Shown here: positions 1 through 64,000 of the stretch, in pieces
Position numbering within the stretch: position 1 is the stretch's first letter
Layout: each line of letters starts with the position of its first letter
Origin: Parvibaculaceae bacterium PLY_AMNH_Bact1
Lineage (GTDB): Bacteria > Pseudomonadota > Alphaproteobacteria > Parvibaculales > Parvibaculaceae
Direction: 5' to 3'
Assembly (NCBI GenBank): GCA_032881465.1
Contig: CP126168.1
Span: 2,418,001 to 2,482,000 of the forward strand
DNA: 64,000 nucleotides
Notes under the pieces: generated by a model
Seen by the model: only the letters and a program-made list of their open reading frames with translations
Database searches by the model: none
What the model was told of the DNA's origin: nothing
Translations under genes and position numbers: made by a program

Positions 1-798
1 GTCTCTGAGTTCGGCTGGAATATCTTCGTAAATCGCCAGCTGGCCTGCGTTCACAATCCCCATATCCATGCCTGCTTGGATCGCATGGTAGAGAAACACA
101 GAATGCATCGCCTCGCGCACCGCATTGTTGCCACGAAAGGAGAAGGAGACATTTGAGACACCACCCGACACATGGCAGTGCGGCAGGTTCTCCTTAATCC
201 GCCGTGTCCCTTCAATGAAAGCGACGCCATAGTCATTATGCTCTTCGATACCGGTCGCAACGGCAAAAATGTTCGGGTCGAAGATAATGTCTTCAGGTGG
301 CAAGCCGACCGTTTCGGTCAGGAGCTTGTAGGAACGCTCGCAAATCTCAAACTTCCGGTCAGCCGTGTCCGCCTGCCCTTCTGTATCAAACGCCATTACA
401 ACCACAGCCGCACCATAGGATTTAACCTTACGCGCTTGTTCCAGGAACGCCTCTTCGCCTTCCTTCAGCGAAATCGAATTGACGATCGCCTTACCCTGCA
501 CGCATTTAAGGCCCGCCTCGATCACGTTCCACTTGGACGAGTCGATCATCACAGGAACGCGGGCAATATCGGGTTCCGACGCAATGAGATTCATAAAGCG
601 CACCATCGCGGCTTCAGAATCCAACATGCCTTCATCCATGTTGACGTCGATAACCTGCGCGCCGTTCTCCACCTGCTGCAGAGCAACAGCCAACGCCTCC
701 TCGTAATTGTCTTCGAGGATGAGTTTCTTAAACTTAGCCGAACCGGTCACATTGGTTCGTTCGCCCACATTGATGAACGTGGCGGTCTGATCGGACAT
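1..798 (-). CDS. metH: Cobalamin-dependent methionine synthase, second polypeptide (pterin/B12/activation part), partial
   Basis: This minus-strand gene starts with ATG at 798 and runs off the left edge, so only about 266 N-terminal codons are seen. They form the pterin-binding (methyltetrahydrofolate) barrel: [13 protein letters not shown] near residue 8, [11 protein letters not shown] near 53 and a DSSKW motif follow the MetH pattern. The cobalamin-binding and SAM-activation domains would lie outside the window. The homocysteine-binding half is a separate gene ending 11 bp upstream, so the enzyme is made as two chains, as is known in several alphaproteobacteria. Together they methylate homocysteine with 5-methyl-THF supplied by the neighbouring MetF. 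The family assignment is firm; the full extent is not visible. Confidence 0.93.
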
Positions 799-809
799 GT
801 ACTGTATTC

Positions 810-1883
810 CTATCCGTGTACGAAGGGCTCAAGTCCCGATAAACGCATGCGGGTTTCTATCTGCGGGATGTCGCGGGGCGCTGCCGTCGAAACGGCCTCG
901 ACAACCGCTGCAATATGGTCCGGTGTCGAGCCGCAACAGCCTCCAACGATGTTGACCAAACCGCTTTCGGCATACTCACCAACAAGGTCAGCCATCTCTT
1001 CAGCCGACTGATCATATTCACCGAATTCATTGGGCAGACCAGCATTAGGGTGCGCAGATACATTGACATCGGTGATCCGAGACAGCGTGTCCACATATTG
1101 ACGCAATTGCTCCGCCCCGAGCGCACAATTAAGGCCGATTGAGAATGGCTTCACATGGCGCACGGAATACCAGAAGGCTTCGACCGTCTGCCCGGAAAGC
1201 AAACGCCCTGACGCGTCGGTAATCGTGCCTGAAATCATCACCGGCAACTCAATGCCTGTTTCAGCAAAAACATTCTGGATCGCAACCAGCGCCGCCTTAG
1301 CATTCAACGTATCAAAAATGGTCTCGACCATAATCGTATCCGAGCCACCTTCAATCAGGCCACGAGTGGCCTCCGCATAAGCATCCTCCAGCGCATCGAA
1401 CGTGATATTCCGAAACCCAGGGTCATTCACGTCAGGGGACAGGGACGCCGTACGTGGTGTCGGCCCGAGCGTGCCCACCACATAGCGGACGCGGCCATCC
1501 TCTTCTTCGGCGATGTCCGCCGCTTCACGCGCAATCTTTGCACTTGCGACATTCATCTCATAAGCGAGACGTTCCAGCTCATAATCACCCTGCGCAACAC
1601 TGTTGGACCCAAACGTGTTCGTCTCCGCAAAGTCTGCACCCGCACGATAATAGTTCAGGTGAATTTCACGGATCACATCAGGGCGTGTGAGTGACAAGAG
1701 CTCATTATCGCCTTTCACATCCACATGATGGTCTTTCAGAATGTCACCCCGATAGTCGGCTTCTTCTAGCCCATAGCCCTGGATGAGCGATCCCATTGCG
1801 CCATCAAGCACCAAAACCCGCTCTTTCACAGCGCGCTTGAGCTCCGCAATACGCTCTTCTCGTTCTTTATTGTCTACAGTCAT
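810..1883 (-). CDS. metH: Methionine synthase, homocysteine S-methyltransferase subunit (split MetH N-terminal part)
   Basis: The 357-residue protein is the homocysteine-binding, zinc-dependent barrel of MetH. The VLDGAMGS motif lies near residues 25-32. The three zinc-ligand cysteines are in place: C253 in GLNCALGA, and C316/C317 in [10 protein letters not shown]. Full-length MetH is about 1,200 residues; here the polypeptide stops after the first domain and the pterin/B12 half follows as its own gene 11 bp downstream. It sits 14 bp downstream of metF in the same orientation, so ArsR-methyltransferase, metF and the two metH genes look like one transcription unit for methionine regeneration. 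Confidence 0.93.
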
Positions 1884-1897
1884 AGTGCAGCCCTCCT

Positions 1898-2785
1898 TCA
1901 GGAAACCGCGACAGGCTTGTAGCCGAGGATGTGGCAGATCGCATAGGTGAGATCTGCCTGGTTGAGTGTATAGAGATGGAAATCCCTGAAGCCTAAGCGC
2001 TCAAGGTCATGAACCTGTTCCGCCGCAACAGTTGCCGCAATCAGCCGACGCGTCGGCAGATCATCATCAAGACCATCATAGTAAGCGGCAAGCCAACCCG
2101 GGATTGTCGCTCCGCAACGCTCAGCCATCCGAACGACACCCTTAAAATTCGTCGTCGGCATGATGCCCGGGATAATTGGAATATTTATGCCCGCTTTTCT
2201 AACCCGTTCCAGCAGCCGCTCATAATGCTCAGTCTCAAACGCAAACTGCGCAATGGCACGCGTCGCCCCCTGATCGATCTTTGCTTTCAGCAAATCAATG
2301 TCATGGTCAAAGCTCGCGCTCTCCGGATGACGTTCAGGATAGATGCTGACGGTAATCTCAAAATCGCCAATGGCCTTGATACCACGAACGAGATCTGCGG
2401 TACTTAAATACCCATCGCCATGCGCTTTGTAAGCACCTTCCATATCCGGCATGTCACCGCGAATAGCCACAATATGCCGAACACCTGCGTCCCAATACCC
2501 TTGTATAACGCCGTCCACTTCCGACTTCGACGCCCCAACACAGGTTAGGTGAGCTGCGGGCTTAAGGTTGGTTTCATTCACCATCCGCTTGACGGTGGAG
2601 TGGGTCCGTTCACGCGTGCTCCCACCTGCGCCATAGGTCACAGACACAAAGGCAGGTTGCAAAGGCGCGAGCCGTTCAATGGCCGCCCAGAGCTTTTCTT
2701 CCGCCTCCGATGTTTTTGGCGGAGAGAATTCAAACGAGACGCGCACATCATCCCGTCCTCTAAATCTGTCTCCCAGGGAACTCAT
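1898..2785 (-). CDS. metF: Methylenetetrahydrofolate reductase
   Basis: At 295 residues this has the normal length for bacterial MetF, a flavin (FAD) barrel that reduces 5,10-methylene-THF to 5-methyl-THF. The N-terminal SFEFSPPKT motif (about residues 17-25) is the MTHFR hallmark, and the barrel continues with [16 protein letters not shown] and RGDMP. Its ATG overlaps the stop of the upstream ArsR-methyltransferase gene by 4 bp, which suggests translational coupling. The downstream genes are the two metH halves, so the product is handed directly to methionine synthase. Confidence 0.96.
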
Positions 2786-3777
2786 GCCGCCTCTCCTTTT
2801 TTATCACCACCGGTCTTCGCCGGTTTCTCCGCCGCCCAAATCAACACAGTCAGCTTTGCCTCATCCCCGTCTGGCGGGAGCGCAACTTCTTTCACGATCC
2901 CCAGTCCAGCACTGCGGCACCAGTCGCTGATTTCCGATTTGGCAAACCCCAGGCGCCGATGGGCCTGTTCATCCCGCAGGAAGTCAAGGTCATGCGGCGC
3001 AAAATCAGCAATCAACAGCCGGCCTCCGGGCGCTAGAACCCTCGCAGCCTCCTGAATCGATGCAGCAGGGTCATCCAGATAGTGCAGGACCTGATGCAAG
3101 GTCACGAGATCGAACTCGCCGTCGGTGAAGGTGAGATCAAAAATATCTCCCTGACGCACATGCGCATGAGAAAGCCCCGCATCGTCAAGCCGCGTACGCG
3201 CAAACGCCAACATCTCCGGACTAAGATCAACACCTTCGGCCCGGTCTGCCTTGTCGGCAAAAATCTCAAGCATGCGCCCAGTGCCAGTACCCAGGTCGAG
3301 AATCGCATTAAGGCGTGGTGCAGACACAAGAGCAGACAGAGCCTCTTCCACCTTTATCTCTGGCACGTAAAGCGCCCTGATGAGATCCCACTCATCAGCA
3401 TTCTCTCTGAAAAAGGCAGCCGCTCGTTCAGCTCTTGCCTCCTTAACCGACTTCAACCTCTCGAGATCACGCGCAACAACGGGATCATCAGCCGGCAATG
3501 CCTGCACCAGGAATTGAACAAGGTCGCCATCACCAACCTGATTGGCAAGGCGATAGAACACCCAGCTTCCTTCCCGAAACCGGTCCAAAAGCCCAGCCTC
3601 ACAAAGAAGCTTCAGATGCCTGCTCACGCGTGGCTGGCTTTGCCGCAGAATCTGGGTCAATTCGCTAACGGTGAGTTCGCTCCGCGCAAGCAGCATCAGC
3701 AGCCGAAGCCGTGTTGGCTCACCTGCAGCGCGCAATCCTGTTAGCAAAGTTTCCACCGACCACCTCACTCTTGGCAC
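2782..3777 (-). CDS. ArsR-family regulator fused to a SAM-dependent methyltransferase domain
   Basis: The 331-residue protein has two parts. Residues about 10-90 form an ArsR winged helix: the recognition segment around LRQSQPRVSRHLKLL is clear, and there is no metal-binding cysteine pair. Residues about 130-325 form a class I methyltransferase fold, with the SAM loop LDLGTGTGRMLE at 160-171. It heads the metF-metH operon and overlaps metF by 4 bp. From memory of the SahR family, ArsR-type regulators of the methionine cycle respond to S-adenosylhomocysteine, and some alphaproteobacterial members carry such a methyltransferase domain; that identity is an inference. The palindrome 36 bp upstream of the start is its likely autoregulatory operator. 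A true methyltransferase activity cannot be excluded. Confidence 0.85.
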   Translation of the reverse strand: MPRVRWSVETLLTGLRAAGEPTRLRLLMLLARSELTVSELTQILRQSQPRVSRHLKLLCEAGLLDRFREGSWVFYRLANQVGDGDLVQFLVQALPADDPVVARDLERLKSVKEARAERAAAFFRENADEWDLIRALYVPEIKVEEALSALVSAPRLNAILDLGTGTGRMLEIFADKADRAEGVDLSPEMLAFARTRLDDAGLSHAHVRQGDIFDLTFTDGEFDLVTLHQVLHYLDDPAASIQEAARVLAPGGRLLIADFAPHDLDFLRDEQAHRRLGFAKSEISDWCRSAGLGIVKEVALPPDGDEAKLTVLIWAAEKPAKTGGDKKGEAA

Positions 3778-3812
3778 CCGACATGGGAACCACGAAAAAG
3801 ATCATTTGGAAT

Positions 3813-3834
3813 GATATATACATATCTTTATATC
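3813..3834. promoter_or_regulatory. Palindromic operator upstream of the ArsR-metF-metH operon
   Basis: This is a 22-bp AT-rich palindrome with left arm GATATATACAT directly followed by right arm ATCTTTATATC; 9 of 11 arm positions are complementary. It lies 36 bp upstream of the ArsR-methyltransferase start codon. The ATAAAG/CTTTAT core resembles, from memory, motifs described for SahR-type regulators of methionine genes. Binding by the adjacent ArsR protein is inferred from position and symmetry. Confidence 0.7.
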
Positions 3835-4173
3835 CAAACTCAAAACAAAAGATGAAAATGATGCTCTCCGGCCGCCGGCGGCATACCCCCAGCATTTTCA
3901 GAGGTATTTTGGCAACATGGTGCCGATTTCCAACAGGTCGCCCCATGGCAGGCTAGTTAACGCCGCACAGAGCATGGTAGCAAAGATGTGTTTTCCCTTT
4001 AGTGAGTCCCGCCCTATATAGCCTTAAGTACGCCCTCAAATCGGCAAAATCCGGCGATATTCACGACGAGTTAATGCGGTAGATGCTAGCAATCAGTGGG
4101 CCTGTTTAGAGAGTGACATTGCGCGCATATGAAACGGTTTCAGATGCGCCGACATTGATGATGTAGGAACAGT
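3835..4173. other. Divergent intergenic region between the met operon and mlaA
   Basis: These 339 bp carry no convincing gene. They must hold the mlaA promoter and part of the met operon promoter. Apart from a GC-rich self-complementary patch near 3870-3885 and the operator just to the left, no repeat, riboswitch-like fold or terminator was recognised. In particular, nothing resembling a SAM or cobalamin riboswitch was found for the met genes. Confidence 0.5.
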
Positions 4174-4968
4174 ATGACCATCGAATTTGACCAAAAGTCC
4201 CTTCGCGCAATGATCGCGGTCTTCGGACTGGCAGTTATTCTTTCTGGATGCGCAACACGTCCAGATACAGCCGACACAGCAGCTGTCGCTGCCTATGAAG
4301 AGGCGAATGACCCCATTGAGCCCTTGAACCGCTATTTCTTTGAGCTCAATAACTTCCTCGACATCATTCTGCTCCGACCGGCAGCTGAGATTTATGACGG
4401 CGTTTTGCCCACCGTTGCAAAGGACGGTGTTCGAAACTTCCTCGACAATCTGCGCAGCCCTGTAATCCTGGCCAATGATTTGCTCCAGGGTGAATGGGAT
4501 CGCGCTGGCGACACAACAACACGGTTTGGCATCAATACGACTGCTGGCGTATTGGGGCTCGGCGACCCGGCCACTGGCTGGGGATATGAGCGTCACGGCG
4601 AAGACTTCGGACAAACCTTGGCGGTTTATGGTGTAGGTGAAGGTCCCTACTTCTATGCCCCTTTGCTTGGACCTGCGCCTCCGCGTGACCTTGTCGGTTT
4701 TGGCGTCGACCAGTTTTTCGACCCACTGACTTACATCCTGTGGGACGATGGATATACAATTCCAGTAACCCGCTTTGTTTTGAATGGTATCGATCTGCGT
4801 GCCCGCAATCTCGATACACTTGATGAGATTGAACGCACATCAATCGATTACTATGCTGCCATTCGCTCGCTCTATAGACAGAGCCGCGCGGACGAAATTC
4901 AAAACGGCGTGACCGACGTTGAAGCGCTGCCGGACATTTCCAATATCAATTTCACTTCAGACGAGTAA
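4174..4968 (+). CDS. mlaA: MlaA (VacJ) family outer-membrane lipoprotein
   Basis: The 264-residue protein begins with a lipoprotein signal peptide; the lipobox LSGC puts the acylated cysteine at residue 26. The mature part carries the MlaA signature NDPIEPLNRYFFELNN, followed by the ring-forming helices and FGINTTAGVLGLGDPA. MlaA extracts mislocalised phospholipid from the outer leaflet of the outer membrane and passes it to MlaC. The gene for a periplasmic MlaC-like carrier follows 50 bp downstream in the same direction, which fits a Mla retrograde lipid-transport pair. The MlaFEDB transporter genes are not in this window. Confidence 0.95.
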   Translation: MTIEFDQKSLRAMIAVFGLAVILSGCATRPDTADTAAVAAYEEANDPIEPLNRYFFELNNFLDIILLRPAAEIYDGVLPTVAKDGVRNFLDNLRSPVILANDLLQGEWDRAGDTTTRFGINTTAGVLGLGDPATGWGYERHGEDFGQTLAVYGVGEGPYFYAPLLGPAPPRDLVGFGVDQFFDPLTYILWDDGYTIPVTRFVLNGIDLRARNLDTLDEIERTSIDYYAAIRSLYRQSRADEIQNGVTDVEALPDISNINFTSDE

Positions 4969-5018
4969 CGGCTCAAAAAAAGCCCACCTTCAGATAAAGC
5001 GGTAGGAGAGTTGACGAA

Positions 5019-5729
5019 ATGACTTGGCAACTATGGCAATCCCCTTCCCCGGCACGCCGCAGTTTCATTGTCGGCCTTGTCTTGCTGGCTAGCATAGCCT
5101 TTGTCGCAATGCCGGCGTCTGCCGCCAGAGATGAACCAGCCGAAGCTTTTGTTAATGACATTGCTTCAGAAGCGATAGAGATACTCGGTCGGGAGGGCTT
5201 CACACCTGAAGAACTTGAAGCCTCATTCCGCACATTGTTCGTAGGCAACATGGACGTTCCGCGGATCGGACTGTTCGCGCTAGGCCAATATGCGCGGACA
5301 CCTACATCTGAACAAAAAACAGAATATCTCGCGCTCGTTGAAGAATTCATCGTCAAGGTCTACGCCAGCCGTCTTTCAGACTATACGGACCAACAGTTCG
5401 CCGTTCTCTCTTCGCAGCCAAAGGGAAGCAGAGGAAAAGAAGTCATCGTTGCCAGCCAGATAGAGTTCACAACCGGCCGTGCGCCGGTCCCCGTCGAATG
5501 GTGGCTTCTTAAGACCGATGATGGTTTCAAAGTCTTCGACGTAAAGGTCTTGGGCATCTGGATGGCGCAGGAACAGCGCTCCACGTTTATCTCCGTCATC
5601 CGCAACAATGGCGGCAACTTCTCGTCCCTGCTTGAACATATCGAAACGCAGATCGCACAAGCCAACCAGGATAGAGATGTCAAAGTAACCGAAGCCGACA
5701 CTGCAGTGGCGACTGAAACGACCCAGTAG
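5019..5729 (+). CDS. mlaC: MlaC/Ttg2D-family periplasmic phospholipid carrier
   Basis: The 236-residue protein has a signal peptide with a long hydrophobic core (about 15-31) and a likely ASA cleavage site near residue 35. The mature domain has the MlaC layout: an N-terminal helix with FVNDIASEAIEIL, the LFALGQYAR helix and a curved sheet ending in IWMAQEQRSTFISVI. It shuttles phospholipid between the MlaA complex and the inner-membrane Mla transporter. A strong intrinsic terminator 25 bp after its stop closes the mlaA-mlaC unit. Confidence 0.92.
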   Translation: MTWQLWQSPSPARRSFIVGLVLLASIAFVAMPASAARDEPAEAFVNDIASEAIEILGREGFTPEELEASFRTLFVGNMDVPRIGLFALGQYARTPTSEQKTEYLALVEEFIVKVYASRLSDYTDQQFAVLSSQPKGSRGKEVIVASQIEFTTGRAPVPVEWWLLKTDDGFKVFDVKVLGIWMAQEQRSTFISVIRNNGGNFSSLLEHIETQIAQANQDRDVKVTEADTAVATETTQ

Positions 5730-5753
5730 TTTTCTTTCGATCTGAAACGTTTA

Positions 5754-5780
5754 GGGCGGCCCATTGGACCGCCCTTTTTT
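5754..5780 (+). terminator. Intrinsic terminator after mlaC
   Basis: A GGGCGG arm (5754-5759) pairs with CCGCCC (5769-5774), with an inner CC/GG pairing, and is followed by six T residues. It lies between the convergent mlaC and ettA genes and reads as a terminator on the plus strand only. Confidence 0.85.
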
Positions 5781-5784
5781 GTGC

Positions 5785-5818
5785 CTGGTCGTTCCGTGAG
5801 ACTAGTCGTTCCGTGAGA
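5785..5818. repeat. 17-bp tandem duplication across the ettA stop codon
   Basis: Two adjacent 17-bp units, 5785-5801 and 5802-5818, differ at one base. The ettA stop codon lies in the second unit; the single difference (TAG versus CAG on the minus strand) means the outer copy has no stop at that place. A similar 17-bp tandem duplication sits at the dps stop codon near 51.2 kb. Confidence 0.85.
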
Positions 5819-7463
5819 ACCGCTTGTATTTTATGCGATGAGGAACTTCTGCTGCAGCTCCCAACCGTCGTTTTCGATCTTCTTCATAATCTGCGTAATT
5901 GCCCTCAAACCATTCCACATGACTATCGCCCTCAAACGCCAGCATATGGGTCGCAATACGGTCCAGAAACCAGCGATCATGGCTGATGACCACGGCGCAT
6001 CCCGCGAAATCGATCAACGCATCCTCAAGGGCCCTGAGTGTATCGACATCCAGATCGTTGGTTGGCTCATCGAGCAACAGGAGGTTTGCGCCTGACTTGA
6101 GCATTTTTGCTAGGTGCACGCGGTTACGCTCCCCGCCTGAGAGCTGCCCCACCTTTTTCTGCTGATCACCACCTTTGAAGTTAAAGGCACCCACATAGGC
6201 CCGGCTCGGCATGGTCTGTTTGCCAAGCTCAATCACATCGGTACCACCCGAGATTTCCTCCCAGACGTTTTTATCGGGATCAAGAGCGTCACGACTTTGG
6301 TCGACATACCCAAGTGTCACAGTATCGCCAACGCGGATCGCACCACCGTCAGGTTGCTCATCGCCCGTGAGCATCTTGAAGAGCGTAGATTTACCCGCGC
6401 CGTTGGCGCCGATGACGCCCACAATACCGCCAGGTGGCAGCTCGAAGCTCAGATCATCAATAAGCAATCGATCGCCAAACCCTTTGTTGAGATGATCGGC
6501 CTCGATAACCACCCCCCCAAGGCGTTCTGCCACGGGAATAATGATCTGCGCTTTCCCATTCTGCTCTTTGCCCGCCGCTTCAAGCAGATCGTCATAGGCG
6601 CGGATACGCGCCTTGCTCTTGGCCTGCCGCGCTTTGGGAGATTGCCGTATCCATTCCAGTTCGCGAGACAGCGTACGTTCTCGCGACGCCTCGTCCCGAC
6701 CTTCCTGCTCCAGGCGTTTTTGCTTCTGCTCAAGCCATGAAGAATAATTGCCCTCATATGGGATGCCACGACCACGGTCGATCTCAAGGATCCAGCCCGT
6801 CACTTGGTCAAGGAAATACCGGTCGTGGGTCACCAGAACAATCGTACCCGCATAATTCACGAGATAGTTTTGCAGCCATGCAACCGACTCCGCATCCAGA
6901 TGGTTGGTCGGTTCGTCAAGTAGAAGAATGTCAGGTGCCGCAAGCAGCAGCTGACACAGAGCAACCCGACGACGCTCACCTCCAGACAGCTTCGTGACAT
7001 CCGCGTCGCCTTCCGGACAGCGCAAGGCGTCCATTGCCATTTCAATCTGGCTATCTAGATCCCAAAGGTTCTGCGCATCGATAATGTCCTGAAGCCGAGC
7101 CATCTCTTCCGCCGTTTCGTCGGAATAGTTCATGGCAAGCTCATTATACTTATCAAGCATCGCCCGCTGTTCTGCGACACCGTTCATCACATTGCCCAGA
7201 ACGTCTTTTTCCGGATCAAGCTCCGGCTCCTGTGCAAGATACCCAACCTTTGCGCCCTCAGCAGACCAGGCTTCCCCGGTGAATTCTTTGTCCACGCCAG
7301 CCATCACCCGCAAGAGGGTCGATTTCCCGGCACCGTTCACACCAACAACGCCGATTTTTGCACCTGGCAGGAAGGACAGACGGATATCACTGAACACCTG
7401 CTTGCCACCAGGATACGTCTTGGACAGACCATCCATGACATAAACATATTGGTAAGACGCCAT
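5802..7463 (-). CDS. ettA: Energy-dependent translational throttle protein EttA (ABC-F ATPase)
   Basis: The soluble twin-ABC protein of 553 residues has no membrane segment. Walker A motifs are GVNGAGKST at 41-49 and GANGAGKST in the second half; the signatures are [12 protein letters not shown] and [12 protein letters not shown]; Walker B is [11 protein letters not shown] and [11 protein letters not shown]. The interdomain P-site tRNA-interaction region is present, and the C-terminus has the family-like RIKYKR motif. E. coli EttA is 555 residues and gates initiation at the ribosomal E site according to the ATP/ADP ratio. An upstream in-frame GTG at 7502 is open, but the ATG at 7463 is chosen because GAGGTGAA precedes it and the protein then begins [10 protein letters not shown] like its relatives. 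Confidence 0.95.
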
Positions 7464-7604
7464 TTCTTCACCTCTTGAGAGCCAGTTTTGCGGCTCACTC
7501 ATAAACGATTAACCAGATTACGACAACGCGTGTCTGGCACCAGCTCGTTAGGCACTGATTAACAGCCCCTACCTACTCTTATTCACATCCGGGTGGGGAT
7601 ATAA

Positions 7605-8663
7605 TTGGGTGATGGTGTGTTTAACATCATAAGAAAAATGAAGTCGCGTCGCGACCGTCGCCAGGCAATGGCAGCGATGGCAGATTCTCAGCAGGGAACT
7701 CCTGAGGTGGCCATCGCGACTGCCTTTCAATACGGCATCTATGGCATTGCGATATGGGACTTACATTTCAATCTGATCGCCGCCAATCGCCAATATGCCG
7801 ACCTACACAAAATACCGAGCACTCTCCTGACTCCTGGCTCAAGTCTGCGGTCCATCATGCACAATCTGAAGGTCCGCGGTGTACTCTCAACCGATACAGA
7901 CCCTGACGCACTGATGGAAATCATCCAGTCTACGCTGGCGGAGACAGGACAGCTGACGTCCTATATTAGATTCTCAGACGATACTATTTTGGAGATCTCA
8001 GCAGAGCGTGCGTCAAACGGCGACACAGTAGCGTACCTTCGCAATGCGACCCGCGACAAGATGCTCACAAACAAAGCACGTGAAGCGCAAAAAAAGGCCG
8101 AAGCCTACTCCAATGCCATTGCCCAATTTCCCTTAAGGGCAACAAAAACATCAAGCACCGACTATCCGCAGGAGATTGATCAAATCACACATTGCGTGGC
8201 ATCTCTGCTGGAGGTTGATTGGTGCGTTGTCTGGGCAAGAAGTGCCATTTTAAACGAGGCAACAGCGGCGAGTGCGTATCAGCGCGCCACGGACCAACAC
8301 ATTAAAATTGAAAATCTCGTGCTGCCCGACCTGGGAGCCTATCTCGCAGTGTTAGAGACATCGCGGGTTATTGCAATTGACGATCTCGACAAACACGCAT
8401 TTGGGCAAGCTCATGGCAACCGTGCGCCTCTTGATGAATATGCCTATGCATCCATCGACACACCATTTCGTCGGAATGGGCGCATCATGGGCGTCCTGAG
8501 CTGCATAGATACAAAAGGTGCTAGAAGTTGGACTGCCACTGACAAAATGTTTGTCATGTCAGCAGTTTCGCATATTGGCAATCTGATGAGTACCTCTGAT
8601 CAAAGCAACCTCTGGGAACTACCAACCGGTGAAATATATACCGGTCGCCAGGCCGCCGAGTAA
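7605..8663 (+). CDS. PAS/GAF sensory protein without output domain
   Basis: The roughly 352-residue soluble protein begins with a basic stretch, then a PAS-like domain (about 40-150) with the pattern GIYGIAIWDLHFNLIAANRQY, typical of alphaproteobacterial PAS modules. A short helix follows, then a GAF-like domain (about 185-335). No histidine kinase, GGDEF, EAL, HTH or methyl-accepting region follows, so it is a stand-alone sensor or partner protein; signal and partner are unknown. The start is uncertain: TTG at 7605 has a GGGGA element 5 bp upstream, while ATG at 7638 has no clear ribosome-binding site. Its last 45 bp overlap the convergent DUF389 gene. Confidence 0.7.
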   Translation: MGDGVFNIIRKMKSRRDRRQAMAAMADSQQGTPEVAIATAFQYGIYGIAIWDLHFNLIAANRQYADLHKIPSTLLTPGSSLRSIMHNLKVRGVLSTDTDPDALMEIIQSTLAETGQLTSYIRFSDDTILEISAERASNGDTVAYLRNATRDKMLTNKAREAQKKAEAYSNAIAQFPLRATKTSSTDYPQEIDQITHCVASLLEVDWCVVWARSAILNEATAASAYQRATDQHIKIENLVLPDLGAYLAVLETSRVIAIDDLDKHAFGQAHGNRAPLDEYAYASIDTPFRRNGRIMGVLSCIDTKGARSWTATDKMFVMSAVSHIGNLMSTSDQSNLWELPTGEIYTGRQAAE

Positions 8664-9617
8664 GACGACCCAGGCGGAGAAGTTCGTCCACAGCGCTTTC
8701 TGAGATGCTTTTTTCTCACTCCAGGTGCGCGGCGAAATCCGCTTCGCGACAAAGACGATCTGCGCCGCCAAATTGATGCAGACAATGTTGACCGCAAGCA
8801 GGATGGCTGCTCCGCCAGCAGATTTCATATCACCGCTCCCAAGCATTAGGCCCAAGGTGACGGCCGGCGGCATAATCGCGACCGCGACCATCACACCCAC
8901 AAGCGCACTAGACAGCCCGGTTGTTAGAGAGAAAACCGCTGCCGCCCCGGCAGCGAGCGCAAGTGCGATGGCATCATACCCAGCCAGTGTGCGAGACGTG
9001 ATCTCAACAGAGTCGAATGGTCCCCCCAACATGTTGCCCAGGATCATCGAAAAGAAAATGGCGATACCAAGCCCTGTCACGTTGGTGAGCATTGCGCGGC
9101 GCATCAAGTCCTGGCTACCAAGGGCAACCCCAAACGCGAACGCCAGATTGGGACCAAGCAGGGGCGCAATCACCATCGCGCCAATGAGGGCCGCCACATT
9201 GTCGCTGATGAGCCCAACGGCCGCCACGATCGCTGACAACACAACCAGGACCAGGAAGTCAGCATTGAGCTCCGTTCCTTTTTCGACCGATTGCAGAATT
9301 TCCTCTCGGGGTGCAGAGCGTCCACGGAAGCTGAATGTTTTGGCTTCCGGGTCTTTTTCGGGTTTTCCTTGATCGGGCGCCACAACAGCTTCAACCGGCA
9401 GGATCGTCAGACGCCAATGCGCGTCCTTGCCCATCGCCCGGTGGGTCGCATCAATGATTGTCTGAACCACGTTGGTCTCACATACGATGCGTACAAGGCA
9501 GCGATCATCTTCGCCAAGCTCTGCATAAATGTCTTCGCCCCCATGCTGCTCGCCAACCGCGGCAAGAGTGGGCGCATAGCCGCTGGGCGCGGTAATTTCG
9601 ACTTGCCGTTTGGGCAC
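8619..9617 (-). CDS. DUF389 (TIGR00341-like) integral membrane protein
   Basis: Of 332 residues, the first 80 or so form a soluble ferredoxin-like domain. About six hydrophobic segments follow, including the DUF389 hallmark LIGAMVIAPLLGPNLAFAFG and the segment MPPAVTLGLMLGSG. Proteins of this family are inner-membrane proteins of undetermined function. The start ATG at 9617 gives MPKRQVEI. The gene is convergent with the PAS/GAF gene and overlaps its end by 45 bp, which is long for a convergent pair; codon content looks normal on both strands. Confidence 0.88.
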   Translation of the reverse strand: MPKRQVEITAPSGYAPTLAAVGEQHGGEDIYAELGEDDRCLVRIVCETNVVQTIIDATHRAMGKDAHWRLTILPVEAVVAPDQGKPEKDPEAKTFSFRGRSAPREEILQSVEKGTELNADFLVLVVLSAIVAAVGLISDNVAALIGAMVIAPLLGPNLAFAFGVALGSQDLMRRAMLTNVTGLGIAIFFSMILGNMLGGPFDSVEITSRTLAGYDAIALALAAGAAAVFSLTTGLSSALVGVMVAVAIMPPAVTLGLMLGSGDMKSAGGAAILLAVNIVCINLAAQIVFVAKRISPRTWSEKKASQKALWTNFSAWVVLLGGLATGIYFTGW

Positions 9618-9686
9618 GGGGACCTCCGAATCTTCTGCACCACAGCCTATCAGAGGAAGATTTCGCCGCCCATGGCCCGCACCAGG

Positions 9687-10325
9687 TCAGGCCTGAGCCG
9701 CGTGCTGCTCCAGCAGTTGGGCCCACCCGGTCCGGCCTGTTTCGTAGGAGAAGGCACTTCCAAAAAGCTGGCTCTGCCAGTTCGCCGCCATCCCCACCGC
9801 ATTAAGCACAAATGCGAGCCGGGAGGGGTCCGTGTCGGAGGCGATTTCCTCCTTCTCGATCCCACAGGCAATATTGTCCTCCAGCAGGTCCAGCCACTCC
9901 CGCATCACCGCAGCGATCGCATCGCGCGCGGGCCCCGGTCGCCCATCCATCTCCAGAGAGGCGGACGACAGCACACAGCCACCTTCAAATGTTTTGCTCT
10001 CAAGATAACTCATCCACCCTGCTCCAAGAGCCGACAGCCGCCGCAGGCCGTCTGGCGCTTTCAGAGCTGGCGCGATCACAAGCTCAATCAGAACGTCACG
10101 CGTATGCGCAATGACCGCAACCTGCAGTGCTTCTTTGGACCCGAATGAGGCATGCACGCTGCTCTTTGCGGTTCCCAGCCGAGAGGCTAGATGGGCAATC
10201 GACAGCCCCTCAAGCCCCTCCACGGAGGCAAGCTGAACAGCTTCCGCAAGCACAGCCTCGCGGGTTCGCGCCCCCCGCGCCCGCCGCCCATCAGCTATGC
10301 CAGCCTTTGCCACATCAGAGGTCAT
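9687..10325 (-). CDS. TetR-family transcriptional regulator
   Basis: A 212-residue regulator with an N-terminal TetR helix-turn-helix (about 20-70) containing LSIAHLASRLGTAKSSVHASFGSKEAL; the remaining helices form the ligand-binding and dimer domain. ATG at 10325 is preceded by AAGGAAG. It is transcribed divergently from a dienelactone hydrolase gene, and the 95-bp space between them carries a perfect 12-bp GC-rich palindrome. The likely role is repression of the hydrolase and of itself; the ligand is unknown. Confidence 0.92.
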   Translation of the reverse strand: MTSDVAKAGIADGRRARGARTREAVLAEAVQLASVEGLEGLSIAHLASRLGTAKSSVHASFGSKEALQVAVIAHTRDVLIELVIAPALKAPDGLRRLSALGAGWMSYLESKTFEGGCVLSSASLEMDGRPGPARDAIAAVMREWLDLLEDNIACGIEKEEIASDTDPSRLAFVLNAVGMAANWQSQLFGSAFSYETGRTGWAQLLEQHAAQA

Positions 10326-10373
10326 GTCGAATCTTCCTTGCAGTCCGCTCCCGCCTAAGGTTATAACGGAAAT

Positions 10374-10397
10374 AAATATGGACGATCGTCCGTATAT
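10374..10397. promoter_or_regulatory. TetR operator between the regulator and dienelactone hydrolase genes
   Basis: The core GGACGATCGTCC at 10380-10391 is a perfect 12-bp palindrome flanked by near-symmetrical AT-rich arms (AAATAT to the left, GTATAT to the right). It lies 29 bp before the hydrolase start and 48 bp before the TetR start, as expected of a shared operator. Confidence 0.75.
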
Positions 10398-10420
10398 ATT
10401 TCAAGCAGAAAGAGACAGAT

Positions 10421-11113
10421 ATGCCCAACATCACACTCAAAGGCCCGGACGGCGACTTCTCAGCCTATCTGGCCGTGCCCAAAAGCCAGGCTGGTCCGGG
10501 CATTTTGGCTATTCAGGAAATTTTTGGGGTCAATCAGGACATGCGCGACCATTGCGACGCCTGGGCAGAGCGAGGCTATTTCGCGCTCTGCCCCGACCTC
10601 TATTGGCGTCAGGAGCCGGGCGTTGAGCTCACCGACCAGACAGACGAGGAATGGCAGAAGGCAGCTGCACTTTATTACGCAGTCGACGTCGACAAGGCCG
10701 TGGAAGACCTGCAAACCTCCCTCGCGACCATCCGAGATATGGACGGTTGCACAGGCAAGGTGGGTACCATGGGCTTTTGCCTCGGCGGTCTCCTCACCTA
10801 CCTGATGGCAACCCGCTCCACGTCGGACTGCAATGTCGGCTACTACGGCGTCGGCATTGACGAGAAGCTCGCCGAAGCATCCAACATCTCAAAACCCACC
10901 ATGCTGCACATCGCTGAAGAAGACCGGTTTGTGAATAAGGATGCACAAACGAAGATCAAAGCGGGACTCAAAGACATCCCCCTCGTCACCATCCATTCCT
11001 ATGCCGGTCAGGAACACGCCTTCGCCCGCCACAAGGGCACCCATTATGACGCTGAGGCGGCGAAACTTGCGAACGACAGAACGGTGGAAATGTTTGAGAA
11101 GCATCTGCGGTGA
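10421..11113 (+). CDS. Dienelactone hydrolase family protein
   Basis: A 230-residue alpha/beta hydrolase of the DLH type. The nucleophile is Cys120 in GFCLGG rather than serine; the probable partners are Asp168 in EEDRF and His199 in QEHAFAR, with Glu33 in QEIFG, the residue that activates the cysteine in carboxymethylenebutenolidase. It is cytoplasmic with no signal peptide. The classical reaction opens dienelactones in chloroaromatic or catechol breakdown, but the family is broad and no ring-cleavage genes are adjacent, so the substrate is open. It is probably controlled by the divergent TetR. Confidence 0.9.
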   Translation: MPNITLKGPDGDFSAYLAVPKSQAGPGILAIQEIFGVNQDMRDHCDAWAERGYFALCPDLYWRQEPGVELTDQTDEEWQKAAALYYAVDVDKAVEDLQTSLATIRDMDGCTGKVGTMGFCLGGLLTYLMATRSTSDCNVGYYGVGIDEKLAEASNISKPTMLHIAEEDRFVNKDAQTKIKAGLKDIPLVTIHSYAGQEHAFARHKGTHYDAEAAKLANDRTVEMFEKHLR

Positions 11114-11193
11114 AAGCGAAACGAAGAGCTTGCAGGGCGACAAAACGCCAGGGAGGCGTTTTGGTGGAGCTAGACGAGCAAACTTTGGGCCCG

Positions 11194-11274
11194 ACCAAGA
11201 CCGCGACTACGGGTCGGGCTTATCGCCCGCCCCCGCAAAGGCGTCGAGCGCAGCAAGACTGCCATGAGCAAAAA
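11194..11274 (+). repeat. Three-hairpin intergenic repeat, copy 1 (diverged)
   Basis: This copy has the same box order as the copies near 52.9 and 55.3 kb: CCAAG, a hairpin around a GACT loop, a hairpin with arms CGGGC (11215-11219) and GCCCG (11225-11229), an AGGCG segment, then GCCATGAGC and a run of A. It follows the dienelactone hydrolase gene and ends directly against the CCA end of the tRNA on the other strand. It is the most diverged of the three copies. Confidence 0.65.
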
Positions 11275-11351
11275 TGGTGGGCCCGGCAGGACTCGAACCT
11301 GCGACCAAACCGTTATGAGCGGTTCGCTCTAACCAACTGAGCTACAGGCCC
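11275..11351 (-). tRNA. tRNA with CAU anticodon, probably tRNA-Ile2 (lysidine type)
   Basis: The minus strand folds into a complete 77-nt tRNA with encoded CCA. Acceptor arms are GGGCCTG and CGGGCCC, the D arm contains GCTC/GAGC, the anticodon loop is CTCATAA, the variable segment is TGGTC and the T arm is GCAGG/CCTGC with TTCGAGT. CAU can be elongator Met or the lysidine-modified Ile2 species. C4-G69 and C5-G68 in the acceptor stem and the TTGGTC junction match the Ile2 pattern recognised by TilS, so Ile2 is favoured. The absence of initiator features excludes tRNA-fMet. Confidence 0.93.
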
Positions 11352-11470
11352 TCCGAAAGTGGGTATATCAGAACATCTGCCCTTGCCAAACTGCCGATCT
11401 GCCCCAATTTCGACCTAATCCCCTCCCAGAGTACCCTCGCGCATGAAGGATAGGCTCAGGAGCAAGATCA

Positions 11471-12211
11471 ATGCCTCACTCAACAGCTAAAACACCTGCC
11501 ATCGGGCGGAGCCAATGGCTCGCCATGGGACTTGGAGTCCTCTTGGCGCTCGGACTGTTCGCCGGGAACGCACAGGCTGAGGAAATTCAGCGCACCATCA
11601 CAATCACCGGCCAGGGGCAAGTGTCCGTAAAGCCTGACATCGCTATTGTGGAATCAGGCGTTGTGACCCAGGCGAAAACCGCTGCAGAAGCACTAACCGC
11701 CAATACACAGGCCATGCAGGCCGTGTTCGCAACCCTTAAAGAAGTGGGGATTGAGGATAAGGACATGCGTACGTCCCAATTCTCCGTCAATGCCATCCAT
11801 ACGCGGCCCGAGCGCGGCGAAGCCCGGCGCATCACCGGGTATCAGGTATCCAACCTTGTCTCCGTCACCATCCGCGATTTGGATCGGGTCGGCGAAGTGC
11901 TGGATCGGGTCGTCTCCAACGGCTCAAACGAGCTACGCGGCATCCGATTCCAGGTTGAAAACCCCGGCCCCCTGATGGACGGTGCTCGTGAAGACGCGGT
12001 CAAAGATGCTCTGCGCAAAGCCAAAATTTATGTAGCAGCTGCAGGCGTGGCGCTTGGCCCCGTGCTCACCATTAACGAACATGGCGGCGGCGGACGTCCG
12101 CAGCCCATGTTCGCCCGCTCAATGGCCATGGAAGCAGCCGCCGACGTGCCGATCGCAGCCGGCGAGCAGACGCTCTCAACCAGCGTGACACTCGTCATCG
12201 GTCTTGAATGA
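11471..12211 (+). CDS. SIMPL-domain (DUF541) periplasmic protein
   Basis: The 246-residue secreted protein has a signal peptide (hydrophobic 17-32, AQA cleavage near residue 36). The mature part is a SIMPL/DUF541 domain: it opens with ITITGQGQVSVKPD and contains ISVTIRDLD-like and RALRGI-like segments of the family, ending in TSVTLVIGL. Family members assemble into periplasmic channel-like oligomers or act in the envelope, with no settled biochemical role. The gene stands alone and is followed by an intrinsic terminator that overlaps the 3' end of the convergent panD. Confidence 0.9.
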   Translation: MPHSTAKTPAIGRSQWLAMGLGVLLALGLFAGNAQAEEIQRTITITGQGQVSVKPDIAIVESGVVTQAKTAAEALTANTQAMQAVFATLKEVGIEDKDMRTSQFSVNAIHTRPERGEARRITGYQVSNLVSVTIRDLDRVGEVLDRVVSNGSNELRGIRFQVENPGPLMDGAREDAVKDALRKAKIYVAAAGVALGPVLTINEHGGGGRPQPMFARSMAMEAAADVPIAAGEQTLSTSVTLVIGLE

Positions 12212-12289
12212 GGCACGCGGAAACAAGAAGCGTTTCCAAGAAAAGTGCTATGCGGTTTTCTGTCCGGAAACGCGACTACTAAAGAGAAC

Positions 12290-12673
12290 TTAAGCGGCCC
12301 TCGAGTGGCCGCTTTTGTTTGTGGTGGACGCAACGCTGTTATCGTCGTTCATCTGCAGCACAGTGGGCTCAAACTTTTCAGCTTCTGCTGCATCCATCTG
12401 TCCAAACGCACAGATAATCACAAGGTCCCCTGGTTCCGCCCGACGCGCCGCCGCCCCATTAATGCCAATGGTACGCGAGCCGCTGGGTGCTTCGATCGCG
12501 TAGGTCGTGAACCGCTCGCCATTATTGATGTTGAGCACATCCACCTGCTCATGCGGCAGGATACCGGACTGGTCCAGCAGATCGCGATCAATGGAGATGG
12601 AGCCCTCATAATGCAAATCCGTCATCGTGACGGCTGCCCGGTGGATCTTGGCCTTCAACATGGTGAGGTTCAT
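12290..12673 (-). CDS. panD: Aspartate 1-decarboxylase (pro-enzyme)
   Basis: PanD makes beta-alanine for pantothenate and CoA. The chain is cleaved autocatalytically between Gly24 and Ser25 in YEGSISID, leaving a pyruvoyl group on Ser25. The downstream motifs [10 protein letters not shown] and [13 protein letters not shown] are typical. ATG at 12673 is chosen ([13 protein letters not shown]) because GGAG stands 8 bp upstream; the internal ATG at 12661 has no ribosome-binding site. The last ten or so codons are encoded inside the hairpin that terminates the convergent SIMPL gene, giving a slightly long C-terminus. Confidence 0.94.
12292..12320 (+). terminator. Intrinsic terminator after the SIMPL gene
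   Basis: Arms AAGCGGCC (12292-12299) and GGCCGCTT (12307-12314) form a perfect 8-bp stem with a 7-nt loop, followed by TTGTTTG. It lies within the final codons of the convergent panD gene, so the same bases serve as panD coding sequence and as a terminator. Confidence 0.75.
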
Positions 12674-12758
12674 CTGCTTACTCCAGATTAGACAAGGGGA
12701 AGCGCTTCCCATCGGCCCCGCTTAAGAAGGCCCGGGTCGGTTTCGCCCAACAGGGGGA

Positions 12759-14747
12759 TTAATTGTCCAGGAAGCTCCGCAGTTTCCGCGAGCGGCTTGG
12801 ATGCTTGAGCTTCCGAAGCGCTTTCGCTTCAATCTGACGGATACGCTCACGGGTCACAGAGAACTGCTGCCCCACTTCTTCAAGCGTGTGGTCCGTGTTC
12901 ATGCCGATGCCAAAGCGCATCCGCAGAACCCGCTCTTCACGCGGTGTGAGAGAGGCCAGAACACGGGTCGTTGTTTCCCGAAGATTGGACTGGATCGCCG
13001 CATCAATCGGCAGGATCGCATTTTTATCTTCGATGAAATCGCCCAGATGGCTGTCTTCTTCATCACCAATCGGCGTTTCAAGAGAGATCGGCTCTTTAGC
13101 GATCTTCAGAACCTTGCGCACTTTCTCAAGCGGCATGCCGAGCTTCACAGACAGTTCTTCTGGTGTGGGCTCGCGACCAATCTCATGCAGCATCTGACGT
13201 GATGTCCGCACCAGCTTGTTGATCGTTTCGATCATATGCACCGGAATACGGATCGTCCGCGCTTGGTCCGCAATGGACCGCGTGATCGCTTGACGGATCC
13301 ACCACGTCGCATAGGTCGAGAACTTGTAACCCCGGCGGTATTCAAACTTATCAACCGCTTTCATGAGGCCAATATTGCCTTCCTGGATCAAATCGAGGAA
13401 CTGCAAGCCGCGGTTTGTGTACTTCTTCGCAATGGAAATAACGAGGCGCAGGTTCGCCTCAACCATTTCCTTTTTCGCGATACGGGCTTCGCGTTCACCC
13501 TTCTGCACCGTATGCACGATGCGACGATATTCAGAAATATCGAGACCGGTTTCCTGAGCAAGCTCCTGGATCTCGTCCCGGATGCTCTTAATCGTGTCTT
13601 TGTCATTCTTGGTGAAGTCAGCCCAGCCTTTGCCTTTCAGGCGACCGACACGGCGCACCCAGTTCGGATCAAGCTCGTTTTGATAATATTGCTGCAGGAA
13701 GTCTTCCCGCGAAACACCATGCGCTTCAGAAGCGCGCATCAAACGGCCTTCAAGCCCCATCAGGCGCTTGTTGATCTGATAGAGCTGATCCACCAGACTG
13801 TCGATACGGTTATTGTTGAGCGCCAGGCTTTTGACTTCCTGGATCACATCTTCTTTGAGCTTCTTGTAACGACGCTCCTGCGACGTGGAGAGCTCTTCAG
13901 TCTGAAGTGCCAGTTCGTGCTTCTGGTCCTGCAGGCGACGCAGCTTCTTATAGTCGCTGGCAACCGCATCAAAGATTTCGAGAACTTTTGGCTTAAGCTC
14001 AGCCTCCATTGCGGCGAGCGAGAGATTGTTCTCTGCCTCTTCGTCTTCTTCCTCTTCCGGCTCTTCTTCGATGACCTTGCCTTCAGCCTTCGCGCGTTCC
14101 TTGTCGAGCGCTGCCTGGCTCTTATCGACCTTCTTCGCATCCGGGCCAGCATAGGTGGCATCCAGATCGATAATGTCGCGCAGCAGAATGTTTCCTTCAT
14201 TCAACTCGTCGCGCCAGATGATGATCGCCTGGAAGCTCAGAGGGCTTTCGCAAAGGCCCGCAATCATGGTCTCGCGTCCAGCTTCAATACGCTTTGCGAT
14301 GGCGATTTCGCCCTCTCGCGACAGAAGCTCAACAGATCCCATTTCCCGCAGATACATGCGGACTGGATCATCGGTGCGCTCAAGCGTTGTCGTGGAAGAT
14401 GATGCCGCTTTCGTCACCGCACCAGGTGCAGGTCCCGTTTCGGCAACAGCAGTGCCTTCTGCAGCACCTTCTTCTTTACTGCCGTCTTTGTCGTCGGTCT
14501 CGGCTTCTTCATTCTCGATAACTGTGATGCCCATTTCAGAGAGCATCGACATCGTGTCTTCGATTTGTTCAGAGCTGAACTCTTCAGAGGGCAGGACTTT
14601 GTTCAATTCATCGTAGGTAACAAAGCCACGGGCTTTTGCTGCCTTGATGAGTTTCTTCACACCCGCATCAGACATGTCGAGCAACGGACCGTCCCGCTCT
14701 TCGCCTGTCGTTTCTGCTGGTTCTGCTTCTGCCGTCTTCGTCGCCAT
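12759..14747 (-). CDS. rpoD: RNA polymerase primary sigma factor (sigma-70)
   Basis: The 662-residue protein has all primary-sigma regions. Region 1.1 is at the N-terminus; region 1.2 has [11 protein letters not shown]; a long acidic non-conserved region follows. Region 2 contains [22 protein letters not shown] and [10 protein letters not shown] for core binding and -10 recognition, region 3 follows, and region 4.2 ends in [20 protein letters not shown] with a short [12 protein letters not shown] tail. It is the housekeeping sigma factor. It lies downstream of dnaG in the same orientation after a 184-bp space with its own inverted repeat, so both read-through and a private promoter are possible. 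Confidence 0.98.
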
Positions 14748-14786
14748 TCAAAAACTCTCCGCCTGACCACCAAATTGATTTAAAGG

Positions 14787-14801
14787 GTCTCAATGTGAGA
14801 C
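14787..14801. repeat. Short perfect inverted repeat in the rpoD leader
   Basis: GTCTCA (14787-14792) and TGAGAC (14796-14801) flank a 3-bp centre in the dnaG-rpoD intergenic space, 40 bp upstream of the rpoD start. There is no T-run behind it on the minus strand, so it is not a standard terminator. It could be an operator or a leader hairpin. Confidence 0.4.
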
Positions 14802-14931
14802 AAAAAAACCGCCACATCCCCTAATGCGCGGGTTCCTCAGTCTCTTGATGCAAACGCCGCACCGGCTTGCCTGCCTAAAGTGTCGCGTCCCTTTTTATCT
14901 TCAATCGATGGTCGGTTAGTTTCCTTGCCAA

Positions 14932-16818
14932 TCACAATTTCGAAAGCCCGCTCAATTCAGCTTTTAGTGCTGTCAGTCGCGCGAAGTTTTCGTCCGTCAA
15001 TTCTTCCGCCAACGCTCGTTCCGCTGCCTTGAGTTCCATCTGCAAATCCGCTGCCCGTTGATGCCATTGAAGCAAGTGAAGCCACGCTTCTTCTGCTTCC
15101 TGTTCGTTGGCGTCGGCCCATGCAAATGTCTCGCTCTTCAGCGCCGTCCCGCTCTCGAGACGGCGAGCGCTGTCCGATAATCCCCTCTTGTCCAAGTGGC
15201 CCCTCAGTGCTTCCCTGTCAAGGGGCGCATGGACGGCGGCTATATCTATGATTTCATTGCGTATTTTGTCAAGCATCCGGTCTTTTATTTCGACCGCCGC
15301 CAGGTCTTCGCAATAGCTCTCCAAAAGCACCGGATGATTAAGCAATGTGAGGATTAACAACTGCTCGCGGCGCCCTGCCCCCAGGTCACCGCCGCGCGCG
15401 AGTGAGCTCTGCTTCAATTGCGGTGTAGACGGCTGACGAAAGGGTGCGCCTCCCTTGGTATTCCCCCCAGAATTCCACGCCCTTTTTGGCTGATAACCAC
15501 CATTTTGACGTTCATTTCGCCAGTTTGACCGCCCGCCTGTCGCTTGGTGGGGCCGCAGGAACTTGTTGAGCCGCTCGCCGAGTGCATCCCGGTAGAAATC
15601 CTGAACCGTCGGGTCGGCGATTTCGCGAATAACCGCAGAAATCTTGGACTTTAGCTGCGCTTTTCGCTCCGGCGTGTCCCAGGTCCCCGCCTCTACCTCC
15701 TTGTCCCAGACAATCTCAGACAGGGGTCGGGCTGCTGTGAGAACCTCCTCCATGGCTTCAACACCACCGGATTTCACCAGATCATCCGGGTCCTGCCCCT
15801 CAGGCAGGAGCGCAAATCGCAGGGAATGCCCTGGTTTGAGGAGCGGAAGAACCCGCTCAACGGCCCGGTAGGCCGCGCGGAGACCCGCTTTATCCCCATC
15901 AAAACAGAGGATCGGTTCCGGCGCCAACCGCCAGAGAAGCCCGATCTGTTCCTCGGTGAGCGCTGTACCCAAAGGCGCCACAGCATTGTTAATCCCCGCC
16001 TGCCCCAGCGCCACCACATCCATATAGCCCTCAACGGTAACAACGGACCCCTGGTCATAGGAGGGTTTTCGGGCCCGGGCGAGATTGTAGAGAAGCCGCC
16101 CTTTGTGAAAGAGAGGCGTCTCCGGCGAATTCATATATTTCGCCTTGGCATTAGGGTCGAGCGCCCGGCCGCCAAACGCGATCACACGGCCCCGCGCATC
16201 CTCAATCGGGAACATGACCCGATTGCGAAATCGGTCATAAGGTTCGCGAATATCCTCCCCCGATATCAGCAATCCCCCTTCCACCATCTGCGGAATTTTA
16301 AAGCCCCGGCCCATCATGTAGGACTTGAGGCCTGAACGATCATCCGGCGCAAAACCAATGCCGAAATTTTCGATTGTCGCGTCCGACAGGCCGCGCCGCG
16401 CGAGATAGGCCCGTGCTTCCGCGCCTTTGCCGCGATTGAGGCTCTCGCGGAAATAGTCCTGCGCTGCTGACATCACATCAATAAGGCCGGTACGCTTTTG
16501 CTCGCGCTCTGCTTCTTGCGGGTCCCGGCGCGGCATCTCCATGCCCGCTTCACTTGCCAGCCGTTCCACCGCTTCCAGGAAGGACAGGTTCTCCGTCTTC
16601 TCCAGAAACTTGATCGCGTCCCCATGCTCGCCGGTCGAGAAGCAGTGATAGAACTGCTTGTCATCGTTCACTGTGAAGCTCGGCGTCTTTTCATTATTGA
16701 AGGGCGACAGACCCACAAACTCCCGCCCCCGCCGGGTGAGTTTCACTTTCCGGCCGACCACATCCGACACGCGGGTGCGGTTTTTCAGCTCTTCCAGGAA
16801 AGATTTCGGAAAACTCAT
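14932..16818 (-). CDS. dnaG: DNA primase DnaG with degenerate zinc site
   Basis: The 628-residue protein has the DnaG order: N-terminal zinc-ribbon-like domain (1-100), RNA polymerase core (about 110-420) with a TOPRIM segment (VVTVEGYMDVVALGQAG, then CFDGDKAGLRAA), and a C-terminal helicase-interaction domain. In the zinc domain the motif EKTPSFTVNDDKQFYHCF is conserved, but the ligands aligned with E. coli C40, H43, C61 and C64 are S38, N41, C59 and T62, so only one of four remains. This seems to be a lineage trait of some alphaproteobacteria. It primes Okazaki fragments with DnaB and is followed by rpoD. Confidence 0.96.
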   Translation of the reverse strand: MSFPKSFLEELKNRTRVSDVVGRKVKLTRRGREFVGLSPFNNEKTPSFTVNDDKQFYHCFSTGEHGDAIKFLEKTENLSFLEAVERLASEAGMEMPRRDPQEAEREQKRTGLIDVMSAAQDYFRESLNRGKGAEARAYLARRGLSDATIENFGIGFAPDDRSGLKSYMMGRGFKIPQMVEGGLLISGEDIREPYDRFRNRVMFPIEDARGRVIAFGGRALDPNAKAKYMNSPETPLFHKGRLLYNLARARKPSYDQGSVVTVEGYMDVVALGQAGINNAVAPLGTALTEEQIGLLWRLAPEPILCFDGDKAGLRAAYRAVERVLPLLKPGHSLRFALLPEGQDPDDLVKSGGVEAMEEVLTAARPLSEIVWDKEVEAGTWDTPERKAQLKSKISAVIREIADPTVQDFYRDALGERLNKFLRPHQATGGRSNWRNERQNGGYQPKRAWNSGGNTKGGAPFRQPSTPQLKQSSLARGGDLGAGRREQLLILTLLNHPVLLESYCEDLAAVEIKDRMLDKIRNEIIDIAAVHAPLDREALRGHLDKRGLSDSARRLESGTALKSETFAWADANEQEAEEAWLHLLQWHQRAADLQMELKAAERALAEELTDENFARLTALKAELSGLSKL

Positions 16819-17024
16819 CAGGGCTCCAAAGGACGCACAAATTCAGGTGAAACAGCTTATCCCATCACCACCGCCCCCGCATCCAGCAGAATTACCAGCA
16901 AACAGGCCATTTTGACCAAGCGCAATGCTCTTTGGCTCAAATCCGGTATTCTGACTATTCAAACCGCCTGCGGATGACAAGGACAGTCATACTGGGGCGG
17001 TCATACTGCAAGGAAGGAAGCCTC

Positions 17025-17417
17025 ATGAGCCCTCTCGCCCTTGTTCTCGTTGTGATAGGCCTGCTGATCGCTGCGAGCCGCGCGCCCCTCATCGTTGCGC
17101 CCGAAGGCACCCGGTCACTTTATTTGAAACTAATGGAAACCGACGGACGCATGCGCGGCCTCGCTGTCCTCATCATTCTTCTCGGCGGGGTCATGATCTG
17201 GGCATCAGCCCCTGAATCAACAGCTGTGGCAAATATTGTGTACTGGCTTGGGCTTCTCATGCTCGCCATCGCCACTTTCTTTATCCTATTGCCCGGCCAA
17301 GCGAGGCGTCTCGCCACGACAACATGGGGCAGCTTCAGCACCGGCGTGCTTCGAGGATTAGGATTGATAGCGTTGATCTTCGGTCTGCTGGTCGCAGCCT
17401 ACGGTCTAAACCTCTAG
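17025..17417 (+). CDS. Small four-helix membrane protein, unknown
   Basis: The protein is 130 residues with about four hydrophobic segments (residues 1-14, 46-62, 72-90 and 108-126) and only short loops. ATG at 17025 is chosen because AAGGAAGG lies just upstream; an earlier in-frame start gives a non-hydrophobic extension and is unlikely. I recognise no family. It begins the block of accessory genes between dnaG and yqeY, and its last 12 bp overlap the convergent TetR gene. Confidence 0.65.
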   Translation: MSPLALVLVVIGLLIAASRAPLIVAPEGTRSLYLKLMETDGRMRGLAVLIILLGGVMIWASAPESTAVANIVYWLGLLMLAIATFFILLPGQARRLATTTWGSFSTGVLRGLGLIALIFGLLVAAYGLNL

Positions 17418-18068
17418 GTCCGTCAACTTCTTCAGCAGCACCGGCCGAAAAGCTTCAGTCGCATCGGACAGGAAATAGAGATAGACGCCCAAAAGCCCAT
17501 CATGACGGAACCTCTCAAGGCTGATTTGGCCATAGGTCCAGGCACTTGAGGCAACACGGTAGTTGGCGAATATCTGCTCACCAAGAACCCTTGCCGCGAC
17601 ATCTCCTCGCAGCAATCCCTGCTCCTGCGCAAGACGTGCCGCATTCTCCTGCATGGAGGCGGAGCGGGATCCCAGCTGTTTCCACTCGCCCGACCCCTCC
17701 CCTGTCCGCCGCAAATGATCCGCAGCGATCTGGGCAGAACGAAAATATTCTCTGTTCTCCCCGATCATCCGGGTCGCCTCAACGACAACAGCTTCAGCTT
17801 TGTCTAGCGGATGGTCCTCATCAATCTTGGTGAGTTCCTGCTCGATCATGCCAACCCAATCGGCAAACAGCTCGTTCAGGATTTTCTCTTTCCCGCCAAT
17901 GAGATTGTAAATCGTCGGCACTGTCACATCTGCCGCTGCCGCCAGTTTGCGCAGGCTCAACCCCTCAAAACCCTGCTCGCCAATAAGCCGCCGGGCCTCG
18001 GCAATAATCCGGGTCCGGCGATCAGACTTTTGCGGAGATCGAGGCTTTTCAAATGCAATGACGGTCAC
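17406..18068 (-). CDS. TetR-family transcriptional regulator, divergent from a Rieske oxygenase
   Basis: A TetR regulator of about 220 residues. The HTH covers roughly residues 20-65, with LSLRKLAAAADVTVPTIYNLIGGKEKILNELF. The start is taken as GTG at 18068, because AGGAG lies 5-6 bp upstream; GTG at 18074 would sit inside that ribosome-binding site. It is divergent from a Rieske-type oxygenase gene, and the intergenic space contains two copies of a TTTAACACTGT element, one of them a perfect palindrome. It probably represses the oxygenase; the inducer is unknown. Confidence 0.9.
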   Translation of the reverse strand: MTVIAFEKPRSPQKSDRRTRIIAEARRLIGEQGFEGLSLRKLAAAADVTVPTIYNLIGGKEKILNELFADWVGMIEQELTKIDEDHPLDKAEAVVVEATRMIGENREYFRSAQIAADHLRRTGEGSGEWKQLGSRSASMQENAARLAQEQGLLRGDVAARVLGEQIFANYRVASSAWTYGQISLERFRHDGLLGVYLYFLSDATEAFRPVLLKKLTDLEV

Positions 18069-18107
18069 GGGCACTCCTACGATTCAGGGTTCTCACCCGT
18101 TTTGTAT

Positions 18108-18156
18108 TTTAACACTGTACAAATTCAAAACACCACCCTACTTTAACACTGTTAAA
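18108..18156. promoter_or_regulatory. Paired TetR operator between regulator and Rieske oxygenase
   Basis: TTTAACACTGT occurs at 18108-18118 and again at 18142-18152, 34 bp apart. The second copy extends to the perfect palindrome TTTAACA-C-TGTTAAA (18142-18156); the first is a degenerate version. The 34-bp repeat distance is about three helical turns, which would allow two dimers on one face of the DNA. Confidence 0.7.
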
Positions 18157-18178
18157 AAAATTGGTCGGAGAAACAATC

Positions 18179-19396
18179 ATGCATCACGAAGAGCAAGTCC
18201 GGGTTCTCAAAGGGCTAATGGATCACTTAGATCGTGGCACGAATGTCGATGTGGGCTATCAGGTTAAGAATCCGACCGTCTCCTACACATCGCCGGAAAT
18301 TGCATCGCGGGAATGGGACAGTTTCTTTCAAAACTATCCACACCTTCTTGGCCTAAGCGGCGACCTGCCTGAGCCAGGTTCCTTCTTCACCAACAATGAT
18401 CTGGGCAACCCCATCCTGTGTACGCGCGATATGGATGGGACGTTTCATGCCTTCCTGAATGTCTGCCGCCATCGCGGCGTCGTGGTTGAAACCGCGGAAC
18501 GCGGGCGCAAAAAACTCTTCTCTTGTCCCTTCCACGCCTGGACATACAGCACAACAGGTGACCTGGTTGCCGTGCCCAAGGAAGACCATTTCGGCACTGT
18601 CGATAAGTCCTGCAATTCGCTTGTGGCCCTCCCCGCTGTGGAGCGTCACGGGCTGCTCTGGGTCTCCCCCAACGCGGAGCACTCTTTTGACATCGATGAA
18701 TTGTTGGGCGATCTGGGCGACGAACTCGGCAACTGGAATATGGACGCCTGCGCGCGCCATGATGCAACCACCTACAAACACGCCTGCAATTGGAAACTTG
18801 CCAATGACACATTTGGCGAGACCTATCACTTTGAAACACTGCACAGAGATACCCTGTCACCAAGCTTCTATGGCAACGTGCAGATGTATGACACCTATAA
18901 GCGCAATCACCGCATGGCACTCTGCCTGCGCTCCATCGATACGATGCGGGAAACGCCGACGGACACCTGGCATATCCTGCGCGGCACAGCGCCAGTCTAT
19001 TATCTCTTCCCCAACATCCAGCTCATCATGACGGGAGGAGGCCCAATCGTCGTGCGCATTTATCCGGAAGCTGGCGATCCAAACAATTCACGGTCTGAGA
19101 TCACCTGGTACACCTTTCCAGAAGAGATACGGAAAACCTTTGGCATTCCCGAAGGGCAAGATGAAAGCCGCATTTCCATAACCGATCGCATGGAAGGGTT
19201 CGCAGCCATTATCGAAGCCGAAGATTATGTCGTGGCGGCAAGCAGCCAGGTAGGCGCACTAAGCGGCGCACAGGACCATGTCACTTTCGGTCGTAACGAA
19301 CCTGCCCTGCATCACTATCATTCAACCTTCCGCAAAGCACTCGGACAAGAGCCACTTGAAACGTTAGAGTCACCTATCAGCTCAGCCGCTGAATAG
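18179..19396 (+). CDS. Rieske non-heme iron oxygenase, large subunit
   Basis: The 405-residue protein is a ring-hydroxylating oxygenase alpha subunit. The Rieske [2Fe-2S] site is C96-x-H98 (NVCRHRG) and C116-x2-H119 (SCPFHAW). The mononuclear iron site has H217 and H222 in ETYHFETLH, with D210 before it as electron bridge. ATG at 18179 follows a GGAG element. No small subunit, ferredoxin or reductase gene is adjacent, so electron partners must be encoded elsewhere. The substrate cannot be read from sequence; aromatic, quaternary-amine and sterol-type substrates all occur in this fold. It is probably induced through the divergent TetR. Confidence 0.92.
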   Translation: MHHEEQVRVLKGLMDHLDRGTNVDVGYQVKNPTVSYTSPEIASREWDSFFQNYPHLLGLSGDLPEPGSFFTNNDLGNPILCTRDMDGTFHAFLNVCRHRGVVVETAERGRKKLFSCPFHAWTYSTTGDLVAVPKEDHFGTVDKSCNSLVALPAVERHGLLWVSPNAEHSFDIDELLGDLGDELGNWNMDACARHDATTYKHACNWKLANDTFGETYHFETLHRDTLSPSFYGNVQMYDTYKRNHRMALCLRSIDTMRETPTDTWHILRGTAPVYYLFPNIQLIMTGGGPIVVRIYPEAGDPNNSRSEITWYTFPEEIRKTFGIPEGQDESRISITDRMEGFAAIIEAEDYVVAASSQVGALSGAQDHVTFGRNEPALHHYHSTFRKALGQEPLETLESPISSAAE

Positions 19397-19436
19397 GCCA
19401 GACCGAGAGCTTAGACACTGCAGTTTTAGGCTCACT

Positions 19437-19973
19437 CTACACGCTCAAGCCAATTGCCTGGTTGATTATCCTGCCTGCGTTCACTGCCTGATATGTCGGA
19501 AATGGGGATCGCTGCGAAACGTCTATCTCGCGCCGCAGCCACTTCTGCTGTTCGAGAACACATAAGGATTGAGAAAGAGCACGGTCCGTGATGGGGCCAA
19601 TCCCCGACTTAATGGTCGAAAAGCGTTTCGGCGTCTCCGTCACAGCAAGAACTGGCACGGCCCAGCTTCGCCTAACAATGGCGAATGCATCTTTATCAGG
19701 GGCAGTCGCCAAAATTTTGCTCGCTATCGCGGCGGCCGCACGTCCCTTTTCGGTTAAGCGGAATTCGGGCCGCAACGGGTGACCATGGCCTGGGTTTCTC
19801 TCGAGCAGTCCCAGCTGAACCAAATGGTCCATACTTGACGCGAACGAGCTACGACTTGCGTTCGTTGCCGCCAGCAAAGGCGCCTGCCGCCCTGGGACAC
19901 CAGCGTGCAAAAGAGCCAAGATCTTTAACGACCAGGCTTTGGACGTAATGTTGACAATCAGCGCAATATCCAT
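19437..19973 (-). CDS. HxlR/MarR-like regulator with two winged-helix domains
   Basis: The 178-residue protein seems to contain two winged-helix units. The first (about 8-75) has KAWSLKILALLHAG, RSSFASSMDHLVQLGLLER and a wing ending in FRLTEKG. The second (about 95-170) has RSWAVPVLAVTETPKRFSTI and LSQSLCVLEQQKWLRRE, which resembles an HxlR domain. It is divergent from a small VOC gene, and its start codon abuts a perfect inverted repeat with no ribosome-binding site, so the mRNA may be leaderless. Its effector is unknown. Confidence 0.7.
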   Translation of the reverse strand: MDIALIVNITSKAWSLKILALLHAGVPGRQAPLLAATNASRSSFASSMDHLVQLGLLERNPGHGHPLRPEFRLTEKGRAAAAIASKILATAPDKDAFAIVRRSWAVPVLAVTETPKRFSTIKSGIGPITDRALSQSLCVLEQQKWLRREIDVSQRSPFPTYQAVNAGRIINQAIGLSV

Positions 19974-19974
19974 G

Positions 19975-19993
19975 AAATATATTTACTATATTT
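19975..19993. promoter_or_regulatory. Inverted repeat operator between HxlR-like regulator and VOC gene
   Basis: AAATATA (19975-19981) and TATATTT (19987-19993) are perfect 7-bp arms around a 5-bp centre. The repeat begins one base before the regulator start codon and ends 20 bp before the VOC start, so a bound protein would block both. Confidence 0.6.
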
Positions 19994-20013
19994 TTGGTAC
20001 ATAGGAAAGCACC

Positions 20014-20385
20014 ATGCCAGTCGTAACATTGGACAACACAATCACCTTGGCGCTCTCGGTCCGCGACAGGCATGCAAGCGCGGAATGGTACGAACAGAAC
20101 CTTGGCTTCCAACTCCTCTTTCATAACGATGAGGCTGGCTGGAGTGAGATGCAGACCAACACGAACGGTGTGACACTCGGCCTGGGCGAGCAGTCAGAAC
20201 CAGCGCCGGGTAACTCTGTTCCTGTGTTCGGCGTCACGGACATCGCGAGTGCGCGCGCCGCACTGGAAAAAGTCGGCGTGAGGTTTGATGGCGATACAGA
20301 AACCATCGAGGGCATGGTCAGCACCGCAACATTCTATGATCCCGATGGCAATGCCCTGATGCTGGCCCAAGATCTCTCAAAATAA
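20014..20385 (+). CDS. VOC/glyoxalase-fold protein
   Basis: The 123-residue single-module vicinal-oxygen-chelate protein has two beta-alpha-beta-beta-beta halves: LALSVRDRHASAEWYEQNLGF starts the first, and VFGVTDIASARAALEKVGV followed by FYDPDGNALML forms the second. Proteins of this size are dimeric lyases, dioxygenases or resistance proteins; the pattern FYDPDGN is typical, but metal ligands cannot be assigned with confidence. ATG at 20014 follows TAGGAAAG. It is probably regulated by the divergent two-domain winged-helix protein. Confidence 0.85.
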   Translation: MPVVTLDNTITLALSVRDRHASAEWYEQNLGFQLLFHNDEAGWSEMQTNTNGVTLGLGEQSEPAPGNSVPVFGVTDIASARAALEKVGVRFDGDTETIEGMVSTATFYDPDGNALMLAQDLSK

Positions 20386-20435
20386 GCTTGGGCTTACATC
20401 TAAGAGAAGCACTGCCCCTGTAAGTCAGACCAGCT

Positions 20436-21272
20436 TTACTCAGGCAGTCTCTCGAGAAATCCACGAAGAACCTTAGAAAAACGCTTAGGTGTTTCCATTG
20501 CAGGCATATGCCCCGCTCTAAAGGTCACCAATTCATGATCGGGCGTTGTGTCGACCGCGGCCCGGCTCTTCTTTAAAGGCACGATCTGGTCTCTTGCTGC
20601 CCAGGCATAGAGCACGGGCATCTTGAGCTGCCTGACGACTGAGCGGATGTCAGCTTCGGGTGTTACGAAGCTGCGCCAGGCCTCAACCAACGGTTGCGCA
20701 ATTTCAAACCGGGCATCAACAATTCGCTTGCGTTGCGCTTTTGCCGCGCGTCTTAGCAAGACACGGCCGTAATAGAGTTTGAACGCTGGCGAAAACCATC
20801 TTTTCTGATCTACGCCCGCCTGAAAGAACGCGACCATGCGGCCAATGGCGAACCGCGCAAACCCGTCCACCGGCGCAAGACCGCCCGGGTTCGACAGAAC
20901 CAACCCCCGCACCTTCTCAGGATTACGGTCCGCATAGAGGATGGCCGTCGCGCCCCCGATTGAATTGCCATAAAGCACAAACTGATCAAGCCCTAAAGCG
21001 TTCACAAAACCTTCAAGCAAGGCCGCATAGCGCTCAGCGGACGCGGGTTCTGTGTCCTGCCCGGATCGTCCCTGACCCGGCCAGTCGAGAGCAATGATCT
21101 CGCAATCTTTTGCAACCAATTCCGCCAGCTTTTCAAAGTCCCGCACGCCATGGCCAATAGCATGAAGACAGATGATCGCAGACCCCGCACCCCATCTCTG
21201 ATAGGCAATATCGACCCCGCCTATATCAATCCGCGGCGACCCTTCTGCGGCACCCGTTTCAAATCTTTTCAT
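20436..21272 (-). CDS. Alpha/beta hydrolase
   Basis: The 278-residue hydrolase has the elbow motif GNSIGG with nucleophile Ser104, oxyanion segment LHAIGHG near 36, acid Asp in WAARDQIVP and His in AGHMPAMETP near the C-terminus. It has no signal peptide. The start is ATG at 21272, with GGGAAA upstream; a TTG 12 bp earlier is open but lies in the ribosome-binding site. Related proteins are meta-cleavage-product hydrolases, haloperoxidase-like esterases or epoxide-type hydrolases, and the substrate is unknown. It is divergent from a TetR gene across a short AT-rich space. Confidence 0.88.
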   Translation of the reverse strand: MKRFETGAAEGSPRIDIGGVDIAYQRWGAGSAIICLHAIGHGVRDFEKLAELVAKDCEIIALDWPGQGRSGQDTEPASAERYAALLEGFVNALGLDQFVLYGNSIGGATAILYADRNPEKVRGLVLSNPGGLAPVDGFARFAIGRMVAFFQAGVDQKRWFSPAFKLYYGRVLLRRAAKAQRKRIVDARFEIAQPLVEAWRSFVTPEADIRSVVRQLKMPVLYAWAARDQIVPLKKSRAAVDTTPDHELVTFRAGHMPAMETPKRFSKVLRGFLERLPE

Positions 21273-21350
21273 GCGCTTTCCCAAAAGAGATATTTATATC
21301 ACTTATTGAATATGGGACACTTGAGGCAACGATTCAACACGAGAAACTCA

Positions 21351-21923
21351 ATGGCCTCCGCCCCACCATCCAAACAGCGCGCAAAATCACAGGCAACGCG
21401 GCAAAAACTGATCGCTGCTGCGGCAGAAGAATTTCGCACTATCGGGTATTTCAACACCGATACGAACAAAATCGCTCTGCGCGCGGGCTATGCCCCTGCC
21501 ACCTTTTACAAACACTTCAAAAACAAGCTGAGCATCTTCCTCGCAGCATACGAAGCCTGGGTCGCTGAAGAATGGCGGGCGTTAGAGGCGGCGGATGATG
21601 ATGCAGAAACCCTGATCCGTACCGTGTTGGCGCACCACAAAAGGCATCTTCTCTTCAGAACAGACCTCCGTGCTCTTGCCACCACAGAACCAGAGGTCAA
21701 ACGCTATCAAAACAAGTTACGTAGGGAGCAGGTAAAACGTCTGGCGGAGCTTGCCCCGGACTTGGCGCCTGACGGAGATGATTGGTCAGCGCCCGTATTC
21801 CTCTTGCTCACGATGGAAAGAGTGTCTGACGCCATCGCAGACGGGTCCGCCAAGGCTAGCCATGCAAGCGAAACAAAACTCATCGCCAATCTCATTAAGC
21901 TGATTGACAGTTTAAGGCACTAG
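21351..21923 (+). CDS. TetR-family transcriptional regulator
   Basis: The protein is 190 residues from ATG 21351, opening MASAPPSKQRAKSQATRQKL. The HTH spans about residues 15-60, with FNTDTNKIALRAGYAPATFYKHFKNKLSIF. An ATG at 21312 is in frame but has no ribosome-binding site. The space before the divergent hydrolase holds GATAT-TT-ATATC at 21290-21301 as a candidate operator half. It ends 4 bp inside the convergent membrane-protein gene. Confidence 0.88.
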   Translation: MASAPPSKQRAKSQATRQKLIAAAAEEFRTIGYFNTDTNKIALRAGYAPATFYKHFKNKLSIFLAAYEAWVAEEWRALEAADDDAETLIRTVLAHHKRHLLFRTDLRALATTEPEVKRYQNKLRREQVKRLAELAPDLAPDGDDWSAPVFLLLTMERVSDAIADGSAKASHASETKLIANLIKLIDSLRH

Positions 21924-23065
21924 CCAATCGCGGCGTCGACAGCGCGCTCCATCAACGCGCCGCCAATCCAGGAAAACAACGGGATGGCGAGATAGAACGC
22001 CAGTCGCCCGATGGTCGAGAAATCAATTGGCCACTCGCGGGCGGCCTGTATGCGAGCCTCCATCGCCAGCAGCCCACCCATTTTGGAAAGCGCCGCTTCA
22101 TCATCCTCGGCGACCTTGAGCCGCAACCAGTACCGATCAATAACCAGCTGCACCTCACTCATCTGCCGTTCCTTTTCCCGAACAATTTTTCGATGCCACC
22201 CGAAAAGCGGTACGAGAAGGTTCAGAATGGCGACAACACCGATGCCCATAAAGAAGGGCAGCAAAACGAAGCGATCTATCCCGCTGCTCAGAAAAAACAG
22301 AGAACCAATTGTCGCGCCAATCACCCATGTAAAGGCACCACGCATAGACGCCCTGGTAACAGGCTGGAGCTTTTTTGGATCAAAAATGTCAGGTGCGGCG
22401 GTGTCTCTGCGCAAACGCGACCAAAGTCGCCCCTCATCAATCGTCAGATAGAAATATTTTGCGATCAACGAAAACGCAAAAGGCGTCACAGCAAGAAACC
22501 ACACGGCAGCAACCTGCATGGATGCTGGCGGAAGAAATTTATAGCGCCCCTGAAACCCGAGCAACTCCATCACACCTGGCAAGGCCGGAACCAGTGCGAT
22601 GAGCCCAAACAAATAGCCCGCAATGCCAACAAAACGCGCAGTTGATTGCCCTGCGCGCATATGTTCATCCCACAAGGAAAGAAGCTGTTCACGCTCCAGT
22701 CCAAGCATCATTGCCGCTTCAGCACTCTCATTCCGCTGGGCAACCAAGTTGTAAGAAACGACAGTTGTCGCATAGCCCCCAAGGAGAGAGAAAACTGTCG
22801 CGGCCCAGCCATAAGGGCCAAGGCCAAACAGGAGTGCCGGGGCGTCTGCGCCGTCATCAGGACCAGGCCCTCCTGGTAACTGGTCCAACCCGATCTCGGA
22901 ATAGACTCCCGCCGCCCATGCAAACACCCAGTAGCTCACCCACAAAAGCGCTGCGATCATGAAAGACGCAGGCCAAGGGCGCCGCCCAAGGAACCACACA
23001 ACCCATTGATCCCAAGCATAGAGTTGCTCGCGCGCAAGCGCGGTATCAAATTGGTTCAATGCCAC
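21920..23065 (-). CDS. Multi-pass membrane protein, unknown
   Basis: The 381-residue protein has about six predicted membrane segments, near 30-55, 85-110, 150-175, 190-215, 240-290 (two) and 350-375. A long cytoplasmic-type segment rich in charged residues (about 295-350) could form a coiled coil. No catalytic motif or known family was recognised. It overlaps the convergent TetR gene by 4 bp and is divergent from the phosphotransferase-like gene, with about 100 bp between the starts. Confidence 0.75.
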   Translation of the reverse strand: MALNQFDTALAREQLYAWDQWVVWFLGRRPWPASFMIAALLWVSYWVFAWAAGVYSEIGLDQLPGGPGPDDGADAPALLFGLGPYGWAATVFSLLGGYATTVVSYNLVAQRNESAEAAMMLGLEREQLLSLWDEHMRAGQSTARFVGIAGYLFGLIALVPALPGVMELLGFQGRYKFLPPASMQVAAVWFLAVTPFAFSLIAKYFYLTIDEGRLWSRLRRDTAAPDIFDPKKLQPVTRASMRGAFTWVIGATIGSLFFLSSGIDRFVLLPFFMGIGVVAILNLLVPLFGWHRKIVREKERQMSEVQLVIDRYWLRLKVAEDDEAALSKMGGLLAMEARIQAAREWPIDFSTIGRLAFYLAIPLFSWIGGALMERAVDAAIG

Positions 23066-23167
23066 CTCCCAATCGTGTGCACGGTTTCGTCTAGAACCCT
23101 ACGGCAAATTCAAACCGATTGCTCCCTATACGCAAGTCTCGTTAGGCTGGATGTCGGGGAGACACAC

Positions 23168-24238
23168 ATGACATCCATACCGACAGAAACCGCCATCAAC
23201 AATGCTTGGTTGACCAAGCGCCTCAGCGAAGCGGGCCATGAGGTTGAGGTGACGGGCTTCACGGCGAAACGCATCGGCACCGGCCAGATCGGCAAGTGCA
23301 TTCGCTATGAGCTACAGTTGGCCGGCAAGACCGATGGCGTGCCGAAGAGCCTAGTCGGCAAATTCCCCTCTGACGATGAAACAAGCCGCGCCACCGGCGT
23401 CATGCTCAAGAACTTCATCAAGGAAGTCTCATTCTACCAACAGCTGCAAGAGCGCCTCACCATCGCAACACCTAGATGCTACTTCGCAGCCATCGACGGC
23501 GAAGGGCCGGACTTTGCGCTGCTGCTCGAAGACCTGAGCCCCGCAATCCAAGGAGACCAGCTCACAGGCTGCTCTGTTGATGTCGCCCGCGCCGCGGTCC
23601 TGGAACTGGTGGGACTTCACGCACCAAGCTGGAATGATGAGACCTTGCGCGGCAAGGACTGGCTGGGGGAACCCGACGCGGAGAGCACCGAACTCAACCG
23701 CGCGCTCTACCAAGGCAATATAGATGGCTTCGCCGAGCGCTATGGACCAAAACTCAAAGCAGATGAGCTACAGATCATCCGGAAGGTCGCCGGTGCCGCA
23801 CCGCCGACAGGCGAAACGCTGCCCGACCCCTTCTCTCTCGTGCATATCGATTACCGTCTCGACAATCTGCTCATCAACGAGAACGTATCACCGCCAAAGA
23901 TCACAGCGGTCGACTGGCAGAGCATTTCGCTTGGCAGTCCGCTTGCCGATGTCGCCTATTTCCTCGGAGCAGGGCTGCGGTCCGAGACTCGCAAACAGGC
24001 GGAGGAAGAGATCGTTCGCGCCTACTACACAGCTCTACTGAACGCTGGCATCAAAGACTATGGCTGGGACGCCTGCTGGACTGATTATCGCAAAGGTGTG
24101 TTCGCGGGCTTTTTCGTGACCGTCATCGCCTCCATGATTGTGGAGCGAACAGAACGGGGGGACGAAATGTTCCTCACCATGGCCAGACGCCATGCCAGAC
24201 ACGCCCTGGATCTGGGGTCTGACGAGTTTTTGGCCTGA
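23168..24238 (+). CDS. Aminoglycoside-phosphotransferase-like (APH/EcKinase-type) kinase
   Basis: The 356-residue protein starts at ATG 23168, preceded by GGGGAG. The C-terminal lobe has the kinase-like catalytic loop HIDYRLDNLLIN (Brenner motif HxDxxxxN) and the metal-binding segment ITAVDWQS, where Asp replaces the D of DFG. The N-lobe contains a GTGQIGKC loop and the EVSFYQQL helix typical of the phosphotransferase enzyme family seen near acyl-CoA metabolism genes. It may phosphorylate a small hydroxylated substrate, not necessarily an antibiotic. It is the last gene of the accessory block before yqeY. Confidence 0.85.
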   Translation: MTSIPTETAINNAWLTKRLSEAGHEVEVTGFTAKRIGTGQIGKCIRYELQLAGKTDGVPKSLVGKFPSDDETSRATGVMLKNFIKEVSFYQQLQERLTIATPRCYFAAIDGEGPDFALLLEDLSPAIQGDQLTGCSVDVARAAVLELVGLHAPSWNDETLRGKDWLGEPDAESTELNRALYQGNIDGFAERYGPKLKADELQIIRKVAGAAPPTGETLPDPFSLVHIDYRLDNLLINENVSPPKITAVDWQSISLGSPLADVAYFLGAGLRSETRKQAEEEIVRAYYTALLNAGIKDYGWDACWTDYRKGVFAGFFVTVIASMIVERTERGDEMFLTMARRHARHALDLGSDEFLA

Positions 24239-24283
24239 CAGAGAGCGGCCTGCGCGAGGTGGGTTTAAAGGCGACAGTAACGC

Positions 24284-24739
24284 TCAGGCGCCAAGCTTGC
24301 CTTTGATGACAGCGCCTGCTTTGCCGAAATCCATCCGGCCCGCATAACGCTTTTTAAGCTCGCCCATGCAGCGGCCCATATCTTTCAGGCTCTCAGCGCC
24401 GAGTTCCGCCACAACCTCAGCGGCAGCCGCTTCAACCTCTTCCGGCGTCAGCTGCGTGGGCATGAAGCTCTTGATGACGTCGATCTCTTCGCGCTCCTGG
24501 GTCGCGAGTTCAGCCCGTCCGGCATTCTCATACGTGACAGCTGATTCCTCGCGCTGTTTGATCATCTTGGCGAGGATCGCGAGAATATCAGCGTCGGAGA
24601 CCAGCGTGTCCGCCCCTTCGGTCCGCGCGGCAATATCACGATCCTTGATCGCGGCCTGCATCAGGCGAATAGTGCCCATGCGGCGCTTATCTTGGGCTTT
24701 CAGAGCCTCTTTTAAAGCGGCTTTGATTTCTTCGCGCAT
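24284..24739 (-). CDS. GatB/YqeY domain protein
   Basis: The 151-residue stand-alone YqeY-type domain is homologous to the C-terminal tail of GatB/GatE amidotransferase subunits that contacts tRNA. It is fully helical: N-terminal REEIKAALKEALKAQDKRRMGTIR, middle QREESAVTYENAGRAELA, and the C-terminal DMGRCMGELKKRYAGRMDFGKAG typical of the family. It is divergent from carA; in many alphaproteobacteria yqeY, dnaG and rpoD follow one another opposite carAB. Here dnaG lies 7.5 kb away with other genes between. Confidence 0.93.
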   Translation of the reverse strand: MREEIKAALKEALKAQDKRRMGTIRLMQAAIKDRDIAARTEGADTLVSDADILAILAKMIKQREESAVTYENAGRAELATQEREEIDVIKSFMPTQLTPEEVEAAAAEVVAELGAESLKDMGRCMGELKKRYAGRMDFGKAGAVIKGKLGA

Positions 24740-24938
24740 CTGTCTTCTGCCTCATCGACATGTGATCGGGACGCGGGGAGGTAGCACGGGGGCGACCCCT
24801 CAGGCCAGCCCTAAGCATCCAGGCCAGCGGGAAGCGAGAACGCTACTCCAAACACTTGTCCGGCGCAACGCCGTCCGGCCCGCCATAACCCATTGTTTTT
24901 GAATGGATTTTTTTATGTGTGACTTCTGTGCGACTCGC

Positions 24939-24967
24939 TTGACGTGAAGCAGCCCTTCCCTTAATTT
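24939..24967 (+). promoter_or_regulatory. carA: Predicted sigma-70 promoter of the carAB leader
   Basis: TTGACG (24939-24944) is separated by 17 bp from TAATTT (24962-24967). Transcription would start near 24974, exactly where the 5' arm of the long leader stem begins (24975), which supports both calls. Confidence 0.65.
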
Positions 24968-24974
24968 CCGCGCA

Positions 24975-25129
24975 ATTTAGCGGGTCTCTGCGGCCCTGCG
25001 CCCTCCCCAAGGAGTGAAGAAATGAGTGTGTCGACACTGTCCGCCACGGAACCAAGCTTGTCTGGTTCGCGGAGGGAGTCGGCCCCGTTTCGATGCGCCC
25101 AAAAGCTGCAAGCAGAGGTCCCGCTAAAT
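24975..25129 (+). ncRNA. Structured leader RNA upstream of carA
   Basis: ATTTAGCGGG then CTCTGC (24975-24991) pair with GCAGAG then CCCGCTAAAT (25112-25129): 16 base pairs closing a 155-nt domain, with only a small T / GT internal mismatch. Inside, CCCTCC (25001-25006) can pair with GGAGGG (25071-25076), AGTGT/ACACT close a 4-nt loop (25025-25038), and GAACCA/TGGTTC (25049-25068) form another hairpin. The 3' arm can alternatively pair GGTCC (25118-25122) with GGACC (25131-25135), which would exclude the long stem. No T-run follows. It is either a cis-acting leader of carAB or an independent stable RNA (a 6S-like RNA is one alternative). Confidence 0.6.
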
Positions 25130-25168
25130 CGGACCGATAGCCATCTGACAGCAGGATTAGCCCCATGA
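25022..25168 (+). CDS. Upstream ORF (48 codons) overlapping the carA start
   Basis: ATG at 25022 is preceded by AAGGAG with a 7-nt spacer, the best ribosome-binding site in the region. The peptide (MSVSTLSATEPSLSGSRRES...) is 48 residues, polar, without signal or membrane segment, and matches no family I know. Its TGA stop (25166-25168) overlaps the carA ATG (25165) in an ATGA arrangement, so ribosomes finishing it could restart on carA. The start and most codons lie inside the structured leader; the ORF then runs through the closing arm and ends about 40 nt beyond it. No run of arginine or pyrimidine-sensitive codons stands out. It may be a leader peptide or chance coding within an RNA element. 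Confidence 0.5.
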   Translation: MSVSTLSATEPSLSGSRRESAPFRCAQKLQAEVPLNRTDSHLTAGLAP

Positions 25169-26325
25169 GCGCGCGCACCCCCACAGCCCTTCTCGTCCTA
25201 AAAGACGGCACCGTGCTGGAAGGCATGGGTCTTGGCGCCACTGGCGAGGCCCAGGGAGAGGTCTGCTTCAACACCTCAATTACTGGCTATCAGGAAATCC
25301 TGACCGACCCGTCTTACGCAGGCCAGATCATCACCTTCACCTTCCCCCATATCGGGAATGTGGGCGCGAATGATGAGGACATGGAAACCACCAACCTTGC
25401 CGCCACCTCCGGCGTGCGCGGCGCCGTGCTTCGGGCAAACATCACAAGCCCGTCCAACTACCGCTCAGCGCAGCATTTTGATGCCTGGCTGAAAGCCCGC
25501 GGCATCATCGCCATTGGGGGCATTGATACACGGGCGCTCACCGCGCGCATTCGCGATGAAGGCATGATTGATGCGACCATCGTGCACAATCCCGACGGCA
25601 CGTTTGACCGCGACGCCCTGCTGGCACGCGCAAAAGCCTTTCCGGGCCTTGAAGGTGCCGACCTCGCAAAAGAAGTCACCACCGGCCAGACCTACACCTG
25701 GGACGAGACACGCTGGGGATGGGATGAGGGCTTTGGCACCAATGACAAGCCGAAGCACCACGTCGTCGCCCTCGACTTTGGCGTGAAGCGCAACATTCTG
25801 CGCTGCCTTGCCAGCACCGACTGCAAAGTGACCGTCGTGCCCGCCTCCACCTCAGCAGAAGACGTGCTCGCCATGAACCCGGATGGGGTTTTCCTGTCGA
25901 ATGGTCCGGGCGACCCGGCTGCGACGGGCACCTATGCCGTGCCAGAAATCAAAAAGCTCGTGGAAAGCGGCAAGCCCCTCTTCGGCATTTGTCTCGGCCA
26001 CCAGATGCTCGCCATCGCGCTTGGCGCAAAAACAGAAAAAATGCTCCAGGGCCATCATGGTGCCAACCACCCGGTGAAAGATCACACCACCGAGAAGGTT
26101 GAAATCACCAGCATGAACCATGGCTTCACCGTGGATCGCGACAGCCTGCCAGAGAATGTGGAAGAAACCCATGTCTCCCTCTTTGACGGCACCAATTGCG
26201 GCATCCGCCTCAAAGACAAGCCTGTCTTCTCTGTCCAGTATCATCCGGAAGCAAGCCCCGGCCCGCAGGACAGCCACTATCTTTTCGACCGCTTTGTAAA
26301 GCTCATCGCCGAGGCGAAACGCTAA
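25165..26325 (+). CDS. carA: Carbamoyl-phosphate synthase small subunit (glutaminase)
   Basis: The 386-residue protein has the CarA N-terminal domain ([23 protein letters not shown]-type start, residues 10-150) and a C-terminal class I glutamine amidotransferase with nucleophile Cys276 in GICLGHQM and the His/Glu pair in QYHPEAS. It releases ammonia from glutamine and channels it to CarB for carbamoyl phosphate, feeding arginine and pyrimidine synthesis. Its own AGGA element stands 8 bp upstream of ATG. The leader with a long stem and overlapping upstream ORF suggests control at RNA level. Its stop overlaps the carB start by one base. Confidence 0.98.
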
Positions 26326-29300
26326 TGCCTAAACGTACTGACATTGAGTCCATCCTGATTATCGGCGCCGGTCCCATTGTGATCGGTCAGGCCTGCGAGT
26401 TTGACTATTCGGGCACGCAAGCCTGTAAGGCGCTGAAAGACGAGGGTTACCGGATCATTCTGGTGAACTCGAACCCGGCGACCATCATGACCGACCCGGA
26501 TCTGGCGGACGCGACTTACGTGGAGCCCATCACCCCGGAAGTCGTCGCCAAGATCATTGAGAAAGAGCGCCCCGACGCGCTCCTGCCCACCATGGGTGGT
26601 CAGACAGCGCTTAACACGGCGCTGTCGCTCGCCGACAATGGCACGCTCAACAAGTTTGGCGTGGAGCTGATCGGCGCGAACCGCGAAGCCATCTCCAAGG
26701 CTGAAGACCGCAAGCTCTTCCGCGAAGCCATGGATCGGATCGGCCTTGAAAACCCGCGCGCAACCATCGTCGCAGCGCCGGAGATCAAGAACGACAAAGG
26801 CGAGATCGTCGACTATGACCGCGCCATGGGCGTCGCCCAGGCGATGAAGGTGCTGGACGAGATCGGCCTGCCCGCCATCATCCGTCCGGCCTTTACCCTT
26901 GGCGGTACCGGCGGCGGCGTGGCGTATAACCGCGAAGAATATGAGCACATCATCCGCACGGGGCTCGATGCGTCTCCTGTGGCGCAGGTACTGGTGGATG
27001 AAAGCCTGCTCGGCTGGAAAGAATATGAGATGGAAGTGGTTCGCGACACCGCGGACAATTGCATCATCATCTGTTCCATCGAGAACGTGGACCCGATGGG
27101 CATCCATACCGGCGACAGCATGACGGTCGCCCCAGCGCTCACCCTCACCGACAAAGAATATCAGGTGATGCGGAACGCAAGCATCGCGGTGCTCCGTGAA
27201 ATCGGCGTCGAAACCGGCGGCTCCAATGTGCAGTTCGCCGTAAACCCGGCTGATGGGCGTCTCGTCGTCATTGAGATGAACCCGCGCGTGTCGCGCTCAT
27301 CTGCACTCGCATCAAAAGCAACCGGCTTCCCGATTGCCAAGGTCGCTGCGCGCCTCGCCGTCGGCTACACCCTTGATGAGCTCATGAACGACATTACCGG
27401 CGTCACACCCGCCGCGTTCGAGCCCACCATCGACTATGTCGTCACCAAGATCCCACGCTTTACGTTTGAAAAATTCCCAGGCGCAGAACCCCTGCTCACC
27501 ACAGCCATGAAGTCAGTCGGCGAAGCCATGTCCATTGGCCGGACCTTTGCAGAAAGCCTGCAAAAGGCGCTGCGCTCCATGGAGACAGGTCTCAATGGCC
27601 TCGACCCTGTTGAGTTTGAGGGCCTTGGCGAGGGTGACGATAAAAACGCCATCCGCAAAGCACTCAGCACGCCGACCCCCTTCCGTATTCTCTATATCGC
27701 CCAAGCCATGCGCCTGGGCATGGATCATGATCAGATCCAGGCAGCCTGTTCGTTCGATCCCTGGTTCCTGGAACAGCTGCAAGCCATCGTTGACGCTGAA
27801 AAGCAGGTCGAAGCAAACGGCCTGCCAACCAATCCGCATGATCTGCGTGATCTGAAGGCGCTCGGTTTCTCCGATGTTCGTTTGGCGGAACTCGCAAACA
27901 CGACCGAGGCAGACATTCGCAAGACGCGGGCTAATCTTGGCGTGAAACCCGTCTTCAAGCGCATCGACACTTGTGCTGCTGAGTTCAAATCCCAAACGCC
28001 TTACATGTACTCAACCTATGAGACGGACTTTGCTGGCAATGCGGCTTGCGAAGCAGAAGTCTCGGGCGCCAAGAAAGCCATCATCCTCGGCGGGGGTCCG
28101 AACCGCATCGGCCAGGGTATTGAGTTCGATTATTGCTGCTGTCATGCCGCTTTTGCGCTGAGCGACGCGGGCATTGAAAGCATCATGGTGAACTGCAACC
28201 CGGAAACGGTCTCCACTGACCCGGATACATCTGATCGTCTCTACTTTGAGCCGCTCACCAAAGAAGATGTGCTCACCATCATCGAAAAAGAACAGGAAGA
28301 TGGCGAGCTTCTAGGCGTGATCGTTCAGTTTGGCGGGCAGACACCGCTGAAACTCGCAAACGACCTGGAAGAAGCAGGCATTCCGATCCTCGGCACCTCG
28401 CCGGACGCCATTGACCTCGCAGAAGACCGCGACCGTTTCAAAGCCCTGCTCGATGAGCTGGGTCTGAAACAACCGCCAAACGGCATTGCCCGGACCGCGG
28501 AAGAAGCCCAGGCAATTGCGGAGCGTATCGGTTACCCGGTCGTCATTCGCCCATCTTACGTGCTTGGTGGACGCGGCATGGAGATTGTCCGCGATACCGC
28601 TCACCTTCAGCGATACATCAATGAAGCGGTGGTGGTCTCCGGCGACAGCCCGGTCCTCATCGACTGGTACCTGAAAGACGCCATCGAAGTGGACGTAGAC
28701 GCGCTTTGCGACGGCAAAAACGTATTTGTCTGCGGCATCATGGAACATATCGAAGAAGCCGGTGTGCATTCCGGCGACAGCGCCTGCTCGCTCCCGCCCT
28801 ACTCACTGCCAGCTGAAACCATTGCTGAGATCGAACGCCAGACCAAAGCCATGGCCTTGGCATTGAACGTTGGCGGGCTCATGAACGTGCAATATGCGGT
28901 TCAGGACGGTACAATCTTCGTGCTGGAAGTGAACCCTCGGGCATCCCGCACTGTGCCTTTCGTGGCAAAGGTTGTCGGCAAGCCGATTGCAAAAATCGCT
29001 GCGCGGCTTATGGCGGGCGAGAGTCTTGCCTCGTTCAATCTTAAGCCAAACAGCTTTGACCATATTGCCGTGAAAGAAGCGGTCTTCCCCTTCGCCCGCT
29101 TCCCGGGCGTGGACACGGTGCTTGGGCCGGAAATGCGCTCCACCGGTGAAGTCATCGGCCTGGACAAGAGCTTTGGCGTCGCCTTTGCCAAAAGCCAGAT
29201 CGGCGGCGGCACATCCGTGCCGACAGAGGGCACGGTTTTCATATCGGTGAAAGAATCAGACAAAGAGAAGATCATTGATGCGGCGCGCAAAATGGCATCC

Positions 29301-29639
29301 ATGGGCTTCAAAATTATCGCCACCAGCGGTACCGCCCGCACGCTCTCAAGCGCAGGCCTTGAGGTGGAGATGGTAAACAAGGTGCTTGAAGGTCGTCCCC
29401 ATATTGTGGACGCCCTCAAAAATGGTGACGTGGATCTTGTCTTCAACACGACCGCAGGCGCCCAGGCGCTTGAGGACAGCAAGTCAATCCGCCAGACAGC
29501 GCTCATGGGTAAGGTGCCGTACTACACCACTGTCGCCGGTGCCCGGGCAGCGGCAGAAGGCATCGAGGCCATTCGCAGTGGACAGCTAGAGGTTGCTCCT
29601 CTCCAATCCTACCAGGAGAAACCTATTGCCGCAGAATAG
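26325..29639 (+). CDS. carB: Carbamoyl-phosphate synthase large subunit
   Basis: The 1,104-residue CarB has two homologous ATP-grasp halves: the first opens [21 protein letters not shown], the second [20 protein letters not shown] (about residue 585). A C-terminal MGS-like allosteric domain follows (about 960 on, [20 protein letters not shown]). It phosphorylates bicarbonate and carbamate and forms a tunnel complex with CarA. ATG at 26325 shares its A with the carA stop, so the pair is translationally coupled. E. coli CarB is 1,073 residues, so this one is normal with small insertions. Confidence 0.98.
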
Positions 29640-29748
29640 GATGCAGAATTCGTAATTGACGTGAGCGGCTTGCTCATCCGAAGATATGAATCGGGTCAGC
29701 CCCCGTTCTGGCGCGGTGCCCCTTCGACCAAGAAAGATTATCTGAAAT

Positions 29749-30222
29749 ATGGAAAAAGTGCCGATGACTTCCGGCAGCCATGAGGTTCTGGAAGCTGAGT
29801 TAAAGAAACGAAAAAGCACAGATCGCCCGCAAATTGTCGCAGCGATCGCAGAAGCGCGCGCCCATGGCGACCTTTCAGAAAACGCGGAATATCACGCGGC
29901 GAAAGAGGCGCAGGGGCACAATGAGGCCCGCATCCACGAGCTGGAAGACAAGCTCGCCCGTGCAGAGGTGATCGATCCGGCAAGCCTGTCCGGCGACACC
30001 GTGAAGTTCGGTGCGACAGTCGGCGTTGCGGATGAAGATACCGATGAAGAGAAGACCTATCAGATTGTCGGGGACGACGAGTCAGATGTGTCCTTGGGCA
30101 AGATCTCCGTCTCCTCCCCTATTGCCCGCGCCATGATCGGCAAGGAAGTGGGCGACAGCGTTGAGGTGAACACACCAGGCGGCGGCAAGTCGTACGAAAT
30201 TCTCTCAATCGACTACAAATAG
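29749..30222 (+). CDS. greA: Transcription elongation factor GreA
   Basis: At 157 residues this has the usual GreA length. The N-terminal coiled-coil hairpin (residues 10-75) carries [18 protein letters not shown] with the acidic tip residues that stimulate RNA cleavage by backtracked polymerase. The C-terminal FKBP-like domain contains [14 protein letters not shown] and ends in YEILSIDY. The start MEKVPMT is the usual alphaproteobacterial one. It lies 109 bp downstream of carB in the same direction, possibly in one transcript, and a GC hairpin follows it. Confidence 0.97.
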
Positions 30223-30312
30223 ACCATTTCGCACCTATCTATTGATCAGAGCATTTTCAACAAAGGTTGCTAGACTTTTGTGGTTCGGAAATGCGACCAA
30301 GAAAATAATCCA

Positions 30313-30337
30313 GAGCCGTGGGGGTCGCCCGCGGCTC
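30313..30337 (+). terminator. Probable hairpin terminator after greA
   Basis: GAGCCG (30313-30318) pairs with CGGCTC (30332-30337), with further GGG/CCC pairing inside. The following TTGTCCTTT is only partly T-rich, so termination may be weak. It sits 20 bp before the thioesterase start codon and could also act as a leader hairpin of that gene. Confidence 0.5.
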
Positions 30338-30356
30338 TTGTCCTTTGGAGTTTCAA

Positions 30357-30800
30357 ATGTCCGACACAAGCGCACCTACTTTGGAAGAGACCTTCCCCAT
30401 CCCTGGCAGCACAGAAGAACCGAATTCCCTGCGCATGCTCGGATGGGAACTGTTGGACTGGGACGGGCAAGCACAAAAAATCAAAGTGGGTTTTGAGACC
30501 CGCAAAGAATTCCGCAATCCCGGCGGCGTGATTCAAGGCGGGATCATCGCCGCCATGATCGACGATGCGTTTGGGCCTATGTGCATTCTGGCCTCCGGCC
30601 GTACAAAAAGGCCCCTCACCCTGGATCTCAATGTGAGCTATCTAGCAGCCGGCAACCACGGGAAATTCACCTGTGAAGCGCGCATCATTCGTCAGGGAAA
30701 GTCCATCTCCTTCGTCGAAGGCGAACTGTTTGATGCAACCGGCGAACTCGTAGCCCGTGCGACATCGACGGTACGTCTCGTTCCGATGGCACCGCGGTAA
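30357..30800 (+). CDS. PaaI-type hotdog thioesterase
   Basis: The 147-residue single hotdog domain has RNPGGVIQGGIIAAMIDDAFG, the catalytic-region signature where an Asp/Glu and the GG turn face the thioester, then LDLNVSYLAAG and the closing strands. ATG 30357 is preceded by GGAG. Members hydrolyse aryl- or acyl-CoA thioesters in the cytoplasm. It is followed by a convergent TetR gene and has no catabolic neighbour that fixes the substrate. Confidence 0.88.
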   Translation: MSDTSAPTLEETFPIPGSTEEPNSLRMLGWELLDWDGQAQKIKVGFETRKEFRNPGGVIQGGIIAAMIDDAFGPMCILASGRTKRPLTLDLNVSYLAAGNHGKFTCEARIIRQGKSISFVEGELFDATGELVARATSTVRLVPMAPR

Positions 30801-30815
30801 GAACACCAGCGCAGC

Positions 30816-31361
30816 TTAAAGATCCGCGAGCAACTCAACCAGCTTGGCAACCGCCGCATCGCCCTTGGTGAGATCGGTAGGGAACAACACCATCTGTCCG
30901 TCTATCGCACTCATAATGAGCTCCGCAAGGGGGCGCTTCTCCGCGTCAGGCACCTCCAACATGCCGGTCAACCAGACGATCCATCCTTCTGCCATTTCAT
31001 CTACAATCGCGCCAAAGAAGGGGTCGCCACGGCTTGCTCGACTGGAGAGGTCCAGCCAGAGGCGCAGTTGCCCAGCAGTCGCCTCATCCCGCACCATCTC
31101 CCAGATCCTATTGACCGCGTCTCCAGGCCTTAGCGGCTTGGTGCCGAAAACGGCGTCGAGTACATCGGTAAAACCGCCGCCAATTTCGCTGAGAACAGCG
31201 GCCAGAATCTCATCCTTCGTCTCAAAATAATAGAGAAGCATCCGGTCGCTGGTTCCCGCGACCTCTGCCAAACGACGCACACCGGTATCCCCCAGCCCAA
31301 CGTCCAAGAAGTGAGACGCCAGTTTTCCGACGATTTCTGCGCGTTTTGTGTCTCTTTTACT
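30816..31361 (-). CDS. TetR-family transcriptional regulator, probable TTG start
   Basis: A regulator of about 181 residues with the HTH at roughly 20-60 (TGVRRLAEVAGTSDRMLLYYFETKDEIL). The frame is open to GTG at 31394, but that codon lies inside one of two operator palindromes and has no ribosome-binding site. TTG at 31361 has GGAG 9 bp upstream and leaves the operators outside the coding region, so it is preferred. It is divergent from a small membrane-protein pair, which it probably controls together with itself. Confidence 0.85.
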   Translation of the reverse strand, partial: SKRDTKRAEIVGKLASHFLDVGLGDTGVRRLAEVAGTSDRMLLYYFETKDEILAAVLSEIGGGFTDVLDAVFGTKPLRPGDAVNRIWEMVRDEATAGQLRLWLDLSSRASRGDPFFGAIVDEMAEGWIVWLTGMLEVPDAEKRPLAELIMSAIDGQMVLFPTDLTKGDAAVAKLVELLADL

Positions 31362-31386
31362 CAAATCACTGGTCTCCGAACTTTTT

Positions 31387-31429
31387 TGTAGCACTTACTA
31401 CAGAAACTTGATATGTAGCGAGTGCTACA
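31387..31429. promoter_or_regulatory. Two TetR operator palindromes, 27 bp apart
   Basis: Site 2 (31414-31429) has perfect arms TGTAGC/GCTACA around GAGT. Site 1 (31387-31402), read on the other strand, matches it at 14 of 16 positions. The spacing and identity argue for two dimers of the adjacent TetR; site 2 lies 36 bp before the membrane-protein start. Confidence 0.8.
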
Positions 31430-31465
31430 TTTTTTGAAACTAACCCGAAGTCGATCGAGGTAAAA

Positions 31466-31891
31466 ATGACCCCATTCTGGCAACTTTGGATAAAGGCGAC
31501 CTGCCTCACGTTAGGACTGCTCGGTCTCATTCTGGCGGGCGGGGCCATCGACACGACGGCCGGTCCAGCGAGATTCTACTTCCAATTGATTGGAGGTTCG
31601 GAACAGCTCGACCTTAATCCGCACATGCAAGTCACGCTGGGTGTCCTTGGCGGCGTGTGCATTGGCTGGAGCATTACGTTTTTTGCAACCTTCCAAGCCG
31701 CTCATGAACTTCAGGGAGAGGCCGCCGCGAAAGTTTGGCGCCTCACACTGATCGGCCTGACTGCCTGGTACGTCATCGACAGCACATTGTCCGTCGTCAC
31801 GGGTTTCTGGAGTAACGCCGTCGTCAACACCCTGTTTTTTGCCTCCCTCGTCTACCCAATCATCCGCGCGGGCGTCCTGAAACCCGCATAG
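31466..31891 (+). CDS. Small four-helix membrane protein, unknown
   Basis: The 141-residue protein has about four membrane segments (8-27, 52-76, 92-110 and 115-135). No family is recognised with confidence; the layout of four short helices resembles DoxX-like or other small inner-membrane proteins. It stands directly behind the twin TetR operators and is followed after about 37 bp by a DUF5367-like membrane protein, so the two may form an inducible unit. Confidence 0.7.
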   Translation: MTPFWQLWIKATCLTLGLLGLILAGGAIDTTAGPARFYFQLIGGSEQLDLNPHMQVTLGVLGGVCIGWSITFFATFQAAHELQGEAAAKVWRLTLIGLTAWYVIDSTLSVVTGFWSNAVVNTLFFASLVYPIIRAGVLKPA

Positions 31892-31928
31892 CTCACCACA
31901 AGCTAATAGGTTTATGAAAGGAAGCTCC

Positions 31929-32342
31929 ATGTCCTCTTTCAGCATCCAAACGTTTCGACGCCAGACCGCCTTGATGGTGCTCATCTCTGTCATCGCCTGG
32001 GTTGCATTCGCCCTCTTCTACAGAACATTTTGGCCGGGCGGCTCCGCACCCGGAGACCATCTTGCGCTCTTTTGGACCTGGTTTGTTTTGGGCGCCGCGG
32101 CCTTCGTTGCCCTTCTGTTTGTCTGCTACCGCTTATTCAAGACCCCGCCTGCATTGCGAGCAACAGCGGCTCTTGCACTAACAGCACCCGCGCTCTGTTG
32201 TGACGTCTTCACCGTGACGTTCTTTGAAACCTGGTTCCCGAATGGAGGAGGTGCAGACGATCGCATCTATGCCGCAATGATTTTAGGGGGTGTCGGCATT
32301 TTCCAACTGGTCGGACTAACCGCCACCCAGCCGGTTGAGTGA
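31929..32342 (+). CDS. DUF5367-like membrane protein
   Basis: At 137 residues with four hydrophobic segments, the pattern of an early ISVIAWVAFALFYRTFWP helix and a later APALCCDVFTVTFFETWFPN stretch followed by a final helix resembles the DUF5367 family. The start is ATG 31929: AAGGAAG sits at the right distance and the earlier ATG at 31914 lies within that element. Probably co-transcribed with the preceding small membrane protein. Function unknown. Confidence 0.7.
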   Translation: MSSFSIQTFRRQTALMVLISVIAWVAFALFYRTFWPGGSAPGDHLALFWTWFVLGAAAFVALLFVCYRLFKTPPALRATAALALTAPALCCDVFTVTFFETWFPNGGGADDRIYAAMILGGVGIFQLVGLTATQPVE

Positions 32343-32348
32343 CAACAC

Positions 32349-32669
32349 CTACTCAGCAGAAACCGATTGAAGAACGGCGTATACATTGCCGGCTTCCAGA
32401 GGGTCTAGGACTGCACTAATCCGCGCAAGCACCTCGGCAGGCACAATTTTGGGAATCCGATCCTGCCACTCAAGATAAGCTTCTTTGTTCTCCCACTCGG
32501 CCATTGCCACATATTCATGGTCATCAGCATCCTGGCGAAGAAGGTCTGCGCGAATGAAACCGGGCACATCGGCAGCACGGGTCAAAAACTCCCCAGCGTC
32601 ATAAGCCGCCTCAAACTCGACAGCCTTCCCAGCCCGCACATGAAATCTAAGAATGCTGCGATAGATCAC
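32349..32669 (-). CDS. Antibiotic biosynthesis monooxygenase (ABM) domain protein
   Basis: The 106-residue ferredoxin-like ABM domain runs from IYRSILRFHVRAGKAVEFE to EYVAMAEWENKEAYLEW. These small dimeric proteins act as cofactor-free oxygenases, heme-degrading enzymes or quinol-related proteins; no heme-ligand signature is evident. GTG start at 32669 with AAGGAA 7 bp upstream. It lies between DUF5367 (convergent) and an Lrp-type regulator on the same strand. Confidence 0.8.
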   Translation of the reverse strand: MIYRSILRFHVRAGKAVEFEAAYDAGEFLTRAADVPGFIRADLLRQDADDHEYVAMAEWENKEAYLEWQDRIPKIVPAEVLARISAVLDPLEAGNVYAVLQSVSAE

Positions 32670-32742
32670 TTTTTCATTCCTTAGTGAAGTGATTGCCTAA
32701 AAGAGAAATCCAGAAGTGCCGGTCGAGAAGCGACCCATTGTC

Positions 32743-33225
32743 CTACCGAACCAACGCATCCAGCGGCACGCCAGGCGCATGCTTAGAGCGCCTGATGGTA
32801 AGTGACGTACGGACACTCGCCACATTCGGAGCGGGCGTCAGTTTTTCAGTCAGGAAGTTCTGGAACCCCGCCAGGTCGGGCGCCACACATTTCAGGATGA
32901 AGTCAATCTCGCCATTGAGCATGTGGCACTCGCGCACCTGCGGCCATGCCCCCACCAGCTGCTCAAACGCTTGCAGGTCGGCTTCAGCCTGAGAATGGAG
33001 CCCCACCATGGCAAACACCGTAACGTCAAACCCAAGCCCCGGCCCGTCCAGCTCAGCGTGATAGCCGATAATATATCCGGCTTTTTCCAGCGCCCGCACC
33101 CGGCGCAAACAGGGCGGCGGGGAGATCCCTACCCTTTTTGCCAGCTCAACATTGGTGATCCGACCATTTTCCTGAAGCTCGTTCAGGATCTGCAGGTCAA
33201 TATCGTCAAGCTTTGCGCGCTTCAT
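32743..33225 (-). CDS. Lrp/AsnC-family transcriptional regulator
   Basis: The 160-residue protein starts MKRAKLDDIDLQILNELQENGR, the classic Lrp beginning. The HTH (about 20-55) has NVELAKRVGISPPPCLRRVRALEKAGYI, and the C-terminal RAM effector domain contains GEIDFILKCVAPDL and NVASVRTSLTIRR. ATG 33225 has GGAG 6 bp upstream; the longer open frame to 33315 is not needed. Lrp proteins usually sense an amino acid. It is divergent from the ELM1-like gene, and its target is not evident. Confidence 0.92.
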   Translation of the reverse strand: MKRAKLDDIDLQILNELQENGRITNVELAKRVGISPPPCLRRVRALEKAGYIIGYHAELDGPGLGFDVTVFAMVGLHSQAEADLQAFEQLVGAWPQVRECHMLNGEIDFILKCVAPDLAGFQNFLTEKLTPAPNVASVRTSLTIRRSKHAPGVPLDALVR

Positions 33226-33375
33226 AACCACTCCGTCATCAAACTCAGTTAGCGCCAACCCATCAGAATCCCGCAGATCGTTCGCAGAATTGCAGCAAGA
33301 CAGCTGGCTGAACATGTTCTATTACTCCTTTTGGAGACGCGTTTCAGTAACAAAATTACCCAAACACGCACGATC

Positions 33376-34371
33376 ATGACCGAAGCCCAGCCCCTATCGT
33401 CACAGCAGCTGCCGTCCGGCACTTCCTGCTGGGTCGTGACCAATGGCATGGCAGGCTTCGAAATGCAGGCGGTCGGCGTGGCGGAAGCGTTGGGCCTCTC
33501 ACCAGTTTTGAAGCGGGTGGCCCCGCCAGCACCTCACAAGTGGATGGCCCCGTGGGGCCCCGCCGCCGCCAATGACGGTATTGCCGCTCCCTGGCCGGAC
33601 ATTGTGATTGCAAGCGGCCGACAATCGATTCCCTATGCTCGGAAAATCAAAAAAGCGTCTGGCGGTAAGACCTTCGTCGCCATTCTCCAAAATCCAAAGG
33701 TCTCCCCCTCTCATTTCGACCTGGTATGGGCTCCAGAGCACGATCAGCTGAGCGGACCCAATGTTGTCAGCACCCTCACCGCTCCGAACCGGATTACGCC
33801 TGAAAAGCTTACCAAAGCGGCGGGTGAGCTGAACCAGCGATACACATCACTGCCACCAAAAAAAATTGCGGTTGTGCTGGGCGGACCCAATAAGGTCTAT
33901 CGGTTTTCCTCAGGCGATATGCGCACTCTCGCCAGATCACTGAAGGAACTTGCCGAGCGCGAAAATGCGGGCCTTATGGTCACCACTTCCAGGCGCACCA
34001 CAGCAGGGGCAACCGCCGTCCTGCGCGAAGAGCTCCGCTCAGTGCCGCACGATATTTACGATGCCCTGTCAGATGTGCCGGAGGACAATCCCTATCCAGG
34101 CCTGCTCGGGTTGGCGGACGCGATTATTGTTACTTGTGATAGTCACAATATGGTGGGCGAAGCGACAGTGACCGGAAAGCCAGTGTATGTTGTGGAGCTT
34201 GAGGGTGGATCGGCCAAGTTTCGCCGTTTTCTGGACGCACTCTACGTTAACAATGTCGCGCGACAATTTGACGGCTTGCTTGAAACATGGTCCTACGCCC
34301 CCTTAAATGCTACGCAGGAAATCGCGGCAGCCATTGCCGCAGCGTATAGTTACAAACCAAAAAGTGATTAA
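33376..34371 (+). CDS. ELM1 / DUF1022-family putative glycosyltransferase
   Basis: The protein of about 331 residues belongs to the family named after plant mitochondrial-fission ELM1, widespread in alphaproteobacteria. Typical segments are CWVVTNGMAGFEMQAVGVAEALG, PDIVIASGRQSIPYARKIKK, LVWAPEHDQLSGPNV, AVVLGGPNKVYRFS and the C-terminal IIVTCDSHNMVGEATVTGKPVYV. This C-terminal site resembles nucleotide-sugar binding in GT-B enzymes. The bacterial role is uncertain. The next gene starts 4 bp after its stop, so it is the first gene of a small operon with a 2OG oxygenase and a 659-residue unknown. Confidence 0.88.
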   Translation: MTEAQPLSSQQLPSGTSCWVVTNGMAGFEMQAVGVAEALGLSPVLKRVAPPAPHKWMAPWGPAAANDGIAAPWPDIVIASGRQSIPYARKIKKASGGKTFVAILQNPKVSPSHFDLVWAPEHDQLSGPNVVSTLTAPNRITPEKLTKAAGELNQRYTSLPPKKIAVVLGGPNKVYRFSSGDMRTLARSLKELAERENAGLMVTTSRRTTAGATAVLREELRSVPHDIYDALSDVPEDNPYPGLLGLADAIIVTCDSHNMVGEATVTGKPVYVVELEGGSAKFRRFLDALYVNNVARQFDGLLETWSYAPLNATQEIAAAIAAAYSYKPKSD

Positions 34372-34375
34372 CGCC

Positions 34376-35011
34376 ATGAGCTTGATCGACCTTGAAGCGC
34401 TCCGCGCGACACCTCTGAAAACCGACCCCTACGACTTTCTTGTCGTTCCTAATTTCGTGACAGGCGAAAATCTGGACCGCGTCATCCGCGACTATCCGAA
34501 CGTGACGACGCCAGGTTCCGTTCCTCCGTCAGAGTTGGATATCACCGGTGACTTCGACGCACTGATGAAAGAGATGAACGGCCCTGAATTTGAGGCAGTA
34601 ATCGAAGAGAAATTCAATCTGGATCTGTCTGACCGCCCCACCATGTTCACCGTGCGTGGGCATTGCCGCGAAACAGATGGCAAAATCCATCCTGACAGTG
34701 AAACCAAAATCATCACAGTGCTGCTCTATCTCAACAAACCTGATGAGTGGGGTCATGAAGGTGGCAAACTGCGCATCCTGCGCAGCCCGACAGACCTGGA
34801 AGACTATGTTGATGAAGTGCCCCCCTATGGCGGCACGCTGCTTGTCTTCCGTCGGGCAGACCATTCCTGGCACGGGCACGAACCTTTCAAAGGGCCCCGT
34901 CGTGCTGTGCAGATGAACTGGGTCACAGACCAACGGGTTGTCATGGCCGAGCAACGCCGACACAAACTCTCCTCCACTGTTAAAAAGCTGAATCCATTCT
35001 CATCAGCTTAA
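34376..35011 (+). CDS. 2-oxoglutarate/Fe(II)-dependent oxygenase (prolyl-4-hydroxylase-like)
   Basis: The 211-residue double-stranded beta-helix protein has the iron triad His105-x-Asp107 (IHPDSE) and a distal His in SWHGHEPF (about 166). Arg175/176 in GPRRAVQMNW is positioned to bind 2-oxoglutarate. This matches the 2OG-FeII_Oxy_3 family, whose members hydroxylate proteins or small molecules. It starts 4 bp after the ELM1-like stop and is followed by a 659-residue unknown, so substrate and partner may be in this operon. Confidence 0.85.
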   Translation: MSLIDLEALRATPLKTDPYDFLVVPNFVTGENLDRVIRDYPNVTTPGSVPPSELDITGDFDALMKEMNGPEFEAVIEEKFNLDLSDRPTMFTVRGHCRETDGKIHPDSETKIITVLLYLNKPDEWGHEGGKLRILRSPTDLEDYVDEVPPYGGTLLVFRRADHSWHGHEPFKGPRRAVQMNWVTDQRVVMAEQRRHKLSSTVKKLNPFSSA

Positions 35012-35086
35012 AACAGCCATATGCCGCGGTGCCTGCGAACCGCGACATCACAACAAACGACACGCAGACGAGACCGAAAGACATTC

Positions 35087-37066
35087 ATGACTCTGAATAT
35101 TGAGACCTTTACGAACGCAGATCTGTCCCAAGGCTGGCGCCCAGGCAACAATGCCGGTGGCGCCTCGCTCTTCAAAGCACTGGGCCACCCGCTGGCAGCA
35201 CCAAAGGGTCACGCGATCATTGAACGTCTGAAAGGCCTTGGTCCTGTCGCGATTTATGATCCAACCGGGGCAATTGGCAATTTCCACTCCTACTACGACC
35301 TCTCCAAGGTGGACATTGAGGGCTACTACGTTCAGCGGGTGGAAGATCTGGGCCAGCCTTTCCTCGGTCACGAAGCAAAACCAGTTTCAACCTGTGCAAA
35401 AGGCAAGGCCAGCGCGGTCCTTGTTCTTATGTTCGACGCGGGAAAAATCCTGGGCCCCATATCCTATTGTTTCCCGAAGGATGCAACCATCGTCACTCTT
35501 GATGACATGCGTATCCCTGACGAGATGTTGACCAACCAGCGCAACTATCTCGACCCGATGAATTTCGCCACCAACTTTGCGTTCCTTCGGGATCATAAAG
35601 GAGCCAATGGCTCTGACGGACTTCACACGACGGTTGCCAGCGCTAACTATTGGGCAACCCATGGAGCAAAAGACCCCAAGCTTTGGCTCTGCCTGTTTGA
35701 TGAGGCAGGTGACGTGCTTGCCTCCTGGGAAGAAGACCTGCCCGCTGCCGGGTCCCCCTACGCGATCAACAGCGAAGCGGTCCGCAAAAAATTTAGCCTG
35801 GATGACTTCCAAGGCTCGCTCTTCATTCACGCGATCCGCATCGCTGGCCACGACGTGGTGAAATACGCCATGGATGTCTATGGCGACAATGGCAAAGGCC
35901 TGACCTGCAGCCATGACGCAAACGCCTGGCCTGCAGATTTTTATGCCGGTATGCCCGCAGGTGAAGAGGGTGAAGAACTCACGCTCATCGTGCAAAACTC
36001 CCATCCCATGCCTATCCCGCCAAAATCCGTCGGGTTCAACATTGTCGGCGCACAGGACATTGCCTGGCATGAAGAAGAAATCCCTCCCTTTGGCACCAAA
36101 ACGCTGAATGTGAGCGAGATGTTGCCGCAAGCGAAGTTCCCGGATCAGATTGAAACCGTCGCTGGCCGCTATTTCGTGCGGCCTCGCTATGAAGTCGTCC
36201 GGACCAAAACCGGTCAGCGGCGCATCGCCCATGCCAATGTGGAACGCACCGACCTAGAGCCCAACCCGGAGATTCCAGACCTTGAGGCCACCATGGGCAA
36301 AGGCTACATCATGCCCTTGCCGGTGCTGCCGACTGACATGTTCAACTCCACCGTGCTGCCCACACCAATGGCACGCTCAGAGCAGGAAATGCCCCTGCGC
36401 ATTGACCTTATGGACGCAGACGGATCCACCGTCGCGTCAAAATATCTCGGGCGTATCCAGCGCCGGGACCACATGGCGATTGATATTGATGCATGGCTAA
36501 AAGAGGAAAGTGCGAAACTTCCTTCCGGTCACGGCCACGCAGAGTTTCTCTACGACTTCCGCGAAGGTGGCGACGCAAATGGCTGGCTACATGCGCTTGG
36601 CAGGTATGAGCAGAAATCCTCCGGCCACCGCGCAGAAACAATCTTCGGCGCGCACATCTACAACACGGCGATCATCTACAAAGACGAGCCTCAATCCTAC
36701 ATTGGCAAGCCGCCTGGCCTCACAACACGGCTGTTCCTGCGGCTCGGTGATGGTCCCAAAGACACGCTCTGCCATCTTGTGTACCCAGCGTCCACACCCT
36801 GGCATGAAAAGTCAGATACGCACCTCATCCTGCACAACGCTGAAGGTGAGCCGGTGGCCGAAAAACGCATTCAGATCAACTGCGGCGGCTCCCGCTTCTG
36901 GCGTTATCATGAACTCTTTGATGCAGAAGAGCGGTCGCTCGTGTCCGTTGACGGCAATGATCTGGGCTACATCATCGTTCGAGATACGACCTGCCGTCTG
37001 TTCGGCTTCCACGGCCTGATCAATGGGGATACCAGCTTCTGCCTGGACCACATGTTCGGATTTTAG
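35087..37066 (+). CDS. Unknown 659-residue protein in the ELM1/2OG-oxygenase operon
   Basis: I do not recognise a family. The protein is soluble-looking, without signal peptide or membrane segment, and rich in aromatic and His residues and in short beta-type segments; cysteines are few. Several internal segments repeat a pattern of a strand followed by PxPPK/GxKTL-type turns, suggesting multiple beta-sandwich or jelly-roll modules. It begins at ATG 35087, 75 bp after the oxygenase stop, and shares orientation with ELM1-like and oxygenase genes. It could be their substrate, scaffold or an enzyme; nothing in the sequence decides this. Confidence 0.7.
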   Translation: MTLNIETFTNADLSQGWRPGNNAGGASLFKALGHPLAAPKGHAIIERLKGLGPVAIYDPTGAIGNFHSYYDLSKVDIEGYYVQRVEDLGQPFLGHEAKPVSTCAKGKASAVLVLMFDAGKILGPISYCFPKDATIVTLDDMRIPDEMLTNQRNYLDPMNFATNFAFLRDHKGANGSDGLHTTVASANYWATHGAKDPKLWLCLFDEAGDVLASWEEDLPAAGSPYAINSEAVRKKFSLDDFQGSLFIHAIRIAGHDVVKYAMDVYGDNGKGLTCSHDANAWPADFYAGMPAGEEGEELTLIVQNSHPMPIPPKSVGFNIVGAQDIAWHEEEIPPFGTKTLNVSEMLPQAKFPDQIETVAGRYFVRPRYEVVRTKTGQRRIAHANVERTDLEPNPEIPDLEATMGKGYIMPLPVLPTDMFNSTVLPTPMARSEQEMPLRIDLMDADGSTVASKYLGRIQRRDHMAIDIDAWLKEESAKLPSGHGHAEFLYDFREGGDANGWLHALGRYEQKSSGHRAETIFGAHIYNTAIIYKDEPQSYIGKPPGLTTRLFLRLGDGPKDTLCHLVYPASTPWHEKSDTHLILHNAEGEPVAEKRIQINCGGSRFWRYHELFDAEERSLVSVDGNDLGYIIVRDTTCRLFGFHGLINGDTSFCLDHMFGF

Positions 37067-37144
37067 GCACGATCCATCTGATCGATTGACTCTGCCGGTC
37101 CTTCTGGCGAGGGTATCGCCCTCCTTGTCGGTCGGAAGTCAATC

Positions 37145-38047
37145 ATGCGCCTATTTGCTAAAATCATCCTTGGAATTGTCGGCCTCGCCATGCTCGGTCT
37201 GGCGATCTTCCTTGTGCCACCTCATCTGCAAACACAGGGCATTGAACCCGACATACCCAACAAACAAGCGCTACGCAGTCTGATGACGGCCGAAGAGGGC
37301 CCCATCGCTGTGCATTATGTCCTGACCGCAAGCCAGGAGGTCCGTGGCCGTGACCTGGGCCACACCAGTTTTGTCATTGAATGGGCAAACGGCAATCTGT
37401 TCCTCATTGACGCTGGCATGGATGAAACAGGTGCCGCAGAGTTTGCAGATCTGATGGCTGGAATCAGCGGCGGCGGCGAAGCGAAATTCTTCGGAACCCT
37501 TGGAGCGCAACTAGGAAGCGACCTTGAACGGGTCAAAGGCATCGGCTTCACGCACCTCCATATTGATCATTCGCAAGGCGTTACAGCTTTTTGCGAGACC
37601 CGAGGAGCGGGCACTGACCTTCTTCAAACAAACGACCAGCGCGATGAACACAATTTCAACACGGTCGAGGGAGCCGGGATCGTCTCAAACTCCTGCCTAT
37701 CACGGGGCGCCTTGGATGGCAGAGAAATTCTGGTCAACGACGCCTTCCCCGGCCTTGGCCTAATTGCCCTGGGGGGACACACGCCAGGCTCAACACTGTT
37801 TGCAGTCGGGCTTAAAGATCACCTTTGGCTCTTTTCCGGTGACACGACCAACACAAAAACCGACCTAGTCAACAATAGAGGCAAGGGCTTCGTCTATTCC
37901 GGCCTCTTCGTTCCGGAGAACACAGGCCGTACTGAGGACCTGCGTCTATGGCTGACGGGGCTCGACACCAACGACGATATCGACGTCGTCGTCTCCCACG
38001 ATCTGGCAGCCCTGCTTGAAAGTGGACTTCCAGAGTTCAATCAATAG
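37145..38047 (+). CDS. Metallo-beta-lactamase fold hydrolase, membrane-anchored
   Basis: The 300-residue protein begins with an uncleaved-looking hydrophobic segment (residues 5-25) and then an MBL fold: THLHIDHSQG supplies the HxHxDH metal motif, LGGHTPGS the next His, SGDTTN the bridging Asp and VVSHD the last His. It resembles lactonase/glyoxalase II-type periplasmic hydrolases. GGAAG precedes the ATG. It is 78 bp downstream of the 659-residue unknown and may end that operon. Confidence 0.87.
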   Translation: MRLFAKIILGIVGLAMLGLAIFLVPPHLQTQGIEPDIPNKQALRSLMTAEEGPIAVHYVLTASQEVRGRDLGHTSFVIEWANGNLFLIDAGMDETGAAEFADLMAGISGGGEAKFFGTLGAQLGSDLERVKGIGFTHLHIDHSQGVTAFCETRGAGTDLLQTNDQRDEHNFNTVEGAGIVSNSCLSRGALDGREILVNDAFPGLGLIALGGHTPGSTLFAVGLKDHLWLFSGDTTNTKTDLVNNRGKGFVYSGLFVPENTGRTEDLRLWLTGLDTNDDIDVVVSHDLAALLESGLPEFNQ

Positions 38048-38089
38048 ATACAAGCAATCAGTCTGGCACTCGGCGCTTCGGGCCAGCAG

Positions 38090-38341
38090 TTACTGTTGGC
38101 CGACAACTGCCGTTTCGCCGCGCTGATACCGATCAAGCTCGTCCGGATCAAAACCCTGGTCATTGTCGACAAAATCATCCCGCATAAAGTCCTTCGTGGG
38201 ATCGACTGCGGTGGCCTTGGTGATCATCTTACGACACAACCGGTCGAGGAAGGTCTTATTACGCGAGCTCCGCGCCGCCATCCAAATGGCAAGACGCGCG
38301 GAACGTTCCTTCTTGCGAACTTTCTTCTGCTCGACACTCAT
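38090..38341 (-). CDS. Small conserved-looking protein downstream of the molybdopterin oxidoreductase
   Basis: The 83-residue, highly charged protein has a basic N-terminal half (KKVRKKERSARLAIWMAARSSRNK) and an acidic C-terminal half (DDFVDNDQGFDPDELDRY). No cysteines or membrane segment. Its start overlaps the oxidoreductase stop by 4 bp (ATGA), so it is translated with it. It may be an accessory or maturation protein, by position only. Confidence 0.65.
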   Translation of the reverse strand: MSVEQKKVRKKERSARLAIWMAARSSRNKTFLDRLCRKMITKATAVDPTKDFMRDDFVDNDQGFDPDELDRYQRGETAVVGQQ

Positions 38342-40626
38342 TCTGCAGGCTCCATATGCTGCGCATTGCTTGCCGCCTTGGCAGGTCCTTCAGCTGCTAG
38401 AGGCACGACCCGACAAGGAATACCCTTGAGATGCGGGATACCTTGTTCATGGTCCAGATAGTCTGGATCATCACGGCAAAGCTGTGCATCGCTATAGTCC
38501 CAGGCACCGCTGAGCGACCCATTGCCCTGCTTCATTTCCGGCTTCCACCATCCATGCGGCACACGCACCAGATCATCAGGCATCGCGTCCTTCACGGCCA
38601 GGATCGCTTTGACACTGCCGAGCTGATTTTCAACGCTCACCCAGTCGCCTTCAGCAACACCCGCCGCCTTGGCGGTCTTTTCATTCAGATAGATTTGCGG
38701 CTCGGGACAGCGGGCACGCATTTCCGGAATGTGGCGATGCCCTGTTTGGAAGTACGGGTCTTCACGCACACCTGTAAACATCTTCTGCGGATAATCTTTG
38801 TCATGCGGTGGGTCTTCTCTGAAGTAAGGCAGTGGATCAAACCCTAGCTCTTCAAGCAGGGAGGATTTGAGTTCCACTTTCCCGCTTGGCGTCGCAAATC
38901 CTGTCTTCTCATAGGTCTTGAAAGCTGGTTTTTTGAAATAGACCTCTGTGTCTGAAATCAGGTCTGCGAAGCTCTTCCCCGTCCCTGCAACGCGGTAATC
39001 ATAAAAGTCTTCAATCGTGTCCCAAGGGACGACTTCCGGCATGTCCAACGCACCCGCGATCTGCTTCCAGAACTCAAACGTGCTCTTACAGTCGCCAGGC
39101 GGGTCCATGGCTTTTTCGGAGAAGCGGATGGTGGACATCCACCCAAACATATCGTGGATCCAGGGCCGCTCAAGCCAGCTATCTGCAGGCAGAATGTAGT
39201 CGGCAAGCTGCGCAGACGGTGTCATGAACTGCTCGTGGGACACGATCAGGTCCTGGTTCATCATCGCCTTGTGAATGAGCGGCATATTGGCGTAGCTCAT
39301 GAGCGGATTGTTGCCCAGGAAGAAGAACGCCTTCACAGGATACTCACCTTCCCCGGCCATGGCTCGGAAGGTCTCCGACGGTGTCGCCATATGGCAGCCC
39401 GTCACGAGGTTGGCATATTCCTGGCCATAGACGCGCTGGGTCGGTTCGCGAAACGCGAGCTGCCCGCGATAGGTAAAAGCCGGATGGTCTTTGGAGCCAA
39501 GCTGTTTCAACTTCTGTTCGTCAGAGAGCACATGGTGCATCTCAACAGTGGACTCATTCACAATGTCCGGATTGAACCCCTGCAGAAGCTCGCCACCTGG
39601 CACATCCACATAGCCGCAGATTGAGCGCAGGATTGTCTGGAGCCGAATGCCCGATGTGCTGTTCCGCTGCATATCAGTGATGGGCGTCCAGGGAATAATG
39701 GACGGGCCGCTGGTTGCATAGACACGTGCAGCTTCCGCGATCATCTCCGGATCGCAGCCGGTAAGCTCAGCGACCCGCTCAAGCGGGTATTCATTGACCC
39801 GTTCTTTTAGGTCTTCAAATCCAAGCGTCCAGTTAGCAACAAACTCTTTGTCATAAAGCTCTTCATCAATGATGACTTTGAGCCAACCGAACATCATCGC
39901 AGCGTCACTGCCCGCTTTTAGCGGCAACCAGATATCTGCACGTTCCGCACTGGAACTGCGCCGTGGGTCCATCACAATGAGCTTTGCACCGCGTGCTTGT
40001 GCAGAGCGGATACTGTTATAAAGAGGTGTCCAACTATGCCGCCGTGGATTGTGCCCCATGAGTACAATACAGTTTGTGCTGCTGAAATCGCCAAACGGGA
40101 ACCAGCCATAGGTAAAGCGATTAACCGCTGCGGTATTTCCTGCGCATAGAGCCACACCACTGATCCAGTTGGGCGACCCCACATGGTTCATCACCCGTCG
40201 GCCGAGCCCATGATCAGTCGATGTATTCCATTGGCTGGTCGACACAGCCCAGGCTTCCGGCCCATACTCAGCAATGATCTTTTTGAGACGACCCCCAATA
40301 TCGCCCATCGCCTCTTCCCAAGTGACCTGCTCAAACTTGCCGGACCCGCGCTCGCCGACACGTTTCAGGGGATGAAGAATACGGTTCGGATGCGCAAGAC
40401 CCTTAGGCGCCACGATCCCCTTCATGCAAATATTGTCTTTGAAGATGGGATTGTCCGACGAGCGAATTTTCGTCACCCGCCCTTTTTGAACTTCACCGAC
40501 GACGCTGCAGGCAATGTCACATGCCGCGCAAATCATCCGTTTAGTTGTCACACCCTCCCGGGTTGGGCGCTCTTCATACTTCGCATCGACTATCTCTTGG
40601 GGGTCGAAGGGAACCGGTGCTGGCAT
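38338..40626 (-). CDS. Molybdopterin oxidoreductase of the DMSO reductase family
   Basis: The 762-residue catalytic subunit has an N-terminal [4Fe-4S] motif C33-x2-C36-x3-C40-x26-C67 and MPT-dinucleotide-binding domains (VLMGHNPRRHSWTP, LIVMDPRRS). The C-terminal molydop_binding domain begins near EPQIYLNEKTA. Cys161 in VALCAGN is the likely molybdenum ligand, as in thiosulfate-reductase or acetylene-hydratase-like branches. No twin-arginine signal is present, so it is probably cytoplasmic, and no small Fe-S or membrane subunit is adjacent. ATG 40626 follows GGGAGG. It is divergent from a TetR gene coupled to mobA, which makes the cofactor; the substrate is unknown. Confidence 0.92.
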   Translation of the reverse strand: MPAPVPFDPQEIVDAKYEERPTREGVTTKRMICAACDIACSVVGEVQKGRVTKIRSSDNPIFKDNICMKGIVAPKGLAHPNRILHPLKRVGERGSGKFEQVTWEEAMGDIGGRLKKIIAEYGPEAWAVSTSQWNTSTDHGLGRRVMNHVGSPNWISGVALCAGNTAAVNRFTYGWFPFGDFSSTNCIVLMGHNPRRHSWTPLYNSIRSAQARGAKLIVMDPRRSSSAERADIWLPLKAGSDAAMMFGWLKVIIDEELYDKEFVANWTLGFEDLKERVNEYPLERVAELTGCDPEMIAEAARVYATSGPSIIPWTPITDMQRNSTSGIRLQTILRSICGYVDVPGGELLQGFNPDIVNESTVEMHHVLSDEQKLKQLGSKDHPAFTYRGQLAFREPTQRVYGQEYANLVTGCHMATPSETFRAMAGEGEYPVKAFFFLGNNPLMSYANMPLIHKAMMNQDLIVSHEQFMTPSAQLADYILPADSWLERPWIHDMFGWMSTIRFSEKAMDPPGDCKSTFEFWKQIAGALDMPEVVPWDTIEDFYDYRVAGTGKSFADLISDTEVYFKKPAFKTYEKTGFATPSGKVELKSSLLEELGFDPLPYFREDPPHDKDYPQKMFTGVREDPYFQTGHRHIPEMRARCPEPQIYLNEKTAKAAGVAEGDWVSVENQLGSVKAILAVKDAMPDDLVRVPHGWWKPEMKQGNGSLSGAWDYSDAQLCRDDPDYLDHEQGIPHLKGIPCRVVPLAAEGPAKAASNAQHMEPAE

Positions 40627-40654
40627 TTTTTCCTCCCTGGTTCGGAAACGCCAT

Positions 40655-40680
40655 TTACATACATACGTGAATGCATGTAA
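40655..40680. promoter_or_regulatory. TetR operator between molybdopterin oxidoreductase and TetR
   Basis: Arms TTACATACAT (40655-40664) and ATGCATGTAA (40671-40680) match at 9 of 10 positions around a 6-bp centre. It lies 29 bp before the oxidoreductase start and 40 bp before the TetR start. Confidence 0.75.
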
Positions 40681-40719
40681 GATACGATAAACAACCATGG
40701 CATAGAGTTCAAGACTCAA

Positions 40720-41325
40720 ATGGCAACAACAACCACACCTGCCCGCACCCAGTCAGACCGCTCAATGGAGATGCGGCAAAAACTGATCGCAGCGACCATT
40801 CAATCTCTGATCGACAAGGGATATGCGCGGACAACCGCCGTCGAAGTCTGCGCCAGGGCCGGCGTCACCCGCGGGGCCCTCTTCCATCATTTTGAGAGCC
40901 TGCCGGCGCTGATCGCGGTCGCGTTAAGCGACACTTATGACCGCCTGTTGCTCGAGTCGTGTCCAAGCGAAACGGACACCACCATTGAACAGTGGATCAC
41001 ATGGGCCTGGTCCCGCGTCAGCCAAAGAGAGTTCAAAGCCGTCATCGAAATCTGGCTGGCCTCCCGCAACGACCCGGACTCCACAGCCGACATCCAACCG
41101 GCCATTGAACGCTACAAAGCGATATTCACACCCTCCGAACACAATGTGCTCTTCAAGCGCTTTGGGTCAGACAAAAAGGCCGGCGCCTTCTACCGGCTGG
41201 CAGCAGAGACCATGTTTGGCCTGGCCCTTGGGCGAGCAACAAATCCTGACGGCGCGGCGCTCGACCATGAAGCGATCGTCCTAGACCAACTCCGTGCCTA
41301 TGCCCGAGAGATTGACGCCCAATGA
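40720..41325 (+). CDS. TetR-family transcriptional regulator
   Basis: The 201-residue regulator has its HTH at about 25-75 (YARTTAVEVCARAGVTRGALFHHFESLPALI). It is divergent from the molybdopterin oxidoreductase across a near-perfect 26-bp palindrome and overlaps mobA by 4 bp downstream. Regulator and cofactor-synthesis gene therefore share a transcript, so supply of molybdenum cofactor may be tuned together with the enzyme. Confidence 0.9.
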   Translation: MATTTTPARTQSDRSMEMRQKLIAATIQSLIDKGYARTTAVEVCARAGVTRGALFHHFESLPALIAVALSDTYDRLLLESCPSETDTTIEQWITWAWSRVSQREFKAVIEIWLASRNDPDSTADIQPAIERYKAIFTPSEHNVLFKRFGSDKKAGAFYRLAAETMFGLALGRATNPDGAALDHEAIVLDQLRAYAREIDAQ

Positions 41326-41915
41326 CTGTCATCGCAGGACTGATTTATGCAGGCGGCGAAAGCAGCCGCTTTGGTGCCGACAAGGCAACAGCCCTGCTCC
41401 AGGGACGTCGACTTATCGACCATGTCGCAGAACGTCTTGAGCCTCAGGTGACAACATTTGCAGTTGCAGGTCCGGTAGAACTGACTGGCGCGCCCTGCCT
41501 CGACGATGGAATACACTCGAACAAAGGTCCCCTAGCGGGCCTGCTGGCGGGGCTCAACTGGGCCAAGGATCTCGCCGACACTACCTGGCTTGTAACCGCG
41601 CCCTGCGACGTTCCTCTTTTGCCGACAAACCTCGTCGCCCTTCTCACTGAAAACCTCACGGACACTCCCAGAATATTGAACATCGAAGAACGCTGGCAGA
41701 CAGGGTGCGCGCTCTGGCCGACAAGCGCAGCCCCGCTCCTCGAGAACACGCTCATCGAGAACGAAGACCTTTCGCTGCATCGCGCCCTTCGGTCCCTCAA
41801 TGTGGAGGTAATAGAAACCTCTCCGGAAACCCTCGACGGATCCTTTCTGAACATCAACACCCAAGACGATCTCATTGAGTTCGCAAAGGAAGTGCCTGGT
41901 TCTCGCGTTAGCTGA
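41322..41915 (+). CDS. mobA: Molybdenum cofactor guanylyltransferase
   Basis: The 197-residue nucleotidyltransferase has the MobA loop YAGGESSRFGADKA (residues 9-22), the metal-binding APCDVPLLP, and a short C-terminus with FLNINTQDDL, typical of MobA/MocA. It attaches GMP to molybdopterin to make the bis-MGD form used by DMSO-reductase-family enzymes such as the one encoded 0.7 kb away. The start overlaps the TetR stop (ATGA). Confidence 0.9.
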   Translation: MTVIAGLIYAGGESSRFGADKATALLQGRRLIDHVAERLEPQVTTFAVAGPVELTGAPCLDDGIHSNKGPLAGLLAGLNWAKDLADTTWLVTAPCDVPLLPTNLVALLTENLTDTPRILNIEERWQTGCALWPTSAAPLLENTLIENEDLSLHRALRSLNVEVIETSPETLDGSFLNINTQDDLIEFAKEVPGSRVS

Positions 41916-41980
41916 CACACTGAGGCATTGTGACGCGACCCCAGGAAAAGCGCCGAATTCGACCCAGCTCACCTTGAAAA

Positions 41981-42033
41981 CAGTTTGGAATAAGTCTAAC
42001 TAGCACACCAGAAGTTAGATTTATTCCAAACTG
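41981..42033. promoter_or_regulatory. Long inverted repeat immediately upstream of the peroxiredoxin gene
   Basis: Two 20-bp arms, 41981-42000 and 42014-42033, are complementary at 19 of 20 positions around a 13-bp centre; each arm contains TTTGGAATAA. The right arm ends at the ribosome-binding site (GGGAG) of the peroxiredoxin gene. TTGAAA (41973-41978) and TCTAAC (41995-42000) could be the promoter, so the left arm would overlap it as an operator. If transcription starts further left, the repeat would be an RNA hairpin next to the ribosome-binding site. Confidence 0.75.
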
Positions 42034-42045
42034 GGAGTTCCCCTT

Positions 42046-42651
42046 ATGAGCGTATTGGTCGGCAAAGCCGCCCCCGATTTCACCGCAGCTGCCGTTCTCG
42101 CCGATGGCGACATCGTTGATGACTTCAACCTCACCGAGCACCTGAAGGGCCACTATGGCGTCATCTTCTTCTATCCGCTCGACTTCACCTTTGTCTGCCC
42201 GTCAGAAATCCTGGCTTTTTCAAACCGGGTTCCCGCCTTTGAAGAGCGTAACACCAAGGTGATTGCCGTTTCTGTCGACAGTCAATACAGCCACTTTGCC
42301 TGGCGGAATACCGCGCCAAATGAAGGTGGCCTGGGGCCCGTCCAGTTCCCTATGGTTGCAGATATTACAAAGCAAATCGCGCGCGACTATGACGTCCTGA
42401 TCCAGGAAGACGGCGTGGCGCTCCGCGGTACGTTCCTCATCGACAAGGACGGCATTGTCCGCCATCAACTCGTCAATGACCTGCCGATCGGCCGGAATGT
42501 GGACGAAGCCATCCGCACCCTCGACGCTCTCCAGTTCCATGAAGAGCATGGCGATGTCTGCCCGGCAGGCTGGAACAAAGGCGACGAAGGCATGACCGCC
42601 GACGCGGACGGTGTCGCTAAGTATCTGGGAGAGCACGCAGAAGCGCTCTAG
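42046..42651 (+). CDS. 2-Cys peroxiredoxin (AhpC/Prx1 type)
   Basis: The 201-residue typical 2-Cys peroxiredoxin has peroxidatic Cys51 in DFTFVCPSE and resolving Cys171 in GDVCPAGW; the C-terminus extends about 30 residues past it, giving the floppy tail of sensitive Prx. It reduces hydrogen peroxide and alkyl hydroperoxides. It lies between a long inverted repeat and a terminator, so it is probably a single-gene unit. Thioredoxin reductase, its likely electron source through thioredoxin, follows downstream. Confidence 0.95.
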   Translation: MSVLVGKAAPDFTAAAVLADGDIVDDFNLTEHLKGHYGVIFFYPLDFTFVCPSEILAFSNRVPAFEERNTKVIAVSVDSQYSHFAWRNTAPNEGGLGPVQFPMVADITKQIARDYDVLIQEDGVALRGTFLIDKDGIVRHQLVNDLPIGRNVDEAIRTLDALQFHEEHGDVCPAGWNKGDEGMTADADGVAKYLGEHAEAL

Positions 42652-42664
42652 GCCCGAACTTTCA

Positions 42665-42700
42665 GGCCCGCCGCGATCACACCTTCGCGACGGGCCTTTT
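42665..42700 (+). terminator. Intrinsic terminator after peroxiredoxin
   Basis: GGCCCG (42665-42670) pairs with CGGGCC (42691-42696), with a GCG/CGC extension inside, followed by TTTT. It separates the peroxiredoxin and trxB transcripts. Confidence 0.75.
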
Positions 42701-42808
42701 GATCCCTTTGCCCCCCTTTTGACCCGCTGCAGGAGTCCCTATATTGAGGCCCTGCTTGAGGAACAACTAACCGATTCCCCGGCACCAAAATCAACCGAGT
42801 ACATACCC

Positions 42809-43774
42809 ATGTCGAACCAGCATCATTCAAAAGTGACCATTATCGGCTCAGGCCCCGCAGGCTACACAGCCGCCATTTATGCCGCCCGTGCGATGCTGGA
42901 ACCGACAATCATTCAGGGCATCCAGCCGGGCGGTCAGCTGACCATCACCACGGAAGTGGAAAACTACCCAGGCTTTGCTGAAGAAATTCAGGGCCCCTGG
43001 CTGATGGAACAGATGGAAGGCCAGGCCCGCAATGTCGGCACCAACATCGTGTCCGACACCATCACCGAAGTAGACCTGAAAGCAACGCCCATCCGCATGG
43101 TAGGTGACAGCGGCGACATCTACACAACCGATGCGCTCATCATCTCAACCGGCGCGCAAGCCAAATGGCTAGGTCTGCCATCGGAAGAAAAATTCCAGGG
43201 TTTTGGCGTCTCTGCCTGCGCAACCTGCGATGGCTTTTTCTATCGCGGCAAGGAAGTCATCGTTGTCGGTGGCGGCAACACAGCCGTGGAAGAAGCTCTC
43301 TTCCTCACAAATTTCGCAAGCAAGGTGACCGTCGTTCATCGCCGGAACGAATTCCGCTGCGAAAAAATTCTGGCTGATCGGCTTTCAAAGAACGACAAGA
43401 TCGAAGTTGTCTGGGACACGGTTGTTGCCGAAATTGTCGGCGACACCGACCCGCTTGGCGTCACAGGCGCGAAAGTGCGCAACATCAAAACCGGCGAAGA
43501 GAGCACCATCAATGCAGACGGTGTCTTCATCGCCATTGGCCATGCACCATCAACGGAACTCTTCGTCGACCAGCTGGAAACCAAACAGGGTGGTTATCTG
43601 ATTACAGCACCCGACAGCACCGCGACCTCTATTCCAGGCGTTTATGCCGCCGGTGACGTGACCGACGATATTTATCGCCAAGCGGTCACAGCTGCAGGCA
43701 TGGGCTGCATGGCCGCGCTGGAAGCTGAAAAATTTCTTGCGGCAAAAGAGTCCGTCGCTGAAGCAGCTGAATAG
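42809..43774 (+). CDS. trxB: Thioredoxin-disulfide reductase
   Basis: The 321-residue low-molecular-weight TrxB has the FAD-binding GSGPAGYTAAIYAAR at 13-27, the redox pair Cys137/Cys140 in ACATCDG, NADPH-binding GGGNTAVEEA, and the closing GVYAAGDV. It transfers electrons from NADPH to thioredoxin, which in turn serves peroxiredoxin and ribonucleotide reductase. ATG 42809 gives MSNQHHSKV; the longer open frame includes the terminator and is not used. No strong ribosome-binding site precedes it. Confidence 0.96.
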   Translation: MSNQHHSKVTIIGSGPAGYTAAIYAARAMLEPTIIQGIQPGGQLTITTEVENYPGFAEEIQGPWLMEQMEGQARNVGTNIVSDTITEVDLKATPIRMVGDSGDIYTTDALIISTGAQAKWLGLPSEEKFQGFGVSACATCDGFFYRGKEVIVVGGGNTAVEEALFLTNFASKVTVVHRRNEFRCEKILADRLSKNDKIEVVWDTVVAEIVGDTDPLGVTGAKVRNIKTGEESTINADGVFIAIGHAPSTELFVDQLETKQGGYLITAPDSTATSIPGVYAAGDVTDDIYRQAVTAAGMGCMAALEAEKFLAAKESVAEAAE

Positions 43775-43798
43775 CCGCCACTGACAACTCTTCAGGCG

Positions 43799-44758
43799 TC
43801 AGATGATATCCACGGAATAGACCCACGCGGTGTAGAGCACATAGAGCGACAGAAAGACAAAACCCTCCGCTCGTCCGATAGAAGGGCGGCGCCACACCAG
43901 CGGTGCCAGCAACAGCGCAACCCCGAGAACGATCCAAACATCAATATCCGCAATGCGGCCTGTGATCGGCATCGGTGTCACAATTGCAGTCGTACCCAGA
44001 ATGCCGAGCACATTAAACAGATTGCTGCCCAAAACATTGCCCATCACCACATCTGCATGACGGCGATAAGCTGCAACAATGACCGTGGCAAGCTCTGGCA
44101 ATGACGTGCCTATCGCCACAAGCGTCAGCCCAATAATCGCGTCGGACACACCAAGTTGCCGTGCAATCGCTGTTGCTCCCTCAACAAGTGCGTAAGCACC
44201 GCCTGCCAGAAACACGAGACCGGCCAAGCAGAATAGGACGGCTGTCGAGAGAGAGATCCGAGACGCGCTGATATCCCGTTCAACCCGCTGCAGGATATCC
44301 TTCCCATTCTTGCCATTCCGGCGCTCAACAAGAAACGCAAAGGTGAGATAGGTAACAAGCGCTGCAACCATGACAGTTCCGGCCGCCCGGTCCACAACAC
44401 CATTAAAAGAAAGGCCAACCAATACGATACTTGCGAGCACCACCGCAAGCGCGTCTCGTTTCACCTCCCGTCCGCTGCAAGCAACGGGAGCCAGGATCGC
44501 GGCAAACCCCAGAATAAGAAGGATGTTGGCGATATTGGACCCGGCCACATTGCCAAGCGCAATGTCAGGCACCCCGCCCATGGCAGCAGTCAACGATACC
44601 ATCAGTTCCGGAAGCGACGTGCCGAAGCCGACAATCACCATGCTCACGAACAAGGTGGACAGATGAAATCTGTGCGCAACAGCGATGCTTCCGCGAAGGA
44701 TCGCTTCACCGCCCAAGAACAACAGCACTAAACCAACTACAAGAAATATAATATCCAT
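43799..44758 (-). CDS. Calcium/sodium antiporter (CaCA family, YrbG-like)
   Basis: The 319-residue integral membrane protein has about ten helices in two inverted halves, each with an alpha-repeat signature: GFGTSLPELMVSL with GNVAGSNIANI, and AIGTSLPELATVI with GNVLGSNLFNV. These acidic helices form the cation sites. ATG 44758 is preceded by AAAGG at 8 bp; the GTG two codons earlier is too close to that element. It exports Ca2+ in exchange for Na+ or H+. Confidence 0.93.
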   Translation of the reverse strand: MDIIFLVVGLVLLFLGGEAILRGSIAVAHRFHLSTLFVSMVIVGFGTSLPELMVSLTAAMGGVPDIALGNVAGSNIANILLILGFAAILAPVACSGREVKRDALAVVLASIVLVGLSFNGVVDRAAGTVMVAALVTYLTFAFLVERRNGKNGKDILQRVERDISASRISLSTAVLFCLAGLVFLAGGAYALVEGATAIARQLGVSDAIIGLTLVAIGTSLPELATVIVAAYRRHADVVMGNVLGSNLFNVLGILGTTAIVTPMPITGRIADIDVWIVLGVALLLAPLVWRRPSIGRAEGFVFLSLYVLYTAWVYSVDII

Positions 44759-44849
44759 ACACACTACCTTTCCTCAGAAGGTAGGGCGAAAGATTGGTGG
44801 CGACAATGAACAAATTGCTCAATGGCATGGTTTGTCGCCAAATCCCGAT

Positions 44850-45824
44850 TTAGTCAAAATCCCAACTGGACCCACCCGGGCCGGTCCAATCGGCCAGCAC
44901 GTGTGTATTGCGATTGATGGGATAGGCACGAGGCCAGAAGCCTGTTCCAGCAAGACGACCGTCGCGCATAGCCAGAAGACCATCGCGCAGGTCCATCAGG
45001 TTCTGCGTACCGACGCTCGGCACTGCTTTTGTTTCCGCGCCACCATGGGCCGCAAACAGAAGCGTTTCAGGCGGCAGGTCGTTCAAAAGACGTTCTGTCG
45101 TTTCAAGGTAGGCGCCCAAACTGGAGTTCGGCAGGAAAGCATATATCTCTCCGTCGCCAGCATAATCACCCATAAAAAGACGATTGTTGGCTCTATCCCA
45201 AATGGAAATCGAATCTGGCGTGTGCCCGGGCGTGGCAAGCAGCGTCACAGCACGCCTGCCGAGATCGATCTCGGTGCCGACAGGCCACCAGCCGCCCACC
45301 TCCCATCCAGAAATCTCATAGCCCTCAACCTGCCCCAAATGTTCCAGGGCCTCAGGTACAAATCGTCCCTCTCGGGTTCGCGCGCGAAGGGTGCCAAGAT
45401 CTGGCATCAGTATCTTCTCGAACCGGGTGTGGTTTCCCACATGGTCAAAATGGAGATGGGTAGCAATGACACTGACCGGTTTGTTGGTGAGTTGACCCAC
45501 AATGGAACTGATATCTCTGAGCGGTGATCCACTATCGATAAGCAGGGCTTCACGCTCCCCAACAACAAGATACGAATAAACATCGCGAAAATAGCGCGGC
45601 TCACTGATCGCAAACGTTTGAGCATCCAGGCGTTCGACCGTATAAAAGTCGTCCGCCCAGACCTCTTGTTCGCCGAGCAACACTTTTTCTTGGTCTACAA
45701 GCGGCGGTGCACCCGCCAACTCAATAGCTTTAAGAAGCAGGGGTGTTCGAAACACATAAGCCGCACCTACCAGCACAATGAGAACCGCGCCGGCCACAAT
45801 TCCGGTCCGCACAATGCGTGCCAT
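44850..45824 (-). CDS. MBL-fold hydrolase, membrane-anchored, paralogue 1
   Basis: The protein of about 324 residues has an N-terminal hydrophobic anchor (residues 8-25). The MBL motifs are THLHFDHVGN (HxHxDH), ATPGHTPDS, MGDYAGDG and AAHGG. It shares the order and many segments (GREALLIDSG-like, LTNKPV, FLPNSSL) with the gene at 46437-47384 on the opposite strand, so they are paralogues. An AhpD-like gene lies between them. ATG 45824 follows GGAGG. Likely a periplasm-facing lactonase, esterase or thioesterase; substrate unknown. Confidence 0.85.
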   Translation of the reverse strand: MARIVRTGIVAGAVLIVLVGAAYVFRTPLLLKAIELAGAPPLVDQEKVLLGEQEVWADDFYTVERLDAQTFAISEPRYFRDVYSYLVVGEREALLIDSGSPLRDISSIVGQLTNKPVSVIATHLHFDHVGNHTRFEKILMPDLGTLRARTREGRFVPEALEHLGQVEGYEISGWEVGGWWPVGTEIDLGRRAVTLLATPGHTPDSISIWDRANNRLFMGDYAGDGEIYAFLPNSSLGAYLETTERLLNDLPPETLLFAAHGGAETKAVPSVGTQNLMDLRDGLLAMRDGRLAGTGFWPRAYPINRNTHVLADWTGPGGSSWDFD

Positions 45825-45839
45825 CACCCCTCCTCCTAT

Positions 45840-46283
45840 TTAGAACGTCGCATTATGGTTGGACACCTGCAGCCTGTTCCAGGTGTTGATCATCACAATA
45901 ATCAGCGTCAGATAGTCAACCTGCTCTTGCGAGAAATGCTCAAGCAGGTTCGCATGCAGCAGCGTGAGATCGGCACCGCTGCCCTGAACCGTCAGAGCCT
46001 CGCTCCAGGCAAGCGCCGCTTTTTCTCCCGCCGTAAACAAATCAGTGTTACGCCAGACCACGAGATGATCGAGACGCGCCTCTGTTTCATTGTCACCCCT
46101 GGCTTCGCCGGTATGCATGTTCACACAATAGGCACAGCCATTGATCTGCGAGACGCGCAGCTTCACAAGATGCCGCAACAGGGGATCAACAGGACAGTTC
46201 TCAAACATCGTCTCAACGCTTCCAAAGGCGCCAAGCGCATCGGGAACTGTTTTCACAAGCGTAACTCTATCCGTTCCAGTCAT
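45840..46283 (-). CDS. AhpD/carboxymuconolactone-decarboxylase-like protein
   Basis: The 147-residue helical AhpD-fold protein has the redox motif CAYCVNMH (C-x2-C with a following His), typical of alkylhydroperoxidase AhpD-like and CMD-type proteins. ATG 46283 is preceded by GGAG. It starts 16 bp upstream of the MBL paralogue 1 gene on the same strand, so the two form a likely operon. The CxxC motif suggests peroxidase or disulfide activity rather than the decarboxylase role. Confidence 0.88.
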   Translation of the reverse strand: MTGTDRVTLVKTVPDALGAFGSVETMFENCPVDPLLRHLVKLRVSQINGCAYCVNMHTGEARGDNETEARLDHLVVWRNTDLFTAGEKAALAWSEALTVQGSGADLTLLHANLLEHFSQEQVDYLTLIIVMINTWNRLQVSNHNATF

Positions 46284-46436
46284 GTGTTTTCTCCATTTTA
46301 CAAGAAACAGGTCGTTGCTACTTAGACGACGGAGAACAGTGCTTTGTGACAGCCAAGAACCAGATTCTCTCTGCACGTGGCAGGCAAGCGTCCCTAGTGA
46401 TACGGTGTCATGGGTTAAAAGTCGGGGGACACAGCC

Positions 46437-47384
46437 ATGCTGCGCGTTTTACTCATTTCATTCATTGCTCTAGTCGCAATTGCCGCAGGCGTCCTCCACT
46501 TTCGATTTGATCTCGCCATGGCTGCCCTCTCGTCAGACAGCCCTCCGCCCCTCCTTGATAAGCGAGGGCTCTCTGCCACAGAAAAATGGTTTGATGACTA
46601 CTACACAGTCGACACCATTGATGATCGCACTCATGTCATCGGCGAGCCCCGCGCCAGCGGCCCCGTGTTTTCCTACCTTATCGAAGGCCGCGAGAGAGCC
46701 ATTCTGTTCGATGTTGGATATCCGTCCGCCAACATCTTGCCCGTTGTGGAGAGCCTTACTAACAAGCCTGTCCTCGCAGTTCCCTCCCACCTTCACTATG
46801 ATCATGTTGGCAATCTGGAACGTTTTGAAGAAGTCGCGTTGCTGGACACATCACAAAGACGCGCTCAGATGGAAGGCGACATGTTCTCGCCAACACACAC
46901 GCAATACCTGGGGTCGGCTGAAGGGCACAATAATCCAAGCTGGAAGATCACCAAATGGCTTTCAGATGGGGAAACAATCGACCTCGGCGACAGAACCATA
47001 AGAGTTGTCTTCACACCGGGCCATACGGACGAATCCATTTCGGTTTGGGATGAAGCAAACAACCAATTCTTCACAGGTGACTATATCTACGAAGGGCCGC
47101 TCTACGCGTTTCTCCCCAACTCATCTCTCACCGACTATTTGACGGTCGCAGAAAACCTCCTTCTCACCCTGCCCGGCGAGACCAAGCTCTATACCGCCCA
47201 TCGGATGAACATCACCGGCACACCTATTCTCGAAATGAGAGACATTGTTGAGCTCCGCGATACGTTGGAGGCGGTGCGGGACGGTGAGATTTCTGGCGCA
47301 GGTTTTTTCCCAACGCGCTATCCGGTGAACGAACGGATCGACCTCGACGCGGACATTCCCTGGTATCAGGACTGGCAGAATTGA
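46437..47384 (+). CDS. MBL-fold hydrolase, membrane-anchored, paralogue 2
   Basis: The 315-residue protein begins with a hydrophobic segment (residues 3-22). MBL motifs are SHLHYDHVGN, FTPGHTDES, TGDYIYEG and the final HRM region; the last His position looks altered (TAHRMN) compared with AAHGG in paralogue 1. Shared segments with paralogue 1 include LTNKPV and YAFLPNSSL. It is divergent from the AhpD-like gene, so the AhpD/MBL unit and this gene share a control region. Confidence 0.85.
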   Translation: MLRVLLISFIALVAIAAGVLHFRFDLAMAALSSDSPPPLLDKRGLSATEKWFDDYYTVDTIDDRTHVIGEPRASGPVFSYLIEGRERAILFDVGYPSANILPVVESLTNKPVLAVPSHLHYDHVGNLERFEEVALLDTSQRRAQMEGDMFSPTHTQYLGSAEGHNNPSWKITKWLSDGETIDLGDRTIRVVFTPGHTDESISVWDEANNQFFTGDYIYEGPLYAFLPNSSLTDYLTVAENLLLTLPGETKLYTAHRMNITGTPILEMRDIVELRDTLEAVRDGEISGAGFFPTRYPVNERIDLDADIPWYQDWQN

Positions 47385-47388
47385 GACG

Positions 47389-48051
47389 TTAAAGCCTTAG
47401 CAACTCCGGCAACTGCTCCATACTTGTAAAGACTGTTGCACCAGTCGCCTCAAGGGCCGCACCATCGGTCATCGGGTCGCCCGCATACCCAAGCACCCGC
47501 ATGCCTGCAGCAATACCCGCCTCCACACCTGGACGGCTGTCTTCAATCACGACACAAGTTTCCGGTGCATGCCCCATGGTATTCGCCGCATGAAGGAAAA
47601 GATCCGGCGCGGGCTTGCCCCGCTTCACCATATCCGCACTGAAAAGCACATTTTCGACCAAAGGTAGAAGCCCTGAACTGCCGAGTGTCGCGTGCATTTT
47701 TGCGATCTGCCCGGAGGACGCCACACAATAAGGAGTTCCCTGATCCTGCAACCGGAGGATTTGTGTTTTGACATGCGGAATGGCTTCTATTCCATCGCCA
47801 AACACTTTGATCGACTGAGTGCGCACCATCAAGTGCCAGTCTTCCGGCAGTGATCGACCAGCAAGCTCCTCCACTTCTGCTTGAACCGTCTTCATGGATT
47901 TACCCAAAAAGCGTTTGCGGCATTCTTCATACGTGAGAGGTGCTCCTGCCTCGGTCACCAGACGGGAAAGCAGCTGATTGGCCACATGCTCGGTATCAAC
48001 AAGCACACCATCGCAATCGAAAATCACTAAAGAAGGCCGCACGCTAGTCAT
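47389..48051 (-). CDS. HAD-superfamily hydrolase, beta-phosphoglucomutase-like, copy 1
   Basis: The 220-residue HAD protein with helical cap has motif I VIFDCDGVLVDTE with nucleophile Asp and Asp+2, motif II in CVASSGQ, motif III Lys in KRGKPAPD and motif IV VIEDSRPG. It is closely related to the upstream neighbour (shared GKPAPDLFLHAA and GVEAGIAAGMRVLGY-type segments), so it is a tandem duplicate. It starts 7 bp after that gene's stop. A phosphatase of sugar phosphates or similar metabolites. Confidence 0.88.
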   Translation of the reverse strand: MTSVRPSLVIFDCDGVLVDTEHVANQLLSRLVTEAGAPLTYEECRKRFLGKSMKTVQAEVEELAGRSLPEDWHLMVRTQSIKVFGDGIEAIPHVKTQILRLQDQGTPYCVASSGQIAKMHATLGSSGLLPLVENVLFSADMVKRGKPAPDLFLHAANTMGHAPETCVVIEDSRPGVEAGIAAGMRVLGYAGDPMTDGAALEATGATVFTSMEQLPELLRL

Positions 48052-48058
48052 ACTCAAA

Positions 48059-48733
48059 TCACAGCCCCATCAAAGTTGGCAGTCTACGCATATCATCAAA
48101 GACGGTTGCCCCAGCCTCTGCCAATGCCCGTCCATCAGTAACCTCATCCCCAACATAGCCGTACACACGCATGCCCGCAGCAATGCCCGCCCGAACACCG
48201 GGAAGGCTATCCTCGATCACAACAGCTCTTGGAGGTTCATGCCCCATCTCACGCGCCGCATGTAGAAACAGATCAGGTGCAGGCTTGCCCCTCTCGACCA
48301 TTGTCGCGCTAAAGAGATTGCCCGAGAAATGGTCGGCGAGTCCGATCTTCTCCACCGAGTTTTCGATATGACTGATACGCGCAGAGGACGCAACACAGCG
48401 CGCAAGTCCCTCATTTTCGAGCGAGTCAGCTACATGATGCACATAAGGGATTGGATCGACGGACCGGCGAAAAACAGCCTCTACTTCTTCTATTTTGTCC
48501 TGTCCCCAATCGGCAGGAAGAGGTCGACCAATGTCTGCCTCGATGATCTCGATAGCTGATTTCATGGATCGGCCACGGAAAAGTTTAAGGCACATTTCAT
48601 GGCTGCCCGAATACCCTTCTGCGCGCGCATGGGAGGCAAACATCGCACCGCCGATGGTCTCCGTATCCACCAGCACACCATCGCAATCGAAAATCACCAG
48701 AGAGGTCTCTTTCATCAGCGGTAGCATAGGCAT
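48059..48733 (-). CDS. HAD-superfamily hydrolase, beta-phosphoglucomutase-like, copy 2
   Basis: The 224-residue protein has VIFDCDGVLVDTE (motif I), CVASSAR (motif II), ERGKPAPDLFLHAA (motif III) and VIEDSLPGVRAG (motif IV). It is the first gene of the HAD pair; its paralogue follows at once. The start is uncertain: ATG at 48733 and ATG at 48715 are both open and neither has a clear ribosome-binding site. Confidence 0.87.
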   Translation of the reverse strand: MPMLPLMKETSLVIFDCDGVLVDTETIGGAMFASHARAEGYSGSHEMCLKLFRGRSMKSAIEIIEADIGRPLPADWGQDKIEEVEAVFRRSVDPIPYVHHVADSLENEGLARCVASSARISHIENSVEKIGLADHFSGNLFSATMVERGKPAPDLFLHAAREMGHEPPRAVVIEDSLPGVRAGIAAGMRVYGYVGDEVTDGRALAEAGATVFDDMRRLPTLMGL

Positions 48734-48782
48734 GCGCGCGTGTTCGGCCAGTCACTTTCTATGACGAACCTTTACCTCCAGA

Positions 48783-48977
48783 TTAAGCCTGCCAGCTGGG
48801 TGCACGGGTGGAATGTTCATTGACGAAGGCTTCCAGATCCTTCACCGCCACCCGAAACTCCCGGCCGATCTTCACCGCCCGCAATTCTTCTTGCCTGATC
48901 CAGGACCGCACCGTTGACTCACGGACCTTCAGCAGTTCTGCGACGTCCTGCGTCGTCATAAATGGCCTACTCAGCAT
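48783..48977 (-). CDS. Excisionase-type helix-turn-helix DNA-binding protein
   Basis: The 64-residue single MerR/excisionase-like winged helix has FMTTQDVAELLKVRESTVRSWIRQ, then KIGREFRVAVKDLEAFV. ATG 48977 is preceded by GGGAGAGG. Such solitary HTH_17 proteins often act as regulators outside mobile elements; no integrase, att-like repeat or phage gene is nearby. A plausible promoter lies at 49013-49040. Confidence 0.85.
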   Translation of the reverse strand: MLSRPFMTTQDVAELLKVRESTVRSWIRQEELRAVKIGREFRVAVKDLEAFVNEHSTRAPSWQA

Positions 48978-49012
48978 TGACCCCTCTCCCAATCCGGATA
49001 AGTACGTCTATG

Positions 49013-49040
49013 TATGTAAACACCTTTCAAGATACGTCAA
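49013..49040 (-). promoter_or_regulatory. Predicted promoter of the small HTH gene
   Basis: On the minus strand TTGACG (49040-49035) is followed after 16 bp by TACATA (49018-49013), 36 bp upstream of the HTH start codon. Confidence 0.45.
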
Positions 49041-49115
49041 CCACGCTCAGAACTGTTGAAATGACATGTTTCGCCCCTTATTTGTGTAAGAGGCGGAAAC
49101 TCGCCTATTCAGCAC

Positions 49116-49169
49116 TGAACAGACAGGTAGCAAATGCCCCCAAGCGCCCGAACAGACGCCTGAACAGAC
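49116..49169. repeat. Three copies of a GAACAGAC word before the USP gene
   Basis: TGAACAGAC, CGAACAGAC and TGAACAGAC occur at 49116-49124, 49149-49157 and 49161-49169. The last two are a 12-bp tandem step. The third copy supplies an in-frame TGA (49161-49163) that closes the reading frame upstream of the USP gene. Confidence 0.6.
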
Positions 49170-49220
49170 GACAGACCCGCCGACACTGCCGCGGCGTTTA
49201 AAGCCCCCAAAACCATATTG

Positions 49221-50063
49221 ATGGCGACCGATCTCTCGGCACGCTCTGATAGAGCCCTTGAACGCGCAGTGAACCTCGCGGGCCAACACAAGGCACGATT
49301 GGTCATACTCAACATTATCGATGAGGATCTGCCCGCGTCGGTCCAGGATCGCGTGCGGGACGCCACGCTGAAAGAAATCCAGAGCAGTCTCGAAAAAGTC
49401 GATGGGGCGAAGGCGCTGAGCCCGACAATCGACGCCATTGCAGGCAAAGACTATCGCGACATATTGGACCATGCAGACGAGATTGCCGCGGATCTTATCG
49501 TTATGGGTATCCATCGGAATGAGGCAGGGAACAAACCGATTGCGGGCACCACAATGGAGCGTGTTATTCGCAAAGGACAACAGCCCGTGCTGGTGGTTCC
49601 CAACAGAACAGAGGGCGCTTACAGGAAGGTCGCTATCGGGGTCGACTTTTCAGCCTTCTCCCGCATCGCCATTCGTCAGGCTCTGTCCCTAGCGCCAGGC
49701 GCTGAGTTTAACGCCATCCATTCTTACCACGTGCCCTTCGGCGGGTTTCAACGGGGGCGCGAAACCCGAAACGCCTATAGAGACGAACACGAACGGGCTC
49801 TGACCCAGCTGATTGAAGAAGAGATGGAAACACTGATCGCGTCTGCAACAACAAACGCCAAGCCTGACATCCCTTTCCACACGACCGTGAAGCAGGGAGA
49901 AACCCAATCCGTCATTCGCTCAGAGGTAGACAGGTTGCAACCTGATCTCCTGGTGCTCGGCACCCATGGACGCGTCGGGCTCACCCATGCGCTGCTCGGC
50001 AGCATTGCCGAGACCTTCCTCAACAATCCGCCCTGTGACGTACTCGTGGTGAAAGCCTGGTAG
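49221..50063 (+). CDS. Universal stress protein with two USP domains, N-terminus uncertain
   Basis: The tandem USP protein has a first domain of about 1-135 with VMGIHRNEAGNKPIAGTT, and a second of about 140-280 with LGTHGRVGLTHALLGS. Both are near the ATP-loop pattern G-x2-G-x9-G(S/T), and the second is the better match. A normal USP begins a few residues before KTILMATD, and here those bases are present upstream (AAA ACC ATA TTG ATG). However, an in-frame TGA at 49161 and lack of ATG or GTG leave only TTG 49218 or ATG 49221 as starts, which would cut the first beta strand. No ribosome-binding site precedes them. Confidence 0.8.
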   Translation: MATDLSARSDRALERAVNLAGQHKARLVILNIIDEDLPASVQDRVRDATLKEIQSSLEKVDGAKALSPTIDAIAGKDYRDILDHADEIAADLIVMGIHRNEAGNKPIAGTTMERVIRKGQQPVLVVPNRTEGAYRKVAIGVDFSAFSRIAIRQALSLAPGAEFNAIHSYHVPFGGFQRGRETRNAYRDEHERALTQLIEEEMETLIASATTNAKPDIPFHTTVKQGETQSVIRSEVDRLQPDLLVLGTHGRVGLTHALLGSIAETFLNNPPCDVLVVKAW

Positions 50064-50074
50064 CGCCGCGAAAT

Positions 50075-51061
50075 CTACCGATAGAGAGGTTGGTTATTGC
50101 CCGCATAAAGGTGGGCAACCTGCTCTGCATATCCATTGAAGAGCTGCGTTGGCACGCGGGTGCCTGTGCCGAGCAATTCCTCAGTCGCCTGGCTCCAGCG
50201 AGGATGGGCCACCTCCGGGTTCACATTCGCCCAGAACCCATATTCCGCCGCATTGATCTCTTCCCAGAAACTCACAGGGCGTTTTGCCGTAAACGTAAAG
50301 CGCACAATTGATTTGATGGATTTAAAGCCATACTTCCATGGTACCGCCAGACGCAGCGGCGCGCCGAATTGCTTCGGCAGCGGTTTGCCATAAACGCCTG
50401 TCACCAGAAACGCGAGATCGTTGGTGGCTTCATCAAGGGTAAGCCCTTCAACATAGGGCCAGGGATACCAGAACTGGTTCTGTCCACTCGCCACATCCGG
50501 GTTCATGAAAGTCTCCATGCGCACATAACGCACGCCGGATTTGACGTTCGCGAGCTTCACAAGCTCTGAAAACGGAAAGCCGGTCCAGGGAACTGCCATC
50601 GCCCAGGCTTCCACGCACCGATGACGGTAGAGCCGCTCTTCCAACGGCATGGCATTGATCAGATCATCACAATCAAGGGTAAGCGGCTCGGCCACATCCC
50701 CATCAATCACCACCTGCCAGGGACGAATTTCAAGATCCTGGGCCGCGCTCGAAATACGTTTGTGGCTGCCAAACTCGTAAAAGTTATTGTAACGCGATGA
50801 CACGTCTTCCCGCGTAACATCCCGCGTCAGTGTGAAGTCGGGATTCCGGGAGGCAGGATATTTAGAGGCATTGGGATCAAGGGAAAGCGCGTTTCCAGTA
50901 TCTGCTTCTGCTCCATCTTCACACGCGGCAAGGAGCCCGGACCCAACACCAGCAGCCAGGAGACCACTGGTTTTCAGAAACTTCCGCCGATTGAAGAAGA
51001 TATGCTCAGACGTGGCCTGGTTTTCAGATAGGTCCCAAGGGCGGGTCTTCTTGATGAGCAT
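50075..51061 (-). CDS. msrP: MsrP-type periplasmic methionine sulfoxide reductase (YedY), probable Tat lipoprotein
   Basis: The 328-residue molybdopterin protein of the sulfite-oxidase fold has a twin-arginine signal NRRKFLKTSG (Arg25-26) and molybdenum ligand Cys149 in RHRCVEAWAM; the end of the domain is ANVNPEVAHPRWSQA. MsrP repairs oxidised methionine in envelope proteins with electrons from the membrane heme protein MsrQ, which is not adjacent here. The signal ends LLAAC (Cys47), a lipobox, so the enzyme may be membrane-anchored. ATG 51061 follows CAGGAGAG. Confidence 0.93.
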   Translation of the reverse strand: MLIKKTRPWDLSENQATSEHIFFNRRKFLKTSGLLAAGVGSGLLAACEDGAEADTGNALSLDPNASKYPASRNPDFTLTRDVTREDVSSRYNNFYEFGSHKRISSAAQDLEIRPWQVVIDGDVAEPLTLDCDDLINAMPLEERLYRHRCVEAWAMAVPWTGFPFSELVKLANVKSGVRYVRMETFMNPDVASGQNQFWYPWPYVEGLTLDEATNDLAFLVTGVYGKPLPKQFGAPLRLAVPWKYGFKSIKSIVRFTFTAKRPVSFWEEINAAEYGFWANVNPEVAHPRWSQATEELLGTGTRVPTQLFNGYAEQVAHLYAGNNQPLYR

Positions 51062-51185
51062 CTCTCTCTCCTGATTGGACGAGACCAGAATTAGCCCAAA
51101 AAGCAGGAAGGGCAAGTCACCTTAAAGCGACCTGCCCCCAATTCTGCTCGCATTTTCGTGAACCACTTTGATCCACCAGCCTCTC

Positions 51186-51228
51186 AGCTTTCCAGCACTG
51201 TTAGCTTTCCAGCACTGTTAGCTTTCCA
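51186..51228. repeat. 17-bp tandem repeat across the dps stop codon
   Basis: AGCTTTCCAGCACTGTT occurs at 51186-51202 and 51203-51219, and the first 9 bases again at 51220-51228, which are the last codons of dps. The stop codon lies at the junction. The gene has thus lengthened its 3' flank by tandem duplication. Confidence 0.9.
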
Positions 51229-51688
51229 ACATGGAGCGCAACATCCAGGCGGTCTTTTCTGATGCCTGCATGCGTTGGGTCAGAAGGTCTGCGGTCGGCT
51301 CGTCGCTTGCCTCTTCTGCCAGCGGGAACACGTCGCGCGCGGTGCGCGCAACCGCTTCATGACCTTTCACAAGGTTCGCCAGCATCGCTTCAGCCTTTGG
51401 CACCCCAGCATCGTCTTCAATTGAGGTGAGATCGGCATAAGCCGCATAGCTGCCAGGTGCATATTCACCCAGCGACCGGATACGTTCTGCGATCTCATCA
51501 ACTGCCATCCAAAGCTCGTTATATTGAACCTCAAACATGGTGTGCAGCGTATTGAACATCGGACCTGTCACATTCCAGTGGTAGTTATGGGTCTTGAGGT
51601 AGAGCGTATACGTGTCCGCCAATACACGGGTCAGCCCTTCCGCGATTTTTGTGCGCTCAGCTTCGGGAATTCCAATATCAATTTGCAT
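51218..51688 (-). CDS. dps: Dps-family ferritin-like DNA-protection protein
   Basis: The 156-residue four-helix protein has the intersubunit ferroxidase pattern: His37 in YHWNVTG, His49 and Glu53 in LHTMFE, Asp64 and Glu68 in DEIAER. There is no long basic N-terminal tail, so DNA binding may be weak or absent. ATG 51688 has an optimal AAGGAGG ribosome-binding site. It oxidises Fe(II) with hydrogen peroxide and stores iron as a dodecamer. The locus also holds USP, MsrP, Prx and TrxB. Confidence 0.93.
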
Positions 51689-51853
51689 GAGAAACCTCCT
51701 TGATTGACCCAAATATAGGCGATCTCGCATCCTCATACAAGGTAGTTTAGAATTATTTTAAAGAAGAAAAAATGACAGGCCACTTGGGCTTGTCCGGTGC
51801 TTTGGGTAGAGTAAACAGAAGCTTCTAGGGGTGCGTCACATAGGGGAAGTAGA

Positions 51854-52654
51854 ATGACAATTAAGTTTCTTGATCAGGACCCAATCGTCATCAGCAGACG
51901 CAAGCTGGTGCAGGGACTGGCAGCAGGATCAATCGTTGCCGTTGCCGGCTGCGCCCGCAATCAGGCGATTGGCCGCGACCAGCTGCTTCTTGTGTCCGAA
52001 GGCCAGATTGCCCAGATGGCAGCGGCCTCCTGGACCCAGTTGAAGCGGCAAACGAAAATCTCCCAGGACCGTAACCTCAATCGTCGGCTGAATACCGTCG
52101 GCAACAAAATTGTCCAGACTGCGGGTCTGCAAAGACAGCCGTGGGAGTTCACCGTCTTCGATGATGACCAGGCAAACGCCTTCGTTCTGCCCGGCGGCAA
52201 GGTGGGTTTCTACAAAGGCATCTTCAAACGCATGAAAAATGACCACCATCTGGCAACAGTCATGGGTCACGAAGTGGGTCACGTAACTGGCAGGCACGCC
52301 GCTGAACGCTACAGCCAGCAGGTGGCCGCAGGTGTCGTCACCACTGCTGCAGCTGTGGCTCTTGAAGCAGGAGATGTGCGCGGCGGCGCACAGATCGCGG
52401 GCATTCTGGGCCTCGGGGTCCAGTTCGGTATTCTGCTGCCCTATTCACGCCGTCATGAGCTGGAAGCAGACCGGTTGGGCGTCCACTACATGCACCGGGC
52501 GGGATATGACGCCCGTCAGGCTGTTGCCTTTTGGGACAATATGTCTTCGCAGCGCAGCGGCTCGCCGCCGCCGGAATTCATGTCGACCCACCCGTCGGAC
52601 GCCACACGCAAAGCCGCCATTCGTCAGGAATTGCAGCGCTTAGGTCTAACCTGA
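51854..52654 (+). CDS. M48-family metalloprotease, lipoprotein (BepA/YcaL-like)
   Basis: The 266-residue protein has zinc motif H139-E140-x2-H143 (HEVGH) with third ligand Glu202 in HELEAD. The signal has a lipobox VAGC (Cys33) preceded by SRRKLVQG. Envelope M48 lipoproteins degrade misassembled outer-membrane proteins. GGGGAAG precedes the ATG, and a repeat-rich intergenic region follows. Confidence 0.92.
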   Translation: MTIKFLDQDPIVISRRKLVQGLAAGSIVAVAGCARNQAIGRDQLLLVSEGQIAQMAAASWTQLKRQTKISQDRNLNRRLNTVGNKIVQTAGLQRQPWEFTVFDDDQANAFVLPGGKVGFYKGIFKRMKNDHHLATVMGHEVGHVTGRHAAERYSQQVAAGVVTTAAAVALEAGDVRGGAQIAGILGLGVQFGILLPYSRRHELEADRLGVHYMHRAGYDARQAVAFWDNMSSQRSGSPPPEFMSTHPSDATRKAAIRQELQRLGLT

Positions 52655-52770
52655 GTTTTCAAAAGAGCAGCGAGGGAACGCCGCGGCGGAGCGCAATGCT
52701 GAAGGTATTTGCGCGTGAGCAGGAGGAGTCCTCACCCTTCCTCCCCCCAAAACAGGAGGAGAAGGAAGGT

Positions 52771-52809
52771 CCGGTGCACAGGGGGGATACGGGGGAACAC
52801 ATGCACCGG
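52771..52809. repeat. Inverted repeat downstream of the M48 gene
   Basis: CCGGTGCA (52771-52778) and TGCACCGG (52802-52809) are perfect 8-bp arms around a G-rich 23-bp loop. Just before it, CCTTCCTCC and GGAGGAGAAGGAAGG near 52735-52770 form another stem. Together these hairpins may end the M48 transcript; neither has a T-run. No gene is seen in 52655-52853. Confidence 0.5.
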
Positions 52810-52853
52810 TGGGGTAACTTCAGCGATCACCAAAGATGACGTCAGTTAACTGG

Positions 52854-52942
52854 AAACACCCAAGCTCGCGACTGCGAGCCGGGCGGTCAGCCCGCCCTGG
52901 CGGAGGCGGCGGGCACAAGCCCGCCTTGCCGTGAGCCAAAAC
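52854..52942 (+). repeat. Three-hairpin intergenic repeat, copy 2
   Basis: AAACACCCAAG is followed by hairpin 1 (GCTCGC / GCGAGC, loop GACT, 52864-52879), hairpin 2 (CGGGC / GCCCG, loop GGTCA, 52880-52894) and hairpin 3 (GGCGGGC / GCCCGCC, loop ACAA, 52908-52925), then GCCGTGAGC and AAAAC. It ends 10 bp from the stop of the convergent small membrane-protein gene. Compared with copy 3, three pairs in stem 1 and one in stem 2 change on both sides, preserving pairing. Confidence 0.8.
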
Positions 52943-52952
52943 GACTCCCTCC

Positions 52953-53321
52953 TTACATGATCGGCATATAGACAGCCGGTCCACCGAGCGCGACATAAGC
53001 CTCAATGGTGGACGCGATGAAGAGCGCCGCTGCCCAGTTGAGCGCCACGACAAAGCCAAACCACCGAAGCGCGGAGGCAAGGCCAGACCAATTGCTACCT
53101 GCTGAATCAACCGGGTGATCATGATCCCCCAAAGCCGCAAACAACCAGGCGACACCGGAAATTTCAAGCGCCGGAACCACCACCAGCAACCATTCAAATA
53201 CATCCTCGGCGGGGTCGAGCCCCAACCGGTGGACGAGGAACAGGAACAATGCCGCACCCACGGCAATGGTCCGCGCGTGTGTCAGATTGAACAAAGCATC
53301 TCTCTCAAGTTCGATATTCAT
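52953..53321 (-). CDS. Small membrane protein, unknown
   Basis: The 122-residue protein has three to four hydrophobic segments (about 17-33, 42-62 and 83-102). The start MNIELERDALFN is taken at ATG 53321, after an AAGAAG element; an upstream extension is open but polar. No family recognised. A perfect 7-bp hairpin (53349-53366) lies in its leader. Confidence 0.65.
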   Translation of the reverse strand: MNIELERDALFNLTHARTIAVGAALFLFLVHRLGLDPAEDVFEWLLVVVPALEISGVAWLFAALGDHDHPVDSAGSNWSGLASALRWFGFVVALNWAAALFIASTIEAYVALGGPAVYMPIM

Positions 53322-53717
53322 TTTCTTCTTACTCCCGTGCGAGCAGTCGAGCGAAAGGGTTCGCTCCCAACACACGGGAAACTCCTATGCAGTCGTCGTG
53401 ATCGATACAGCCCAGAAGGTGACCACCAAGAAGGCGAACGAAACCCCTCACCGCGACGTCAAAAGTCGCAGAGCCGATGCGCGAACAATCGCGCGTTACA
53501 TCACTGAAAAGCCAAAGCGGAAAACGTGAGGCAGGACGTTAAGCGTACGAACCGACGGACACGTCAATCGCAGGGTTTTTCAGTGTTTGGGAATGAAAAC
53601 AAACCATCTGATCTTCCTTCGATTGTTATCGGGTCACCTTTTGGGGCCATACATACAAAAAGCCCCAACAGGATCTGGTGGGGCTTTGAAAGTGACTTCG
53701 GAAAAGCGCGTGTGCGC
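53322..53717. other. Intergenic stretch with hairpins, no confident gene
   Basis: This holds a perfect hairpin GAGCGAA/TTCGCTC with loop AGGG at 53349-53366 and a bidirectional-looking stem at 53659-53687. A basic open frame from GTG near 53397 to 53529 (about 43 codons, MIDTAQKVTTKKANE...) exists, but it has no ribosome-binding site and no recognisable family, so it is not called. Confidence 0.5.
53659..53687 (-). terminator. Intrinsic terminator on the minus strand
   Basis: AAAGCCCC (53659-53666) and GGGGCTTT (53680-53687) form a perfect 8-bp stem with a 13-nt loop. On the minus strand it continues into TTTTT. It sits 30 bp after the stop of the small minus-strand ORF at 53718-53855. Confidence 0.7.
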
Positions 53718-53855
53718 TTAGTCGCAAAGGAGCCCGCCCCAGGGCTCCGATTGCCAGCCCATAAACGGGCGCCGATATTTTGTGGTCACTGTCATGGGCG
53801 CTTGAGTACACCCGCCATCACGCAACGTCAACAACACTTGTTGTGGTTTTTTCAT
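53718..53855 (-). CDS. Possible 45-residue protein, unknown
   Basis: An open frame starting MKKPQQVLLTLRDGG and ending WGGLLCD. Support is circumstantial: a GGA element 4 bp before ATG, a perfect inverted repeat CTCAAG-ACAAA-CTTGAG (53865-53881) just upstream that could be an operator, and an intrinsic terminator on the same strand 30 bp downstream. It has two cysteines and no membrane segment. It could equally be chance; I know no family. Confidence 0.35.
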   Translation of the reverse strand: MKKPQQVLLTLRDGGCTQAPMTVTTKYRRPFMGWQSEPWGGLLCD

Positions 53856-53985
53856 TTCATCCGTCTCAAGACAAACTTGAGCGCAATGTGTGATGCAAGA
53901 GTCACAGATGATGAAGAGAGACTGAAGACGCCACCTCACACAAGAAACACAAAGTTAGGCGCCCAAGCTCGCGACAAAATAGAAG

Positions 53986-54080
53986 CCGTCACCCTCGGAC
54001 TTGTTCCGAGGGTCCAGGGGCTAAACATAAAGACCTTTGCTTGTCGCTCCTGGATTGCCGGAACAAGTCCGGCAATGACA
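53986..54080. repeat. Alphaproteobacterial dispersed repeat (TTGCCGG...CCGGCAA type), copy 1
   Basis: This begins CCGTCACCCTCGGA with a perfect CCCTCGGA/TCCGAGGG hairpin and ends with a 32-bp segment (54049-54080) containing ATTGCCGG-ACAAGT-CCGGCAAT. The last 32 bp are identical to 55195-55226. Such elements are common in alphaproteobacterial intergenic regions. A 14-bp piece of the three-hairpin repeat (53962-53975) precedes it. Confidence 0.8.
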
Positions 54081-54178
54081 ACAGAGGTAAACACCTCCAC
54101 CCAAAATCCCCTTGCAACACCCTCTTCTACCCATCACGCTCTTCTCAAAGAAACAAAAGACCACCGGAGGGAACGAAC

Positions 54179-54976
54179 ATGGCAACGAATGCAAACTGTT
54201 GGGGTGATGAAACAGAATATGATTTCAACGACCTCACCGCGAAGCTCAACCAATACTTACGATTGAGAACCAACCCCGTCGCCATGAAACGCTTTGCGAC
54301 TGAAGCGGATCTCGACGCCATTCCGAAACTCCGACGTCCAGCCGACGGCCAATTAATGGCGACGGACCAGATTGTCGGTCAGAGCCGGTGGATCGGCTAC
54401 ACCATCGGCGTCACCATGAAAAACCTGATGGGCCAGCAATGCGGCGCCGTTGTCGGCCTTACCGCGCGCGATGAGGAGTTTCTCGATGGCAAACGCTTCC
54501 ACGGTGTCTGGTATGGCGACCTGGAAGGAAGTGCGGAGCACCAGCGCGAAATGTCCTGCGCACCTCATGGCGACTATGAAGCGCTCGTCACCTCGCCGCT
54601 CATTTCAGGGCGCATCGACAATCCGGATATCTGCCTCATCTATGGCACGCCGGGTCAGATGATTACGCTGATGAACGGCCTGCAATACAAGAACTACAAA
54701 AAGTACACCTTCACTTGTGTCGGCGAGAGCTCCTGCTCAGACTCATGGGGCAATGCGCTGAAGACCGGTGAGCCCTCCATGTCCATCCCCTGCTATGCGG
54801 AACGCAAGTTTGGCGGCGTGCAGGATGATGAAATGCTGATCGCCCTGCCGCCCAAATTCCTGCCCCAGATCGTCGACGGCCTCGCCGCGCTCTCTAAGAA
54901 CGGCCTCCGCTATCCGATCCCCAACCACGGCATCGACAAGTCTCCCATGGCCAGCATCAACCAGAGTTATGGGTGA
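54179..54976 (+). CDS. DUF169 family protein
   Basis: The 265-residue DUF169 protein, of a family seen in bacteria and archaea without established activity, has an N-terminal YLRLRTNPVAMKRF segment typical of the family, a cysteine-rich stretch FTCVGESSCSDSWG, and ISIPCYAER-like motif SIPCYAERKFGG. The conserved Cys/Ser cluster suggests metal, cluster or corrinoid-related binding, unproven. ATG 54179 has GGAGGG 8 bp upstream. It stands alone and is flanked on both sides by copies of the same dispersed repeat. Confidence 0.85.
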   Translation: MATNANCWGDETEYDFNDLTAKLNQYLRLRTNPVAMKRFATEADLDAIPKLRRPADGQLMATDQIVGQSRWIGYTIGVTMKNLMGQQCGAVVGLTARDEEFLDGKRFHGVWYGDLEGSAEHQREMSCAPHGDYEALVTSPLISGRIDNPDICLIYGTPGQMITLMNGLQYKNYKKYTFTCVGESSCSDSWGNALKTGEPSMSIPCYAERKFGGVQDDEMLIALPPKFLPQIVDGLAALSKNGLRYPIPNHGIDKSPMASINQSYG

Positions 54977-54982
54977 GCACGC

Positions 54983-55087
54983 CCATGGTTCGAGACGGCG
55001 CTCACGCACCTCCTCATCATGAGGCTTGCGCGTCAAACAAATCCCTCATCCTGAGGAGCGGTCGTAAGACCGCGTCTCGAAGGATGG
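54983..55087. repeat. Second dispersed repeat family, two copies in inverted orientation
   Basis: Copy a (54983-55024) starts CCATGGTTCGAGACG and ends CTCCTCATCATGAGG. Copy b (55044-55087), read on the other strand, has the same ends (CCAT-cc-TTCGAGACG ... CTCCTCAggATGAGG) around a perfect GCGGTC/GACCGC hairpin. This resembles a well-known alphaproteobacterial intergenic repeat. Confidence 0.75.
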
Positions 55088-55100
55088 CGCCACACACAAA

Positions 55101-55226
55101 CCGTCACCCCCGGACCCACGGGTCTGGCTTCGCCAGCCCGAGCACAAGCTCGTCCGGGGGTCCAGGGCCGAATTGCTGGAAAGAGGTTCCAAACCCTGGA
55201 TTGCCGGAACAAGTCCGGCAATGACA
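55101..55226. repeat. Alphaproteobacterial dispersed repeat (TTGCCGG...CCGGCAA type), copy 2
   Basis: This begins CCGTCACCCCCGGAC, with a 9-bp CCCCCGGAC/GTCCGGGGG outer stem and inner hairpins, and ends with the 32-bp segment 55195-55226 identical to that at 54049-54080. Same orientation as copy 1, so the DUF169 gene lies between direct repeats about 1.1 kb apart. Confidence 0.8.
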
Positions 55227-55273
55227 GCTGAGGGTGGGTCGGGCTGCAGAGAGATGATCCGAAAAACCAGAGC

Positions 55274-55360
55274 AAACACCCAAGGCCACGACTGTGGCCC
55301 GGCCGGTCAGGCCGCGCCCGCGCAGGCGGTGAGCAACGCGAACTCGCCGTGAGCGAAAAC
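55274..55360 (+). repeat. Three-hairpin intergenic repeat, copy 3
   Basis: AAACACCCAAG is followed by hairpin 1 (GGCCAC / GTGGCC, loop GACT, 55284-55299), hairpin 2 (CGGCC / GGCCG, loop GGTCA, 55300-55314), a third imperfect stem (GGCG...GAG / CTCGCC), then GCCGTGAGC and AAAAC. It ends 15 bp from the stop of the convergent aminotransferase gene, the same placement as copy 2. Confidence 0.8.
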
Positions 55361-55375
55361 AGCCTTCCGTGAGCC

Positions 55376-56617
<1,242 letters not shown>

Positions 56618-56659
56618 CTAAGCCTCTGAAGCCGCTCACGCAACCAGCGATCGGACCAA

Positions 56660-57256
56660 TCAGGCCTGTTTCATGGCTTCTGCGAGCTCTACGTCGCCCC
56701 GAGCCTCTACCGCCTCGATAAAGGCGGCCTTGTCCGCCGCCTCCCGGTTCTGGCTGAGCTTCCACTTGCCCTCAAGGGACGTTATCGGCATCTGGAAAAC
56801 CACCAGCGCATCGAGCAGCTGCTCAAGTTTTTGCGCGTTAAGATCGCCCACCGCCCAGGGCGCAGGCTGGCCCGCTTCATGAGCCTCGGTCATCAAGTGC
56901 AGCAGCCGGACTTTTTCCGCACGCCCCTCCACCACCTGCGGGATGCCCCGCGCATGAACGATCATATAATTCCAGGTAGGCACAAGTTTCGAGCAATCAC
57001 CCCAGCTCGGCGAGATGTAACCCTGAGACCCCTGGAAAATCGCCAGCGCCGGGCTTGTTCCATCAAACACCTGCCAATGGGGATTGGCTTTTGCCACGTG
57101 TCCGTGAAGGACAAAACCATTCCCTTCCTCCTGAAGCAGAAAGGGAATGTGACTGGCCTGCAGATCACCTGTCACAAGCGTGCCGAACGGATGAGCCCGG
57201 ACAAGCTTAACAAGTGCCGCATCATCCGGTGGGCTGAAAAACTCCGGCACGTACAT
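56660..57256 (-). CDS. paiB: PaiB-type FMN-binding protein
   Basis: The 198-residue PaiB-family protein begins MYVPEFFSPPDD and has ASHIPFLL, GHVAKANPHW, FQGSQGYISPSWG and TWNYMIVHARG, which are family hallmarks. It is a split-barrel flavoprotein; Bacillus PaiB was reported as a negative regulator of sporulation and protease genes, but most members have no known role. AGGAG precedes the ATG. It follows three minus-strand genes, starting with DUF1272 and PPOX, that share a control region with a MocR regulator. Confidence 0.92.
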   Translation of the reverse strand: MYVPEFFSPPDDAALVKLVRAHPFGTLVTGDLQASHIPFLLQEEGNGFVLHGHVAKANPHWQVFDGTSPALAIFQGSQGYISPSWGDCSKLVPTWNYMIVHARGIPQVVEGRAEKVRLLHLMTEAHEAGQPAPWAVGDLNAQKLEQLLDALVVFQMPITSLEGKWKLSQNREAADKAAFIEAVEARGDVELAEAMKQA

Positions 57257-57267
57257 GGGACCCGCTC

Positions 57268-57642
57268 CTAATCAGTTTGCATCCAGACAGCCACGCCTGC
57301 GATCGCCAGCGCGGCAATCCCAACATAGTCCACCAGCGCCACCCTGCCGAGCTCCACATTGGTTTTCCCTTCCAGCGCTTGAAAGACCAGAAAGCTCACC
57401 ATGCTCAACATGCCAGCGAAGAAGGCCGCCCAGCGAAACGAGGGAACAAACGCCGCTGCGGCCAGCAAAGCCCCCACAATGCCGAAGAGAATGGCGCGGT
57501 GGCGCATCAACACGGCTAGGTCAGACCCTTCAATCGTAATGCCATACATGCGCTCCAGCTGCGGCGCGCCCATTACCCCCATAACAGGCAACAGATTGAT
57601 GATCGCGGCCACAAGAAAACCGCCCATGATGAGGACCTGCAT
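57268..57642 (-). CDS. Small four-helix membrane protein
   Basis: The 124-residue protein has four hydrophobic segments (3-22, 47-66, 72-90 and 102-120), with a loop carrying QLERMYGI and RHRAILFG. Similar alphaproteobacterial proteins occur widely and are sometimes labelled phosphopantetheine adenylyltransferase, a name with no visible support here. It lies between PPOX and PaiB with gaps of about 10 bp, so it is in the same operon. GGAGAG precedes the ATG. Confidence 0.75.
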   Translation of the reverse strand: MQVLIMGGFLVAAIINLLPVMGVMGAPQLERMYGITIEGSDLAVLMRHRAILFGIVGALLAAAAFVPSFRWAAFFAGMLSMVSFLVFQALEGKTNVELGRVALVDYVGIAALAIAGVAVWMQTD

Positions 57643-57651
57643 ATCTCTCTC

Positions 57652-58311
57652 CTATTTCTTGAACATGGGACCTACGAGCCCCGGACATCCTGCATCGCTT
57701 ACCGCAGGATCATGCTGCCGCGGCGCCCCATAAACTGTCGTAACCGGCACAATGCCAGCCCAGACAGGCCAATCGAGATCCTCCGGTTCTTCATTGGGCG
57801 CATCCCCCACGCTCACCTTGGCAGTCACCTGATCGAGCGTCAGCCGCACCACGTGAGTTGCCTTAATCTCTTGATCGTTCATGGGTCGTAATTGCGCGGC
57901 CCGTCCCGGCTCCAACCGGTCGACCATAAAGTCGAGCGCTGAAAGTTTGTCATCGCCCGTCAGAAGCTCTGTCGGTCCGTGCGCAGCAACCGAGCGGAAC
58001 TTCATGGAGTGATGAAAACCTGAGCGCGCATAGACGATAGAATCGATGAGTGTCACCGTCACACACATCCGGGCACCCTTTTTGGCCGCAAGACCCAATC
58101 CGCTTTTGGATGAGACATGGAATAGGAACTCCTCCCCGCGTCGCGCATAAAAGATCGGGATCACATGCGGCTCGCCTTTGTCACCGACATACCCAACATG
58201 GGCAACAAGGCCCGCATCCAGAATGGCGTGCACTGTCTCTTTGTCATAATGCGCCCGGTCCGGTGTCCGCCGTGCCCGATAGGGTTTCTCTGTTGGGTAA
58301 ACGTCAGACAT
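57652..58311 (-). CDS. Pyridoxamine-5'-phosphate-oxidase-fold flavoprotein
   Basis: The 219-residue split-barrel protein opens with a helical N-terminus (RRTPDRAHYDKETVHAILDAG) and then AHVGYVGDKGEPHVIPIFYARRGEEFLFH, the FMN/PLP-binding barrel edge; SGFHHSMKFRSVAAHG is the second edge. This is the Nim/Pyridox-ox-2-like family, which reduces or binds small substrates. ATG 58311 lies inside the end of the DUF1272 gene. Position opposite a MocR regulator hints at vitamin-B6-related control, but activity is not shown. Confidence 0.88.
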   Translation of the reverse strand: MSDVYPTEKPYRARRTPDRAHYDKETVHAILDAGLVAHVGYVGDKGEPHVIPIFYARRGEEFLFHVSSKSGLGLAAKKGARMCVTVTLIDSIVYARSGFHHSMKFRSVAAHGPTELLTGDDKLSALDFMVDRLEPGRAAQLRPMNDQEIKATHVVRLTLDQVTAKVSVGDAPNEEPEDLDWPVWAGIVPVTTVYGAPRQHDPAVSDAGCPGLVGPMFKK

Positions 58312-58483
58312 CAAGCGTCCTTTTTGGCCGGGGCGTGAGCTCCCCTCCGCAATTAGGACACACCCGATCCATGTCGTCTGAGCAGGGCACGCAGAAGGTG
58401 CACTCAAAGCTGCAAATGCAGGCTTCACCTGATTTCGGCGTCGGCACCTCACATTTTTCGCAGTTTTCCTTCATATCCAACAT
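58304..58483 (-). CDS. DUF1272 small cysteine-rich protein
   Basis: The 59-residue protein has eight cysteines arranged as C-x2-C near the N-terminus, then ACICSFECTFCVPC and VCPNCGGEL, the DUF1272 pattern. It is probably a small zinc-binding protein of unknown role. It starts at ATG 58483 and its stop overlaps the PPOX gene start by 8 bp. It is the first gene of the PPOX operon. Confidence 0.88.
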   Translation of the reverse strand: MLDMKENCEKCEVPTPKSGEACICSFECTFCVPCSDDMDRVCPNCGGELTPRPKRTLDV

Positions 58484-58531
58484 AAATGGCCCTTCTTCCT
58501 GTCTGGTGAATTGGCCCCACCATGCCGAAAC

Positions 58532-58592
58532 ATTGGCTCCTAATTCAGACCCAATTTGTGATTATATTCAGGACCAATCGATTTGGACCTGA
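58532..58592. promoter_or_regulatory. MocR operator region: repeated and inverted CCAAT boxes
   Basis: ATTGGCTC (58532-58539), GACCCAAT (58548-58555), TCAGGACCAA (58568-58577) and TTGGACCTGA (58583-58592) form two imperfect inverted repeats. The last pair matches at 9 of 10 positions, and the two CAG-x-CCAAT boxes are direct repeats 23 bp apart. Direct plus inverted boxes are typical of MocR/PdxR regulators. It lies between the DUF1272/PPOX operon and the MocR gene. Confidence 0.7.
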
Positions 58593-58603
58593 GGAGAGGA
58601 CCT

Positions 58604-60094
58604 ATGGGGCAATCCATCGCGCTGGTTGAACCGATCAATCTCGACCGCAATGGCGACCGACCATTGCAGTGGCAGCTTTACGAGAGCCTGCGCTTGGCGA
58701 TCCTTGATGGGCGTCTGACTGCGGGCCAGCGCCTTCCCTCAAGCCGAGCGCTCGCAAACGATCTGGCGCTTGGCCGGAACACCGTTGTCGCGGCCTACGA
58801 ACAGTTGGCAGCAGAAGGCTATGTGCTCTCGCGCACAGGTGCGGGAACCGAAGTGGCCGCCCTTCCACCAGAGACGGTTTTGGAGGTCGGGCGTAGCGAA
58901 ACACAAAACCGCCAACAAGACCCACGGCGCCACCTTTCCAATCGGGGAGAGGCCACCATCGCCATCAAACGGGCAAGTCCTCGATATGAGAAGCTTGCGG
59001 CGTTGCCCTTTCAGCATGGCCTGCCCGCCATGGACTCCTTTCCCCGTGACACCTGGGCCCGGCTTCTGGCGAGGCGCGCCCGCCAACCTCAGTCCCGGCT
59101 TTACGACTATCAGTTTGGGCCGGGCTTCCCGGCGCTCCGCGAAGCGATTGCCGCCTATCTTGGTGCCGCACGGGGTGTCGTCTGTGGGCCGGACAATGTG
59201 ATTGTCACCGCAGGCGCGCAAGCAGCCCTCGACCTCGCCGCCCGCATGACCCTGGACCCTGGCGATCCCGTCTGGATTGAAGACCCGGGCTATCTCGGTG
59301 CGCGCGGCGCACTGCAAAGCGCTGGCGCCAACCTCATTCCCGTGCCGGTAGACAAAGAAGGCATGAACCCGGATGCCCTGCCTGAGGGAACAGAAGACCC
59401 GAAACTCATTTATGTCTCGCCCTCCTATCAGTTCCCCCTTGGCGTCACCATGAGCCTCAACCGGCGGCTGGCTTTGCTGGAACGCGCGAAAGAAACCGGA
59501 GCCTGGATTCTCGAAGACGATTACGACAGTGAATATCGCTATACAGGTCGTCCGCTCGCTGCCCTTCAAGGGCTCGATGGCACCGGCGGTGTCATTTACA
59601 TGGGCACGTTTGCCAAAACTCTCTTCCCGGCACTTCGCGTCGGATACCTGGTCGTGCCCGACAGTCTGATTGACGCCTTTACGAATGCCATCCGCATGAC
59701 AGGCCAGAGCCCGGCGCCTGCCATCCAGGCAGCCCTTGCAGATTTTATGGATGACGGCCACTTCACTGCCCACATTCGCCGCATGCGCACGCTTTACGCC
59801 GGACGTCAGCAACATCTGATCGATGCGCTGAAGCGCGAGACCGGTGACATGTTCACCGTGCCCAAACTTGAAGGCGGCATGCAACTGGCCGCCTACCTGG
59901 GTGACGATGCAGATGACGTGAAAGCGGCAGAAGCGGTGAACGCTGCGCGCGTGCTGACAACGCCCCTGTCCGGCTATTACCTGAAAAACGCCCCGAAGCG
60001 AGGCCTCTATTTAGGTTATGCCGGTGTTCTGGAAAGCGATATCGACCGCGCAGCCAAAAAGCTTGGACACGCCATGAGCGATGCGGGTTTTTAA
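58604..60094 (+). CDS. MocR/PdxR-type GntR regulator with aminotransferase domain
   Basis: The 496-residue protein has an N-terminal GntR winged helix (about 20-90, LPSSRALANDLALGRNTVVAAYEQLAAEGYV), a linker, and a fold-type I aminotransferase-like domain (about 130-490) with PLP-lysine Lys338 in GTFAKTLFPALRVGY and the LEDDYDSEYRY motif. MocR proteins bind PLP or substrate adducts and usually regulate divergent genes, often for B6, GABA or taurine. Here the divergent genes are DUF1272, PPOX, a membrane protein and PaiB. ATG 58604 follows GAGGAGAGG. Confidence 0.93.
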   Translation: MGQSIALVEPINLDRNGDRPLQWQLYESLRLAILDGRLTAGQRLPSSRALANDLALGRNTVVAAYEQLAAEGYVLSRTGAGTEVAALPPETVLEVGRSETQNRQQDPRRHLSNRGEATIAIKRASPRYEKLAALPFQHGLPAMDSFPRDTWARLLARRARQPQSRLYDYQFGPGFPALREAIAAYLGAARGVVCGPDNVIVTAGAQAALDLAARMTLDPGDPVWIEDPGYLGARGALQSAGANLIPVPVDKEGMNPDALPEGTEDPKLIYVSPSYQFPLGVTMSLNRRLALLERAKETGAWILEDDYDSEYRYTGRPLAALQGLDGTGGVIYMGTFAKTLFPALRVGYLVVPDSLIDAFTNAIRMTGQSPAPAIQAALADFMDDGHFTAHIRRMRTLYAGRQQHLIDALKRETGDMFTVPKLEGGMQLAAYLGDDADDVKAAEAVNAARVLTTPLSGYYLKNAPKRGLYLGYAGVLESDIDRAAKKLGHAMSDAGF

Positions 60095-60168
60095 AGAACC
60101 AAGTATTCGCAGGAAAAGTGGCCCCGGTTTTCCGTCCGCGAATACACAATAAAGAGAAGAATTCATCC

Positions 60169-60768
60169 ATGAGGCTCTATGAAATGCGGGACAGCGGCAA
60201 CTGCTACAAAATCCGTCTCTGCGCAGCGCAGGTTGGGCAGAAGTTGGACCTTGTCCCTGTCGATATTCTGAAGGGTGAAAGCCGGACGGACGCGTTCCTC
60301 ACGAAAAACCCGAACGGCCGGGTACCCACGCTGGAACTCGACGATGGCACGTGTCTGCCGGAGTCCAATGCAGCCATCTTCTATCTGGCGGAAGGCACCC
60401 CACTCCTCTCTGAGGATCGATTGATCCGCGCGCAAACCCTTCAATGGATGTTCTTTGAACAATATAGCCACGAGCCCTATATCGCCGTTGCCCGTTTCTG
60501 GAAGTCCATCCAGCCCGGCGGCGAAGAAGAAAAGAAACACATGTTTCCCGAATGGCATGAACGGGGTCATCAGGCACTCAGTGTCATGGAGCGTCATTTG
60601 GCAGACAATGAATTTTTTGCGGGCGGTGCTTACTCCATTGCTGACATCGCACTCTATGCCTATACCCATGTAGCCCATGAAGGCGGCTTCTCACTTGACG
60701 CTTATCCATATGTCCGCACCTGGATTGACAAAGTTTCATCTCAATCAGGCCATATTCCAATGATGTAA
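60169..60768 (+). CDS. Glutathione S-transferase
   Basis: The 199-residue cytosolic GST has an N-terminal thioredoxin-like domain with MRLYEMRDSGNCYKIRL (Ser/Cys near residues 9-12 as the likely thiol-activating site), NPNGRVPTLELDDG with the cis-proline, and ESNAAIFYLAE. The C-terminal helical domain contains YSIADIALYAYTHVA. ATG 60169 follows AAAGAGAAG. It may be cotranscribed with the beta-lactamase gene 31 bp downstream. Confidence 0.92.
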   Translation: MRLYEMRDSGNCYKIRLCAAQVGQKLDLVPVDILKGESRTDAFLTKNPNGRVPTLELDDGTCLPESNAAIFYLAEGTPLLSEDRLIRAQTLQWMFFEQYSHEPYIAVARFWKSIQPGGEEEKKHMFPEWHERGHQALSVMERHLADNEFFAGGAYSIADIALYAYTHVAHEGGFSLDAYPYVRTWIDKVSSQSGHIPMM

Positions 60769-60799
60769 CACCCTCTTCTGACGCGAAGGGGACATCAGA

Positions 60800-61672
60800 T
60801 TGCATCCGATCTCAAAATTTCTTGGCGCACTCGTAATCAACGTAACAGGGATCACGATGCCTGCACTGGCGATGGACGGCACCATCCTTGAGACCGTCCA
60901 GACGATCGAGACACGCATTGGCGGCAGAGTGGGCGTCGCCATTTACGATACCGATTCAGAGAGACACTGGGAATACCGGGCAGACGAACGTTTCCCTCTC
61001 TCCAGCACGTTCAAACCCTTTGCTTGTGCGGCTGTCCTCTCCCGCATCGAACGTGGGACAGAACGACTCCACCGTGTCATTGAGTTTGAAGAAGAAGATC
61101 TTGTCACCTACTCACCTGTGACCGAAACACGGGTGAACACTGTCGGCATGACCATCGCAGAGCTCTGCGAGGCCACGATCACCTTGAGCGACAATACTGC
61201 GGGCAATCTCATCCTTGAGAACCTTGGCGGCCCAAAAGCCGTCACCGCCTATATGCGCTCCATAGGAGATGAAACCACACGCCTAGACCGCTGGGAGACA
61301 GACCTCAACGAAGGCACACCAGGCGACAAACGCGACACCACCACGCCGCGCGCCGCCGCAACGTCACTCAACCGCCTCCTCATAGGACAAACTCTCTCCG
61401 AGGGCTCCCGCGAGCAGCTCACCACCTGGATGGAAAACGACAAGGTGGCTGACGCTCTCTTGCGATCCGCCCTCCCAGAAGGCTGGCGCATTGCGGACAA
61501 AACCGGTGCCGGGGGCCATGGCGCCCGCTCCATCATCGCAACGATCTGGCCCACTTCGGGCAACCCAATCATCGTTGCCATCTACATGGCCGAGAACGAT
61601 GCCAGCTTCGCCGACAGAAACAAAGCCATCGCAGAGATCGGCGCGGCGATTGTAAAGGAAACCGGCAACTAG
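60800..61672 (+). CDS. Class A beta-lactamase
   Basis: The 290-residue protein has a signal peptide (hydrophobic 7-24, ALA cleavage near residue 24). Catalytic motifs coincide with Ambler numbering: S-x-x-K as Ser69-Lys72, S130-D131-N132, E166-x2-L169-N170 and K234-T235-G236. All residues for acylation and deacylation are intact, so a functional periplasmic penicillinase or cephalosporinase is expected. The start is TTG 60800 with GGGGA upstream, as no ATG precedes the signal. The short spacing to GST suggests one transcript. Spectrum cannot be inferred. Confidence 0.93.
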   Translation: MHPISKFLGALVINVTGITMPALAMDGTILETVQTIETRIGGRVGVAIYDTDSERHWEYRADERFPLSSTFKPFACAAVLSRIERGTERLHRVIEFEEEDLVTYSPVTETRVNTVGMTIAELCEATITLSDNTAGNLILENLGGPKAVTAYMRSIGDETTRLDRWETDLNEGTPGDKRDTTTPRAAATSLNRLLIGQTLSEGSREQLTTWMENDKVADALLRSALPEGWRIADKTGAGGHGARSIIATIWPTSGNPIIVAIYMAENDASFADRNKAIAEIGAAIVKETGN

Positions 61673-61808
61673 ATTGGGGCCGCGCACCAGCTCATCACAT
61701 TCTCGCCTTAAAATGACCCCTGCCCCGGCACAAAGCGACTGACATGTCGCCCCATTGCATCCCTAAAATGTCAGCCTACCGACCAACGCTGCCGACAGGG
61801 GATTTCAA

Positions 61809-64000
61809 ATGGCTGCTCTCACGCTCAACACCGACCGGATCATCATCCGGACTTTCTCCCTCCTCCCTCTCATGCTTGTCTGCCTGGTTTTGAGTATCGT
61901 TGGTGCCGCCGCAAACAGCACAGCCAACATTCCATATGTGAGCCCCAATGATATGCAGCGCGGTGCGCTTCTGCTCAAAGGCAAAGAGCCCGGCAAGTTC
62001 ATTGAAGCACCTGTCCTTGCAACGGACGTTGACATCCAGGTCACCGGACCGACGGGGCGCACCCGTGTCACGCAGCGGTTTGAGAACCCCGGCGAGGGAT
62101 GGGTAGAAGGCATCTATGTCTTTCCACTTCCTGAAGATGCCGCCGTCGACACCCTGAAAATGGTGATCGGCGACAAAGTCATTGAAGGCGAGATCAAAGA
62201 GAAGGTCGAAGCCCGTCGAATTTACGAAGAGGCCCGAGACGCCGGCCAACGCGCGAGCCTTGTCGAACAGGAACGTCCCAACCTTTTCACCAACTCAGTC
62301 GCAAATATTGGTCCTGGCGAAACGGTCATCATCCAGATCGAATATCAAGAGACCATCCGCCAATCGAATAACACGTTCTCGCTAAGGTTCCCGATGGTGG
62401 TGGCACCCCGCTACAATCCACAGCCAACAATCGTGCACACAGTGGACATCGACAACCGCAATGGTTGGGGCGTCGTTGATCCCGTGCCCGATCGCGATCG
62501 CATCGAACCACCGGTCCAACATCCCGACGAGGGACCAGTTAATCCGGTCACGCTGACCCTGTCGCTTGACGCAGGTTTCCCTATCGATCGGATCGTCAGC
62601 CACCACCACGAAGTCCGTATTGAGCGCGGCGAGCGCAACGCCACCCTGACGCTAAAGGAAGGGAATGTGCCCGCCAACCGCGACTTCGAGCTTACCTGGA
62701 CGCCGGAAGAAGGCTCGGAACCCACCGCAGCCCTGTTCAGAGAAAGCTGGAAGGGTGAGGATTACCTGCTCCTCATGGTGACACCTCCTTACGGCGAAGA
62801 AGTCGAGACGGCACCTGCACGTGAAGTCATCTTCGTCATCGACAATTCGGGCTCCATGGCAGGCGAAAGCATGCCTCAGGCAAAAGAGAGTCTCTTGAAA
62901 GCTCTCGATCGCCTAAAGCCAACCGACACGTTCAACGTTGTACGCTTTGACGACACCCACGAGGTTCTGTTCGAGCAATCCATCCGTGCGGACCGGGAAA
63001 ATCTCAACGTCGCCCGCCGGTTTGTCCGCTCCCTGGAAGCGGACGGCGGCACTGAAATGTTACCCGCGCTTCAGGCCGCTCTGCGTGATCCGCTGAACGA
63101 CACATCCCGTCTGCGTCAGGTGATCTTCCTGACCGACGGCGCAATTGGCAATGAACAGCAGTTATTCGAGGCGATTGTCAACAATGCAGGCCGCTCTCGC
63201 CTGTTCCCTGTGGGCATCGGCTCAGCCCCCAACAGTTATTTCATGACCCGGGCTGCAGAAATGGGCCGTGGCGCCTTCACCCACATCGGGTCAGAAGCGC
63301 AAATTGCGGAGCGGATGAAAGAGCTGTTCCTGAAGCTCGAAAACCCCGCCATGACAGATCTACGTCTCGTTTGGCCGGACGGCATTGAAGCCGAAGCCTG
63401 GCCCACGCCCTTGCCTGACCTCTACCGTGGAGAGCCTATCGTTCTCTCAGCAAAGCTTGCAGAAGACAGGGAAGGAACATTGCGCCTCGCCGGTAAAACC
63501 GGAGATGAGGTTTGGGCCATCGATATGGAAATCTCAAAAGATGCCCCCAACCGTGTAGGTGTTTCCCAGCTTTGGGCAAGGCGCAAAATCGCCTCCCTCG
63601 AAGCAGCCCGCACCATGGGCGGCGATTGGGACGCATTCGACAAGGAAATCACAGAAGTCGCCCTCGCCCATCATCTGGTGAGCCGCCTCACAAGCCTGGT
63701 GGCTGTCGACAAAACACCGGCGCGTCCTGTTGGTGAAGAGCTCACACAGACTGAGGTGCCTTTGAACCTGCCCGCTGGGTGGGAGTTTGAGAAAGTCTTT
63801 GGGGAACCCGACGCAGCCACACCCGTTATGCAGCAGGCCCGCGCAGGGGCCATGCGCTCCATGCTCGCCGCTGCACCAGCGCCCATGATGATGGCGGACA
63901 CCAGCCAGGCACAAGGCATCGCCCTTCCACAAACGGCCAGCGAGGCACCAGCCCTCATTGCGCAAGGGATTATGATGCTTCTTCTGGCACTCTCGCTCCT
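61809..64000 (+). CDS. VIT and VWA domain protein with sortase-like LPQTA motif (marine proteobacterial sortase target type), partial
   Basis: At least 730 codons are seen; the gene runs off the right edge. A signal or anchor segment (about 15-35) is followed by a VIT domain (about 50-200, containing YVFPLPEDAAVDTLKM and RRIYEEARDAG), then a VWA domain with MIDAS motif D345-x-S347-x-S349. Near the C-terminus LPQTA (706-710) precedes a hydrophobic segment starting IMMLLLALSLL, the expected sortase sorting-signal order. Such proteins pair with a class GN sortase usually encoded next door, which would be beyond the window. Confidence 0.88.
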   Translation, partial: MAALTLNTDRIIIRTFSLLPLMLVCLVLSIVGAAANSTANIPYVSPNDMQRGALLLKGKEPGKFIEAPVLATDVDIQVTGPTGRTRVTQRFENPGEGWVEGIYVFPLPEDAAVDTLKMVIGDKVIEGEIKEKVEARRIYEEARDAGQRASLVEQERPNLFTNSVANIGPGETVIIQIEYQETIRQSNNTFSLRFPMVVAPRYNPQPTIVHTVDIDNRNGWGVVDPVPDRDRIEPPVQHPDEGPVNPVTLTLSLDAGFPIDRIVSHHHEVRIERGERNATLTLKEGNVPANRDFELTWTPEEGSEPTAALFRESWKGEDYLLLMVTPPYGEEVETAPAREVIFVIDNSGSMAGESMPQAKESLLKALDRLKPTDTFNVVRFDDTHEVLFEQSIRADRENLNVARRFVRSLEADGGTEMLPALQAALRDPLNDTSRLRQVIFLTDGAIGNEQQLFEAIVNNAGRSRLFPVGIGSAPNSYFMTRAAEMGRGAFTHIGSEAQIAERMKELFLKLENPAMTDLRLVWPDGIEAEAWPTPLPDLYRGEPIVLSAKLAEDREGTLRLAGKTGDEVWAIDMEISKDAPNRVGVSQLWARRKIASLEAARTMGGDWDAFDKEITEVALAHHLVSRLTSLVAVDKTPARPVGEELTQTEVPLNLPAGWEFEKVFGEPDAATPVMQQARAGAMRSMLAAAPAPMMMADTSQAQGIALPQTASEAPALIAQGIMMLLLALSL

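Follow-up and report, generated by a model that had tools for sequence, protein, structure and literature searches.

The window analysed here, a 64,000-nt stretch of a Parvibaculaceae genome (contig CP126168.1), contains a short intergenic repeat in three copies, which raises the question of whether such an element is a functional structure kept at gene 3' ends or a mobile repeat. The copies, located by a preliminary description of the DNA, were indeed present and belong to one 85-nt repeat family at positions 11192–11276, 52857–52943 and 55277–55361, all on the + strand. Two covariance models were used: R1, built from these copies and a fourth from the same genome, and R2, a second model. Copy 1 comprised a core of three hairpins (H1-H2-H3) and scored 88.6 bits with R1 and 66.3 bits with R2 (E = 2.3e-18); copies 2 and 3, core elements as well, scored 79.8 bits (E = 8.2e-23; fold z −3.8) and 91.6 bits (E = 1.0e-26) with R2. 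The two-hairpin pattern matched the window twice, at copies 2 and 3, and gave no match in 100 shuffles. The surroundings of the copies agreed with what had been described. The 3' end of copy 1 touched, in antisense, the 3' end of a tRNA-Met gene (11275–11351, minus strand; ARAGORN and Rfam RF00005), and copies 2 and 3 stopped 10 and 15 bp, respectively, short of the stops of convergent minus-strand genes, namely a called 140-aa ORF with no Pfam match (52953–53375) and a class I/II aminotransferase gene (55376–56590; Pfam PF00155).

The genome consists of one contig of 3.74 Mb, and searching it by pattern revealed the fourth copy at 2494136, about 21 kb past copy 3 and beyond the window. A genome-wide covariance-model search, as the preliminary description had suggested, added two copies at 3562155 (E = 3e-16) and 3474839 (E = 2e-11), neither of which was part of the R1 model that detected them. 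By the covariance model, this genome contains six good copies, two of which touch tRNA genes (tRNA-Met and tRNA-Thr(CGT)), and complete genomes of sister species contain 7–8 copies each. All six good copies share the + strand and span 2.43–3.56 Mb, which places them in the second half of the chromosome, and the good copies of sister genomes G002 and G003 are likewise all on one strand; the independent loci are too few to interpret in either case.

On the + strand, the element reads CAAG-H1-H2-H3-GTGAGCNAAAA over about 85 nt, and its 5' end in a 28-copy alignment is CACCCAAG. H1 has six pairs and the loop GAC+N, and H2 has the form CGG...CCG with variable inner pairs and loop, followed by a C-rich joint to H3. 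H3 is two-tiered: the outer stem (CGC/GCG, GGC/GCC or GTT/AAC) leads to a conserved internal loop, with GNA on its left side and GTGA on its right, and then to an inner stem, followed by a bulge (T or A) and a GC hairpin that is commonly closed as GA-GC-NNN-GC-GA; GTGAGCNAAAA lies 3' of H3. This internal architecture of H3 is a detail beyond the preliminary description. In copy 2, H1 is GCTCGC-GACT-GCGAGC (52864–52879, + strand; helix 1 was 97% paired in alignment A3) and H2 is CGGGC-GGTCA-GCCCG (52880–52894, + strand; helix 2 was 95% paired), whereas H3 (52899–52937, + strand), delimited from sequence, fold and A3, has the outer stem GGC/GCC, the internal loop GGA/GTGA, the inner stem GGC/GCC and a GC hairpin with bulged TT.

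Covarying secondary structure, as in structured non-coding RNA, was present in two alignments. In A3 (28 copies, at least 25 from this genus and the remainder from one distant genome), 88.7% of cells were paired compared with 30–39% in slid controls, and the covariation score was 0.477 compared with 0.04–0.11. For A7, 49 diverse copies from many families were aligned blind to structure; the corresponding values were 86.6% versus 29–42% and 0.496 versus 0.04–0.10, with 213 doubly changed cells; RNAalifold, run unaided on A7, recovered H1, H2, the outer stem and the lower inner stem. With pairing and covariation far above slid controls in both alignments, the structural selection proposed for the element is strongly supported. 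Analysis of stem departures in 135 sequences, which are related and not independent, revealed 89 G.U and 29 A.C cases (26:5 in H1). A double-stranded cruciform would be expected to give equal numbers; therefore selection seems to act on the + strand in single-stranded form, whether as RNA or as ssDNA.

The comparison of copies 2 and 3, the first sign of this selection, needs a different reading. Three pairs of stem 1 (GCTCGC/GCGAGC versus GGCCAC/GTGGCC) and one pair of stem 2 (CGGGC/GCCCG versus CGGCC/GGCCG) are changed with pairing kept, and the loops GACT and GGTCA are unchanged, as had been noted. However, these double changes are not four separate in-place events; since alleles of H1, H2 and H3 have been recombined across loci and species in this genus, they reflect a few old hairpin alleles, and independent covariation comes from the class-wide alignment. 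In this genus the element occurs as a solo core, at orthologous sites common to up to five species. Five sister species have kept it at two orthologous spacers, the aminotransferase one and the LolA-side one, and the 3' end of the aminotransferase gene bears an element in all five of G000–G004.

Decay of copies was also seen. The 14-nt fragment of the element's 5' end at 53962–53975 (+ strand), pointed out earlier, is a real relic by sequence and sister-species comparison, since whole copies occupy the equivalent site in G001 and G002; it lies upstream of a DUF169 gene, and G003 has the identical relic followed by a REP pair, as here. A second relic that had escaped the preliminary description, with H1 and H2 deleted, lies at 52648–52727 (+ strand; G000 2470648–2470727; E = 0.0013), and its intact version is found in G003. 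Other palindromes are present nearby: CTCATCCTGAGGAGCGGTCGTAAGACCGCGTCTCGAAGGATG, at 55044–55086, is of a kind that we take to be common in Alphaproteobacteria. CGTC-type palindrome pairs (GTCACCCTCGGACTTGTTCCGAGGGTCCAGG / CCTGGATTGCCGGAACAAGTCCGGCAATGACA) at 53990–54087 and 55103–55233 resemble alphaproteobacterial CGTC REPs (PMC3733652), one pair directly following the 53962 relic. At the tRNA-Met locus, sister species gave no clean empty site, the flanks being unalignable and different in every species, and no locus pair compared among relatives gave a true, alignable empty site. The 3' flank of this tRNA (L226–L237) is unrelated in nearly every sister species, a pattern like that of an integration hotspot; it contains a divergent element in G006 and, in G002 and G005, what may be short 3'-end relics.

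To place the family more widely, we used R2 at a cut-off of E 1e-4, which matched 37 of 385 sampled alphaproteobacterial genomes from more than 20 families; copy counts in this class search are lower bounds, with the best 11 candidates per genome scored, and deeper candidate scoring gave top counts of 56, 48, 37 and 31 per genome. The phylum-wide sample of 398 genomes contained 20 that matched, all of them Alphaproteobacteria and none outside the class. The carriers named by a pattern scan were Hyphomicrobiales MAGs, Anderseniella and BMS3Bbin10, and one carrier MAG was labelled Gammaproteobacteria, which may be mislabelled or misbinned. Rfam searches of the window and 20 other loci returned nothing at the gathering threshold except tRNAs; the nearest family was Chloroflexi-1 (RF01698), at 18.1 bits against a cut-off of 80 and for one copy only. 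BLAST gave no match to plasmids for copy 2 or the consensus and no match to phages for the consensus, and IMG/VR contained a few copies, in contigs called viral. One such contig (L196, UViG_2623620426_000010) has several copies of H1-H2 only, with no H3 (e.g. GGCCGCGACTGCGGCC-CGGCCGGTAGGCCG), in both orientations and some exactly at TCATGA gene ends. No account of the element was found in the literature as judged by titles and abstracts, with subscription journals sparsely covered, and one may exist elsewhere.

Comparison of gene orientation at the same loci, with crude gene calls based on ORFs from a simple script, showed that 76 of 137 gaps containing the element were convergent (55%), compared with 51 of 257 others (20%; Fisher p = 1.7e-12). 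Next to tRNA 3' ends there are 22 copies, every one in antisense; the distance is −2 to +3 nt for 21 and 32 nt for the remaining one, and the copies involve seven isotypes (Met, Thr, Phe, Leu, Ala, Ser and Arg) and at least eight families. Clustering at gene 3' ends, which the preliminary description had proposed to check, is strongly supported by the excess in convergent gaps and by the tRNA 3' ends. In co-directional spacers, the element strands were split 25 to 24, with no consistent strand relative to protein genes.

In other genomes the core forms part of larger units. In BMS3Bbin10, G322 and HKST-UBA48, near-identical units of 147–152 bp (about 18 in BMS3Bbin10 and 20 in G322) hold it flanked by two extra hairpins; they have inverted hairpin ends reading TAGAGCG, TA at both ends and YTAR context (flanks Y|TA...TA|R). 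TA-bounded ends are expected of IS630/Tc1-type MITEs, and these ~150-bp units have been recently amplified in Hyphomicrobiales. G254 and G342 contain head-to-tail tandem arrays of 82–94-nt units, including four exact 85-nt units in G342. No TA-bounded unit ends were seen at the window copies, and a flank hairpin scan at a loose threshold gave nothing informative compared with control windows. The divergence of core and ends in recent units was inconsistent between genomes: it was 1.4% in the core versus 4.2% in the unit ends of BMS3Bbin10, where the loci, like those of HKST, were picked via an exact core 24-mer, and 4.6% in the core, 4.7% in the left arm and 9.8% in the right arm of G322, where lower core divergence is not clear.

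Of the explanations considered, the most likely, with about an even chance of being right, is that we are dealing with an old mobile repeat, non-autonomous and class-wide, and that a protein recognises its folded single strand. The conserved structure, the selection of one strand, multi-copy dispersal, recent near-identical units, arrays, and placement in convergent gaps and at tRNA ends support this. Copies, those at tRNA ends and solo ones included, would be spread by transposases acting in trans, presumably IS630/Tc1-like in the case of the TA-bounded units. The core structure would be kept since the protein recognises a folded single strand, which may be RNA or the ssDNA present during replication or transfer. 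Within this genus, copies would be mostly ancestral, swapping hairpins among themselves and decaying. The suggestion of a mobile palindromic repeat is supported in part, by the dispersed, near-identical TA-bounded units and the tandem arrays elsewhere, but no mobilising enzyme was linked to the element in the genomes searched. Against mobility, no clean empty site was obtained, and copies within one genome are mostly strongly diverged, unlike those of a recently active family. Single-strand selection and the core of BMS3Bbin10 being less variable than the ends would also fit a per-copy function.

Such a function is at the centre of the strongest rival, which we regard as possible and clearly the less probable: that the core acts at the RNA level, within trailers and antisense RNAs of gene and tRNA 3' ends, where the structured RNA or domain would serve protein binding, stability or RNA processing, and that it merely hitch-hikes on MITEs. 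The 3'-end processing element named in the preliminary description belongs with this rival. The single-strand structure with its tolerance of G.U, the invariant loops and the GNA/GTGA internal loop, class-wide conservation at diverged loci, the placement at 3' ends, and the persistence of the element at the two orthologous spacers, aminotransferase and LolA-side, all fit this explanation. However, the even strand split in co-directional spacers, the free decay of copies, and promoter and terminator signals at chance level count against an RNA role. Moreover, the structured strand is antisense to the tRNAs, which would leave the tRNA transcript with its weaker complement; for copy 3, the fold z of the minus strand was the weaker.

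The tRNA ends bear on two further explanations, both of which we hold to be improbable and to a similar degree. In one, the core itself is a self-standing mobile unit that would move as a folded single strand (ssDNA or an RNA copy) and insert directly behind the tRNA CCA in one orientation, with vehicles such as the TA-MITEs as secondary ones; if true, such folded-strand insertion at tRNA ends would give small bacterial repeats a new mode of transposition. In the other, a site-specific integrase would have inserted the element as a cassette at tRNA 3' ends, and a degenerate copy of the tRNA end would remain on the other side. The left flank resembles the matching tRNA 3' end in L074, L109 and L148 (p ≤ 0.003 versus shuffles), and L109 has unit-by-unit arrays, as an integrase cassette would predict; however, this resemblance is missing at most tRNA-abutting copies, and most copies are not at tRNAs. 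Integron attC sites were rejected as well: the end boxes are unlike RYYYAAC/GTTRRRY as judged from sequence, and the copies are dispersed and conserved at orthologous loci, not cassettes.

It is very unlikely that a RAYT tyrosine transposase mobilises H3 as a REP, in which a GNAG tetranucleotide precedes an imperfect GC hairpin. Nearly all members do have GGAG, GAAG, GCAG or GTAG immediately 5' of an imperfect hairpin, the tag being mostly GGAG rather than GTAG. However, 19 of the 27 genomes searched, nearly all of them carriers and including the genomes with 56, 48 and 17 copies and this genus, have no Y1 gene (PF01797), and RAYT loci, where present, carry no good element and are not flanked by one, so this search yielded no partner for the element; REPs are also 20–40 bp in length, without H1 and H2. 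An intrinsic or bidirectional terminator, suggested by GC hairpins between convergent genes and by the preliminary mention of a terminator-like RNA, can be dismissed almost entirely because of the anatomy of the element, with no T-run (U-run in RNA) after the hairpin on either strand, AAAA at the + strand end, and none of the five terminator-like sites in 52600–55600, itself a number at chance, overlapping copies 2 or 3.

The family is class-wide, strongly covarying and absent from Rfam, and marks tRNA 3' ends and convergent spacers; its covariance model is usable as a ready annotation aid for Alphaproteobacteria. The element is a testable case of either small mobile DNA selected for its structure or a new RNA element of 3' ends, and its single-strand signature lets ssDNA-based mobility and RNA function be tested directly against each other.

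Among known systems, TA-ended MITEs (IS630/Tc1-mariner) are like the ~147–152 bp units of BMS3Bbin10, G322 and HKST-UBA48, whereas the copies in the window and in many other families are the core alone without MITE ends, and no transposase is linked to them. Rhizobial RIME/ABC mosaic elements are intergenic and palindromic, with exchangeable modules, and the element, compared by description, resembles them in being intergenic, palindromic and modular. Homology to these rhizobial mosaic repeats was rejected, R2 finding nothing above chance on 50 kb of S. meliloti pSymB. Rfam Chloroflexi-1 shares a GC-rich stem-loop only as a likeness, far below the cut-off. REP/GTAG and CGTC repeats (PMC3733652), the latter without known transposase, are also small, intergenic and palindromic, and H3 bears a GNAG tag; in contrast to both, the element has no RAYT link and is distinguished by its 85-nt length, three hairpins, single-strand covariation and head-to-tail arrays.
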